A stretch of DNA of 34,969 nt from Candidatus Methylomirabilis lanthanidiphila (GCA_902196205.1 CABIKM010000031.1:1-34969); one strand, 5' to 3'. Positions 1 through 34,969 are shown, counted from the stretch's first letter. A program made the numbers and translations. Notes: generated by a model not told the origin, from the letters alone.

Positions 1-48
1 CCTTTTGAAAAGGGGGGTTGGGGGGATTTTGCTGAGCGTCACAACTTT

Positions 49-88
49 CATGCCCATGGGCGCGCCACCGGCGCATGGGGTATTGCTT
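49..88 (+). repeat. Diverged direct repeat, copy 1
   Basis: About 40 bases sharing CCCATGGGCG, CGGCGCATG and GGTATT with the copy at 254-293, with roughly 33 of 40 positions identical by eye. The two copies bracket the pair of inverted GC-rich elements. Together with those elements this suggests a composite repeat unit rather than coding sequence. Confidence 0.5.
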
Positions 89-95
89 CGAACGT

Positions 96-133
96 CCCCT
101 CACCCCAACCTTTCCCCAAACGGGGCGAGGGGG
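96..133 (+). repeat. Dispersed GC-rich palindromic (REP-like) element, copy 1
   Basis: The pattern is CCCTCACCCCAACC, a C-rich arm, a short AAA spacer and a G-rich arm ending GGGGCGAGGGGG, so the arms can pair into a hairpin. Related copies lie at 193-236 (inverted), 11473-11513 and 29491-29539. All are intergenic, as is usual for REP/BIME-type repeats. The family is recognised only by shared pattern; no transposase is nearby. Confidence 0.65.
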
Positions 134-192
134 AAGTAATAACAATACCGCTCCGCACTTGGAGCGTACCCAGGGGCAAGGGGTACACAAAA

Positions 193-236
193 CCCTCCTC
201 GCCCCCCACCTGGGGGAGAGGATACAGGTGAGGGGG
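193..236 (-). repeat. Dispersed GC-rich palindromic element, copy 2 (inverted)
   Basis: Read on the minus strand this matches the same pattern as copy 1: CCCTCACC, a CTCTCCC arm, a short spacer, then a GGGCGAGG arm. Copies 1 and 2 face each other about 60 bases apart, the arrangement typical of paired REP sequences. Between them lie CGCTCC/GGAGCG and GTACCC/GGGTAC inverted repeats. Confidence 0.6.
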
Positions 237-253
237 TGCGGGGTATCGACTGT

Positions 254-293
254 CATCCCCATGGGCGTGCTGGCGGCGCATGCGGTATTTGTT
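254..293 (+). repeat. Diverged direct repeat, copy 2
   Basis: Second copy of the 40-base direct repeat at 49-88, sharing CCCATGGGCG, CGGCGCATG and GGTATT, offset by 205 bases. Confidence 0.5.
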
Positions 294-356
294 CTTTTGC
301 TCTACCGCGTAAGGAGGGGAGTGAAGGAAAGGTCCTGGCGGACGGGCGACTGGGTA

Positions 357-386
357 TTGACAACGGGTTCAATAGTGTTGTATGTA
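357..386 (+). promoter_or_regulatory. Weak candidate sigma70 promoter upstream of the exosortase gene
   Basis: A perfect -35 TTGACA (357-362) is followed after 18 nt by TATGTA (381-386), which matches only the first three bases of the -10 consensus. It sits about 60 nt before the exosortase start. The poor -10 keeps confidence low. Confidence 0.35.
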
Positions 387-443
387 AGGAAGCAATGCCC
401 ACACTATTCAGATGGCCCATAGAGTGAAGAAAACAGAACGGCG

Positions 444-956
444 ATGACGCGACGATTGTTTTTCAGCAAGACGTTGATCAGGGCGTACCTCACCTTTTTT
501 GTCTGCATTGTCGTCTTGTATACGCTGTTGCGGACAAGTGTGATGCGGGAACTGATCGGGCAGCCGCTGGCCATGGCGTTCACTGTAGTCAGTGGATTGG
601 TGCTGAACCTTTTGTCCCTCAAGGCGACAGCATCGGGTACGTTGCTTCAGGTTGAAGGATTTGCGGCCAGGATCGATGATGTGTGTACCGGTATCTTTGT
701 CGTCGCGATCTTTGTCTCCGCCGTCATGGCCTATCCAAGCCGGATGAAGGAGAAACTGAAGGGTTTCTTGCTGGGGGCATCCGTCATTTTCTCCCTGAAT
801 CTCATCCGAGTAGTAAGTCTCATGTATATCGGCCGCTACTTTCCAACATTCTTTGAAACGGCGCATCTCTTGATCTGGCAGTCGTTGGTGATCTTTGCCG
901 CCCTCCTGGCGTGGCTCTACTGGACGGAGCGTTTTGTCGGTGCTCCCCAGCACTAG
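444..956 (+). CDS. xrtH: Exosortase H-like transpeptidase
   Basis: A 170-residue multi-pass membrane protein of the exosortase/archaeosortase family. These enzymes cut exported proteins carrying a C-terminal sorting segment and are thought to join them to an envelope anchor. The three family active-site residues are visible: Cys81 in DDVCTG, Arg122 in NLIRV and His141 in ETAHLL, each at the edge of a hydrophobic segment. The short length, lack of the N-terminal half found in long exosortases, and the partner gene downstream point to the XrtH subtype, known to act on IPTLxxWG-CTERM proteins. That subtype call is from memory of the family. No protein in the window ends with a CTERM signal, so its substrates must lie elsewhere. 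The start codon has only a weak ribosome site. The 3' end overlaps the next gene, so the two are probably co-translated. Confidence 0.82.
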   Translation: MTRRLFFSKTLIRAYLTFFVCIVVLYTLLRTSVMRELIGQPLAMAFTVVSGLVLNLLSLKATASGTLLQVEGFAARIDDVCTGIFVVAIFVSAVMAYPSRMKEKLKGFLLGASVIFSLNLIRVVSLMYIGRYFPTFFETAHLLIWQSLVIFAALLAWLYWTERFVGAPQH

Positions 957-1563
957 AGATCTTCTCGCCTTCGCCGGCCGATTTCTCCTGGTCTTCTTCC
1001 TGCTCCTCCCGTTGTGGTTTGTCGTGACCCCAGCCTATAATCGCCTTCTCGCGTCCAGCGCGAACATCGTACTGCCTCTTGCCGAGAACCCTCGTATTCA
1101 TACCCTGGCAGGGTGGAAGCACAACATTGTGATCGTGCGTTCCGATACCCCCGTTGCGGCAGGCATGAAAATCCAGGGATTCACCGGATACCTGACCCAT
1201 TTTAACCTCATTCTGATGTCGGCCCTCGTCTTGGCCTCGCGGCGGATTGAATGGCGGCGTCGGTGCACAATCCTGGCGATCGCGTTGGGTCTGCTGTTTC
1301 TCGTTCATGTGCTCTATCTTGTCATCGGTGTCAAATTCTTTCAGCAGCCGGAGCTGGAGGCCTTGCAGGACTCCGCCGGACGCCTGGTGGTATGGGGGAC
1401 GAATTTTTACCTGTCGATGGCAAGTCAGCTCCTGCCTGTAGTGATATGGATGGCGCTCTACCGAATCGAGCTGCCGATATTCGGACAGCAGCCGGAGGCG
1501 AAAGCGGAACCGGTCGCCGACGACGCACAGGAAAAGCCAGAGAGGAAACGAAAGAGAAAATAA
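940..1563 (+). CDS. Exosortase H-associated membrane protein
   Basis: About 207 residues with an N-terminal transmembrane segment, a periplasmic-looking stretch containing a GWKHN sequence, and three further hydrophobic segments. It ends in a charged tail rich in Lys, Arg and Glu (KPERKRKRK). It overlaps the end of the exosortase gene and has no other obvious family. Proteins of this size next to XrtH are usually annotated as exosortase H-associated membrane proteins, and I apply that name by context and topology. The start is uncertain: GTG 940 or TTG 934 follow the GGAG at about 923; TTG 895 is possible but would put a long non-hydrophobic extension inside xrtH. Its biochemical role is unknown. 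Confidence 0.62.
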   Translation: MLPSTRDLLAFAGRFLLVFFLLLPLWFVVTPAYNRLLASSANIVLPLAENPRIHTLAGWKHNIVIVRSDTPVAAGMKIQGFTGYLTHFNLILMSALVLASRRIEWRRRCTILAIALGLLFLVHVLYLVIGVKFFQQPELEALQDSAGRLVVWGTNFYLSMASQLLPVVIWMALYRIELPIFGQQPEAKAEPVADDAQEKPERKRKRK

Positions 1564-1578
1564 AACAGGGACGGGTAA

Positions 1579-1596
1579 AGGCAGGTGTTTCCGCCT
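1579..1596. terminator. Weak hairpin between convergent genes
   Basis: AGGCAGG and CCGCCT can form a six-pair stem with one bulged A and a five-base loop. It lies in the 38-bp gap between the exosortase-partner gene and the glycosyltransferase gene that ends at 1602. There is no clear T-tract, so termination is inferred mainly from position. Confidence 0.3.
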
Positions 1597-1601
1597 CGGA
1601 T

Positions 1602-2567
1602 CTATTTGAGGATGGTTCGGATCGGCGGGGCGGTCTGCGTGGAAGAGGAGTAGACGATCATCTCGGCGACGAGGCCGAACGATACAAGCTGGATGCCGGC
1701 GATTACCAGGACCGCGCCGATGAGCAGCAGCGGACGCCCCCCGATCCATTGACCGAGGAACCAGCCGACCGACAGGTAGGCGATGATGCCGAACCCCGCA
1801 ACTCCCATCAACAGACCCAGCAGCCCAAAGAGGTGGAGCGGTTTTGCAGTATAGCGGGTGAGCATCACCACGGTCAGCAGATCGAAGAGCCCCCGAGGAA
1901 TTCGCTCGATGCCGTATCGTGAACGACCATACCGTCGTTGACGGTGTTCAACCTCGACCTCCGCCACCCTGAAGCCGCGCCAGTTCGCCAGGGCCGGAAT
2001 AAAGCGGTGAAGCTCCCCATGAAGTCTGAGCTCCTCGACAACGGTTCGGCGATACGCCTTGAATCCACAATTGAAGTCGTGGAGGGGCAGGCCGGTCATG
2101 CAGGCGGTGACTCGATTGAAGATGGTCGACAACAGTCGCCGCGTTACGGGATCCCGGCGCTGCACCTTCCAGCCCGAGACAAGATCGTAACCCTGCTCCA
2201 GTTTGGCCAGCAACTTCGGAATCTCCCTCGGATCGTCCTGCAGGTCGGCGTCAAGCGTGATGATGACCTCGCCCTGTGCCTCGCGGAAACCGACCGAGAG
2301 CGCGGTCGCTTTTCCCTGGTTCGACCGGAGTTGAATAACCTTGACCCGCTCATCCTTGGCGCGCAGCCCCTTCAACACATCAAAGGAACCGTCGGTGCTG
2401 CCGTCGTCCACGAAAATCAACTCGCCCGTGCCCGTGTGCAGGCCCAGCGCGGCGTCCAACGCGGCGTACAACTCGGGCAAGCTGTCCGCCTCATTCAGCA
2501 GGGGGATGACCACCGACAGTGAGACGACGTTACCCGCGCATGCCTCGCCCACTCGGCCTCTCCTCAC
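1602..2567 (-). CDS. DPM1/GtrB-like polyprenyl-phosphate glycosyltransferase (GT2)
   Basis: A GT-A fold family 2 glycosyltransferase of 321 residues. It probably loads a sugar from a nucleotide donor onto undecaprenyl phosphate at the inner face of the membrane. Visible motifs are SVVIPLLNE, VDDGSTDG (53-60), LDADLQDDP (about 105-113) and an R-rich RRYGRSRYG stretch near 212. Two C-terminal hydrophobic segments (about 245-272 and 281-305) match the DPM1/GtrB/ArnC topology. It is the last gene of a minus-strand operon with the Asp-box lipoprotein and the TMTC-like protein, and its start overlaps the TMTC-like stop. GTG 2567 and GTG 2552 are both possible; 2552 has a purine-rich ribosome site just upstream. 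The pairing with GT-C enzymes suggests it makes their lipid-linked donor. The sugar cannot be read from sequence. Confidence 0.85.
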   Translation of the reverse strand: MRRGRVGEACAGNVVSLSVVIPLLNEADSLPELYAALDAALGLHTGTGELIFVDDGSTDGSFDVLKGLRAKDERVKVIQLRSNQGKATALSVGFREAQGEVIITLDADLQDDPREIPKLLAKLEQGYDLVSGWKVQRRDPVTRRLLSTIFNRVTACMTGLPLHDFNCGFKAYRRTVVEELRLHGELHRFIPALANWRGFRVAEVEVEHRQRRYGRSRYGIERIPRGLFDLLTVVMLTRYTAKPLHLFGLLGLLMGVAGFGIIAYLSVGWFLGQWIGGRPLLLIGAVLVIAGIQLVSFGLVAEMIVYSSSTQTAPPIRTILK

Positions 2568-4530
2568 CGATCTTCTGACGCAGCGCCCTGGCCTCCGGGA
2601 AATCGGTTCTCAACGATAACGCCTTGGTAACCTCTACCAGCGCGAGTTCCTTCTGCCCCTGTCGATAGTATGCCTCGCCCAGGAAATAGTGAAACCTCGG
2701 ATCCGATTCTCTCAGTTTGACCGCCTCGATCAGGCGGGCGATCGCCTCCTGGATCATCCCTTTCTCGAGGTAGGCCTTCCCCAGATTGGCGTGCGCGTCG
2801 GCAGAATCCGGCGCGATGCGAACGGCGTCGGCAAACCGCTGTTCGGCCTCGTCCAGCTTTCCCTGCAACGCCGCCACGATACCGCGGTTGGTCAGGATCT
2901 CGGCTCGAAAGCCGGGGGTAATCCGGTTTGAGCCGAGGGCGATCTCGAATTCCCGCGCAGCTTCATCGAGCTGTCGCCGATTGAGGTGGATCAGCCCGAG
3001 ATTGACATGCGCCTTCGGGTAGTCCGGCCAGATCTCAAGCGACGCGCGAAGGTGTTGCTCCGCCTCATCCAACTGTCCGTGGCGGAGCAGGACGACCGCA
3101 AGGTTGTCGTGATTGACGGCGTCATCCGGTTTAATCTCGAGCGCCGTGCGGAACTCCTGATAGGCCTCCTGGAAGCGGCCCTTGCGAAGCGCAATCTCGC
3201 CGACGTTGGTGTGGGCTCTGGCCGACTCCGGGGCGGTCCGGATCGTCTTGGTCCACAGCGTCTCGCTGTCCCGCCAGTCACGGTTTCTGACTGCCGTGCG
3301 AATACCGAGTAAGACAACGAGTACGGCAAAAGCCGCCACGATGGCGGTCTGTTGGCGTTGCCGGGCCATGATCCTTTCCGCAAGCGCGCCGGCGGTGAGA
3401 AAGAAGCCAGCCGATGGGAGATAGAGGTAATGTTCGGCAACGATCTCGTGATGGGGGATGATCTGGGACACGGGCAGCAGCGTGACGAAGAACCACAAGC
3501 CGCCGAAGGCGGCCCAGCGATCCAGACTCAAGAGGCGGTAGATCCCCCACCAGGTTCCACCGAGGACGATGACCGCAAGGATGACCCGCGCCTCAAAGAG
3601 GGAGTGCGAGATCGGAAAGGCGTTAAAAGAATAGTCGGCGTTAAGCGTAAGCGGGAACACCAGCAGCTTCAGGTAGTGGGCAAAGATCCTGGCGCTGGTC
3701 AGCACCGTCGGCCACAACCCGCCGCCGTACATCTCGCGCTGCTGGCTCGGGTTGGCGATGAACGCATAATACACGACGAGGAGCAGCAGCCCGCCGGCGC
3801 CGGCGGCGTAAAGCCGGCTGTTGCGTCGGAGTGCCGTTCGCACCCCCTCTGCCATAAGCCGCCAGGATGTCGCCGGACCGGCGGCCTTCCCGGCCGGTAT
3901 TGAGCGGATGATATCGTAGCCCACGCACAAGATGGGAAGGGTGATCCCCATCTCTTTCGACATGAGACTGAGAAGGTAGCCGGCTCCCGTCAGAGCCAGG
4001 TACCTGGGTTGATCGGTCTCACGGTAACGGATGTACCAGATGACACCAAGCAGATAGAACAGACTGAACAGAAGATCGCGCCGGCCGGAGATATACGCCA
4101 CCGACTCGGTCTGGACGGGATGGACGGCGAATAGGACCGCCGCCAGAAGAGCCGGGCGAGCGTTGCCGAGTAAGGTCCGAAACAGCGAAAAGACGAGCGC
4201 GCTGTTGAAGATGTGCAGGGCGATATTGACGGCGCGGTAGCCGACCGGGTTGAGGCCGAAGAGGGAATAGTCCAATGCATGGGAGACCGTCCGGAGCGGC
4301 CGGTAGGCCGCATCGCCATAGAAGCCCAGAAGGGCGGGGACATTCCAGAGGTTCCGAATCGACGGCCGCTTTGCGATCAAGCCCAGGTCATCGAAGACAA
4401 ATTCATTCGATAGGGAGTTCAGATAGGCCAGGATGATCAGCCCGGCGAGCAGCAGGACGACAGGAGCCGGACGCAGCCAGACAGGAGTCGTTGCCGGGGC
4501 AGTGCCCGGCCGCCCGGCGAGACGCCTCAT
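2530..4530 (-). CDS. TMTC-like membrane glycosyltransferase with C-terminal TPR repeats
   Basis: A 666-residue protein with a multi-pass N-terminal half (about 1-430) and six TPR repeats (about 435-650). The first extracytoplasmic loop carries NEFVFDD (Asp47-Asp48), the acidic pair that marks the active site of GT-C enzymes. Other family blocks are SVAYISGRRD, LNADYSFNAFP and PVSQIIPHHE. Eukaryotic TMTC proteins transfer O-mannose to protein targets, and bacterial relatives are mostly uncharacterised. Here the substrate is inferred to be an exported protein, held by the TPR array, with a lipid-linked sugar as donor. It starts with an ATGA overlap on the upstream lipoprotein gene. It is clearly paralogous to the protein encoded at 7162-9624, whose TPR array is longer. 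Confidence 0.82.
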   Translation of the reverse strand: MRRLAGRPGTAPATTPVWLRPAPVVLLLAGLIILAYLNSLSNEFVFDDLGLIAKRPSIRNLWNVPALLGFYGDAAYRPLRTVSHALDYSLFGLNPVGYRAVNIALHIFNSALVFSLFRTLLGNARPALLAAVLFAVHPVQTESVAYISGRRDLLFSLFYLLGVIWYIRYRETDQPRYLALTGAGYLLSLMSKEMGITLPILCVGYDIIRSIPAGKAAGPATSWRLMAEGVRTALRRNSRLYAAGAGGLLLLVVYYAFIANPSQQREMYGGGLWPTVLTSARIFAHYLKLLVFPLTLNADYSFNAFPISHSLFEARVILAVIVLGGTWWGIYRLLSLDRWAAFGGLWFFVTLLPVSQIIPHHEIVAEHYLYLPSAGFFLTAGALAERIMARQRQQTAIVAAFAVLVVLLGIRTAVRNRDWRDSETLWTKTIRTAPESARAHTNVGEIALRKGRFQEAYQEFRTALEIKPDDAVNHDNLAVVLLRHGQLDEAEQHLRASLEIWPDYPKAHVNLGLIHLNRRQLDEAAREFEIALGSNRITPGFRAEILTNRGIVAALQGKLDEAEQRFADAVRIAPDSADAHANLGKAYLEKGMIQEAIARLIEAVKLRESDPRFHYFLGEAYYRQGQKELALVEVTKALSLRTDFPEARALRQKIGEERPSGRGMRG

Positions 4531-6071
4531 GAGTCCTTCAGACTCCCTGCCGGTTTTCCGATGAGTTTATACGGCTCACGCAGCCAGGTTTTTCCGTAGT
4601 CGGTCGACCGATTCAGATAGAGCTGGTAGTTGCCCCCCCGGTCGCTGCTCCATACGAGATAGACCACCCCGTCCCCGTCGACTTTCAGGACCGGGAAGCG
4701 CGGACCTTCCTTGCCGAGTTTGGGGTCGATGATCTGTTCTTCCTGCCAGGTGGCGCCGTAGTCGGCGGAACGCCTGAACCGTATGGTGCCCTCATTCGGC
4801 CCGGCCCCTTCCCACCAGGCAACATAGACATGTCCGTCGTCGTCATTCGCCAGACTTGGAGCCCAGGTAATCGCCGGTTCCTGGTGGCGATCCAGCCTGA
4901 TGGCCTCGGGGAGCCAGGTGGTTCCGCGATTGAGCGACCTCGTAAAATAAAGGCTATAACGAGTCTCCCGTATGTCGTTCCAAAGCAGATAGACACGCCC
5001 CGATCTGTCGGCGCGCAGGATGGGCCCGGTTGCAGCCGCCAAGGTCGGACGAACGGACGTCAGCCAGACATCCTGGTCCAGCCAGGTTGCTCCACCGTCG
5101 AGCGACCGGTTGAAGTAGAGATCGCTGGTGTTATGTCGCGAATCCTCCCACACGACATAGACGCCTCTCTCGCCGTCTGCGGTGACCCTGGGTTCCCGCG
5201 AGATGTGCCCGCCCGGCGGGGAGGTATCAAGCCGGATGCTCTCGGGGAGCCACGTCACTCCGCGATCCTCAGATCGATTGAACAGGATGTCCGTCGATTC
5301 ATCCGGAGACCGCTCTTGCCATGCGGCAAACAGGTCGCCGCGCGATCCGACGATAAAAACCGGCCAGTGGGCCTCGCGGCCGCCTTCGCTCGGCTGCGGG
5401 GCTTCCGCCGTGCCATGGGCCGGCAGTGTCAGAGGCGACGGCGCCCAAGCCTTGTCGCTTTCGGTCATCCGGTTAAACCGGGGAACAGCATTCATGTCAA
5501 GTTTTTGCGTCCACAAGAGGTACAACTCGCCGTTTTTGCCGACCATCGTGCTCGGGTAATTGCTCTTGTCTTCGAATTGCCAGGTGACCGTTTCCTTATC
5601 CCAGGTGGCCCCCCGGTCGGATGACATCCGTACGTGCAGTTCCCGCGGCTTCCAGAAGCTCATCTCTCTTCTTTCGGTCAACCAGATGACCCAGACCTTT
5701 CCGGTGCCATCGGTCGCAATCTGGTGGTATTGAACGGGGACATTGGGCAGATCAAGGGTATACAGACTGATCGGTTCCCGCAACCAGGTGACGCCGCCGT
5801 CAAGCGATCGATTAAAGAACAATTCGACCTGGTTTCCGCCGAGGCCCCTGTAGTAGCTGATAAAGATCCGACCCCCCGGTTCGACGGCGATAGCGGGGTT
5901 CCAGGCCTGACGGGGATCCTCCGGCTCTTGCGGTTCTTCAGCAGTCGGACCGGGCGCACCGGCCAACATACCGCCGCACCCCGCCGCGACAAGACCCGTA
6001 CAGATGATCGTGATATAGGCCAACAGCCGGACTGTCATCGAACGTGTAAGACGTGTAAGAGATGATGCCAT
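4527..6071 (-). CDS. Lipoprotein with Asp-box (BNR/sialidase-like) repeats
   Basis: A 514-residue predicted lipoprotein with a lipobox ending in Cys32 (LVAAGC). The start at 6071 was chosen because GGGAGGAAACG sits directly before ATG and gives a proper signal peptide; the longer ORF to 6473 lacks one. The mature part carries about seven Asp-box motifs of the type S-x-D-x-G-x-T-W (for example SLDGGVTW, SEDRGVTW, STDYGKTW), repeating every 50-70 residues, which predicts a six- or seven-bladed beta-propeller. Such propellers occur in sialidases and in non-catalytic binding proteins. The RIP motif and catalytic Arg triad of true sialidases are not obvious, so glycosidase activity is unproven. 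It is the first gene of an operon with the TMTC-like protein and the DPM1-like GT2, so a role in binding or trimming glycoprotein glycans is possible. Confidence 0.78.
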   Translation of the reverse strand: MASSLTRLTRSMTVRLLAYITIICTGLVAAGCGGMLAGAPGPTAEEPQEPEDPRQAWNPAIAVEPGGRIFISYYRGLGGNQVELFFNRSLDGGVTWLREPISLYTLDLPNVPVQYHQIATDGTGKVWVIWLTERREMSFWKPRELHVRMSSDRGATWDKETVTWQFEDKSNYPSTMVGKNGELYLLWTQKLDMNAVPRFNRMTESDKAWAPSPLTLPAHGTAEAPQPSEGGREAHWPVFIVGSRGDLFAAWQERSPDESTDILFNRSEDRGVTWLPESIRLDTSPPGGHISREPRVTADGERGVYVVWEDSRHNTSDLYFNRSLDGGATWLDQDVWLTSVRPTLAAATGPILRADRSGRVYLLWNDIRETRYSLYFTRSLNRGTTWLPEAIRLDRHQEPAITWAPSLANDDDGHVYVAWWEGAGPNEGTIRFRRSADYGATWQEEQIIDPKLGKEGPRFPVLKVDGDGVVYLVWSSDRGGNYQLYLNRSTDYGKTWLREPYKLIGKPAGSLKDS

Positions 6072-6390
6072 CGTTTCCTCCCTGGTCAGGTCAACCGTGA
6101 GTCGCGCGAGACGTAACGGCGATTCCATAGGTTCGCGCCAGCCTGTTATAGCAGAACGTCTTCCGATTGGCAAGGTGCCCTTTTGACTATTTGCCGTTCG
6201 AGCTCTGTGCCGGCGCCTATGAAAGCAGGGACGCCAAGACAGCTCTTCTTTGCCCGTCCCGAGTGTATCTTCTTGTTTGCCTTCCGGTGCGTTTTGCGGT
6301 ACCTTGTGCGTCAGTCGCTCGAGACCGAAATCGGCATCAGGGATTTCATCGATTCTCTTCCATAGTGGTTCTATACCAGAAGGAGGAATA
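6072..6390. other. Divergent intergenic region
   Basis: This 319-base gap separates the minus-strand Asp-box operon from the plus-strand lipoprotein gene. It contains a good minus-strand promoter (6145-6173). The plus-strand gene has a strong ribosome site (AGGAGG at 6381) but no convincing -35/-10 pair that I can see. Longer ORFs crossing the gap are extensions of the two flanking genes and lack signal peptides at their starts. Confidence 0.5.
6145..6173 (-). promoter_or_regulatory. Sigma70-like promoter of the Asp-box/TMTC/GT2 operon
   Basis: On the minus strand TTGCCA (6173-6168), a 17-nt spacer and TATAAC (6150-6145) give five matches of six in each box with ideal spacing. The predicted transcript start, near 6138, lies about 67 nt before the lipoprotein ATG at 6071. 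Confidence 0.65.
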
Positions 6391-7068
6391 ATGCCGGATT
6401 GTTGGAAGAAACAGTTCAGCGTCGCGGCGATGGCAGCCGCCGTCATCGGTCTGGCGGCCTGCGCCGCTGTCACGACACCCCCGCCGCAGGCGACCCCTCA
6501 AAGCCGCCTCCAGGAGGCGGTCCAGACCTTGCTGGCCAATCAGGCTGCGGGTGTGACAACGACCCTGACCGGGACCGGTTTCGTGAAAGGGCCGATCGTC
6601 GTCCCGCTGGCCGATGGCGAAATTGTTCTGGTTCCTCTGACGCCTGATCTGGACCGGGCGCTTGCGGGTTTGCAACGCCAATGGTTGGAGGGCAAGCGAC
6701 GGCCTCTGCCGGTCGATACGTACAAAACCGCCCTCACCGTCCTGACCGCTCATCGGATGGCGGTGGTGGAGGCTGGAGGCGAGTCGTTGATTCGTTTCAC
6801 GCGCACCGATGGGAAGGGGAAGTTCCGGTTTGAGGGCGTTCCCGAGGGGTCGTGGCTTGTGCTCGGAGATCTGCGGTCATCGGTCTCGATCCTGCTGTGG
6901 GCGTACCCTGTGAGGGTTCGCGCCGGGCAGGATATGCTTCCGGTCTTACTAGGCGACGGTAACATCCTGCTGGAAGCTCAGGTCGACTCGGGAACCCCGT
7001 CCCCGCCGGCTGCCGGTCGGGACGCCCAGTCGACGCCGACGGGCCAGGAAGGATCTTCCGGCCGGTGA
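6391..7068 (+). CDS. Small lipoprotein of unknown function
   Basis: A 225-residue predicted lipoprotein. The start follows AGGAGGAATA directly, and the signal peptide ends in the lipobox LAAC (Cys24). A proline-rich linker follows, and the C-terminal 25 residues are again rich in Pro, Gly and Ser. A central segment (about 135-195) with FTRTDGKGKFRFEGVPEG resembles the beta-sandwich turns of carboxypeptidase-regulatory or SdrD B-like domains, where a carried substance is described by a D-G-x-F-x-F-x-x-V-P pattern; this is a weak fold guess. It stands between two divergent TMTC-like modules and may be the outer-envelope accessory of the plus-strand one, mirroring the Asp-box lipoprotein of the other. 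I do not recognise a specific family. Confidence 0.7.
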   Translation: MPDCWKKQFSVAAMAAAVIGLAACAAVTTPPPQATPQSRLQEAVQTLLANQAAGVTTTLTGTGFVKGPIVVPLADGEIVLVPLTPDLDRALAGLQRQWLEGKRRPLPVDTYKTALTVLTAHRMAVVEAGGESLIRFTRTDGKGKFRFEGVPEGSWLVLGDLRSSVSILLWAYPVRVRAGQDMLPVLLGDGNILLEAQVDSGTPSPPAAGRDAQSTPTGQEGSSGR

Positions 7069-7094
7069 TGCGCATACCATCAGGCAATCGTCGC

Positions 7095-7124
7095 TTGACT
7101 TCACCGGAGTCTCTTCCCTACAAT
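7095..7124 (+). promoter_or_regulatory. Sigma70-like promoter of the second TMTC-like gene
   Basis: TTGACT (7095-7100), an 18-nt spacer and TACAAT (7119-7124) give five of six matches in each box. The predicted start, near 7131, leaves a leader of about 30 nt before ATG 7162. The second TMTC-like gene can therefore be transcribed independently of the upstream lipoprotein gene. Confidence 0.65.
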
Positions 7125-7161
7125 GAGGCTCGCTTCAGCGTAGGGTGAAGAGACAAGGGGC

Positions 7162-9624
7162 ATGTCACGAGTAAAATCTGCTACGACGGAAAAAGCGCGA
7201 CGTTCCGGTGAACTCGCCATATCCGCACAAAAAGCCGCAGGGATCAGGGGTATCGCCGACTGGGTCCTTCCGCACAAGACGCTTCCTGTCGTCCTGCTGC
7301 TGGCTGCGCTTACAGGACTGATCTACGCCAACTCCCTGCGGAATGAGTTTGTATTTGACGACGGCGGGCTGATCGTCTCCAATCCCCAAATCCGCAATCT
7401 CGCTCAGTACCCTGAGTTCCTGAAATGGGACGTGAATCGGCCGATCCAGAGGGCCTCGGATCGGGGCATCACCCATCGGCCGCTGCGAACGGCCCTCCTG
7501 GCCGTTGAGTATCACCTGTTCGGTCTCAACCCCGCCGGTTACCGTGCCGTCAACATCCTGCTCCATGCCGTGAATGGCGTACTGGTCTTTCTCCTTTTGA
7601 GGCTGTTGTTCGGCGGATCGCGTCCGGCGCTCTGTGCCGCCCTGCTCTTTATTGCGCACCCTATTCAGACGGATTCGGTCGCGTACATCTCCGGCCAGCG
7701 CGACGTCCTGTTCACCACCTGGTACCTGCTGGGGCTCTGGGGGTTCGTGCGCTATCGGGCGACGGAACGGCTTTCGTATCTCGGTGTGACAGGTTTCGCC
7801 TATGTGCTGGGTCTCATGACCAAGGAGATGGCGATCACCCTTCCCGTCCTGTGCGCGGTCTACGATCTCATTCACCGCATGCCGGGCGCCGGCTCCGACG
7901 GGCGGGTCTCTCCGGTACAGGCGGTCAGGGACGGCCTTCGCGACATCATTACCCGCGATCGGTGGCTGTACTTCGGGGCGGCGGCGGTTGTGGTTGCGGC
8001 GCTGTACTATTTTGTCGTTATCGCGAATCCCAGCCATCAGGAGACGCTGTACGGCGGGGGCCTGGGACCCACGCTGAACACCAGCGCCAGAATTGTGGTC
8101 TTCTATCTCAAGCAGCTCGTCTTTCCTGCAACACTGAATGCCGACTACTCGTACGACGCCTTTCCGGTGTCGACCTCTGGCGCCGATGGTCGCGGACTGC
8201 TGGCGGCCGCGGCCCTTGCCGGAATCGGATATGGGCTTGTGCGTCTGCTGCGGGTCAACCGGTGGGCCGGCTTTGGCGGCCTCTGGTTCTTCATTACGCT
8301 GCTGCCGGTGTCCCAGATCATTCCGCACCATGAACTGGTGGCGGAGCATTTCCTGTATCTGCCGTCGATCGGCTTTGCCGTGGTCGCGGGGTACGGTGTC
8401 CATCGCGGGCTCGAGAGCCGGTATGCGGCGGGTGTCGCGGCAGCATTTCTTGTGATTATATTGCTCCTGGGCGTACGAACCGTGATCCGTAACCGCGACT
8501 GGGCCGATGAACTGACGCTCTGGACAAAAACCGTGCAGACGGCGCCGCGGTCGGCCAGAGCCAGGATCAACCTGGCTCAGAGCTTGAAAGCCCACGAGCG
8601 ATATCAAGAGGCCATTGAACAGTTCCAGGTTTATTCGACCATCAAACCGGAATCGCCATCCGGCCATGTCGGGCTGGGCGATACCTACCGGGTGTTGGGG
8701 CGTTACGAGGAAGCGGTTGAGCATTTCAAGAAGGCGATCGAGCTGAACCCGACGTCGGCTGCGCCCGTCGTCGGACTGACACAGACGTATGCGGCGATGG
8801 GTCGGACAGATCGGGCGACGGAACTGTCGGTCCCGGTGCTGGGGTCGCAGTTCGCCGACGAAAAGAGCTATCTTCAGCTTGGTGATGCCTACCGGGCGGC
8901 AGACCTGTATGATCTGGCAGTGCAGGCGTATCGCAAAGGACTCGAGTTAAACCCGTACGATGTGGCGCTGCACACGTCGCTCGGAAAGGCTTATGGCGCC
9001 TCCGGCCGGCACGATCGTGCTCTGGAGGCCTACCGTGAGGCGGTCAAGCTGATGCCCCGTTCACCCATCAGCCATACCAACCTCGGCGCCGCCCTCCTGG
9101 AGATGGGACGGATAGAGGAGGCGATGACGGCCCTGCAGGAAGCCCTCCGGTTGTCCGCCGATTATGCTGATGCCCATAATAATCTGGGGATTGCGTATCA
9201 TCGGCTGGGGCGTCAGGCTGAGGCCGAGGCGTCGTTCAGGCAGGCCCTTGCGTTGCAGCCGGACTCGACGGAGTTTCGGACCAACCTGGCCATGGCCCGG
9301 GTCGGTTCATCCGAACCGTCGCTGGAACAGTTGGAGCGGGAGGCGCGCGAGAATCCGACCTCCGCCAAGGCCCACTTCAATCTCGGCAGTGTCTACGGCA
9401 ATCGGGGCGACATGGCGCGCGCGGCTCGCGAGTTCCAGCGGGCGCTGGAGCTCGATCCCGGCAACCCCCGCATCCATTATGCGATCGGGTTGCTGCGCTA
9501 TCAGCAAGGCGACCGTAAGGCGGCGCGTCAGGCATGGGAGCGCGCCCTCAGCTTCGACCCGTCATTCACCCCGGCCCGCGACCGTCTGGCGGAACTCGGG
9601 ATAAGGGGGCGCGCGGCCAACTGA
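7162..9624 (+). CDS. TMTC-like membrane glycosyltransferase with long TPR array
   Basis: An 820-residue paralogue of the protein encoded at 2530-4530. The membrane half (about 40-450) repeats the same blocks: NEFVFDD with Asp66-Asp67 as the likely GT-C active-site pair, SVAYISGQRD, LNADYSYDAFP and PVSQIIPHHE. The C-terminal half holds about ten TPR units (about 471-810), one of them degenerate, against six in the paralogue. An N-terminal basic extension of about 35 residues precedes the first membrane segment. The family is thought to glycosylate extracytoplasmic proteins from a polyprenyl-phosphate sugar. The different TPR length suggests different protein clients. A GT39-like gene follows after 33 bases, probably in the same transcript. 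Confidence 0.82.
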   Translation: MSRVKSATTEKARRSGELAISAQKAAGIRGIADWVLPHKTLPVVLLLAALTGLIYANSLRNEFVFDDGGLIVSNPQIRNLAQYPEFLKWDVNRPIQRASDRGITHRPLRTALLAVEYHLFGLNPAGYRAVNILLHAVNGVLVFLLLRLLFGGSRPALCAALLFIAHPIQTDSVAYISGQRDVLFTTWYLLGLWGFVRYRATERLSYLGVTGFAYVLGLMTKEMAITLPVLCAVYDLIHRMPGAGSDGRVSPVQAVRDGLRDIITRDRWLYFGAAAVVVAALYYFVVIANPSHQETLYGGGLGPTLNTSARIVVFYLKQLVFPATLNADYSYDAFPVSTSGADGRGLLAAAALAGIGYGLVRLLRVNRWAGFGGLWFFITLLPVSQIIPHHELVAEHFLYLPSIGFAVVAGYGVHRGLESRYAAGVAAAFLVIILLLGVRTVIRNRDWADELTLWTKTVQTAPRSARARINLAQSLKAHERYQEAIEQFQVYSTIKPESPSGHVGLGDTYRVLGRYEEAVEHFKKAIELNPTSAAPVVGLTQTYAAMGRTDRATELSVPVLGSQFADEKSYLQLGDAYRAADLYDLAVQAYRKGLELNPYDVALHTSLGKAYGASGRHDRALEAYREAVKLMPRSPISHTNLGAALLEMGRIEEAMTALQEALRLSADYADAHNNLGIAYHRLGRQAEAEASFRQALALQPDSTEFRTNLAMARVGSSEPSLEQLEREARENPTSAKAHFNLGSVYGNRGDMARAAREFQRALELDPGNPRIHYAIGLLRYQQGDRKAARQAWERALSFDPSFTPARDRLAELGIRGRAAN

Positions 9625-9657
9625 CGCCGCGCCCTTCCGGATTGGGGGATACCGAGG

Positions 9658-11358
9658 ATGGGAAGAGGCAGGCGCACCACAGTCAAAACGGAGGAGACGC
9701 GAAAGATCGAGGGGCCTCTTCATGATGATGCGCGCGTCCTCCAGTCCGTGGCAGCGCCCTCCCGGATCCCATCCGTCAAACTCAAAGGGCTTGCCATCTC
9801 CTTCTGGTCGGTGGCCGTCGTCGTCGTTTGCGGCGGCGTCGCGGCCTACTTGATGACCGCCAACCTGTCATACGGCTTACCGCTGTACTACCATCCCGAT
9901 GAGGTGGTCAAGACTGTTTCGGCGGTCAACCTCGCTCGCGGGGACATCCCGGCCCGCTTCAATCACCCCCACTTTATGCTGTTCTTCAGTTATCCCTTTC
10001 TCCATGCCGGGTGGGCGCTTGGCATTCATCCCCTCGTGGCCGCCAGGGCGGCCGTCGCTGTCCTCGGCATAGCCACGGTAGGCCTGCTCTACGGCGTGGG
10101 GCGTTACCTGGGGGGCCCGCTTGCGGGAGCTGCCGCCGCAATCCTGTACGCCACGGCGCCCCTGGCCGTGGTCGCAGCCCATGACTTCAAGGAGGACATT
10201 CCGCTGGCCTTCTGGCTGACCCTCCAACTGCTGTTCCTGGTCCGGTATCTGCGTCATGGCCGATCTCGCGATCTGTTCCTGGGGGCGGCGGCACTGGGCG
10301 GGGCCATCGGGACGAAGTATACGGGGCTGCTGGCCGCGCCGCTGCTGGTGGGGGCGGTGTTTGCCGGACCTGTCACAGACCAACGGTGGCGAAGGCTCGG
10401 GATCGCCGCTACCCTGGTGGGCGTCGGGTTCCTGGTGGCCACACCAGACATCCTGGCTCAGCCTGGCAAATTTGTTGCGGACACCCTCTTTGAAGTCCGA
10501 CATGCCCTCTTCGGGCATGGGATCAAGCGCGTCTCCCAGAGCGGCCTGGAACTCACCGGCGAGTCGCTCGAACATCCCATCACGATCTCACCCCTGCCTT
10601 ATCTATGGACCTACCACCTGCGCTATAGCCTGATCCCCGGCTTCTCCGTTGCAGGTCTCCTGCTGGCAGCGGGCGGCCTCGTCGTAGCCGCCGCCAGGGA
10701 CGACCGCAGCCTGCAGCTTGTGGCCGGGGCTGCCGTCCTGTTCTATCTGGTCCTGGAGACGCTCCCCCTCAAGCCGCCGCCGTTCGCCGCGCGATATATG
10801 GTGATCGTGTTGCCGTACGCCGCCCTCCTCGCGGGTGGCGCTGTGGCTTTCGCGTGGAACCGGGGTATGGCGTACAGGGCGACCATCGGTCTCCTGTTGG
10901 CGGCGACCATTATCCTGAACGGCTATCAATCCCTTCAACAGATCCAAGCGATGCGGCCGGAGACGCGGGATGAGGCCAGGGACTGGATCCGGCGAAATCT
11001 TCCTCCCGGCGCGCGCATCATTCTGCCGGGACTGATCTGGTACACACCGTTTGGCGGCGCCTCCGAACGGGTTGGTCCTTACGACGTCGTGGCTATGCAG
11101 CGCTTCTCCTTTTCTGAACTGCTGGCCGCAAGCCTCGACCCTCGGGCATACCTGGTGGTCAGCAGCTTCAATTATCAGCGGCATCTGGATTTTCCTGACG
11201 TGGATCCTGACGCGACCCGTTTTTACAGAATGCTGTTCGAGCAGTATGCGCCACTGGCTACATTCACCGTCCCGTTTCATCCGCTCGGCTTTCATAATCC
11301 TGCCATTCAGATCTTCCGTCTGGCCGGCGCGTCACGGGCGCCGAATCCGCGTCCCTAG
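9658..11358 (+). CDS. GT39/ArnT-like membrane glycosyltransferase
   Basis: A 566-residue multi-pass protein of the dolichyl-phosphate-mannose mannosyltransferase (PMT_2/ArnT) superfamily. After a soluble N-terminus of about 45 residues and one membrane segment comes the loop motif YYHPDE (Asp81-Glu82), the acidic pair expected of a GT-C enzyme. Next is a second acidic loop with AHDFKEDIP, then about ten hydrophobic segments. The C-terminal 130 residues form an extracytoplasmic domain. Such enzymes use a polyprenyl-phosphate sugar to modify lipids or proteins outside the membrane. The gene closely follows a TMTC-like gene, and the DPM1-like GT2 of the divergent operon could supply its donor. 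Acceptor and sugar are unknown. The start is ATG 9658, with a GGGGG-type ribosome site. Confidence 0.8.
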   Translation: MGRGRRTTVKTEETRKIEGPLHDDARVLQSVAAPSRIPSVKLKGLAISFWSVAVVVVCGGVAAYLMTANLSYGLPLYYHPDEVVKTVSAVNLARGDIPARFNHPHFMLFFSYPFLHAGWALGIHPLVAARAAVAVLGIATVGLLYGVGRYLGGPLAGAAAAILYATAPLAVVAAHDFKEDIPLAFWLTLQLLFLVRYLRHGRSRDLFLGAAALGGAIGTKYTGLLAAPLLVGAVFAGPVTDQRWRRLGIAATLVGVGFLVATPDILAQPGKFVADTLFEVRHALFGHGIKRVSQSGLELTGESLEHPITISPLPYLWTYHLRYSLIPGFSVAGLLLAAGGLVVAAARDDRSLQLVAGAAVLFYLVLETLPLKPPPFAARYMVIVLPYAALLAGGAVAFAWNRGMAYRATIGLLLAATIILNGYQSLQQIQAMRPETRDEARDWIRRNLPPGARIILPGLIWYTPFGGASERVGPYDVVAMQRFSFSELLAASLDPRAYLVVSSFNYQRHLDFPDVDPDATRFYRMLFEQYAPLATFTVPFHPLGFHNPAIQIFRLAGASRAPNPRP

Positions 11359-11413
11359 CCGACGCGTTCGCACGCGATTCCGCCGCACTTTAACGGTGCA
11401 GGCCGAAAACGAC

Positions 11414-11442
11414 TTGACAGAAAAGTGGCGGCTTGTTACACA
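11414..11442 (+). promoter_or_regulatory. Candidate promoter before the Tat-type protein gene
   Basis: A perfect TTGACA (11414-11419), a 17-nt spacer and TACACA (11437-11442) with an upstream TG (extended -10). The -10 is only three of six, but the TG partly compensates. It lies about 130 nt before ATG 11572, with a GC-rich palindromic element in the leader. Confidence 0.42.
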
Positions 11443-11472
11443 TAGACGCCGCTGAAGTGAGGCGCCTGCGCA

Positions 11473-11513
11473 CCCTCACCCCAACCCTCTCCCTCATAGA
11501 GGGCGAGGGGAGG
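11473..11513 (+). repeat. Dispersed GC-rich palindromic element, copy 3
   Basis: Begins CCCTCACCCCAACC like copy 1. CCTCTCCCTC and GAGGGCGAGG then pair across an ATA loop with one mismatch. It lies between the GT39-like gene and the Tat-type gene. It could act as a transcript-end or mRNA-stability hairpin. Confidence 0.65.
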
Positions 11514-11571
11514 TAAAGACAAACCTGGCGCGACGGCGCACATCGTCGATCGGGCAGGCAGAGAGACGGAG

Positions 11572-12786
11572 ATGAACAGGACGGAAAAGGGGATCAGGCC
11601 GGTGAGTGTCCATCAAGGGTGTTGCTGCCGCGGCGTAAGCCGGCGGGAGATCCTCCGGTGGGGCCTGCTGAGTGTCGGAACCTGGATGCTCCGGCCGGTG
11701 GCGCAGGCGGGCGCCGCGATCGCGCCCGGGGGGTACGCGGCCAAGAGCCTGGCCGGCGCCGAAGGGACGCTTCGCGCCTTGATCCTCCAACATGCAAAGG
11801 CGCCTGACGATCCCTGGGCGATGATGCACGGCCTCAGGGCCATCGGCAAGGGGTTTGCTGCCAATGGCGATTCGGCGGTGGATTACCTGTCGCAGCATAC
11901 CCTGCAGGAGAAGGTGGAGCGGGAGACGCGGTATCTGGTGACGCCGCTTGCGGTTGAAGGCCATGCGAACACCCTGCTCAAGACCTTTCTGGAGGCGGGC
12001 GTCGGTCTGGATTATCCCATCACTGCGGCCGGCCGTCGTCGCCGGGTTTCAGACCTGCTGGAGGATGCGCGGCGGCTTTTTGCCTATGAGCCCGGCAAGA
12101 TCAACGGATCGGCCGACGAACTTGCGTGGAGCATCATCGCCTTCTCCATCACCACGTCTCCCGGGCAGGACAAATGGCAGAATGCCCGGGGGCAAGAGGT
12201 CAGGCTGCGTGACGTGGTGAGGTATGCCTTTGATACGGTCGAGTGGGCCAGCGCCGATTTCCGCAAGGCGATGCGCGAAGATCGCACGCCGACGTGGAAG
12301 GATCGGATTTCCAACTTTACGTGCGGCGGAACCCACCTGCTGTACAGTCTGGGGGTGGCCGTCCGGTACGGGCATCTGGGTGAGGAGGGCCGCCGTCGCT
12401 ATGCCGACGCGATCCGTGTACTGATCTGGCGGCTCCGGATCGACCTCCACCTGCTGGACGAGTATTACAAGACCGTTGCCAAGGCCTATCCCGGGAAGGA
12501 CGCCAACTGGCGACCCTACGAGATCGATAGCCGGTTGAAGTTCCTGGGCCATGCCTTTGAAGTCCTCAATTATGGCCGCCTCTATCGTCTGGTTGCGCTG
12601 ACATCCGATCAGGAGCGCGAGGTCCGGCGGGCAGGCGAGCGACTGGCGGAGACGGTTCAGGAGCTTCAAGGGGTGAATCTGGGGAAGATCAGGCAGGCGA
12701 ATTTGAAGCTCTTTGACCTGCTGATCGGCGATGCGTGCCACGCCTACCACGGGATCCATATGGTCGTCGGAGAGAATCAGGTCTAA
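11572..12786 (+). CDS. Tat-type exported protein of unknown function
   Basis: A 404-residue protein. Its N-terminus has SRREILRW (23-30), close to the twin-arginine pattern S-R-R-x-F-L-K, then a hydrophobic stretch to about 43 and a plausible cleavage after AQA. This suggests export of a folded protein. The mature part is largely helical and charged, with blocks such as DPWAMMHGLRAIGKG, TPLAVEGHANTLL, CGGTHLLYSLGVAVRYG and a final GDACHAYHGIHM. The recurring His and Trp residues look like conserved sites, but I do not recognise a family. The Cys triplet CCC before the Tat motif is unusual. A lipoprotein gene follows within 21 bases, so the two are probably co-transcribed. The start is preceded by GGAG at very short spacing. 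Confidence 0.72.
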   Translation: MNRTEKGIRPVSVHQGCCCRGVSRREILRWGLLSVGTWMLRPVAQAGAAIAPGGYAAKSLAGAEGTLRALILQHAKAPDDPWAMMHGLRAIGKGFAANGDSAVDYLSQHTLQEKVERETRYLVTPLAVEGHANTLLKTFLEAGVGLDYPITAAGRRRRVSDLLEDARRLFAYEPGKINGSADELAWSIIAFSITTSPGQDKWQNARGQEVRLRDVVRYAFDTVEWASADFRKAMREDRTPTWKDRISNFTCGGTHLLYSLGVAVRYGHLGEEGRRRYADAIRVLIWRLRIDLHLLDEYYKTVAKAYPGKDANWRPYEIDSRLKFLGHAFEVLNYGRLYRLVALTSDQEREVRRAGERLAETVQELQGVNLGKIRQANLKLFDLLIGDACHAYHGIHMVVGENQV

Positions 12787-12806
12787 GGCGAAAAGAAGGA
12801 GACGAT

Positions 12807-13292
12807 ATGAAATGGAGTCGACCGCTTCTGGCGGTGTTGCTTATCGGCGGGCTTGCCGCGTGCGCCGGACGGACCCACAGCGGCAGCGCGGCCCCGGCGC
12901 CCGCGATCGCGATCCCCAGTCCTGAAGAGGCGCTGAGAGCCGAGGCGACCAAGTTCTGGGAGGCCCGGATAAAGGGCGACATGGTGACGCAGTACAACCT
13001 GCAGGAGCCGAAGGCCAGGGAGGGGGTCACACTGACCGCCTTTACCCTGGCGCGCGGGACTGTCGTGTTTTTAACCTATAAGATCACGACGGTCGAGACG
13101 GCCGGCGATGAGGGCAAGGTGACGGCTGCGACCACCCTTCGGATGAACCACCCCAAAATGGAACGGTTCGGCGCGTTTGACCAGATCGTCAGCATGCTGT
13201 GGGTGCGTCAGGGGGGGGTCTGGTACGTCAAGGGCAGCCAGGAAGCCGCCGGCAAGCCGCTGAAGGCCGGGGAGAGCCCGCCGCGAGAGTGA
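12807..13292 (+). CDS. Small lipoprotein, possibly NTF2/SnoaL-like fold
   Basis: A 161-residue predicted lipoprotein with the lipobox LAAC (Cys19) after a short hydrophobic signal. The start at 12807 follows GAAGGAGACGAT; the upstream in-frame extension to 12735 would bury the signal peptide. The mature domain opens with EEALRAEATKFWEARIKGD and ends with a VWYVKG strand pattern. That resembles small NTF2-like lipoproteins with an N-terminal helix, a curved sheet and a terminal W-y-v strand; the assignment is by pattern only. It follows the Tat-type protein closely and may work with it. No catalytic function can be read. Confidence 0.72.
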   Translation: MKWSRPLLAVLLIGGLAACAGRTHSGSAAPAPAIAIPSPEEALRAEATKFWEARIKGDMVTQYNLQEPKAREGVTLTAFTLARGTVVFLTYKITTVETAGDEGKVTAATTLRMNHPKMERFGAFDQIVSMLWVRQGGVWYVKGSQEAAGKPLKAGESPPRE

Positions 13293-13302
13293 AAGATTTC
13301 GC

Positions 13303-13331
13303 TTGACAAGGCACCGTGAACTACGTATAAA
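13303..13331 (+). promoter_or_regulatory. Near-consensus sigma70 promoter for the nine-cysteine exported protein
   Basis: TTGACA (13303-13308), an exact 17-nt spacer and TATAAA (13326-13331) match 11 of 12 consensus bases. It is the best promoter in the window. A start near 13338 would give a leader of almost 300 nt before ATG 13634. It implies strong expression of the downstream exported protein. Confidence 0.78.
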
Positions 13332-13337
13332 GGGACG

Positions 13338-13633
13338 AATCTTTACCGGCGACGTGACCAGTGCGTCGAGGGATAAAGCTGCATGGACGCGATGAGGGGT
13401 TGGTAACACACTGGCTGAAGGAGGTGATGCCGCGAAATTGAGAGGTAGTGATCTCCTGGGCGGACACTGCGGGGCGCGACGGAACGGGGGGTTGTACTTG
13501 TCGGCAATCCGGCAAGGTGAAGCCCGAGGGGTAGGGGATCAGGCAGTAGGAAGCAGCTCGTACCATAACGTGTGTATGATCGACGATTGCAGGCAGTCGT
13601 GATAGTCCGCACCAAACTAAAGGAGGTAGGGTA
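13338..13633 (+). promoter_or_regulatory. Long structured 5' leader, identity unknown
   Basis: The leader shows no ORF with coding character. CTTGTCGG (13497-13504) and CCGGCAAG (13509-13516) form an eight-pair stem, one pair being G-U, closed by a CAAT loop. ACGATTG and CAGTCGT (13583-13600) form a seven-pair stem with a CAGG loop. The leader ends in a strong ribosome site (AGGAGG at 13621). I compared it from memory with cobalamin, c-di-GMP, c-di-AMP and glycine riboswitch cores and saw no match. It may be a regulatory leader, an mRNA-stabilising leader or a small RNA; which one is open. Confidence 0.5.
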
Positions 13634-15238
13634 ATGAGAAAATGGTTGGGCATTCCCCTGTCGTTCCTGTTTGTCCTTGGCCTGTTTGTACCGGCATGGG
13701 CGAACTCGGAACTGACCCCCGGTGGACGGCTCTTCTTCCCCTTGTGGGACGTCTCCACCCCAAACCGGCTCACCTTCATCGTGGTGACTCGTGAAGCGTT
13801 GAACGAGACACAAACCATTAAGAGTAGACTTACAGGGACAGCAGACGGCGCTGTTGCCAAGAAGATATGGTATCTCCAGGGCACCGGCAACTGTATCCCC
13901 CGTGGCGTGAACGGCGCTGTTGGTAGCGCCGAAGAAGGGTCCGGCAGTATCAACCGAACGGATTTGGGGGGAACCAGTTTCCCGCCAGAGACGGCAAAAG
14001 GCGTCTTTGTCGATGACGTCCACTTCGAGTATTACGGCAAGTCCTGCAACAGCTCGGATGAGACCGTGCATATGAGCTGCGGCGACGTCGATCTGTTCCT
14101 CCTGGCCTCCTACGACAACGCGACCCGCAAGCCGAGGATCGCCTTTGCGGATGTCGCCGCTGAAGGCCGGGGCGCGCTCGATGTGCATCTGGTTACCAAC
14201 TCCACGCGTGATCCGGCAGAGCGCAAGCTGGAGGATTCGCTGATGGGTCACGCCATCATCTCCGACCTGTCCGAAGGATGGGCCGCTGTCTATCCGGCCG
14301 CCGCGGCGAAGGCCACCTCCTGCTTCATCTGTTCCCTGATCGACGGCGGTGAGCCGGTCGGCTACGAGAACTATCCGATGGAGGTCTACCTGCCGTGGTC
14401 CTATGCAGACCTCTGGGCCGCTCCGGGCGGCACCCTGCGCAACGTCCTCTCGCTCTGGGGCCCGGGACTTCTGCCGGCGGACAATCTGAGCGACACCACT
14501 ATCAGCCTCTCGTGGAAGTGGTGGGACGGTCGAGAGCGCTGGAAGGAAGGCTCCAAGATTAAGCACTCGGTCATCGCGCCGTTGGGCGGCCCGGGCATCG
14601 CCGGTCTCGATTCCCCGCTCGATACGGCCGGATTCGTGGTAACCAATTTCACCTGTGATCATGCGCCGGGCGGCGGCGTCACCGGTTTCGGCAGCGCCCC
14701 GATGTCAGGCAAGGCTGAGAACGACGGGTTCCCGCGTGTCGGCAGCGCGGCCGGCGGCCAGGGATGCGGTCCGGGTAATGCAGCCGGGGTGCTCTCGGCG
14801 GCCGATCCGGAACATACCAGCGACAACTTCGAGTCGGCGCCGGACATCGATGCCGTCGGGCATTCGATTCAGCAATCCACCTCGCTCGGCTGGTGGCGGT
14901 TCCAGCTTCGCCGGGATCAGGATGCACCGATCGGGTTTAATCCGGTTCTCGACCACTCCGGTCGCGGCCTCGTAGGCGTGGTTCTGTCCACCTCCGGCGG
15001 CACGACCCCGTTCTTCTCGGTGGGCGACTCCTGGCGGCTGTGGCACAAGGATCCGTGTAAGGTCGCCCAGAGCGCCCAGACCATGGGTCCGCCCAATGTT
15101 CGCGATGCGGGCATTCGTGCGGCGGTTGGCCCCGATTCGGGTGATGTCATCTCCATCTTCAACGCCCTGCCGTTCTCGGTTGAGAAGAAGGTGTGTGACG
15201 GTCGCGGCGAAGATCTGGTATCTCTGACGGAGCAGTAA
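13634..15238 (+). CDS. Exported nine-cysteine surface protein, paralogue A
   Basis: A 534-residue secreted protein of unrecognised family. The signal peptide ends at AWA (residue 23), and the mature protein begins NSELTPGGRLFFPLWDVS. It shares long blocks with the next protein (15363-16847): VDDVHFEYYG, GRGALDVHL, SDLSEGWAAVYPAAAAKA and a GYENYPMEV block. Nine cysteines sit at matching places in both, including a TSCFIC pair (CxxC), which suggests disulfides or a metal site; there is no CxxCH, so it is not a c-type cytochrome. Aromatic and Gly-rich content fits a beta-rich extracellular protein. It has no lipobox, membrane anchor or CTERM tail. The strong promoter, long leader and perfect terminator suggest high expression as a monocistronic unit. 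A structural or surface-layer role is a guess. Confidence 0.78.
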   Translation: MRKWLGIPLSFLFVLGLFVPAWANSELTPGGRLFFPLWDVSTPNRLTFIVVTREALNETQTIKSRLTGTADGAVAKKIWYLQGTGNCIPRGVNGAVGSAEEGSGSINRTDLGGTSFPPETAKGVFVDDVHFEYYGKSCNSSDETVHMSCGDVDLFLLASYDNATRKPRIAFADVAAEGRGALDVHLVTNSTRDPAERKLEDSLMGHAIISDLSEGWAAVYPAAAAKATSCFICSLIDGGEPVGYENYPMEVYLPWSYADLWAAPGGTLRNVLSLWGPGLLPADNLSDTTISLSWKWWDGRERWKEGSKIKHSVIAPLGGPGIAGLDSPLDTAGFVVTNFTCDHAPGGGVTGFGSAPMSGKAENDGFPRVGSAAGGQGCGPGNAAGVLSAADPEHTSDNFESAPDIDAVGHSIQQSTSLGWWRFQLRRDQDAPIGFNPVLDHSGRGLVGVVLSTSGGTTPFFSVGDSWRLWHKDPCKVAQSAQTMGPPNVRDAGIRAAVGPDSGDVISIFNALPFSVEKKVCDGRGEDLVSLTEQ

Positions 15239-15282
15239 GAACGAACACGTTTTCACATCTCGAAATACAGGGTCTGATATGA

Positions 15283-15320
15283 GACAACAGGCCGGGGGTT
15301 ACCACCCCCGGCCTGTTGTC
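15283..15320 (+). terminator. Strong rho-independent-type terminator hairpin
   Basis: GACAACAGGCCGGGGGT (15283-15299) and its exact complement (15304-15320) form a perfect 17-pair stem with a four-base loop (TACC), followed by a short GTTT. It lies 45 bases after the stop of the first nine-cysteine protein. The T-tract is short, but the stem is by far the strongest in the window. Confidence 0.82.
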
Positions 15321-15362
15321 GTTTGCGCGCCATAGAGAGACGACAGGACGGGTGACGGTATA

Positions 15363-16847
15363 ATGACCCCCAGATGGATCGCTATAACTGTAACGCTGAT
15401 TGTGTGCGCCCTTTACGCCGGGCTGAGTTCGGCGAATTCCGAGCTTCACCCGGGCGGGCGTCTGTTTTTTCCGTTATGGGATGTGTCCAGCCCGAATCGG
15501 GTGACCTTTATTATCCTGACGCGAGCCGCGCTGAACGAGCGTCAGACCATCCAGGCTAAGATGACGTCAACCGCCGGAGGAGCCGCCGTCAAGCAGATCT
15601 GGACGCTGTCGGGCGCGGGCCAGTGCCTGCCGAGGGGGACCGGCGGGACGGAGGCGGATGTCAACCGGACCGATCTTGGAGGAACAGCAGGGGCGCCGAT
15701 CTTTGTCGATGACGTCCACTTCGAGTATTACGGCCGCGGTTGTACCAGCGCGAATGAGGTCGTACACATGAGCTGCGCCGACGTCGATCTTTATCTTCTG
15801 GCTTCGCCGGACAACCCGAACCGCCGGCCCCGCATCGCCTTTGCGGCCGTGGCCGGCGAGGGGCGGGGCGCCCTCGATGTCCATCTGATCTCGAACAGTA
15901 CGGGCAACAGCGCCGCCCGAAAACTCGAGAATTCGCTCATGGGCCACGCTGTCATTTCGGACCTGGCCGAGGGGTGGGCTGCGGTCTATCCCGCTGCGGC
16001 CGCCAAAGCGACGTCGTGCCCCGTCTGTGCCCGGATCGACGGTACTCCTGTCGGTTACGAAAACTATCCGATGGAGGTCGACCTGCCGTGGGCCTTCGCC
16101 GACCTCTTTTCGGCGCCTGGCGGCGCCGTGCGGAATCTGCTGTCGTTATGGGCCCCCGGCCTTGTGCCCGGGGCGAATCTCAGCGATACGTCGGTCGGCC
16201 TGGATATCCGCTGGTGGGACGGGCGGGAGCGGGCCTTCGGCGGATCGGCCACCGCTCATGCGATTCTTCGGCCGTTAGGCGGGCCGCCGCTTCCCGGATT
16301 CGATGCGCCTGTCGCCGGTCTGTTCAGTACGGCGGGGTTTGTCTGCGGCCACGACCCGAGCGGCTCGATGGCTGAGAACGACGGTTTCCCGAGATCGGGA
16401 AGCGATGCCGTTGCCTGCGGCCCGCCCGAGCTGCCTGACCCGGCCCATCCGAGCGATAATTTCGAGGCGTCGGGGGAGATCAACCAAACCGGACACTCGA
16501 TCCAGGGTTCGAGGCCGATCGGCTGGTGGCGGTTCCGGCTTCGTGTCGACGGCGCCTCACCGCTGGAGATCGGCACGCACTCCGGCCGGGGTCTGGTAGG
16601 GGTGGTGCTCTCGGTGACGCCAGGCGCCGCCTTCGTGGGAGTGGGCGACGCCGTTCGGGCATGGCACCCGGATGCCTGCGAGCCGGGCCAGAGCGGCCGT
16701 ACCGTCGGCCCCCCCCACCTGCGCGATGGAGGGGTCCGATCGAACCGCGGCAGCGGCTTTACTCCTGCGGATCTTCTCAGCCTCTTTAACGTTTTTGATC
16801 CGGATGACCAGGCCGCGATTTGCGCGGGCGCCTTCGGCGGCGGTTAA
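15363..16847 (+). CDS. Exported nine-cysteine surface protein, paralogue B
   Basis: A 494-residue tandem paralogue of the protein encoded at 13634-15238. The signal peptide ends near residue 24 (LSSA), and the mature start NSELHPGGRLFFPLWDVS is almost identical to paralogue A. The same blocks follow in the same order, including VDDVHFEYYG, GRGALDVHL, EGWAAVYPAAAAKA and GWWRF. The mature protein again has nine cysteines with the TSCPVC pair. It is about 40 residues shorter, mainly through loss of loops in the last third. Its G+C is higher than that of paralogue A. No separate promoter is clear after the strong terminator: a TATAAT at 15359 overlaps the start codon and cannot serve it. The ribosome site is weak, so expression may be lower. 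A sulfotransferase gene follows after 54 bases. Confidence 0.75.
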   Translation: MTPRWIAITVTLIVCALYAGLSSANSELHPGGRLFFPLWDVSSPNRVTFIILTRAALNERQTIQAKMTSTAGGAAVKQIWTLSGAGQCLPRGTGGTEADVNRTDLGGTAGAPIFVDDVHFEYYGRGCTSANEVVHMSCADVDLYLLASPDNPNRRPRIAFAAVAGEGRGALDVHLISNSTGNSAARKLENSLMGHAVISDLAEGWAAVYPAAAAKATSCPVCARIDGTPVGYENYPMEVDLPWAFADLFSAPGGAVRNLLSLWAPGLVPGANLSDTSVGLDIRWWDGRERAFGGSATAHAILRPLGGPPLPGFDAPVAGLFSTAGFVCGHDPSGSMAENDGFPRSGSDAVACGPPELPDPAHPSDNFEASGEINQTGHSIQGSRPIGWWRFRLRVDGASPLEIGTHSGRGLVGVVLSVTPGAAFVGVGDAVRAWHPDACEPGQSGRTVGPPHLRDGGVRSNRGSGFTPADLLSLFNVFDPDDQAAICAGAFGGG

Positions 16848-16901
16848 GCCCTTTTGGCGCGTCGCGCCGCCTGACTGCCTATCCATGGGAACACGATAGC
16901 G

Positions 16902-17870
16902 ATGCGTCCTCCGGCGTTCATCGGGGGCTTCCGCAGCGGCTCCACACTCCTGATCAATTACCTCGGCTTACATCCGCGCCTTTCCGCCGTCTATGAGACC
17001 AAGTTCCTCGTCGACCTCCTCCGTATCGTGCGGCTGATTCGGGACAATGGGGAAGGCGCCGGTCGCGAGCTGGATTTCCTTCGGGGCTGGGTGGGGCGTC
17101 AGGGCTTGACCCGCGCCGAGGCGGTGGAGATCATGATTAAACAGGCCGTCAGGGATATCAGCCTGACGCAACAGGTGCTGGACGGCACCGCGCCGGACGG
17201 CAAGGCCGGCCATGAGCGGTACGCGCTGGGAACGAACCATATCCTGTGGCAGGCGTCGGAGGCGCTGGAGACGATCGGCCCGTTTGTCGAGGCCGTGCGC
17301 GCGGGACACGGGGCCAGCACGCTCCTTCCTGCGCTGGCCTCTTCGCTGCAGGCGCTGTTCGCGATGCATGCCGCCCGCGAAGGCAAGCGCGAGTGGGTCA
17401 ATAAAACCCCTGAGATCTTGCGGTTTCAGCCGGAACTGCGGCAGATGCTGGGGCGGGTGCGGTTCATCCATCTCATCCGGGACGGGCGGGATGTGGTCCA
17501 CTCTTCCGTCAGGCTCCACTGGTGGTCTGTGGAGACGGGCTCCCGAGCCTGGAAGCTGTTTATTGATGAGGTTCGCGCTCACGTTTCGGTCGGTTCGCAG
17601 GATTATCTGGAATTGCGATACGAGGATCTTGTCACGGATCACGTCGGCACCCTGCGCCGGGTTCTGGATTTTCTCGACATCGACGGAGACCCCGAGGCGA
17701 TGGTCGCGGCTCAGGAGCGGCTGGCGCCGGGGAGCACCTCCAGGTCGGAGGCGGAGGCACGCATGGGCCAGTGGCGGTCCGCGATGACCGCAGGCGATCG
17801 CGCGACCTTCAAGGCCATCGCGAACGATCTGCTGATCTCCCTTGGCTATGCGTCTGATGCGGACTGGTAG
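16902..17870 (+). CDS. Sulfotransferase family protein
   Basis: A 322-residue cytosolic enzyme expected to move sulfate from PAPS to a hydroxyl or amino group, most likely on a sugar or lipid. The 5'-phosphosulfate loop is GGFRSGSTLL (8-17), and the 3'-phosphate site is FIHLIRDGRDVVHSSVR (about 188-204). A typical LRYEDLV element follows near 240. Length and motif order match bacterial Sulfotransfer_1/3 proteins. It sits between the nine-cysteine proteins and the polysaccharide export genes, so the acceptor could belong to either. A second, only distantly similar sulfotransferase is at 29703-30647. The stop is followed by a short hairpin. Confidence 0.85.
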   Translation: MRPPAFIGGFRSGSTLLINYLGLHPRLSAVYETKFLVDLLRIVRLIRDNGEGAGRELDFLRGWVGRQGLTRAEAVEIMIKQAVRDISLTQQVLDGTAPDGKAGHERYALGTNHILWQASEALETIGPFVEAVRAGHGASTLLPALASSLQALFAMHAAREGKREWVNKTPEILRFQPELRQMLGRVRFIHLIRDGRDVVHSSVRLHWWSVETGSRAWKLFIDEVRAHVSVGSQDYLELRYEDLVTDHVGTLRRVLDFLDIDGDPEAMVAAQERLAPGSTSRSEAEARMGQWRSAMTAGDRATFKAIANDLLISLGYASDADW

Positions 17871-17879
17871 CCGACCAAT

Positions 17880-17896
17880 CCGGAACGGGATTCCGG
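17880..17896 (+). terminator. Short hairpin after the sulfotransferase gene
   Basis: CCGGAA and TTCCGG pair around a CGGGA loop ten bases after the stop codon. There is no T-tract, so it may be a weak terminator or an mRNA end-protecting hairpin. Confidence 0.4.
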
Positions 17897-17902
17897 GGAA
17901 CC

Positions 17903-17931
17903 TTGACACCGGCGGCTTCGCATGCTAGAAG
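17903..17931 (+). promoter_or_regulatory. Promoter of the polysaccharide export operon
   Basis: A perfect TTGACA (17903-17908), a 17-nt spacer and TAGAAG (17926-17931) with an extended TGC just upstream. The predicted start near 17938 leaves a leader of about 130 nt before ATG 18068. It would drive the Wzm/Wzt genes and probably the genes behind them. Confidence 0.6.
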
Positions 17932-18067
17932 CTTGAGAGCATCGAACCGTCATACCGACCCCCTGGCCCCCGTGCGGGAAGAGTGCGGCGGCGAGGGGTA
18001 GAGCAGCCAGCCCGCATGATGACCGGAAGAGGTCCCGTATCTACCGTTCGATGAGCACAAAGGAGAT

Positions 18068-18850
18068 ATGTTGAGTCTCTATCGCCATAGTGGTCTGATC
18101 GGCAACTTTGTCAAACGCGATCTGCTGGCCCGGTACAAAGGGTCGGCGATGGGGGTCTGCTGGTCCGTTGTTCAGCCCATCGTGATGTTGATCCTGTATA
18201 CTTATGTATTCTCGACCATCTTGAAGGTGCGGGTCGGACCCACCGAAGGGACCGGTATCTTTGCCATCTACCTCTTTTGCGGGATGCTTCCCTGGAATGC
18301 CTTTCAGGAAGGGGTCAGCCGGTCCGCGACCGTGATTCTCGACAATGCGAATCTGATCAAGCGCACCGTCTTTCCGGCGGAGATTTTGCCGATCTACATT
18401 GTTGCGTCAGGACTCGTGAATGAACTGATCGGTCTTGGGGTGCTGCTGGCAGCGGTCCTGCTGACAGCCAAGACCATCAGTCCGGTCCTGCTGTTCCTTC
18501 CCGTGATTGTTCTCTTGCAGGGGGCCTTTACCCTCGGGTTGGCGTGGATCATCGCAGCGATCAACGTGTTTCTGCGGGATGTGGGCCAGCTCCTCGGTAT
18601 GGCGCTCAGCCTCTGGATGTTCCTGACACCGGTGTTTTACCCGCCCTCGCTGGTCCCCCCGTCGTTAGAATGGATTCTCTACATCAACCCGATGATGTGG
18701 GTGGTGGAGTCGTATCGGGGTATCGTCTTGCGCGGGGTCATGCCGCCGTGGACCGGCTTGGCGGCCCTGGCGTTCAGCTCGTTGACGGCTTTCGTGGTTG
18801 GGCGTCTCCTGTTTCGGCGGATGCAGGGCGCCTTCGCCGATGTGATCTGA
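18068..18850 (+). CDS. wzm: ABC-2 type polysaccharide export permease (Wzm-like)
   Basis: A 260-residue inner-membrane permease with about six hydrophobic segments. The N-terminal amphipathic stretch LIGNFVKRDLLARYKGSAMG is characteristic of Wzm/KpsM/TagG exporters, as is the late NPMMWVVESYRGIVLRG block. It would form the channel through which a polyprenyl-linked polysaccharide crosses the inner membrane, with the ATPase encoded next. Its stop overlaps the ATPase start (TGATG). The ribosome site AAAGGAGAT precedes ATG. Confidence 0.9.
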   Translation: MLSLYRHSGLIGNFVKRDLLARYKGSAMGVCWSVVQPIVMLILYTYVFSTILKVRVGPTEGTGIFAIYLFCGMLPWNAFQEGVSRSATVILDNANLIKRTVFPAEILPIYIVASGLVNELIGLGVLLAAVLLTAKTISPVLLFLPVIVLLQGAFTLGLAWIIAAINVFLRDVGQLLGMALSLWMFLTPVFYPPSLVPPSLEWILYINPMMWVVESYRGIVLRGVMPPWTGLAALAFSSLTAFVVGRLLFRRMQGAFADVI

Positions 18851-20091
18851 TGCCGGCTATCCAGGTCGACGGTCTGTCGAAGATGTACCGGATTTATGCG
18901 CGTCCCAAGGACCGGTTAATAGAGTATCTAGTCCGCGGCCGCAAGCGCCACCAGGAGTTCTGGGCCCTCAGGGATGTGACCTTTCAGGCCCCGACGGGCT
19001 CCACATTCGGTTTAATGGGAGAAAACGGGTCCGGCAAAAGCACCCTGCTCCAACTGCTGGCAGGCACGTTAACCCCGACATCCGGCGTACGCCGGGTACG
19101 CGGGCGGGTGTCGGCCATCCTTGAGCTGGGGGCCGGTTTCAATCCCGATTTTACGGGACGGGAAAACGTGTTGATGACCGGCGCGATCATGGGGATCGCG
19201 CGGCGAGAGATGGCGGCGCGGCTTGAGGATGTGATCGCCTTTGCCGAGATCGGCGACTTCATCGACCGGCCTCTCAGAATGTACTCAACGGGGATGTACC
19301 TCCGGCTCGCCTTTGCCGCAGCGACCACGGTGGATCCGGATGTTCTGATTGTCGACGAAGCGCTCTCGGTCGGGGACGAGTACTTTCAGAAGCGCTGCAT
19401 CGATCGCATTGAGACGTTCCGGAAGGCCGGCAGGACGATTGTGTTCTGCTCGCACAACAGCTATCAGCTTCGGATGGTCTGCGAGCAGGCGATCTGGCTG
19501 CGCGCCGGGCGTGTGGCGATGATGGGCGATACTCTGAAGGTGGTGACCGAATACGAAAGCTATCTGCGGGGTCGCATGGCCGAGCGTTGCGCCGATCCGC
19601 CGGTATCGGGGCCGGCGACGGGGCAGCGCGGACCGCGTCCGGCTCCGTGGATCACCGATGTCTCTCTTATCGTCAATGGCCAGGCGGGCGCCCGTCACGA
19701 GGTACAGACCGGCGATGATCTGGCTATCGCCGTCTCCTATGAGGTTCCCGCCCCTCCCGCGGCGGTCCATGTCGGCGTAAGGATTTTCCGGAACGACGGC
19801 ATTGTGTGCTATGGAGCCGGCACCCATCTGGACGGACTCACACCCCCGCCGACCTCAGGGAGCGTGATCCTCACGTTTCCGAACATCCAACTCCTGGCGG
19901 GAGAGTATTATGTGTCCGTCCACCTGCTCGATGAAACCGGCCTGCATCACTACGAAGAACGGAGAAGGGCGTGTAGTTTCAGAGTCTACCAGCCCTTTAT
20001 CGCCATCGGGTTGTGCCAACTGAGGCATGAATGGAGCGTTGAGGCGACTCCGAAAGACGCGGCTTACCTCCACAGTGAGATGGTCGGCTGA
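18850..20091 (+). CDS. wzt: Polysaccharide export ABC ATPase with C-terminal cargo domain (Wzt-like)
   Basis: A 413-residue ATPase. Walker A is GENGSGKST (57-65), the signature is YSTGMYLRLAFA (145-156) and Walker B is VLIVDEA (165-171), followed by a SHNSYQ switch region. Residues beyond about 265 form an extra beta-sandwich-like domain with VHVGVRIFRNDG and GEYYVSVHLLDETG. This matches the Wzt_C domain that recognises a modified chain end in some O-antigen systems, and implies that export waits for a terminal modification. Methyltransferases downstream are natural candidates for that cap. The start at 18850 gives the usual N-terminus and a one-base overlap with the permease stop; a longer ORF from 18544 lies inside the permease gene and is not used. 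Confidence 0.9.
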   Translation: MPAIQVDGLSKMYRIYARPKDRLIEYLVRGRKRHQEFWALRDVTFQAPTGSTFGLMGENGSGKSTLLQLLAGTLTPTSGVRRVRGRVSAILELGAGFNPDFTGRENVLMTGAIMGIARREMAARLEDVIAFAEIGDFIDRPLRMYSTGMYLRLAFAAATTVDPDVLIVDEALSVGDEYFQKRCIDRIETFRKAGRTIVFCSHNSYQLRMVCEQAIWLRAGRVAMMGDTLKVVTEYESYLRGRMAERCADPPVSGPATGQRGPRPAPWITDVSLIVNGQAGARHEVQTGDDLAIAVSYEVPAPPAAVHVGVRIFRNDGIVCYGAGTHLDGLTPPPTSGSVILTFPNIQLLAGEYYVSVHLLDETGLHHYEERRRACSFRVYQPFIAIGLCQLRHEWSVEATPKDAAYLHSEMVG

Positions 20092-20101
20092 GAATCTGGT
20101 C

Positions 20102-21139
20102 ATGACAGAACGTGAAGGCCAGTCCGGCCAACCGCGGCCCTGGTCGATTCGTCTCTATCAGCCGGGGGATGAGGTCCAGATTGTCGGACTATTTCAGCGC
20201 GTGTTCGGGAAGGAGCGCTCGCTGGCGCATTGGCGATGGAAGTTCATGGACAACCCGGAAGGCGCCCAGATCTGTCTTGCCGTCACCGACACCGGGGAGG
20301 TTATCGGGCAATACGCCGGCATTCCGGTTCGCGTCATGGTCGATGGTCAGATCCTTACCTTTTCACAATCCATTGACAGTATGGTGGATGCCGGCTACCG
20401 TCGAGGCCTGAAAAAACCCGGTGTCTTTGCCAGTCTCTTCGAACGGTTCGCCGATACGTACGGCGGCCGGGACGGCGTGACCATTCTGTGGGGATATACG
20501 ACCCCTGAGGCGCTTCGGATCGGCCGGCGGCTTCTGGGATACCTCGCCCTGCATCGGGTGGTGAAATTGGTCCGGTCGGTGGACAGCCCCGCTCGCCTGT
20601 CTCCCTGGCAGCAGATGAGCGAGGCATGGCGTCGGATTCAGTGTCCGATCCATCCGGTACGCCGTTTCGATGCCGGGATAGATCGCCTGTGGGAACAATG
20701 CCGGCCGGAACTGCGGGTGGCGACTATCCGGGATGCGCGATATCTGAACTGGCGATACGCCGACTGCCCCGATGTGCAATACAGGCTGCTGATGGCGGGG
20801 GGGACGATGGGTACGCCGCCTCTCGGGATGGCGGTGCTGAGGCTTGGTTGGGAGGGGCAACCGGTCGCGTGTCTCGTGGATTGGTTGGTTCCCTGGAAGA
20901 ACATGGCGGCCGCCGAACGTCTGCTGCAACGCAGTTTTGAAGAAGCCGGACTGGCAGGGATGAAGGAGTTGCACGCCTGGTTTCCTCCGTCGTCCCCGTG
21001 GTGTCGATACCTGCGTGATAAAGGGTTTCAGTCAATCGAGACCGCTTGCATGACCGTACGCCAGTTTACCCCGACCATATCGCTTGAGCTCCTGAATGCT
21101 CATTGGTACTACACCATGGGCGATTCGGATCATTATTAG
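20102..21139 (+). CDS. GNAT-fold acyltransferase
   Basis: A 345-residue protein with an N-terminal GNAT pattern: IRLYQPGDEVQIVGLFQRVF, then a WRWKFMDNP element, and an ICLAVTDTGEVIGQYAGIPV strand pair near 55-75, where acetyl-CoA would bind. A second, C-terminal half with LNWRYADCP and MAVLRLGWEGQP looks like a further GNAT unit. This two-domain form is common in polysaccharide loci and is usually annotated as a GNAT family N-acetyltransferase. The role could be acylating an amino sugar of the polymer. ATG 20102 was chosen because it follows the Wzt stop by 10 bases; the longer ORF would overlap wzt. The gene lies before a PIG-L deacetylase, so the two may adjust the same amino group. Confidence 0.68.
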   Translation: MTEREGQSGQPRPWSIRLYQPGDEVQIVGLFQRVFGKERSLAHWRWKFMDNPEGAQICLAVTDTGEVIGQYAGIPVRVMVDGQILTFSQSIDSMVDAGYRRGLKKPGVFASLFERFADTYGGRDGVTILWGYTTPEALRIGRRLLGYLALHRVVKLVRSVDSPARLSPWQQMSEAWRRIQCPIHPVRRFDAGIDRLWEQCRPELRVATIRDARYLNWRYADCPDVQYRLLMAGGTMGTPPLGMAVLRLGWEGQPVACLVDWLVPWKNMAAAERLLQRSFEEAGLAGMKELHAWFPPSSPWCRYLRDKGFQSIETACMTVRQFTPTISLELLNAHWYYTMGDSDHY

Positions 21140-21154
21140 GATCAGGGGAATATC

Positions 21155-21841
21155 GTGGGAATAGGGCGACAGCCGCCGCCATACCCGGCGATCTGGGCTA
21201 CCCCCCCAAGGGGCCGTGTGCTGGCGCTGGCGCCTCACGCCGATGACGAAACCTTAGGCTGCGGCGGCGTGTTGATTCGGCACCGCGAGCAGGGGGATCC
21301 CGTTCGAGTGGTGTGTGTCACCGACGGCGCGGCGGGCGATCCGTTGGGCTATTACAGCGGCCGGGACTATCCGGAATTGCGGCGGGAGGAAGCCCGACGG
21401 GCCGGCGCGATCCTGGGGGTCGATGACCTGGTCTTTTGGGACTACCCCGACGGGCGGCTCGCGGAGGCGCACGACCTGGCCCAACGCCTTGCCGCGCTGT
21501 TTGATGCCTATCGTCCGGACATCATCTATCGGCCTTCAACGGCAGAGATTCACCCTGATCATTGGGCGTTGGGGGTCGCGACTGAAGAGGCGCTGCACGA
21601 TTATCGGCGGGCGGTCGGCGACTACTGCTTCGAAGCATGGGCGACGGTCCGGCCGTCCTACGTGATCGATATCAGCGCAGTCTGGGAACGAAAGCGTCAG
21701 GCAATCGAGCAGTATCAGAGCCAGCTCCGATACAACGATTATGTCCATATGATCGAGGGGCTAAACGCGTACAGAACGATTTATCTGTCGTCGGCCCGGT
21801 ATATGGAAGCCTTCGAGTCCGGGTTTAACGATAGTTCGTGA
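21155..21841 (+). CDS. PIG-L family deacetylase
   Basis: A 228-residue zinc-dependent deacetylase. The family signature PHADDE (27-32) carries the metal-binding His and the catalytic Asp, and a second metal-site motif HPDH follows near residue 129. PIG-L/LmbE proteins remove acetyl groups from N-acetylglucosamine-type substrates. In this locus a sugar nucleotide, lipid-linked sugar or polymer unit is the likely target. The start is GTG 21155, with an AGGGGAAT ribosome site. The stop overlaps or abuts the next glycosyltransferase start, indicating coupling. Confidence 0.88.
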   Translation: MGIGRQPPPYPAIWATPPRGRVLALAPHADDETLGCGGVLIRHREQGDPVRVVCVTDGAAGDPLGYYSGRDYPELRREEARRAGAILGVDDLVFWDYPDGRLAEAHDLAQRLAALFDAYRPDIIYRPSTAEIHPDHWALGVATEEALHDYRRAVGDYCFEAWATVRPSYVIDISAVWERKRQAIEQYQSQLRYNDYVHMIEGLNAYRTIYLSSARYMEAFESGFNDSS

Positions 21842-21861
21842 CGGACGGTGATGACCGGTCT

Positions 21862-23454
21862 ATGAGAATCGTGCAGTTCGTTCACGGGTACCCTCCGGAA
21901 TTCGTCGCCGGGACCGAGCGGTATACACAAGGGCTGAGCCGGATGCTGGTGGCGCACGGCCATGCCTGCCTGGTTATTGCCGGTTCTGAGCGGACAGCCT
22001 CACAGCCATCGATGGCGGTCGAGTGGGACGGCGGCGTTCAGATCGTCCGGCTGATTGGCTGCGCCGGACCCGATGACCGCCGTCCGTCCGTCCATAATCC
22101 TCCGGCGGAAGAGCTGATTCGATGGCTCCTTGACCTTTGGAGGCCTGAGGTCGCCCACGTTCAGCACTGGATGAGGCTCACTAATACCGTCGTGGGGGTC
22201 TGCCGGGAGTTCAATCTTCCGACTGTGGTCACGCTGCATGACCAGTGGGTTGCATGCACACGGGTTCATCGGTTTCAACCCGGCGAGCAGCTCTGTTCCG
22301 ACCTGGAGGCGCCGTGTCTGTCGTGCGTCGAGCGGGATCCGTGGCAGCGGGACTGGGAGATCGGCGAACGATTGTCGTTGCGACAGCGAATCCTCGAGCG
22401 GGAACTTCGGCTGGCCCATCGTCTGCTGGTCCCCTCTGCGGCCCAACAAGATTTCCTGCGGCAGATCGTGCCGGCGATTCCAGACCGACTCGAGGTCGTC
22501 CCATTGGCGTTACCGGTCCGGCGTCGGGACCGGATCGACCTTCCGGAGAAGGGTTATTCGAACGGACCGTTCAGGATCGGTCACTGGGGCTATCTGGCGC
22601 CAGGGAAAGGCGTTCACCTTTTGCTGGAGGCGGCCCAACTCCTTCCGCCGGATCAAAGGATCGAGTGGCATCTGTATGGTCTGTCATCCGGTCCTCCGTA
22701 TGAAGAGCGGCTGGAGCGACTGGCGGCGGGACGGTCCGTCTTCTTTCACGGGAGGTACACCTTCGAGGATGTGCAATCGGCCGGGCTTGACCTCGCCGTG
22801 TTCCCGTCGCTGTGCTATGAGACCTATTCCTTTGTCCTTGACGAGGCGTTTTCGCTCGGTCTGCCTGTGGTTGCCTCGAATAAAGGGGCCTTCCCTGAGC
22901 GGATAGGTGAGGCCGGTCTGGTATTTCAACAGGGTGACCCCGGTGATCTCGCGAAGACGATTGCGTGGTTACTAAAGAATCCTGCCGAGTTGGCTCGTCT
23001 GAAACGCGCGGTATCGACGGGAAAGGTGGTGCCGATGGAGGAGCATGTCACGCGCCTTGAAAAGATCTATGGCGAGGTGGTGGAGAGTCGCGAGCCTGAG
23101 CGCGACGCGGACCTCGCCGAGCGAGAGTTCCTGCTTCACCTGCATCGGGTGGTTGAGGATCGAGACCGGGAGATCCAACGTCTGCGTGGACATGTCGCGG
23201 AGCAGGAAAGGGCCGTCAAGGAGCAGGAAAGGGCCGTCAAGGAGCAGGAAAGGGCGATCAGGAATCTCGAGGAGCGGCTGCGACAGACCGAGCAGACGGT
23301 CTTGGACCGGGAGGCGGCCTTGCAGCAGACCCGACAGGCGCTCGAGATGCTGCAGAGCGATCATGCCAACCTGAGGGCCCACCTGCTTCACCTGAAACAG
23401 ACCCCCCTGTTCCAGCTTCACGAGTTGCTGAAGAAACTGTTGAAACGCCCATGA
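21862..23454 (+). CDS. GT4 glycosyltransferase with C-terminal coiled-coil tail
   Basis: A retaining GT-B glycosyltransferase of 530 residues. The N-terminal domain opens with MRIVQFVHGYPPEFVAGTE. The donor-binding domain carries the G-H-W-G-Y and A-P-G-K-G-V-H region and the late DEAFSLGLPVVASNKGAFPE, with the family E-x7-E pattern. Residues from about 405 are heptad-rich and contain three direct copies of EQERAVK/R, followed by more coil and a short hydrophobic C-terminus, which may mediate assembly or membrane attachment. A four-cysteine motif (DQWVAC, 12 residues, C-x6-C-x2-C) is shared with the two other GT4 proteins in the window. Start 21862 gives the conserved N-terminus; GTG 21838, overlapping the deacetylase stop, is an alternative. 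Confidence 0.85.
   Translation: MRIVQFVHGYPPEFVAGTERYTQGLSRMLVAHGHACLVIAGSERTASQPSMAVEWDGGVQIVRLIGCAGPDDRRPSVHNPPAEELIRWLLDLWRPEVAHVQHWMRLTNTVVGVCREFNLPTVVTLHDQWVACTRVHRFQPGEQLCSDLEAPCLSCVERDPWQRDWEIGERLSLRQRILERELRLAHRLLVPSAAQQDFLRQIVPAIPDRLEVVPLALPVRRRDRIDLPEKGYSNGPFRIGHWGYLAPGKGVHLLLEAAQLLPPDQRIEWHLYGLSSGPPYEERLERLAAGRSVFFHGRYTFEDVQSAGLDLAVFPSLCYETYSFVLDEAFSLGLPVVASNKGAFPERIGEAGLVFQQGDPGDLAKTIAWLLKNPAELARLKRAVSTGKVVPMEEHVTRLEKIYGEVVESREPERDADLAEREFLLHLHRVVEDRDREIQRLRGHVAEQERAVKEQERAVKEQERAIRNLEERLRQTEQTVLDREAALQQTRQALEMLQSDHANLRAHLLHLKQTPLFQLHELLKKLLKRP
23200..23262 (+). repeat. Three 21-bp tandem repeats in the coiled-coil tail
   Basis: Three head-to-tail copies of GAGCAGGAAAGGGCCGTCAA plus one base; the third has a few changes. 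Each encodes one heptad, EQERAVK. The first two copies are identical, which points to recent in-frame expansion. Confidence 0.9.
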
Positions 23455-23545
23455 CAGAGTTCAGATCCATGTTCGGCGGAGGCGACCCGCATGATCTGTC
23501 GAGCCCATGTGGACGCCTCATCGGCGATCCTGACGGGGGGCCGGC

Positions 23546-25942
23546 GTGAAAATTCTGCAAGTTGTTCATGCCTTTCTTCCTCGATACGTTGCCGGTACGG
23601 AGATCTACACATATCACCTGTCCAGGGCGCTCATATCACGCGGGCATCACGTTCGGGTCTATACAAGAGGTGATGAGGCCCCCGACGGAGAGGTGCGTGA
23701 GGTCGAGACGATCTATGACGGAATCCCGACGAGAAGGATCCATGCGCATTGGCAAGGACCAGGAACCGCCGCCTTTCTTCACGCCTCCCTTTTCGCGGTC
23801 TCCAATCCGGCTATCGACCGGAGTTTCGATCTGTTCCTCCACGAGTTCGCCCCCGACATTGTCCATTTTCAGCATACCTATCGACTCTCGGCGTCGATGA
23901 TTGCCGTCGCACGAAACCACCGGGTTCCGGTACTGTTGACGCTGCACGACTACTGGATGATGTGCCACCGGATACAGTTGATCACACCGAAAATGGAGGT
24001 CTGCGACGGCCCAGGATCGGGCGCCAAGTGTGCAGTCTGTCTTCACCATTCCGTCAACGGAAACGGTCCGGATGAGTCGGCGATCCGATTCGGGACCAGG
24101 CTGGCCGGCATCTATCGTGCGCGATTCATGCGCAGGATGCTGCTCAAGACTGATCTCCTGATCTCGCCTTCGGAATTTCTGAGACGGAAGATCATCGAGT
24201 TCGGCGTGCCGTCCGACCGAATCATCTTCCTCGACAATGGGCTGAGCCTTGAGCGATTTCGGGACCTGCCTAAGCATCGATCCGCGCGACTCAGATTCGC
24301 ATTTGTAGGTACAAATATCGTTCACAAGGGCTTACACGTGCTCGTGGAGGCTTTTAACGGGGTTCCGATCGGTAAGGCTGAATTACTCATCTACGGCGAT
24401 CCGGCCGTCTCGCCGACCTATTACGAGAGCGTCAAGCGGCTGGCGAGCCACCCCGACATTACCTTCATGGGATTTTTCGAGAATCACAGGGTTGCAGAGG
24501 TGATGTCAGGTATCGATGTGCTGGTCGTTCCGTCAATCTGGCCCGAGAACTCACCGCTCGCCATTCATGAGGCGTTCCTGGCCGGGGTGCCGGTCATTGC
24601 GTCCCGCATCGGCGGGATGCCGGAGCTGGTGCGGCATGGGCAGAATGGGCTGCTGTTCGAGACCGGAAACCCCGCTGATCTGCTCGCGAAGATGGAGCAT
24701 CTCATCGACAACCCGTCCCTCGTCGCCGACTTCGCCCGCAATGCCGGGCACGTGAAGTCGATTCAGGAAAACGCCGCAGAACTCGAGCAGATCTACGAGC
24801 GGCTGATGCGGGAGCGGGCAGCCCGTCGAGGATCCGGCGTCTCCGCGCATTGCTGTGCCGCCGGCGTGTCGGATTGCCGATCAGAGGACCGCAGGTCGGG
24901 CCGCGTGAATACGCAAAGCGATGCCGCCTCCGTCGAATCCGGCTTGGGTCCGGAGTCACAACATGACGGGGGGGGATCAAGATCCCCGGGTGGATCAGCG
25001 TCGGCGATGGACGGATCGGAGGGTTGCGATCGATACGCCACGGAACTTGAACAGGTTGCTGCCCATTGGGGGGAACAAGCAAAAATTTCGATGGATGTCA
25101 AGAAGGCGATAGGGTGGCTCGCCTCCCCGCTGGTAGAGCGGTGTTACATCCATCCAGGGATCTCCGGGAATCCCGAGGAAAACTGGCTGATGTATGTCAA
25201 GAGGCGCTTTCTTCCGGAGACTGTGGCGCGCGGTCTCACCATCGGTTGCGGCGAAGGCGGCCTTGAGCGTCATGGGGCCGTCCTGAAACTCTGCCTCCAT
25301 TATGATGCCTTCGACATCTCCCCTGAGGCTATAGCGATAGCGAGGGATGCCGCCGAGAGATATGAGTTGAACAACGTCAGGTACGAGGTTCGCGATCTCA
25401 ATTACATCAGTCTGGAAGGGGATCGGTACGATGTCGTGTTCAGTTCGATGGCGCTTCACCACGTCGAACGTCTCGAGCATCTTCTGGCCGAAGTTCACAA
25501 GAGCTTGAAAGCCGATGGCTTATTTATACTGAACGAGTATGTGGGTCCGGATCGGTTCCAGTGGACTCCGTTGCAACTGATGGCGACCAATGGCCTGCTT
25601 CGGCTACTGCCCCCACGACTTCGCCGAAACCTACGGAATGGAGAGATCAAAACGACGGTCTGCCGGCCGTCCATTGAAGAGATGAAATACGCTGACCCCT
25701 CCGAGGCCGTCAGGTCCTCAGCGATTGTGCCCCTTATCGAGAATCATTTTCGAATTATTGAGCGCATCGATTACGGTGGGACCATTCTTCATCTCCTGCT
25801 TCAGGACATCGCGGGGAACTTTGATCAGGGCAAGAGAACGGATCTTACGCTGTTCCGGCTGGTTTGCGAAGTAGAGCGTTGGTTGATCAGGTCAAGGATT
25901 CTTTCGAGCGATTTCACGCTGATTGTGGCGCAAAAGAGATGA
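23546..25942 (+). CDS. GT4 glycosyltransferase fused to a class I SAM methyltransferase
   Basis: A 798-residue two-domain protein. Residues 1-425 are a GT4 enzyme: N-terminus MKILQVVHAFLPRYVAGTE, the HDYWMMC four-cysteine motif, and a donor-site block ENSPLAIHEAFLAGVPVIAS. Residues about 545-720 are a Rossmann methyltransferase with motif I LTIGCGEGG, an acidic FDIS end of strand 2, and the later FSSMALHHVERLEHLL and LKADGLFILNEYV. The linker (about 425-510) is low-complexity, rich in Ser, Gly, Arg and Asp, and does not look like a folded domain. The predicted product would add a sugar and methylate it or a neighbour, as in chain-terminating enzymes. Whether the fusion is real or results from a lost stop codon is open. 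The start is GTG 23546. Confidence 0.8.
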   Translation: MKILQVVHAFLPRYVAGTEIYTYHLSRALISRGHHVRVYTRGDEAPDGEVREVETIYDGIPTRRIHAHWQGPGTAAFLHASLFAVSNPAIDRSFDLFLHEFAPDIVHFQHTYRLSASMIAVARNHRVPVLLTLHDYWMMCHRIQLITPKMEVCDGPGSGAKCAVCLHHSVNGNGPDESAIRFGTRLAGIYRARFMRRMLLKTDLLISPSEFLRRKIIEFGVPSDRIIFLDNGLSLERFRDLPKHRSARLRFAFVGTNIVHKGLHVLVEAFNGVPIGKAELLIYGDPAVSPTYYESVKRLASHPDITFMGFFENHRVAEVMSGIDVLVVPSIWPENSPLAIHEAFLAGVPVIASRIGGMPELVRHGQNGLLFETGNPADLLAKMEHLIDNPSLVADFARNAGHVKSIQENAAELEQIYERLMRERAARRGSGVSAHCCAAGVSDCRSEDRRSGRVNTQSDAASVESGLGPESQHDGGGSRSPGGSASAMDGSEGCDRYATELEQVAAHWGEQAKISMDVKKAIGWLASPLVERCYIHPGISGNPEENWLMYVKRRFLPETVARGLTIGCGEGGLERHGAVLKLCLHYDAFDISPEAIAIARDAAERYELNNVRYEVRDLNYISLEGDRYDVVFSSMALHHVERLEHLLAEVHKSLKADGLFILNEYVGPDRFQWTPLQLMATNGLLRLLPPRLRRNLRNGEIKTTVCRPSIEEMKYADPSEAVRSSAIVPLIENHFRIIERIDYGGTILHLLLQDIAGNFDQGKRTDLTLFRLVCEVERWLIRSRILSSDFTLIVAQKR

Positions 25943-25957
25943 AGGGGGCGGATCGCC

Positions 25958-26791
25958 GTGTCTCATTGGGGTACAAATCGGGTGATGCAACAAGTGAGCA
26001 GGTTGTGCGGGCGACTGCTGCAGCGAAAAGGCGGACCGCGAGTCGAGGCCCAACCGGTGCCCGCAGCCGGAGGGGCAGACCTGCCTTCCGTCAACACCGC
26101 GCAGGACGGCCGGCGTTGGCGCTTCGCCCAGCAGATGGAACGGGAGTTTTGGCTGAACCTTGATGAGGCAGAATTCCAGGCTCAAGAGGCCGGCTATCGG
26201 TGTCTCGCCGGCCAGTTGGCGAGCTACGCGCGCACCTATTGCGGCGAGTGGGACGATATCCGTGTATTGCAGATCGGGTGTGCTGTGGAGGACGCAGTCA
26301 TGTATTTTCCTTACGGCAAGCGGTACGCAATCGACCCTCTGGCGGACTTCTACATTCGGCACTTCGAGCGCGCCCGCAATTCGGCGGTCACCTACTTTAC
26401 GGCCAGGGGGGAGGCGGTCCCATTTACGACAGACGTCTTCGATCTGGTCATCTGTGCCAATGTCCTGGACCATGTCTTTGAGCCGCAGAAGCTGCTTCGT
26501 GAGGCAAGCAGAACCCTGAGAACGGGGGGGTTGTTCTTTCTGTCTGTAGACGTGTATTCGGCAGATATCCGTATGCGACGGGTTGAGCAGGAGGCCGCCG
26601 GAGAGGTTGTCGATCCGTGCCATCCCCACACCTTCACGCATGAAATCCTGCAACATCTGGTTGAGACGACCGGCTTCCAGGTGCTTGCCGCAGAGGACTC
26701 GGCCTCCGGAAAAGGGGATGAGTCGGTGCGATTCGAGTTGACCCTTCTGAATGTGAAAAAGACGTATGGGCGAGACGAAGGAGGGTCGTGA
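25958..26791 (+). CDS. Class I SAM-dependent methyltransferase
   Basis: A 277-residue protein. The first 50 residues are basic and then Ala/Pro-rich. The core has a motif I-like VLQIGCAVED, where the usual glycine-rich loop is partly lost, then YAIDPLADF, GEAVPFTTDVFDLVICANVLDHV and LRTGGLFFLSVDV. The C-terminal HPHTFTHEILQHLVETTGFQ is typical of type 11/23 methyltransferases. It probably methylates a sugar of the polymer or its carrier, in line with the methyltransferase domain of the preceding gene. The start is GTG 25958, 15 bases after that gene ends. It ends 13 bases from the convergent GT4 gene, with a hairpin between. Confidence 0.8.
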   Translation: MSHWGTNRVMQQVSRLCGRLLQRKGGPRVEAQPVPAAGGADLPSVNTAQDGRRWRFAQQMEREFWLNLDEAEFQAQEAGYRCLAGQLASYARTYCGEWDDIRVLQIGCAVEDAVMYFPYGKRYAIDPLADFYIRHFERARNSAVTYFTARGEAVPFTTDVFDLVICANVLDHVFEPQKLLREASRTLRTGGLFFLSVDVYSADIRMRRVEQEAAGEVVDPCHPHTFTHEILQHLVETTGFQVLAAEDSASGKGDESVRFELTLLNVKKTYGRDEGGS

Positions 26792-26798
26792 AGGGATC

Positions 26799-26816
26799 TA
26801 CCCTCTAGCGAGGGTA
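26799..26816. terminator. Hairpin between convergent genes
   Basis: TACCCTC and GAGGGTA form a perfect seven-pair stem with a TAGC loop. It spans the stop codon of the minus-strand GT4 gene and lies 8 bases after the plus-strand methyltransferase stop. Such a symmetric hairpin could end transcripts from both sides; there is no long T-tract. Confidence 0.45.
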
Positions 26817-28178
26817 TGAGCCTGCAATCACATCTTCATAGATATCCTCGATCTCTAAAGCGTCCTCCTCCATGGTTTTAACCGGCCCGATATTCGCGCT
26901 CAGTTTGCCGATCAGATCCGGCTGCCGAATGATCCGCTCCATCTGCCTGCACAGATCGCCGGCGTTCCCCGTCCTGAAGAGAAGTCCATTGACCCCGTCC
27001 TGAATCAGTTCGGCCATGCCGCCGATGTCGGAAGCGATAACCGGCGTTTTGGCGAGGAACGCCTCGTGGATGGTCAGAGGAGAATTCTCATACCAGATCG
27101 AAGGAACAACCAAGACGTCGATCTCCGTCAGAATGCCGGCGACATCGCCGTGCTGATACCCACCCATGAAGCGGATTCGCGGGTCTCTGACAAGCCCCTG
27201 CAGCAGATCCGGATAGTCTTCAAATCCGCCGTAAGGAACGGAGTGCCCATAGATGTTCAACTCGGCTTCGGCAGGCGCCATCCGATTAAACGCTTCAACG
27301 AGCACATGGACCCCCTTGGTGGGGATCAGCGTGCCCAGGTACCCAAACCTCAGCCGGTCGGATGGTCGCTTTGCGAGCCCGGCGAAGCGGGAATCCTGAT
27401 GGCCATACTTCGAGAACAGAATCTTCCCGGACGGGATCCCTTGTTCGATGAACCTGTCACGCAGAAACCGGGAAGGGGCAATGAAGAGATCAACCAGCCC
27501 GCATACCTCCGTCACGTGCCGCCACCGCTCATTGATCTGGTCGAGCGCCTGCCGCTGGGTCATCAAAAAGAGTGTGGTCCGGAGTCCGGACAGTCGCCGG
27601 ACCAGCGTCTTGAGCTTGGATGACTCCTTACCGATGACCGTCTGCGCCTGTCGGTGGAATGGTGCGGCCTTGTGACCTCGCGCGTTGAGGGGGAATTGGG
27701 CGGCGAGACATCGCAGGCACTCCAAGGGCCTGGGTCCGTGGCAGAGCGTGAGATCGGTGGTCACGAGCTGCCCCCGCTGGCAGATCAGCCAAAAGTCGTG
27801 CAGGGTGAAGACGACGGGGATGTTGCGTGTCTTTGCCACGCGAATCAGGTTGGTCGAAAGACAGGTGAGATGGTGAAAATGTACGACGTCGGGACGGACC
27901 CGATCGAGAAACTCGTCGAACCTGCTATCGATCAGATCGTTGCGATAACACCCGCGAAAGGAGTCGCAGCCCTTGAACGTGTTATTGACCTTGACGACGG
28001 GCAACCCGTTGTAGGTGTCGGTAATGAGCGCATACTCCTCGAGTTGAGGATCTCCGATCCGATAAAAGACGGAAACGGCGTGCCGCTTTGCCAGTTCCTG
28101 CGAAAGGCCATAAGTGTAGATCTCGGAGCCTCCCGTGCTTTGCGGGAGAAATACATGGATGACCTGTGCGATTCGCAT
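26805..28178 (-). CDS. GT4 glycosyltransferase
   Basis: A 457-residue GT-B enzyme and a close relative of the GT4 half encoded at 23546-25942. It opens MRIAQVIHVFLPQSTGGSE, has the HDFWLIC four-cysteine motif (12 residues to C-x7-C-x2-C), and near its end the block ENSPLTIHEAFLAKTPVIAS, which differs from the fusion protein at only a few places. Compared with its relatives it carries an insertion of about 65 residues (about 175-240) between the Cys motif and the linker. It likely adds a sugar to the growing lipid-linked glycan. It is the second gene of a minus-strand pair, six bases after the GT2 stop, with GGAAGG in the end of that gene as its ribosome site. The strand switch suggests separate acquisition or separate control. 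Confidence 0.88.
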   Translation of the reverse strand: MRIAQVIHVFLPQSTGGSEIYTYGLSQELAKRHAVSVFYRIGDPQLEEYALITDTYNGLPVVKVNNTFKGCDSFRGCYRNDLIDSRFDEFLDRVRPDVVHFHHLTCLSTNLIRVAKTRNIPVVFTLHDFWLICQRGQLVTTDLTLCHGPRPLECLRCLAAQFPLNARGHKAAPFHRQAQTVIGKESSKLKTLVRRLSGLRTTLFLMTQRQALDQINERWRHVTEVCGLVDLFIAPSRFLRDRFIEQGIPSGKILFSKYGHQDSRFAGLAKRPSDRLRFGYLGTLIPTKGVHVLVEAFNRMAPAEAELNIYGHSVPYGGFEDYPDLLQGLVRDPRIRFMGGYQHGDVAGILTEIDVLVVPSIWYENSPLTIHEAFLAKTPVIASDIGGMAELIQDGVNGLLFRTGNAGDLCRQMERIIRQPDLIGKLSANIGPVKTMEEDALEIEDIYEDVIAGSYPR

Positions 28179-28184
28179 GAGCCG

Positions 28185-29132
28185 TCAGACCCTTCGGAAG
28201 GTCTTATAAGGGAGATGTCTGCTCTCGTCCCTGGCGCCCCGAAACTGGCCGAGGACGCTGGCTGCGATAAACAGGGGGAGACGGCAGAGCAGGCGGAGCG
28301 TTTTCGGCAGAGGTCTCTCATTCCGGATGACGAAGCGCGAATCCATCAGGAGGCTCGTCAAGACCGCGCGCAGGGCTTGGCGAGGCGTTGGAACCGTGTG
28401 AAGACGAAAGAGCTCGTAGAGACGACGATGACAGAGATACGTCCTCTGGTACTCGTAGAGAACCGACCGATGATGGGAATGGAATACGGCGGCCTCGGGC
28501 TCGTAGACGATCGCATACCCTTCCTCCAGGACCTTCTTCGACCATTCGAGGTCTTCGGCGAATGATGCCGAGGGAAACGGGTACTTACGCCATACCTCCT
28601 GTCGGATGCAGGAACTGACATTATCGAAAGTGCAGAACATGTACTGTTCCATCGGCGGCAGTGAACCGTATCTCTGCCAATCTGTGATCCTCTTGATCTC
28701 CCGGCAAGACCTGGCTGTCACCCAGCCGTTCAACTGCCGCTTGGTCAACACATCGGCGTCAGGTCTTGGGATCTGGCGGCAATAGACGCCGGCGACATCA
28801 GGATCCGAGAAGTTTCCGAGCATTTTTTCCAACCAGCTCTCACTGCTTGGGGTGGCGTCCTGCGTAATGAGTACGATAAATTCCCCGCGGGCCATTGCAA
28901 TCCCCAGGTTTCTGGTCCTGCCGTGATTAAACTCCTCAGAAGCAATTTCTCTTAGCCGCACCGGGTACCGCCGCAAAATGTCCAAGGTCCCGTCGGTTGA
29001 ACTGGAATCAATAGCGATGACTTCAAAGGGTTCTGAGAGCTTCTGCGAAAAAATCGCCTGCAGGGTCTCTTCAATATATTGCGCGCCGTTCTTGGTGACA
29101 AGCAGAATGGAAATGGCGGGGGTGGACGTCAT
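28185..29132 (-). CDS. GT2 glycosyltransferase (rhamnosyltransferase-like)
   Basis: A 315-residue GT-A family 2 enzyme. Visible blocks are ISILLVTKNGAQYIEETL, AIDSSSTDGTLDIL (nucleotide-sugar site), a TRNLGIAMARGEFIVLITQD block ending at the metal-binding acidic residue, and the late SFAEDLEWSKKVLEEG, with its catalytic-base type ED pair. This combination is typical of enzymes annotated as rhamnosyltransferases in O-antigen loci; the sugar is not certain. ATG 29132 gives the normal family start, whereas the longer ORF to 29207 adds a basic non-family extension. It is the first gene of the minus-strand pair, with a promoter candidate about 140 bases upstream. Confidence 0.85.
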   Translation of the reverse strand: MTSTPAISILLVTKNGAQYIEETLQAIFSQKLSEPFEVIAIDSSSTDGTLDILRRYPVRLREIASEEFNHGRTRNLGIAMARGEFIVLITQDATPSSESWLEKMLGNFSDPDVAGVYCRQIPRPDADVLTKRQLNGWVTARSCREIKRITDWQRYGSLPPMEQYMFCTFDNVSSCIRQEVWRKYPFPSASFAEDLEWSKKVLEEGYAIVYEPEAAVFHSHHRSVLYEYQRTYLCHRRLYELFRLHTVPTPRQALRAVLTSLLMDSRFVIRNERPLPKTLRLLCRLPLFIAASVLGQFRGARDESRHLPYKTFRRV

Positions 29133-29230
29133 GGCGATCTGCTCTACTCTTTTCCGGTCTGGTTCGATCTGTTCGCGGCCTGTATATGCTGCCCGCCGGG
29201 ATCTCACCCTGGCGGTCGATTTCCTCCCAA

Positions 29231-29265
29231 GCCGGCCGGCCCTCTCGCTTCCGGAGGCGGCCGGC
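29231..29265 (-). promoter_or_regulatory. GC-rich hairpin in the leader of the minus-strand GT2/GT4 pair
   Basis: GCCGGCCG (29231-29238) and CGGCCGGC (29258-29265) pair perfectly. Inside them CCTC (29241-29244) pairs with GAGG (29254-29257), leaving a two-base bulge and a nine-base loop, 12 pairs in all. It lies just downstream of the minus-strand promoter, so it could act as an attenuator or stabiliser; there is no T-tract. Confidence 0.45.
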
Positions 29266-29272
29266 CGATCTA

Positions 29273-29301
29273 ACTATTCCATAAGAACCGGGTGTTGTCA
29301 A
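29273..29301 (-). promoter_or_regulatory. Candidate promoter for the minus-strand GT2/GT4 pair
   Basis: On the minus strand a perfect TTGACA (29301-29296), a 17-nt spacer and AATAGT (29278-29273, four of six). The predicted start is about 130 nt before ATG 29132. Confidence 0.48.
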
Positions 29302-29490
29302 AGACCTGCGGAAGATTCCGGAAAGAGACAGTGCCGAACAGCCGGCTTTCGGGCTGAGGCATCCGAATGCCGGGATCGACCCGTGGTTGACAGGCGCGGG
29401 GCTTCTATGAGATATGATAGGCGCGCCTGAGGTCACCCGCAAAACCCGCCTTATCCCCCGCGTGGGGAGTGTGCAAGCCGATGGCGGTGC

Positions 29491-29539
29491 CCGCCCCACC
29501 CCATCTCCACTTTCTCCCCCCGGGAAGGAGAGGGGGCGG
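29491..29539 (+). repeat. Dispersed GC-rich palindromic element, copy 4 (diverged)
   Basis: The arms CCGCCCC and GGGGGCGG, with inner CTCC and GGAG, follow the layout of the copies at 96, 193 and 11473 but with more changes. It is intergenic, upstream of the second sulfotransferase gene. Confidence 0.5.
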
Positions 29540-29702
29540 ACGCGGCAACCTGCACGAGTTCCGGAAGAAGCGATAATACAAGAGGAGGGAAGGCGATGAG
29601 ACTCCCGGTCCGCTGCACCGTCATCTGCTTCCGGCGGAGCACCGCCTGTCACACGAGCCTGGAAGCCTGCGGAACATCCGTCTTCGCTCCACTCGGAATG
29701 GG

Positions 29703-30647
29703 GTGTTGCAGCCCGGTCTCCCCGCGGCAGAATCGGAAGCGTCCTTGAGGCACGTTGAAGAGCCGAATCGGCAGCGCGCGGATCGTGCCCTCACACCGCT
29801 GCTCGTACTGGGCGCGGGACGGAGCGGCACGACGCTCCTCATGCAACTGTTGGGCTCGTCCCCGCAGATTCTGTTTGACCGCGTATACCCGTTTGAGGTG
29901 CGGTACTTTACCTATCTTCTGCGTTGGGCACTGGTGCTGCATCAGGAGTGGCAGCCCGGCAATAGCTGGGGCCCGGCAGAGATCTTTACTCCACCGGACG
30001 GGCGAATAGGACCGTTCCCCTACGTCGGCGCCCCGCTCTGGGAACATCAGCAGTTATGGACCCGATGTTTTACCGCGGCGTGGGGGGAATTCTCCCGGAG
30101 TGCCGGTATCCGCGCGCATAGAGACGGGCCCACCCTCACGCCACCGCTCTACTATGCGGAAAAGATTCCGTTTTGGGTACCGGCGTACGTTCGGCAGGTC
30201 ATCCCATACAAGATCATTCTGCTGGTGCGTGATCCTCGGGATATCTTCTTATCCATTACGGCGTTTGACAGGAAACGCGGCTTTCCCGGGTTCACCCGCC
30301 GTCCTGAAGATGACGACTGGACGTTTGCCGTGCGATTCGTGGCGTTGTGCCGGGAACGGTTCAAGGTCCAGCGCGAAGAGACTGGCTCGCCGGGCAGCAT
30401 TCTGGTAAAATACGAGCGCTTGGCGATCGATCCGGAGGGCGAGGCGCAACGACTCAGTCAGTGGTTGGGCGTGACACTCGATGTCGGCGGCGTTGACAAT
30501 CACGTGCCATATCTTGCACGCCATATGACCAGCGAGAGCCCGCGCGAATCCGTCGAACGCTGGCGCCGCGAGTTATCGGCGAAGTTGAACAGGTTCTTTG
30601 TACAGGAACTTCGTGAAGAGCTGCAGCACTTCGGCTACGAGACGTGA
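29703..30647 (+). CDS. Sulfotransferase family protein
   Basis: A 314-residue PAPS-dependent sulfotransferase. The 5'-phosphosulfate loop is LGAGRSGTTLLMQLLG (about 36-51), and the 3'-phosphate site is ILLVRDPRDIFLSITAF (about 171-187). A VKYERLAIDPEGE block and a final LREELQHFGY are typical of the family. It differs clearly from the sulfotransferase at 16902, so two separate acceptors are likely. Within the polysaccharide cluster a sugar hydroxyl is the best guess. The start is uncertain: GTG 29703 has a poor ribosome site, and the frame stays open to 29577 without another start codon. A strong ribosome site with ATG 29596 lies upstream in a different frame, so a one-base frameshift at the 5' end is possible. 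Confidence 0.83.
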   Translation: MLQPGLPAAESEASLRHVEEPNRQRADRALTPLLVLGAGRSGTTLLMQLLGSSPQILFDRVYPFEVRYFTYLLRWALVLHQEWQPGNSWGPAEIFTPPDGRIGPFPYVGAPLWEHQQLWTRCFTAAWGEFSRSAGIRAHRDGPTLTPPLYYAEKIPFWVPAYVRQVIPYKIILLVRDPRDIFLSITAFDRKRGFPGFTRRPEDDDWTFAVRFVALCRERFKVQREETGSPGSILVKYERLAIDPEGEAQRLSQWLGVTLDVGGVDNHVPYLARHMTSESPRESVERWRRELSAKLNRFFVQELREELQHFGYET

Positions 30648-31023
30648 TTCCACGGGCTTACGTGACCCCCACGTGGGCGTGATCATTTTCCCGCATAAAG
30701 AGGTCTCCAGAGGCTCCTGGACGCGCCGGAGATGCTGCAGGCGATGCGCAAAATATCCGGCCGATATGCTCGCCTCAATGAAGGCCCATGTCACTGGGCT
30801 GAAGGAGATCCACGATGATGCCACCCACGACAGCCATCCAAAGGAAGGGCCGTGTGTGTCATGTCTGAGGTTGTCTGCTCACGTCCGGCAGCGGGACGCT
30901 GCGTTACGGGAACAGCCTCTGCGCGTATCGAAGTCGGCAAGGGGAATCAGCGAACGTGATGCAGAGGCCCGCCGCCCTCGTGAACCGTTGCAACCTATCC
31001 TTTCACTCAAGTCGTAGAAGCTG
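30648..31023. other. Gap with a possible small or decayed coding remnant
   Basis: Between the sulfotransferase and the RgpF-HAD gene lie 376 bases. One plus-strand frame is open across most of it; from ATG 30778 to the TAG at 31015-31017 it would encode 79 residues. Their second half, with RQRDAALREQ and ISERDAEARR, resembles the charged heptad tails of glycan-locus coiled coils. There is no ribosome site, and the first half reads like noise (clusters of Arg, Cys and Ser). The stop lies six bases before the next start, which has no ribosome site of its own, so translational coupling is possible. A decayed tail of a lost gene is at least as likely. Confidence 0.35.
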
Positions 31024-33888
31024 ATGGTGCCGCTTCGGTGGTTGCGCCACCCCGTCCGTACCCTGCTCGGTAAGGATCGGGTTGCGACCAAACTCGCGTA
31101 CTATAAGGTCGCGCTGGTGCGGACCTATCTGTATTACCGAAAAACAGGTCTTAAGGCGACAGCACGCAGGATTACCGCTGAGTTGCGTGCTATTCGCGCC
31201 AAATCCCCTCATCCAGCTTTGGGCCTGTCCGAGCTGGTGAATGTCTGCGATATCCACCCTGTGTCTGGAGATATTTCTGGTCGAATTGCCGTCCACGCCC
31301 ATGTCCACTACTCTGATGTGACAACAGAACTTGCGTCTTATCTAAGGAATATACCTTTCGCATTCGACCTGTTCGTGTCGGTCTCAACGGAGGAGGCCCG
31401 CGATATCTGTGATCGGGTATTTTCACAACTACCACAGGCTGGTCGAGTGACCGTGGATCTGGTAGAAAATCGTGGCCGGGATATCGCACCGATGATTTAC
31501 CATTTTGGCGCCCGGCTGGCGACATACGACTATATCTGTCATGTGCACACCAAGAAATCTGTTTATTCACAAGGAAGGATGGCCGGCTGGCGGGAATATC
31601 TTTTCCGTCAGCTCCTGGGCAGCGAGGATCAGGTTAGGCGGATCTTTTCCATGTTTGAAAGTAACCCAAGCGCCGGGATCATTTATCCTCAAAATTACGA
31701 GCATCTGCCTTATTGGGGTAATACCTGGCTATCCAACAGAGTGTTGGGTTCTCAGATGTGCCGGCAGATGGGGATCAACGACGTGCCGGAAGGGTATTTC
31801 GACTACCCGGCAGGGTCAATGTTCTGGGCCAGGAGTAAGGCCATTCAGAATCTTTTCTCCGCCGATATCAGACTGATGGACTTTCCTCAGGAGGCGGGTC
31901 AGACTGATGGTTCTTTGGCGCACTGTGTTGAGCGGCTGTTGGTTCTCGTCGCCAAGTACGTCGGCTACACGCCATTGATTCTGGCCGATCCTTTTTCCCC
32001 GAGCTGGTCAAAGTGGAGATTCGACCGCTATATGGCCAGGACGCTTGATGACATCAAAGCGTTGTTGGACGTTAAACATGTTAAAGTAGTGGCCTTCGAT
32101 GTTTTTGATACGCTTCTTATTCGTCCACTTATCCATCCCGAAACCATAAAAACAATCGTCGGACACCGCAGCCGGGAAATGGTCGGCGATGATTATGCCG
32201 GAATACGGGCCTATACGGAAGAAATGGCACGTTCACGTTTAGGGCGAGATGTAGGGCTTGAGGACATTTATGCCGAGTTCGCATCGTTGACAGGCAAACC
32301 GATCAATGAGGTAGCGGATCTCTGCGCCGTGGAGGAGCAAGTCGAACTGGATCTGGTTTCTCCCCGACCGGAGTGTATAGATATCTTCAACCACGCAATA
32401 GGCAGCGGTAAACGTGTCGTTCTGGTGAGCGACATGTTTTTGCCTCGCCGTATTGTAGAGAAAATGCTCTCGAACAACGGGGTCATAGGATATCATGCGC
32501 TCTATTTATCCTCGGATGTCGGTGTTCGCAAAGATACCGGAGCGTTATACAGGTTATTGCTGGAACGGGAGCAGCTTGCTCCGGGCGAGCTTCTCGTAGT
32601 GGGCGATAACGAACACTCCGATGTGCAGGTTCCAATGAATCTTGGAATTCAAGTATGTCATGTTTTGCGGCCCGTCGAAATCGCCCGGGCATTGCCCAGA
32701 TTTTCCAGAATCATCGAAAGGGTTCGGACGAAAGGTGACCTCGACGAGCAGTTGATGCTCGGATTGGTGATACGCAAGCTTTTCGGACCGATCTGTTATC
32801 GGTTGTTTGATCCTGCCAGCCTGATTTACGGCGGACCAGAGCATATTGGATATGCCGTGGTCGGCCCTGTCATCTTAAGTTTTTGTTTATGGCTGATGGA
32901 TACGGCAAAACAAGACCAAATCGAAAGACTGCACTTTCTGGCCCGCGAAGGTCAACTGCTGAAGGCGGTGTACGATCGAGTTGCCGCGCATGTTCAGGAG
33001 GCGGTTCCTTCCGCATATCTCGTATTGTCCCGTCGGGCCGTTACAGTGCCGATGATTGAATCGGTTGATGATATCTACCGGATTGCCGGAGACTCCGAGT
33101 ACTTTCCGAATGAGTTGGACGAGTTTCTGAAATACCGATATGGAGTTGTATTGGACGAGAACGATCGTAAGAATCTGTACGAGAAAGGTCTGTGGAAGGA
33201 ACAGAAAAAACTGGAACTACCAAGAGATATGCTTGAGCTGAAGCCGGTCCTCAAAGAATTAACAGAGAAAATAATTGCTCATAGTCGCATAGAGCGCCCC
33301 GGTTTGACCGAATATTTAAATCGTATAGGGCTGGACGGCGGCACATCGGCGGCAGTTGTCGATGTCGGCTATTCCGCGACCATTCAGGGGAAACTGTCAT
33401 GCCTTCTCAGGAAGCCGATCCACGGTTATTATATGCTGACATCGGCGAGATCTCGCGAAATCTGCAATGCGCACAATACGTTCGCGCGCGGATACTATGG
33501 CGATCAGATCAACGGGGACGAATCCGATCTGTCTCCGCTTTGGCGAAGAAGTTTTGAACTGGAAACATTTCTGAGCTCCAACGATCCGCAGGTGATCTGT
33601 TATGTGCTGGACAACGATGGCGAACCCGAGGCGGTATTTCAAGAGGCGGAGACCGCGCAACAATCCTCGAAAACTCGTGCCGGTATTCATAGCGGGATCA
33701 CCTCGTTCGTAGATGACTTTTTCTCGCTCCGGAATAGTGTATATCCGGAACTCAAACTGCCGGCGATTCTTCCAGAAATGTTGTTTGAGGAATTCGTTGA
33801 AAATATATCGAGTTCGGAACGCGAGATACTCTCAAGTCTTATGCTGGATGATCATTATTGTGGACGCGGTATTGTTCCGATCGGTTAA
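31024..33888 (+). CDS. RgpF-type rhamnan synthesis domain fused to a HAD-like hydrolase
   Basis: A 954-residue protein in three parts. Residues about 80-325 match RgpF/WbbX-type rhamnan synthesis proteins: AVHAHVHYSD, VENRGRDIAPMIY, CHVHTKKS and the YPAGSMFWAR block. Next is a HAD-like hydrolase with DVFDT (Asp359 and Asp362), a VSDMFLPRRIVEKML motif II region and VGDNEHSDVQVP for motif IV. The C-terminal 370 residues begin LHFLAREGQLLKAVYDRV, which recurs behind HAD domains of the COG5610 type found in glycan loci. The expected role is transfer of rhamnose or a related sugar; the HAD part might act on a phosphosugar, but this is unproven. The gene is visibly richer in A+T (roughly 47-53% G+C in sampled lines) than its neighbours, a sign of transfer. 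No ribosome site precedes ATG 31024. Confidence 0.8.
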   Translation: MVPLRWLRHPVRTLLGKDRVATKLAYYKVALVRTYLYYRKTGLKATARRITAELRAIRAKSPHPALGLSELVNVCDIHPVSGDISGRIAVHAHVHYSDVTTELASYLRNIPFAFDLFVSVSTEEARDICDRVFSQLPQAGRVTVDLVENRGRDIAPMIYHFGARLATYDYICHVHTKKSVYSQGRMAGWREYLFRQLLGSEDQVRRIFSMFESNPSAGIIYPQNYEHLPYWGNTWLSNRVLGSQMCRQMGINDVPEGYFDYPAGSMFWARSKAIQNLFSADIRLMDFPQEAGQTDGSLAHCVERLLVLVAKYVGYTPLILADPFSPSWSKWRFDRYMARTLDDIKALLDVKHVKVVAFDVFDTLLIRPLIHPETIKTIVGHRSREMVGDDYAGIRAYTEEMARSRLGRDVGLEDIYAEFASLTGKPINEVADLCAVEEQVELDLVSPRPECIDIFNHAIGSGKRVVLVSDMFLPRRIVEKMLSNNGVIGYHALYLSSDVGVRKDTGALYRLLLEREQLAPGELLVVGDNEHSDVQVPMNLGIQVCHVLRPVEIARALPRFSRIIERVRTKGDLDEQLMLGLVIRKLFGPICYRLFDPASLIYGGPEHIGYAVVGPVILSFCLWLMDTAKQDQIERLHFLAREGQLLKAVYDRVAAHVQEAVPSAYLVLSRRAVTVPMIESVDDIYRIAGDSEYFPNELDEFLKYRYGVVLDENDRKNLYEKGLWKEQKKLELPRDMLELKPVLKELTEKIIAHSRIERPGLTEYLNRIGLDGGTSAAVVDVGYSATIQGKLSCLLRKPIHGYYMLTSARSREICNAHNTFARGYYGDQINGDESDLSPLWRRSFELETFLSSNDPQVICYVLDNDGEPEAVFQEAETAQQSSKTRAGIHSGITSFVDDFFSLRNSVYPELKLPAILPEMLFEEFVENISSSEREILSSLMLDDHYCGRGIVPIG

Positions 33889-33918
33889 AGACGAGCCTGT
33901 AAGTTATCGCTGGACATT

Positions 33919-34969
33919 ATGATGCAGTCTGTTCCACAGGTTAGTGTGATCATTCCGCTCTATAATCACGAGTTATACGTCGAGGAGGCGGTTCGTTCCG
34001 TTTTGGAGCAGTCCTGTACGAATCTTGAGCTGATCGTTATTAACGATGGTTCGACGGATGGCTCCGAGGCGGTCGTGAAGCGCATCAACGATGGGCGAAT
34101 ACGATACTACTCACAGGAAAATCGAGGAGCCCATGAGGCGTTAAACCGAGGTATCGATCGTGCTCGGGGGGCCTATGTCGCCGTCCTCAACTCCGACGAT
34201 ATCTATCATCCCAGGCGTATTGAGGAGGCCTTGAAGATCCTGGAGTATGACCACGAGGTCGCAGGGGTCTTCACCTATATTGAGTTGATCGATGCGAAAG
34301 GCGAGTTGTTGGGGATCAAGCGAGGGGCGGAGGATAACTGGACCGGGCAGAGCGCCGAGAGCTCTTTCCGGGAGGAGCATGATACCGTCCTTGATCTGCT
34401 GGCCGGAAACTTCCTGCATACCACCTCGAATCTGATCTGCCGAAGAGAGGTGTTTGATCGGATTGGTCTCTTTGCGAATCTACGCTATACGCACGACTAC
34501 GAGTTTTATCTGCGACTCTGCGCGCAGTATAGGGTAGCCATGATCCGGACCCCCCTGCTCAAGTACCGTTTTCACGAGGCCAATACGCTGGCCGGAGACT
34601 CTGCTGCCTCGCGGTTTGAGACAGGTATGGTTTTGGCCGATTTCCTCTTGACCTATGACCTGAGGAAGATTTTGGGAGAGGGATCCGGACAGTTGTACAG
34701 GCTGACTAAACTCTACAACTCCATTCGAACGTACGACACCGATCGAATCATCATGCTTCTGCTGTTGTTGGGTTTGAAAGGGGATGTGCGGGCCCGGTTC
34801 TGGGAGCTGTTCGCGGACGGTTGCGGGAATCCGTTTAGAGGGGCTTGCATAGATAGTCTGGCACACACACACGACCTCTGCGCCGTCAAGGAAACCCTCA
34901 GGTGGCAGCAGGCGCAGACGGAGACTTGGTGGGCAAAGGCGCAGGAGTGGAAGGCCGCCCTCGAACAAC
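33919..34969 (+). CDS. GT2 glycosyltransferase, cut by the window end
   Basis: An open frame of 350 codons running off the right edge. The GT-A core is clear: VSVIIPLYNHELYVEEAV, VINDGSTDGSEAVV, an ENRGAHEALNRGI block and YVAVLNSDD, where the last residues bind the metal-nucleotide complex. The late THDYEFYLRL block fits the catalytic region. After about residue 260 the sequence turns helical, and the visible end, rich in Trp, Gln, Ala and Lys (ETWWAKAQEWKAAL), looks like the start of a long coiled coil, as in other GT2 proteins of polysaccharide loci. It follows the RgpF-HAD gene by 30 bases and is probably in the same transcript. The acceptor and sugar cannot be told. Confidence 0.85.
   Translation, partial: MMQSVPQVSVIIPLYNHELYVEEAVRSVLEQSCTNLELIVINDGSTDGSEAVVKRINDGRIRYYSQENRGAHEALNRGIDRARGAYVAVLNSDDIYHPRRIEEALKILEYDHEVAGVFTYIELIDAKGELLGIKRGAEDNWTGQSAESSFREEHDTVLDLLAGNFLHTTSNLICRREVFDRIGLFANLRYTHDYEFYLRLCAQYRVAMIRTPLLKYRFHEANTLAGDSAASRFETGMVLADFLLTYDLRKILGEGSGQLYRLTKLYNSIRTYDTDRIIMLLLLLGLKGDVRARFWELFADGCGNPFRGACIDSLAHTHDLCAVKETLRWQQAQTETWWAKAQEWKAALEQ

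Follow-up and report, generated by a model that had tools for sequence, protein, structure and literature searches.

Gene A, the first of two tandem genes for exported proteins in a Candidatus Methylomirabilis genome, combines a sigma-70-type promoter, a long leader carrying an extended complement of the anti-Shine-Dalgarno (anti-SD) sequence, and a perfect hairpin 3' of the gene. This combination, which is new, is kept in nine of nine genes at the syntenic locus (A and those of genomes G001, G003, G004, G005, G006, G008, G010 and G013). The explanation that best covers the material as a whole, and which is held tentatively, is that A is a bulk-expressed, glycan-associated surface protein whose mRNA is stabilised in a manner resembling the STAB-SD of Gram-positive bacteria. 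In Methylomirabilis, methane oxidation is coupled to nitrite reduction and the envelope is of an unusual polygonal form; the diderm phylum to which they belong is known mostly from enrichments.

The stretch of DNA that was analysed (the window) is 34,969 nucleotides long and is the complete contig C31 of a 3.05-Mb genome whose host falls within the genus Methylomirabilis. The related records taken from public data are Candidatus Methylomirabilis or Methylomirabilota MAGs. The features of gene A and its tandem neighbour, gene B, are the following.

13303..13331, plus strand: sigma-70-type promoter TTGACA-17-TATAAA (TTGACA at 13303-13308, TATAAA at 13326-13331)
13339..13633, plus strand: untranslated leader of A, about 295 nt, from a predicted TSS
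13418..13429, plus strand: Shine-Dalgarno-like element of extended length, AAGGAGGTGATG, which is complementary to the 16S 3' end and lies well before the start codon; putative STAB-SD or ribosome standby site
13620..13626, plus strand: Shine-Dalgarno sequence (SD) of A, AAGGAGG, 7 nt before the ATG
13634..15238, plus strand: gene A, exported 534-aa protein with a signal peptide (aa 1-23) and 9 Cys; homologues within the genus
15283..15320, plus strand: perfect 17-bp hairpin 3' of A (arms 15283-15299 and 15304-15320); terminator or 3' mRNA stabiliser
15363..16847, plus strand: gene B, exported 494-aa paralogue of A, without a leader of its own

Both open reading frames reported in a preliminary description of this DNA are present, and the shared features that it gave for the two proteins hold. 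The signal peptides share a layout, end in AWA/SSA and are followed by NSEL, and the mature proteins start with the common block NSEL-x-PGGRLFFPLWDVS. A and B are about 58% identical (60% with E 3e-176 in a homology search), identical residues occupy 291 of 539 alignment columns, and all nine cysteines of A pair with cysteines of B in the alignment, including the CxxC pair (C230/C233); B has a tenth cysteine inside its signal peptide. Since only C138 and C378 among the nine cysteines of A are widely conserved across the family, the nine-cysteine set is specific to the A/B pair of this species. Between B and A, dN is 0.35 and dS is 1.40 by the NG86 method, and B is on these estimates under purifying selection. 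The closest relative of A is B and vice versa, and because identity to the remaining family is only 22-30%, the tandem pair is lineage-specific. A and B lack a lipobox, and since no membrane or cell-wall anchor or sorting tail is visible in either, the proteins could be periplasmic or released.

The family had been called unrecognised, and indeed neither protein matches anything in Pfam, in NCBIfam or, by sequence, in the PDB, or any enzyme or cytochrome family. The DUF5719 profile gave a weak match to one relative (E 0.0022, below the cut-off), and a literature search for DUF5719 returned no papers. Homologues occur in 11 of the 15 Methylomirabilis genomes and were absent from the 32 other genera sampled from the phylum. 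When 84,980 species genomes were scanned with a pattern, matches were confirmed only in Methylomirabilota; the confirmation relied on A, a divergent sequence, and remote relatives could have been passed over. A tblastn search of plasmids with a short relative as the query gave no match. A and B appear to represent an undescribed family that, within the genomes searched, is confined to Methylomirabilis.

The promoter of A was said to be the best in the window, and it is the only site on either strand that matches 11 of the 12 consensus positions, whereas shuffles give 0.17 such sites. Promoters that match at 10-11 of 12 positions, with 17-bp spacing, lie at the equivalent place upstream of all nine syntenic genes. 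The promoter and leader layout was not found at B or at the non-syntenic members of the family (that of G002 and the second copy in G008). The hairpin 3' of A is the only perfect inverted repeat of at least 12 bp in the region, and its folding z-score is -6.74. Its description as a perfect terminator stands as far as the 17-bp hairpin goes: a GC-rich hairpin followed by a U-tract, the mark of an intrinsic terminator, was not found 3' of A, where the tail is only GTTTGCGCG with no real U-tract, and a terminator scan made no call. Perfect hairpins of 13-17 bp also follow the syntenic orthologues, usually 25-38 nt past the stop codon; their stems vary with compensation, and several have T-rich tails.

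The leaders of the nine syntenic genes are 180-295 nt long, that of A agreeing, at about 295 nt, with the 300 nt first given for it, and their pairwise identity is mostly 36-55%, with one closer pair at 72%. Each carries AAGGAGGTG or a near form of it, often behind a G-run, so placed that the extended anti-SD complement is 96-218 nt upstream of the start codon and 70-127 nt from the predicted 5' end. The complement is contained in the 16S 3' end of this genome (a match on contig C10, recognised by sequence). In A, the predicted duplex with the anti-SD is -19.3 kcal/mol for the leader element versus -13.4 for the SD of the gene; over the nine leaders, pairing with the 16S tail ranges from -17.0 to -21.3 kcal/mol for the element versus -10.2 to -13.7 for each gene's own SD. 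The motif was first spotted by inspection and then tested, and in each leader the element has p<=0.015 against dinucleotide shuffles, values that are not independent since the nine genes are related. RAAGGAGGTGA occurs at 17 sites in this genome, and A's is the single one observed to lie in a leader behind a promoter, far from its start; the others look to be mainly gene-proximal SDs, ORF-internal sites or the 16S end. The preliminary description had also called the leader structured. This did not hold, as the minimum free energy of the leader is no lower than expected (z=+0.28; 62 of the 100 shuffles equalled or surpassed its folding) and its core contains no consensus pair. A structured leader or riboswitch was rejected on the grounds that folding is no better than that of shuffles and structure is not conserved; Rfam gave no match at the gathering threshold or at E<=5.

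It is conceivable, though unlikely, that the extended SD serves to recruit ribosomes to a short regulatory upstream ORF for a leader peptide, with the long leaders working through translational coupling or attenuation. In four leaders (those of A, presumed M. lanthanidiphila, G008 and G013), GGAGG is followed after 2 nt by an ATG, and the 34-codon frame that results in presumed M. lanthanidiphila terminates at the main ATG. Normal initiation nevertheless needs a spacing longer than 2 nt, no start codon occurs within 15 nt in three of the nine leaders, and the frames, peptides and lengths (4-34 codons from those ATGs) are not conserved. No upstream ORF in a consistent frame runs from the leader element across the nine leaders, and there is no conserved structure through which attenuation could operate.

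A closer parallel to the element is offered by the STAB-SD of the Bacillus thuringiensis cry3A mRNA, a non-initiating SD in the 5' UTR at which a bound 30S subunit stands in the way of RNase J1 (PMC4113751). As in cry3A, the Methylomirabilis leaders have an SD-like sequence in the 5' UTR, and RNase J is present in this genome (TIGR00649, 605.7 bits versus a cut-off of 400). To judge from the lack of a consistent upstream ORF, the Methylomirabilis element may likewise not start translation. The two differ in position, with the STAB-SD near -129 in cry3A and the Methylomirabilis element at the 96-218 nt given above. The STAB-SD is also close to the 5' end in cry3A, which would be true of the Methylomirabilis element only if the transcript were processed. 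For A the analogy is imperfect in that the element is predicted to be base-paired, buried in the leader's own fold (mean unpaired 0.16). Furthermore, the STAB-SD has been described for Gram-positives whereas the host here is a diderm NC10 bacterium, and the function is proposed by analogy. In the account that is tentatively favoured, the near-consensus promoter and an mRNA shielded at its two ends would together give a high output of A. On the 5' side, a 30S subunit bound to the leader's extended SD would block 5'-3' decay by RNase J, and on the 3' side the perfect hairpin would block decay and limit transcription into B. The earlier expectation that A is made in large amounts thus has the indirect support that promoter, leader element and 3' hairpin are all kept in syntenic orthologues, from which we infer abundance. 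A literature search on the expression of A, B or their relatives yielded nothing that was used.

The neighbourhood is as had been described, with an exosortase-like ORF, glycosyltransferases and two sulfotransferases, and includes the following features.

444-956: exosortase-like ORF (PF09721)
11572..12786, plus strand: 404-aa exported protein of unknown family, a conserved neighbour (38-47% identity, same locus in most other genomes)
12807..13292, plus strand: small lipoprotein gene (LAAC lipobox) directly upstream of A; a homologue adjoins the family gene at the syntenic loci of other genomes
18068..20091, plus strand: ABC-2 permease and Wzt-like ATPase for polysaccharide export (PF01061, PF00005 and Wzt_C), downstream; near the family gene in several relatives

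Most relatives have one family member directly after the same small lipoprotein gene. Companions that recur in the relatives are the 404-aa exported protein, a BNR propeller protein, TPR/PMT-like glycosyltransferases and a family 2 glycosyltransferase, and a Wzm/Wzt exporter is near the family member in several genomes. Gene content supports the placement of the family, as a rule, at a conserved surface-glycan locus.

Structure prediction was informative for a relative of A. The AF2 model of A itself, from 12 sequences, was unusable (pLDDT 42.5), whereas an 18-sequence alignment of a short relative (L060, 273 aa mature) gave an all-beta model with pLDDT 79.8 and pTM 0.81. The short relative is confidently predicted to consist of two tandem beta-sandwich domains, and this fold is carried over to A from a relative with 25% identity. 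The only solved structure with a good local superposition on the L060 model is Thermotoga maritima TM1070 (1nc7; three chains, Foldseek probability 1.00, E 3e-5, TMt 0.75-0.80 for a stretch of the model). A viral fold library gave only global beta-sandwich or capsid matches with an rmsd of around 20 A, which were disregarded. TM1070 is the prototype for the ASRAH domain, for which sugar binding has been predicted, and exported ASRAH dyads linked to glycosyltransferases occur in actinobacteria (PMC2739507). The superposition on TM1070 likens the family to the ASRAH superfamily (Anabaena sensory rhodopsin transducer; TM1070, PDB 1NC7; PF07100), and the exported dyad architecture and glycosyltransferase linkage liken it to the secreted two-domain ASRAH lipoproteins of actinobacteria. 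A and B depart from ASRAH proteins in their large insertions, nine cysteines and lack of a lipobox. Of the ASRAH hallmarks, the nearly absolute Asn that ends strand 2 is found in every one of the 16 other family members, with Arg in its place in A and B; the Trp at the start of strand 1 is absent from every family member, strand 1 opening instead with R-[IL]-x-x-P. The PF07100 (ASRT) profile has no match in 94 genomes of the phylum, and there is no significant sequence match to ASRAH. Given the Arg in strand 2, the missing Trp and the lack of a PF07100 match, A and B are better said to work like an ASRAH protein, on the modelled fold, than to be one.

An ASRAH-like fold with predicted small-sugar binding, in proteins that have neither anchor nor sorting tail, could also belong to constitutively expressed proteins that sense or scavenge sugars in the periplasm or after release and have no structural part in the surface. 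Solute-binding proteins are normally linked to importers. A and B are not so linked, as their neighbours serve polysaccharide synthesis and export rather than uptake, and this reading is unlikely.

The preliminary description had also raised a modified surface or S-layer-like protein, and the parts that stand are export and a place at a conserved surface-glycan locus. The demonstrated S-layer protein of Methylomirabilis lanthanidiphila is mela_00855, and mass spectrometry of SDS-boiled S-layer patches of that organism gave mela_00855 only (PMC8671808). A and B resemble it in genus, in export, in a locus region with glycosyltransferases and in a similar leader layout. They differ in that mela_00855 is a 316-aa protein with an IPTL-CTERM tail and no homology to them, and its orthologue is a separate gene in this genome. 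That orthologue (G000:C14:6185-7168) is intact (38% identity, E 5e-26). Going by neighbour names read from their sequences, it has a glycosyltransferase and a UDP-sugar dehydrogenase close by, the arrangement that has been described in M. lanthanidiphila. A and B show no sequence similarity to it, and the sole match to the IPTL-CTERM profile (TIGR04174) in this genome is on C14, with none in A or B. That A and B are structural S-layer subunits, replacing or supplementing the mela_00855-type lattice, is quite unlikely. They are exported, probably abundant and sited in a glycan locus, the S-layer type of gene is 12.5-13.4 kb from a family member in four relatives, and S-layer genes share a related but weaker purine leader motif. 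Against this, the genome keeps its intact mela_00855-type gene, to which A and B are unrelated in sequence, and presumed M. lanthanidiphila has a family member even though the patches yielded mela_00855 alone (PMC8671808). The latter organism is presumed to be G005, in which the gene and its neighbours fit the published mela_00855 S-layer region; the family orthologue of G005 is at C8:422774-424006, and that of G004 at C1:214087-215448. S-layer identity of A and B is thus unlikely, and an S-layer-associated role is possible.

In the tentatively favoured account of a bulk surface protein, A and its tandem duplicate B would be Sec-exported, probably disulfide-containing proteins of two tandem beta-sandwich domains that associate with a surface glycan whose synthesis and export are encoded at their own locus. 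The glycan would be supplied by the PMT-like and other glycosyltransferases, Wzm/Wzt and the sulfotransferases, and the proteins would sit alongside the S-layer lattice but be distinct from it. As for what engages the leader, CsrA is disfavoured and a site for an RNA-binding protein of that kind is highly improbable, in that several GGA motifs occur in the leader (AAGGAGG included) but this 99.98%-complete genome has no CsrA match; it is possible that another RNA-binding protein binds the element.

A bolder proposal, and a doubtful one, is that each Methylomirabilis genome has one cassette (promoter, extended-SD leader and 3' hairpin) dedicated to whichever protein is its main secreted surface protein, and that the cassette can persist when a non-homologous protein takes the place of the previous one. 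It stems from G012 and G007, which lack the family and in which unrelated exported proteins stand behind similar leaders with a promoter, a G-run and an extended SD. In a held-out test, a model built solely from family leaders gave no match at the G007 leader and no more than a weak partial one (E 0.05) in G012, and because neither was convincingly recovered, a cassette in front of other proteins is not established. If the proposal were true, it would place a STAB-SD-type mRNA stabiliser, tied to a swappable surface protein, in a diderm bacterium. Should the leader element of the family itself work as proposed, 5' mRNA stabilisation by a non-initiating SD, as described in Gram-positives, would extend to a diderm phylum. 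Envelope proteomics also gains a concrete target in a second exported family that is kept at the glycan locus and looks equipped for abundant production.

A further copy of AAGGAGGTGATG lies at G000:C40:20178-20189 (L074) in the genome of Candidatus Methylomirabilis lanthanidiphila, with a promoter-like stretch, TTGACG...TAATGT, immediately 5' of it. The gene for a secreted RTX-like repeat protein starts 117 nt 3' of this copy and carries its own Shine-Dalgarno sequence besides, and the upstream element is a second candidate for a non-initiating Shine-Dalgarno sequence in this genome. A promoter followed by a leader with a G-run and an extended Shine-Dalgarno element also precedes exported proteins unrelated to the family at G012:C43:31477-31532 (L120) and G007:C401:828-898 (L121). 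Both of these genomes are without a family member; the held-out leader model gave a weak outcome against the two leaders. Within the family, a second, shorter subfamily of exported two-domain proteins (L058-L063; mature length about 272 amino acids), whose genes are without the leader seen at A, was found in six Methylomirabilis genomes and was not detected in G000.

Several neighbours of A and B in the window are also of note:

444-956, + strand, exosortase-like ORF (PF09721, E 1e-7) close to the contig edge
2530-4530, - strand, TPR-fused PMT-like glycosyltransferase
7162-9624, + strand, TPR-fused PMT-like glycosyltransferase
11572-12786, + strand, 404-aa protein with a twin-arginine-like N-terminus

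Despite the exosortase-like ORF, neither A nor B has a recognisable sorting tail. The PMT-like enzymes resemble TMTC-type protein O-mannosyltransferases and are adjoined by a family 2 glycosyltransferase, with which they may form a protein O-glycosylation set that modifies exported neighbours. The 404-aa protein, which matched no Pfam or NCBIfam profile, is one of the most strongly conserved proteins encoded at this locus, with 38-47% identity.
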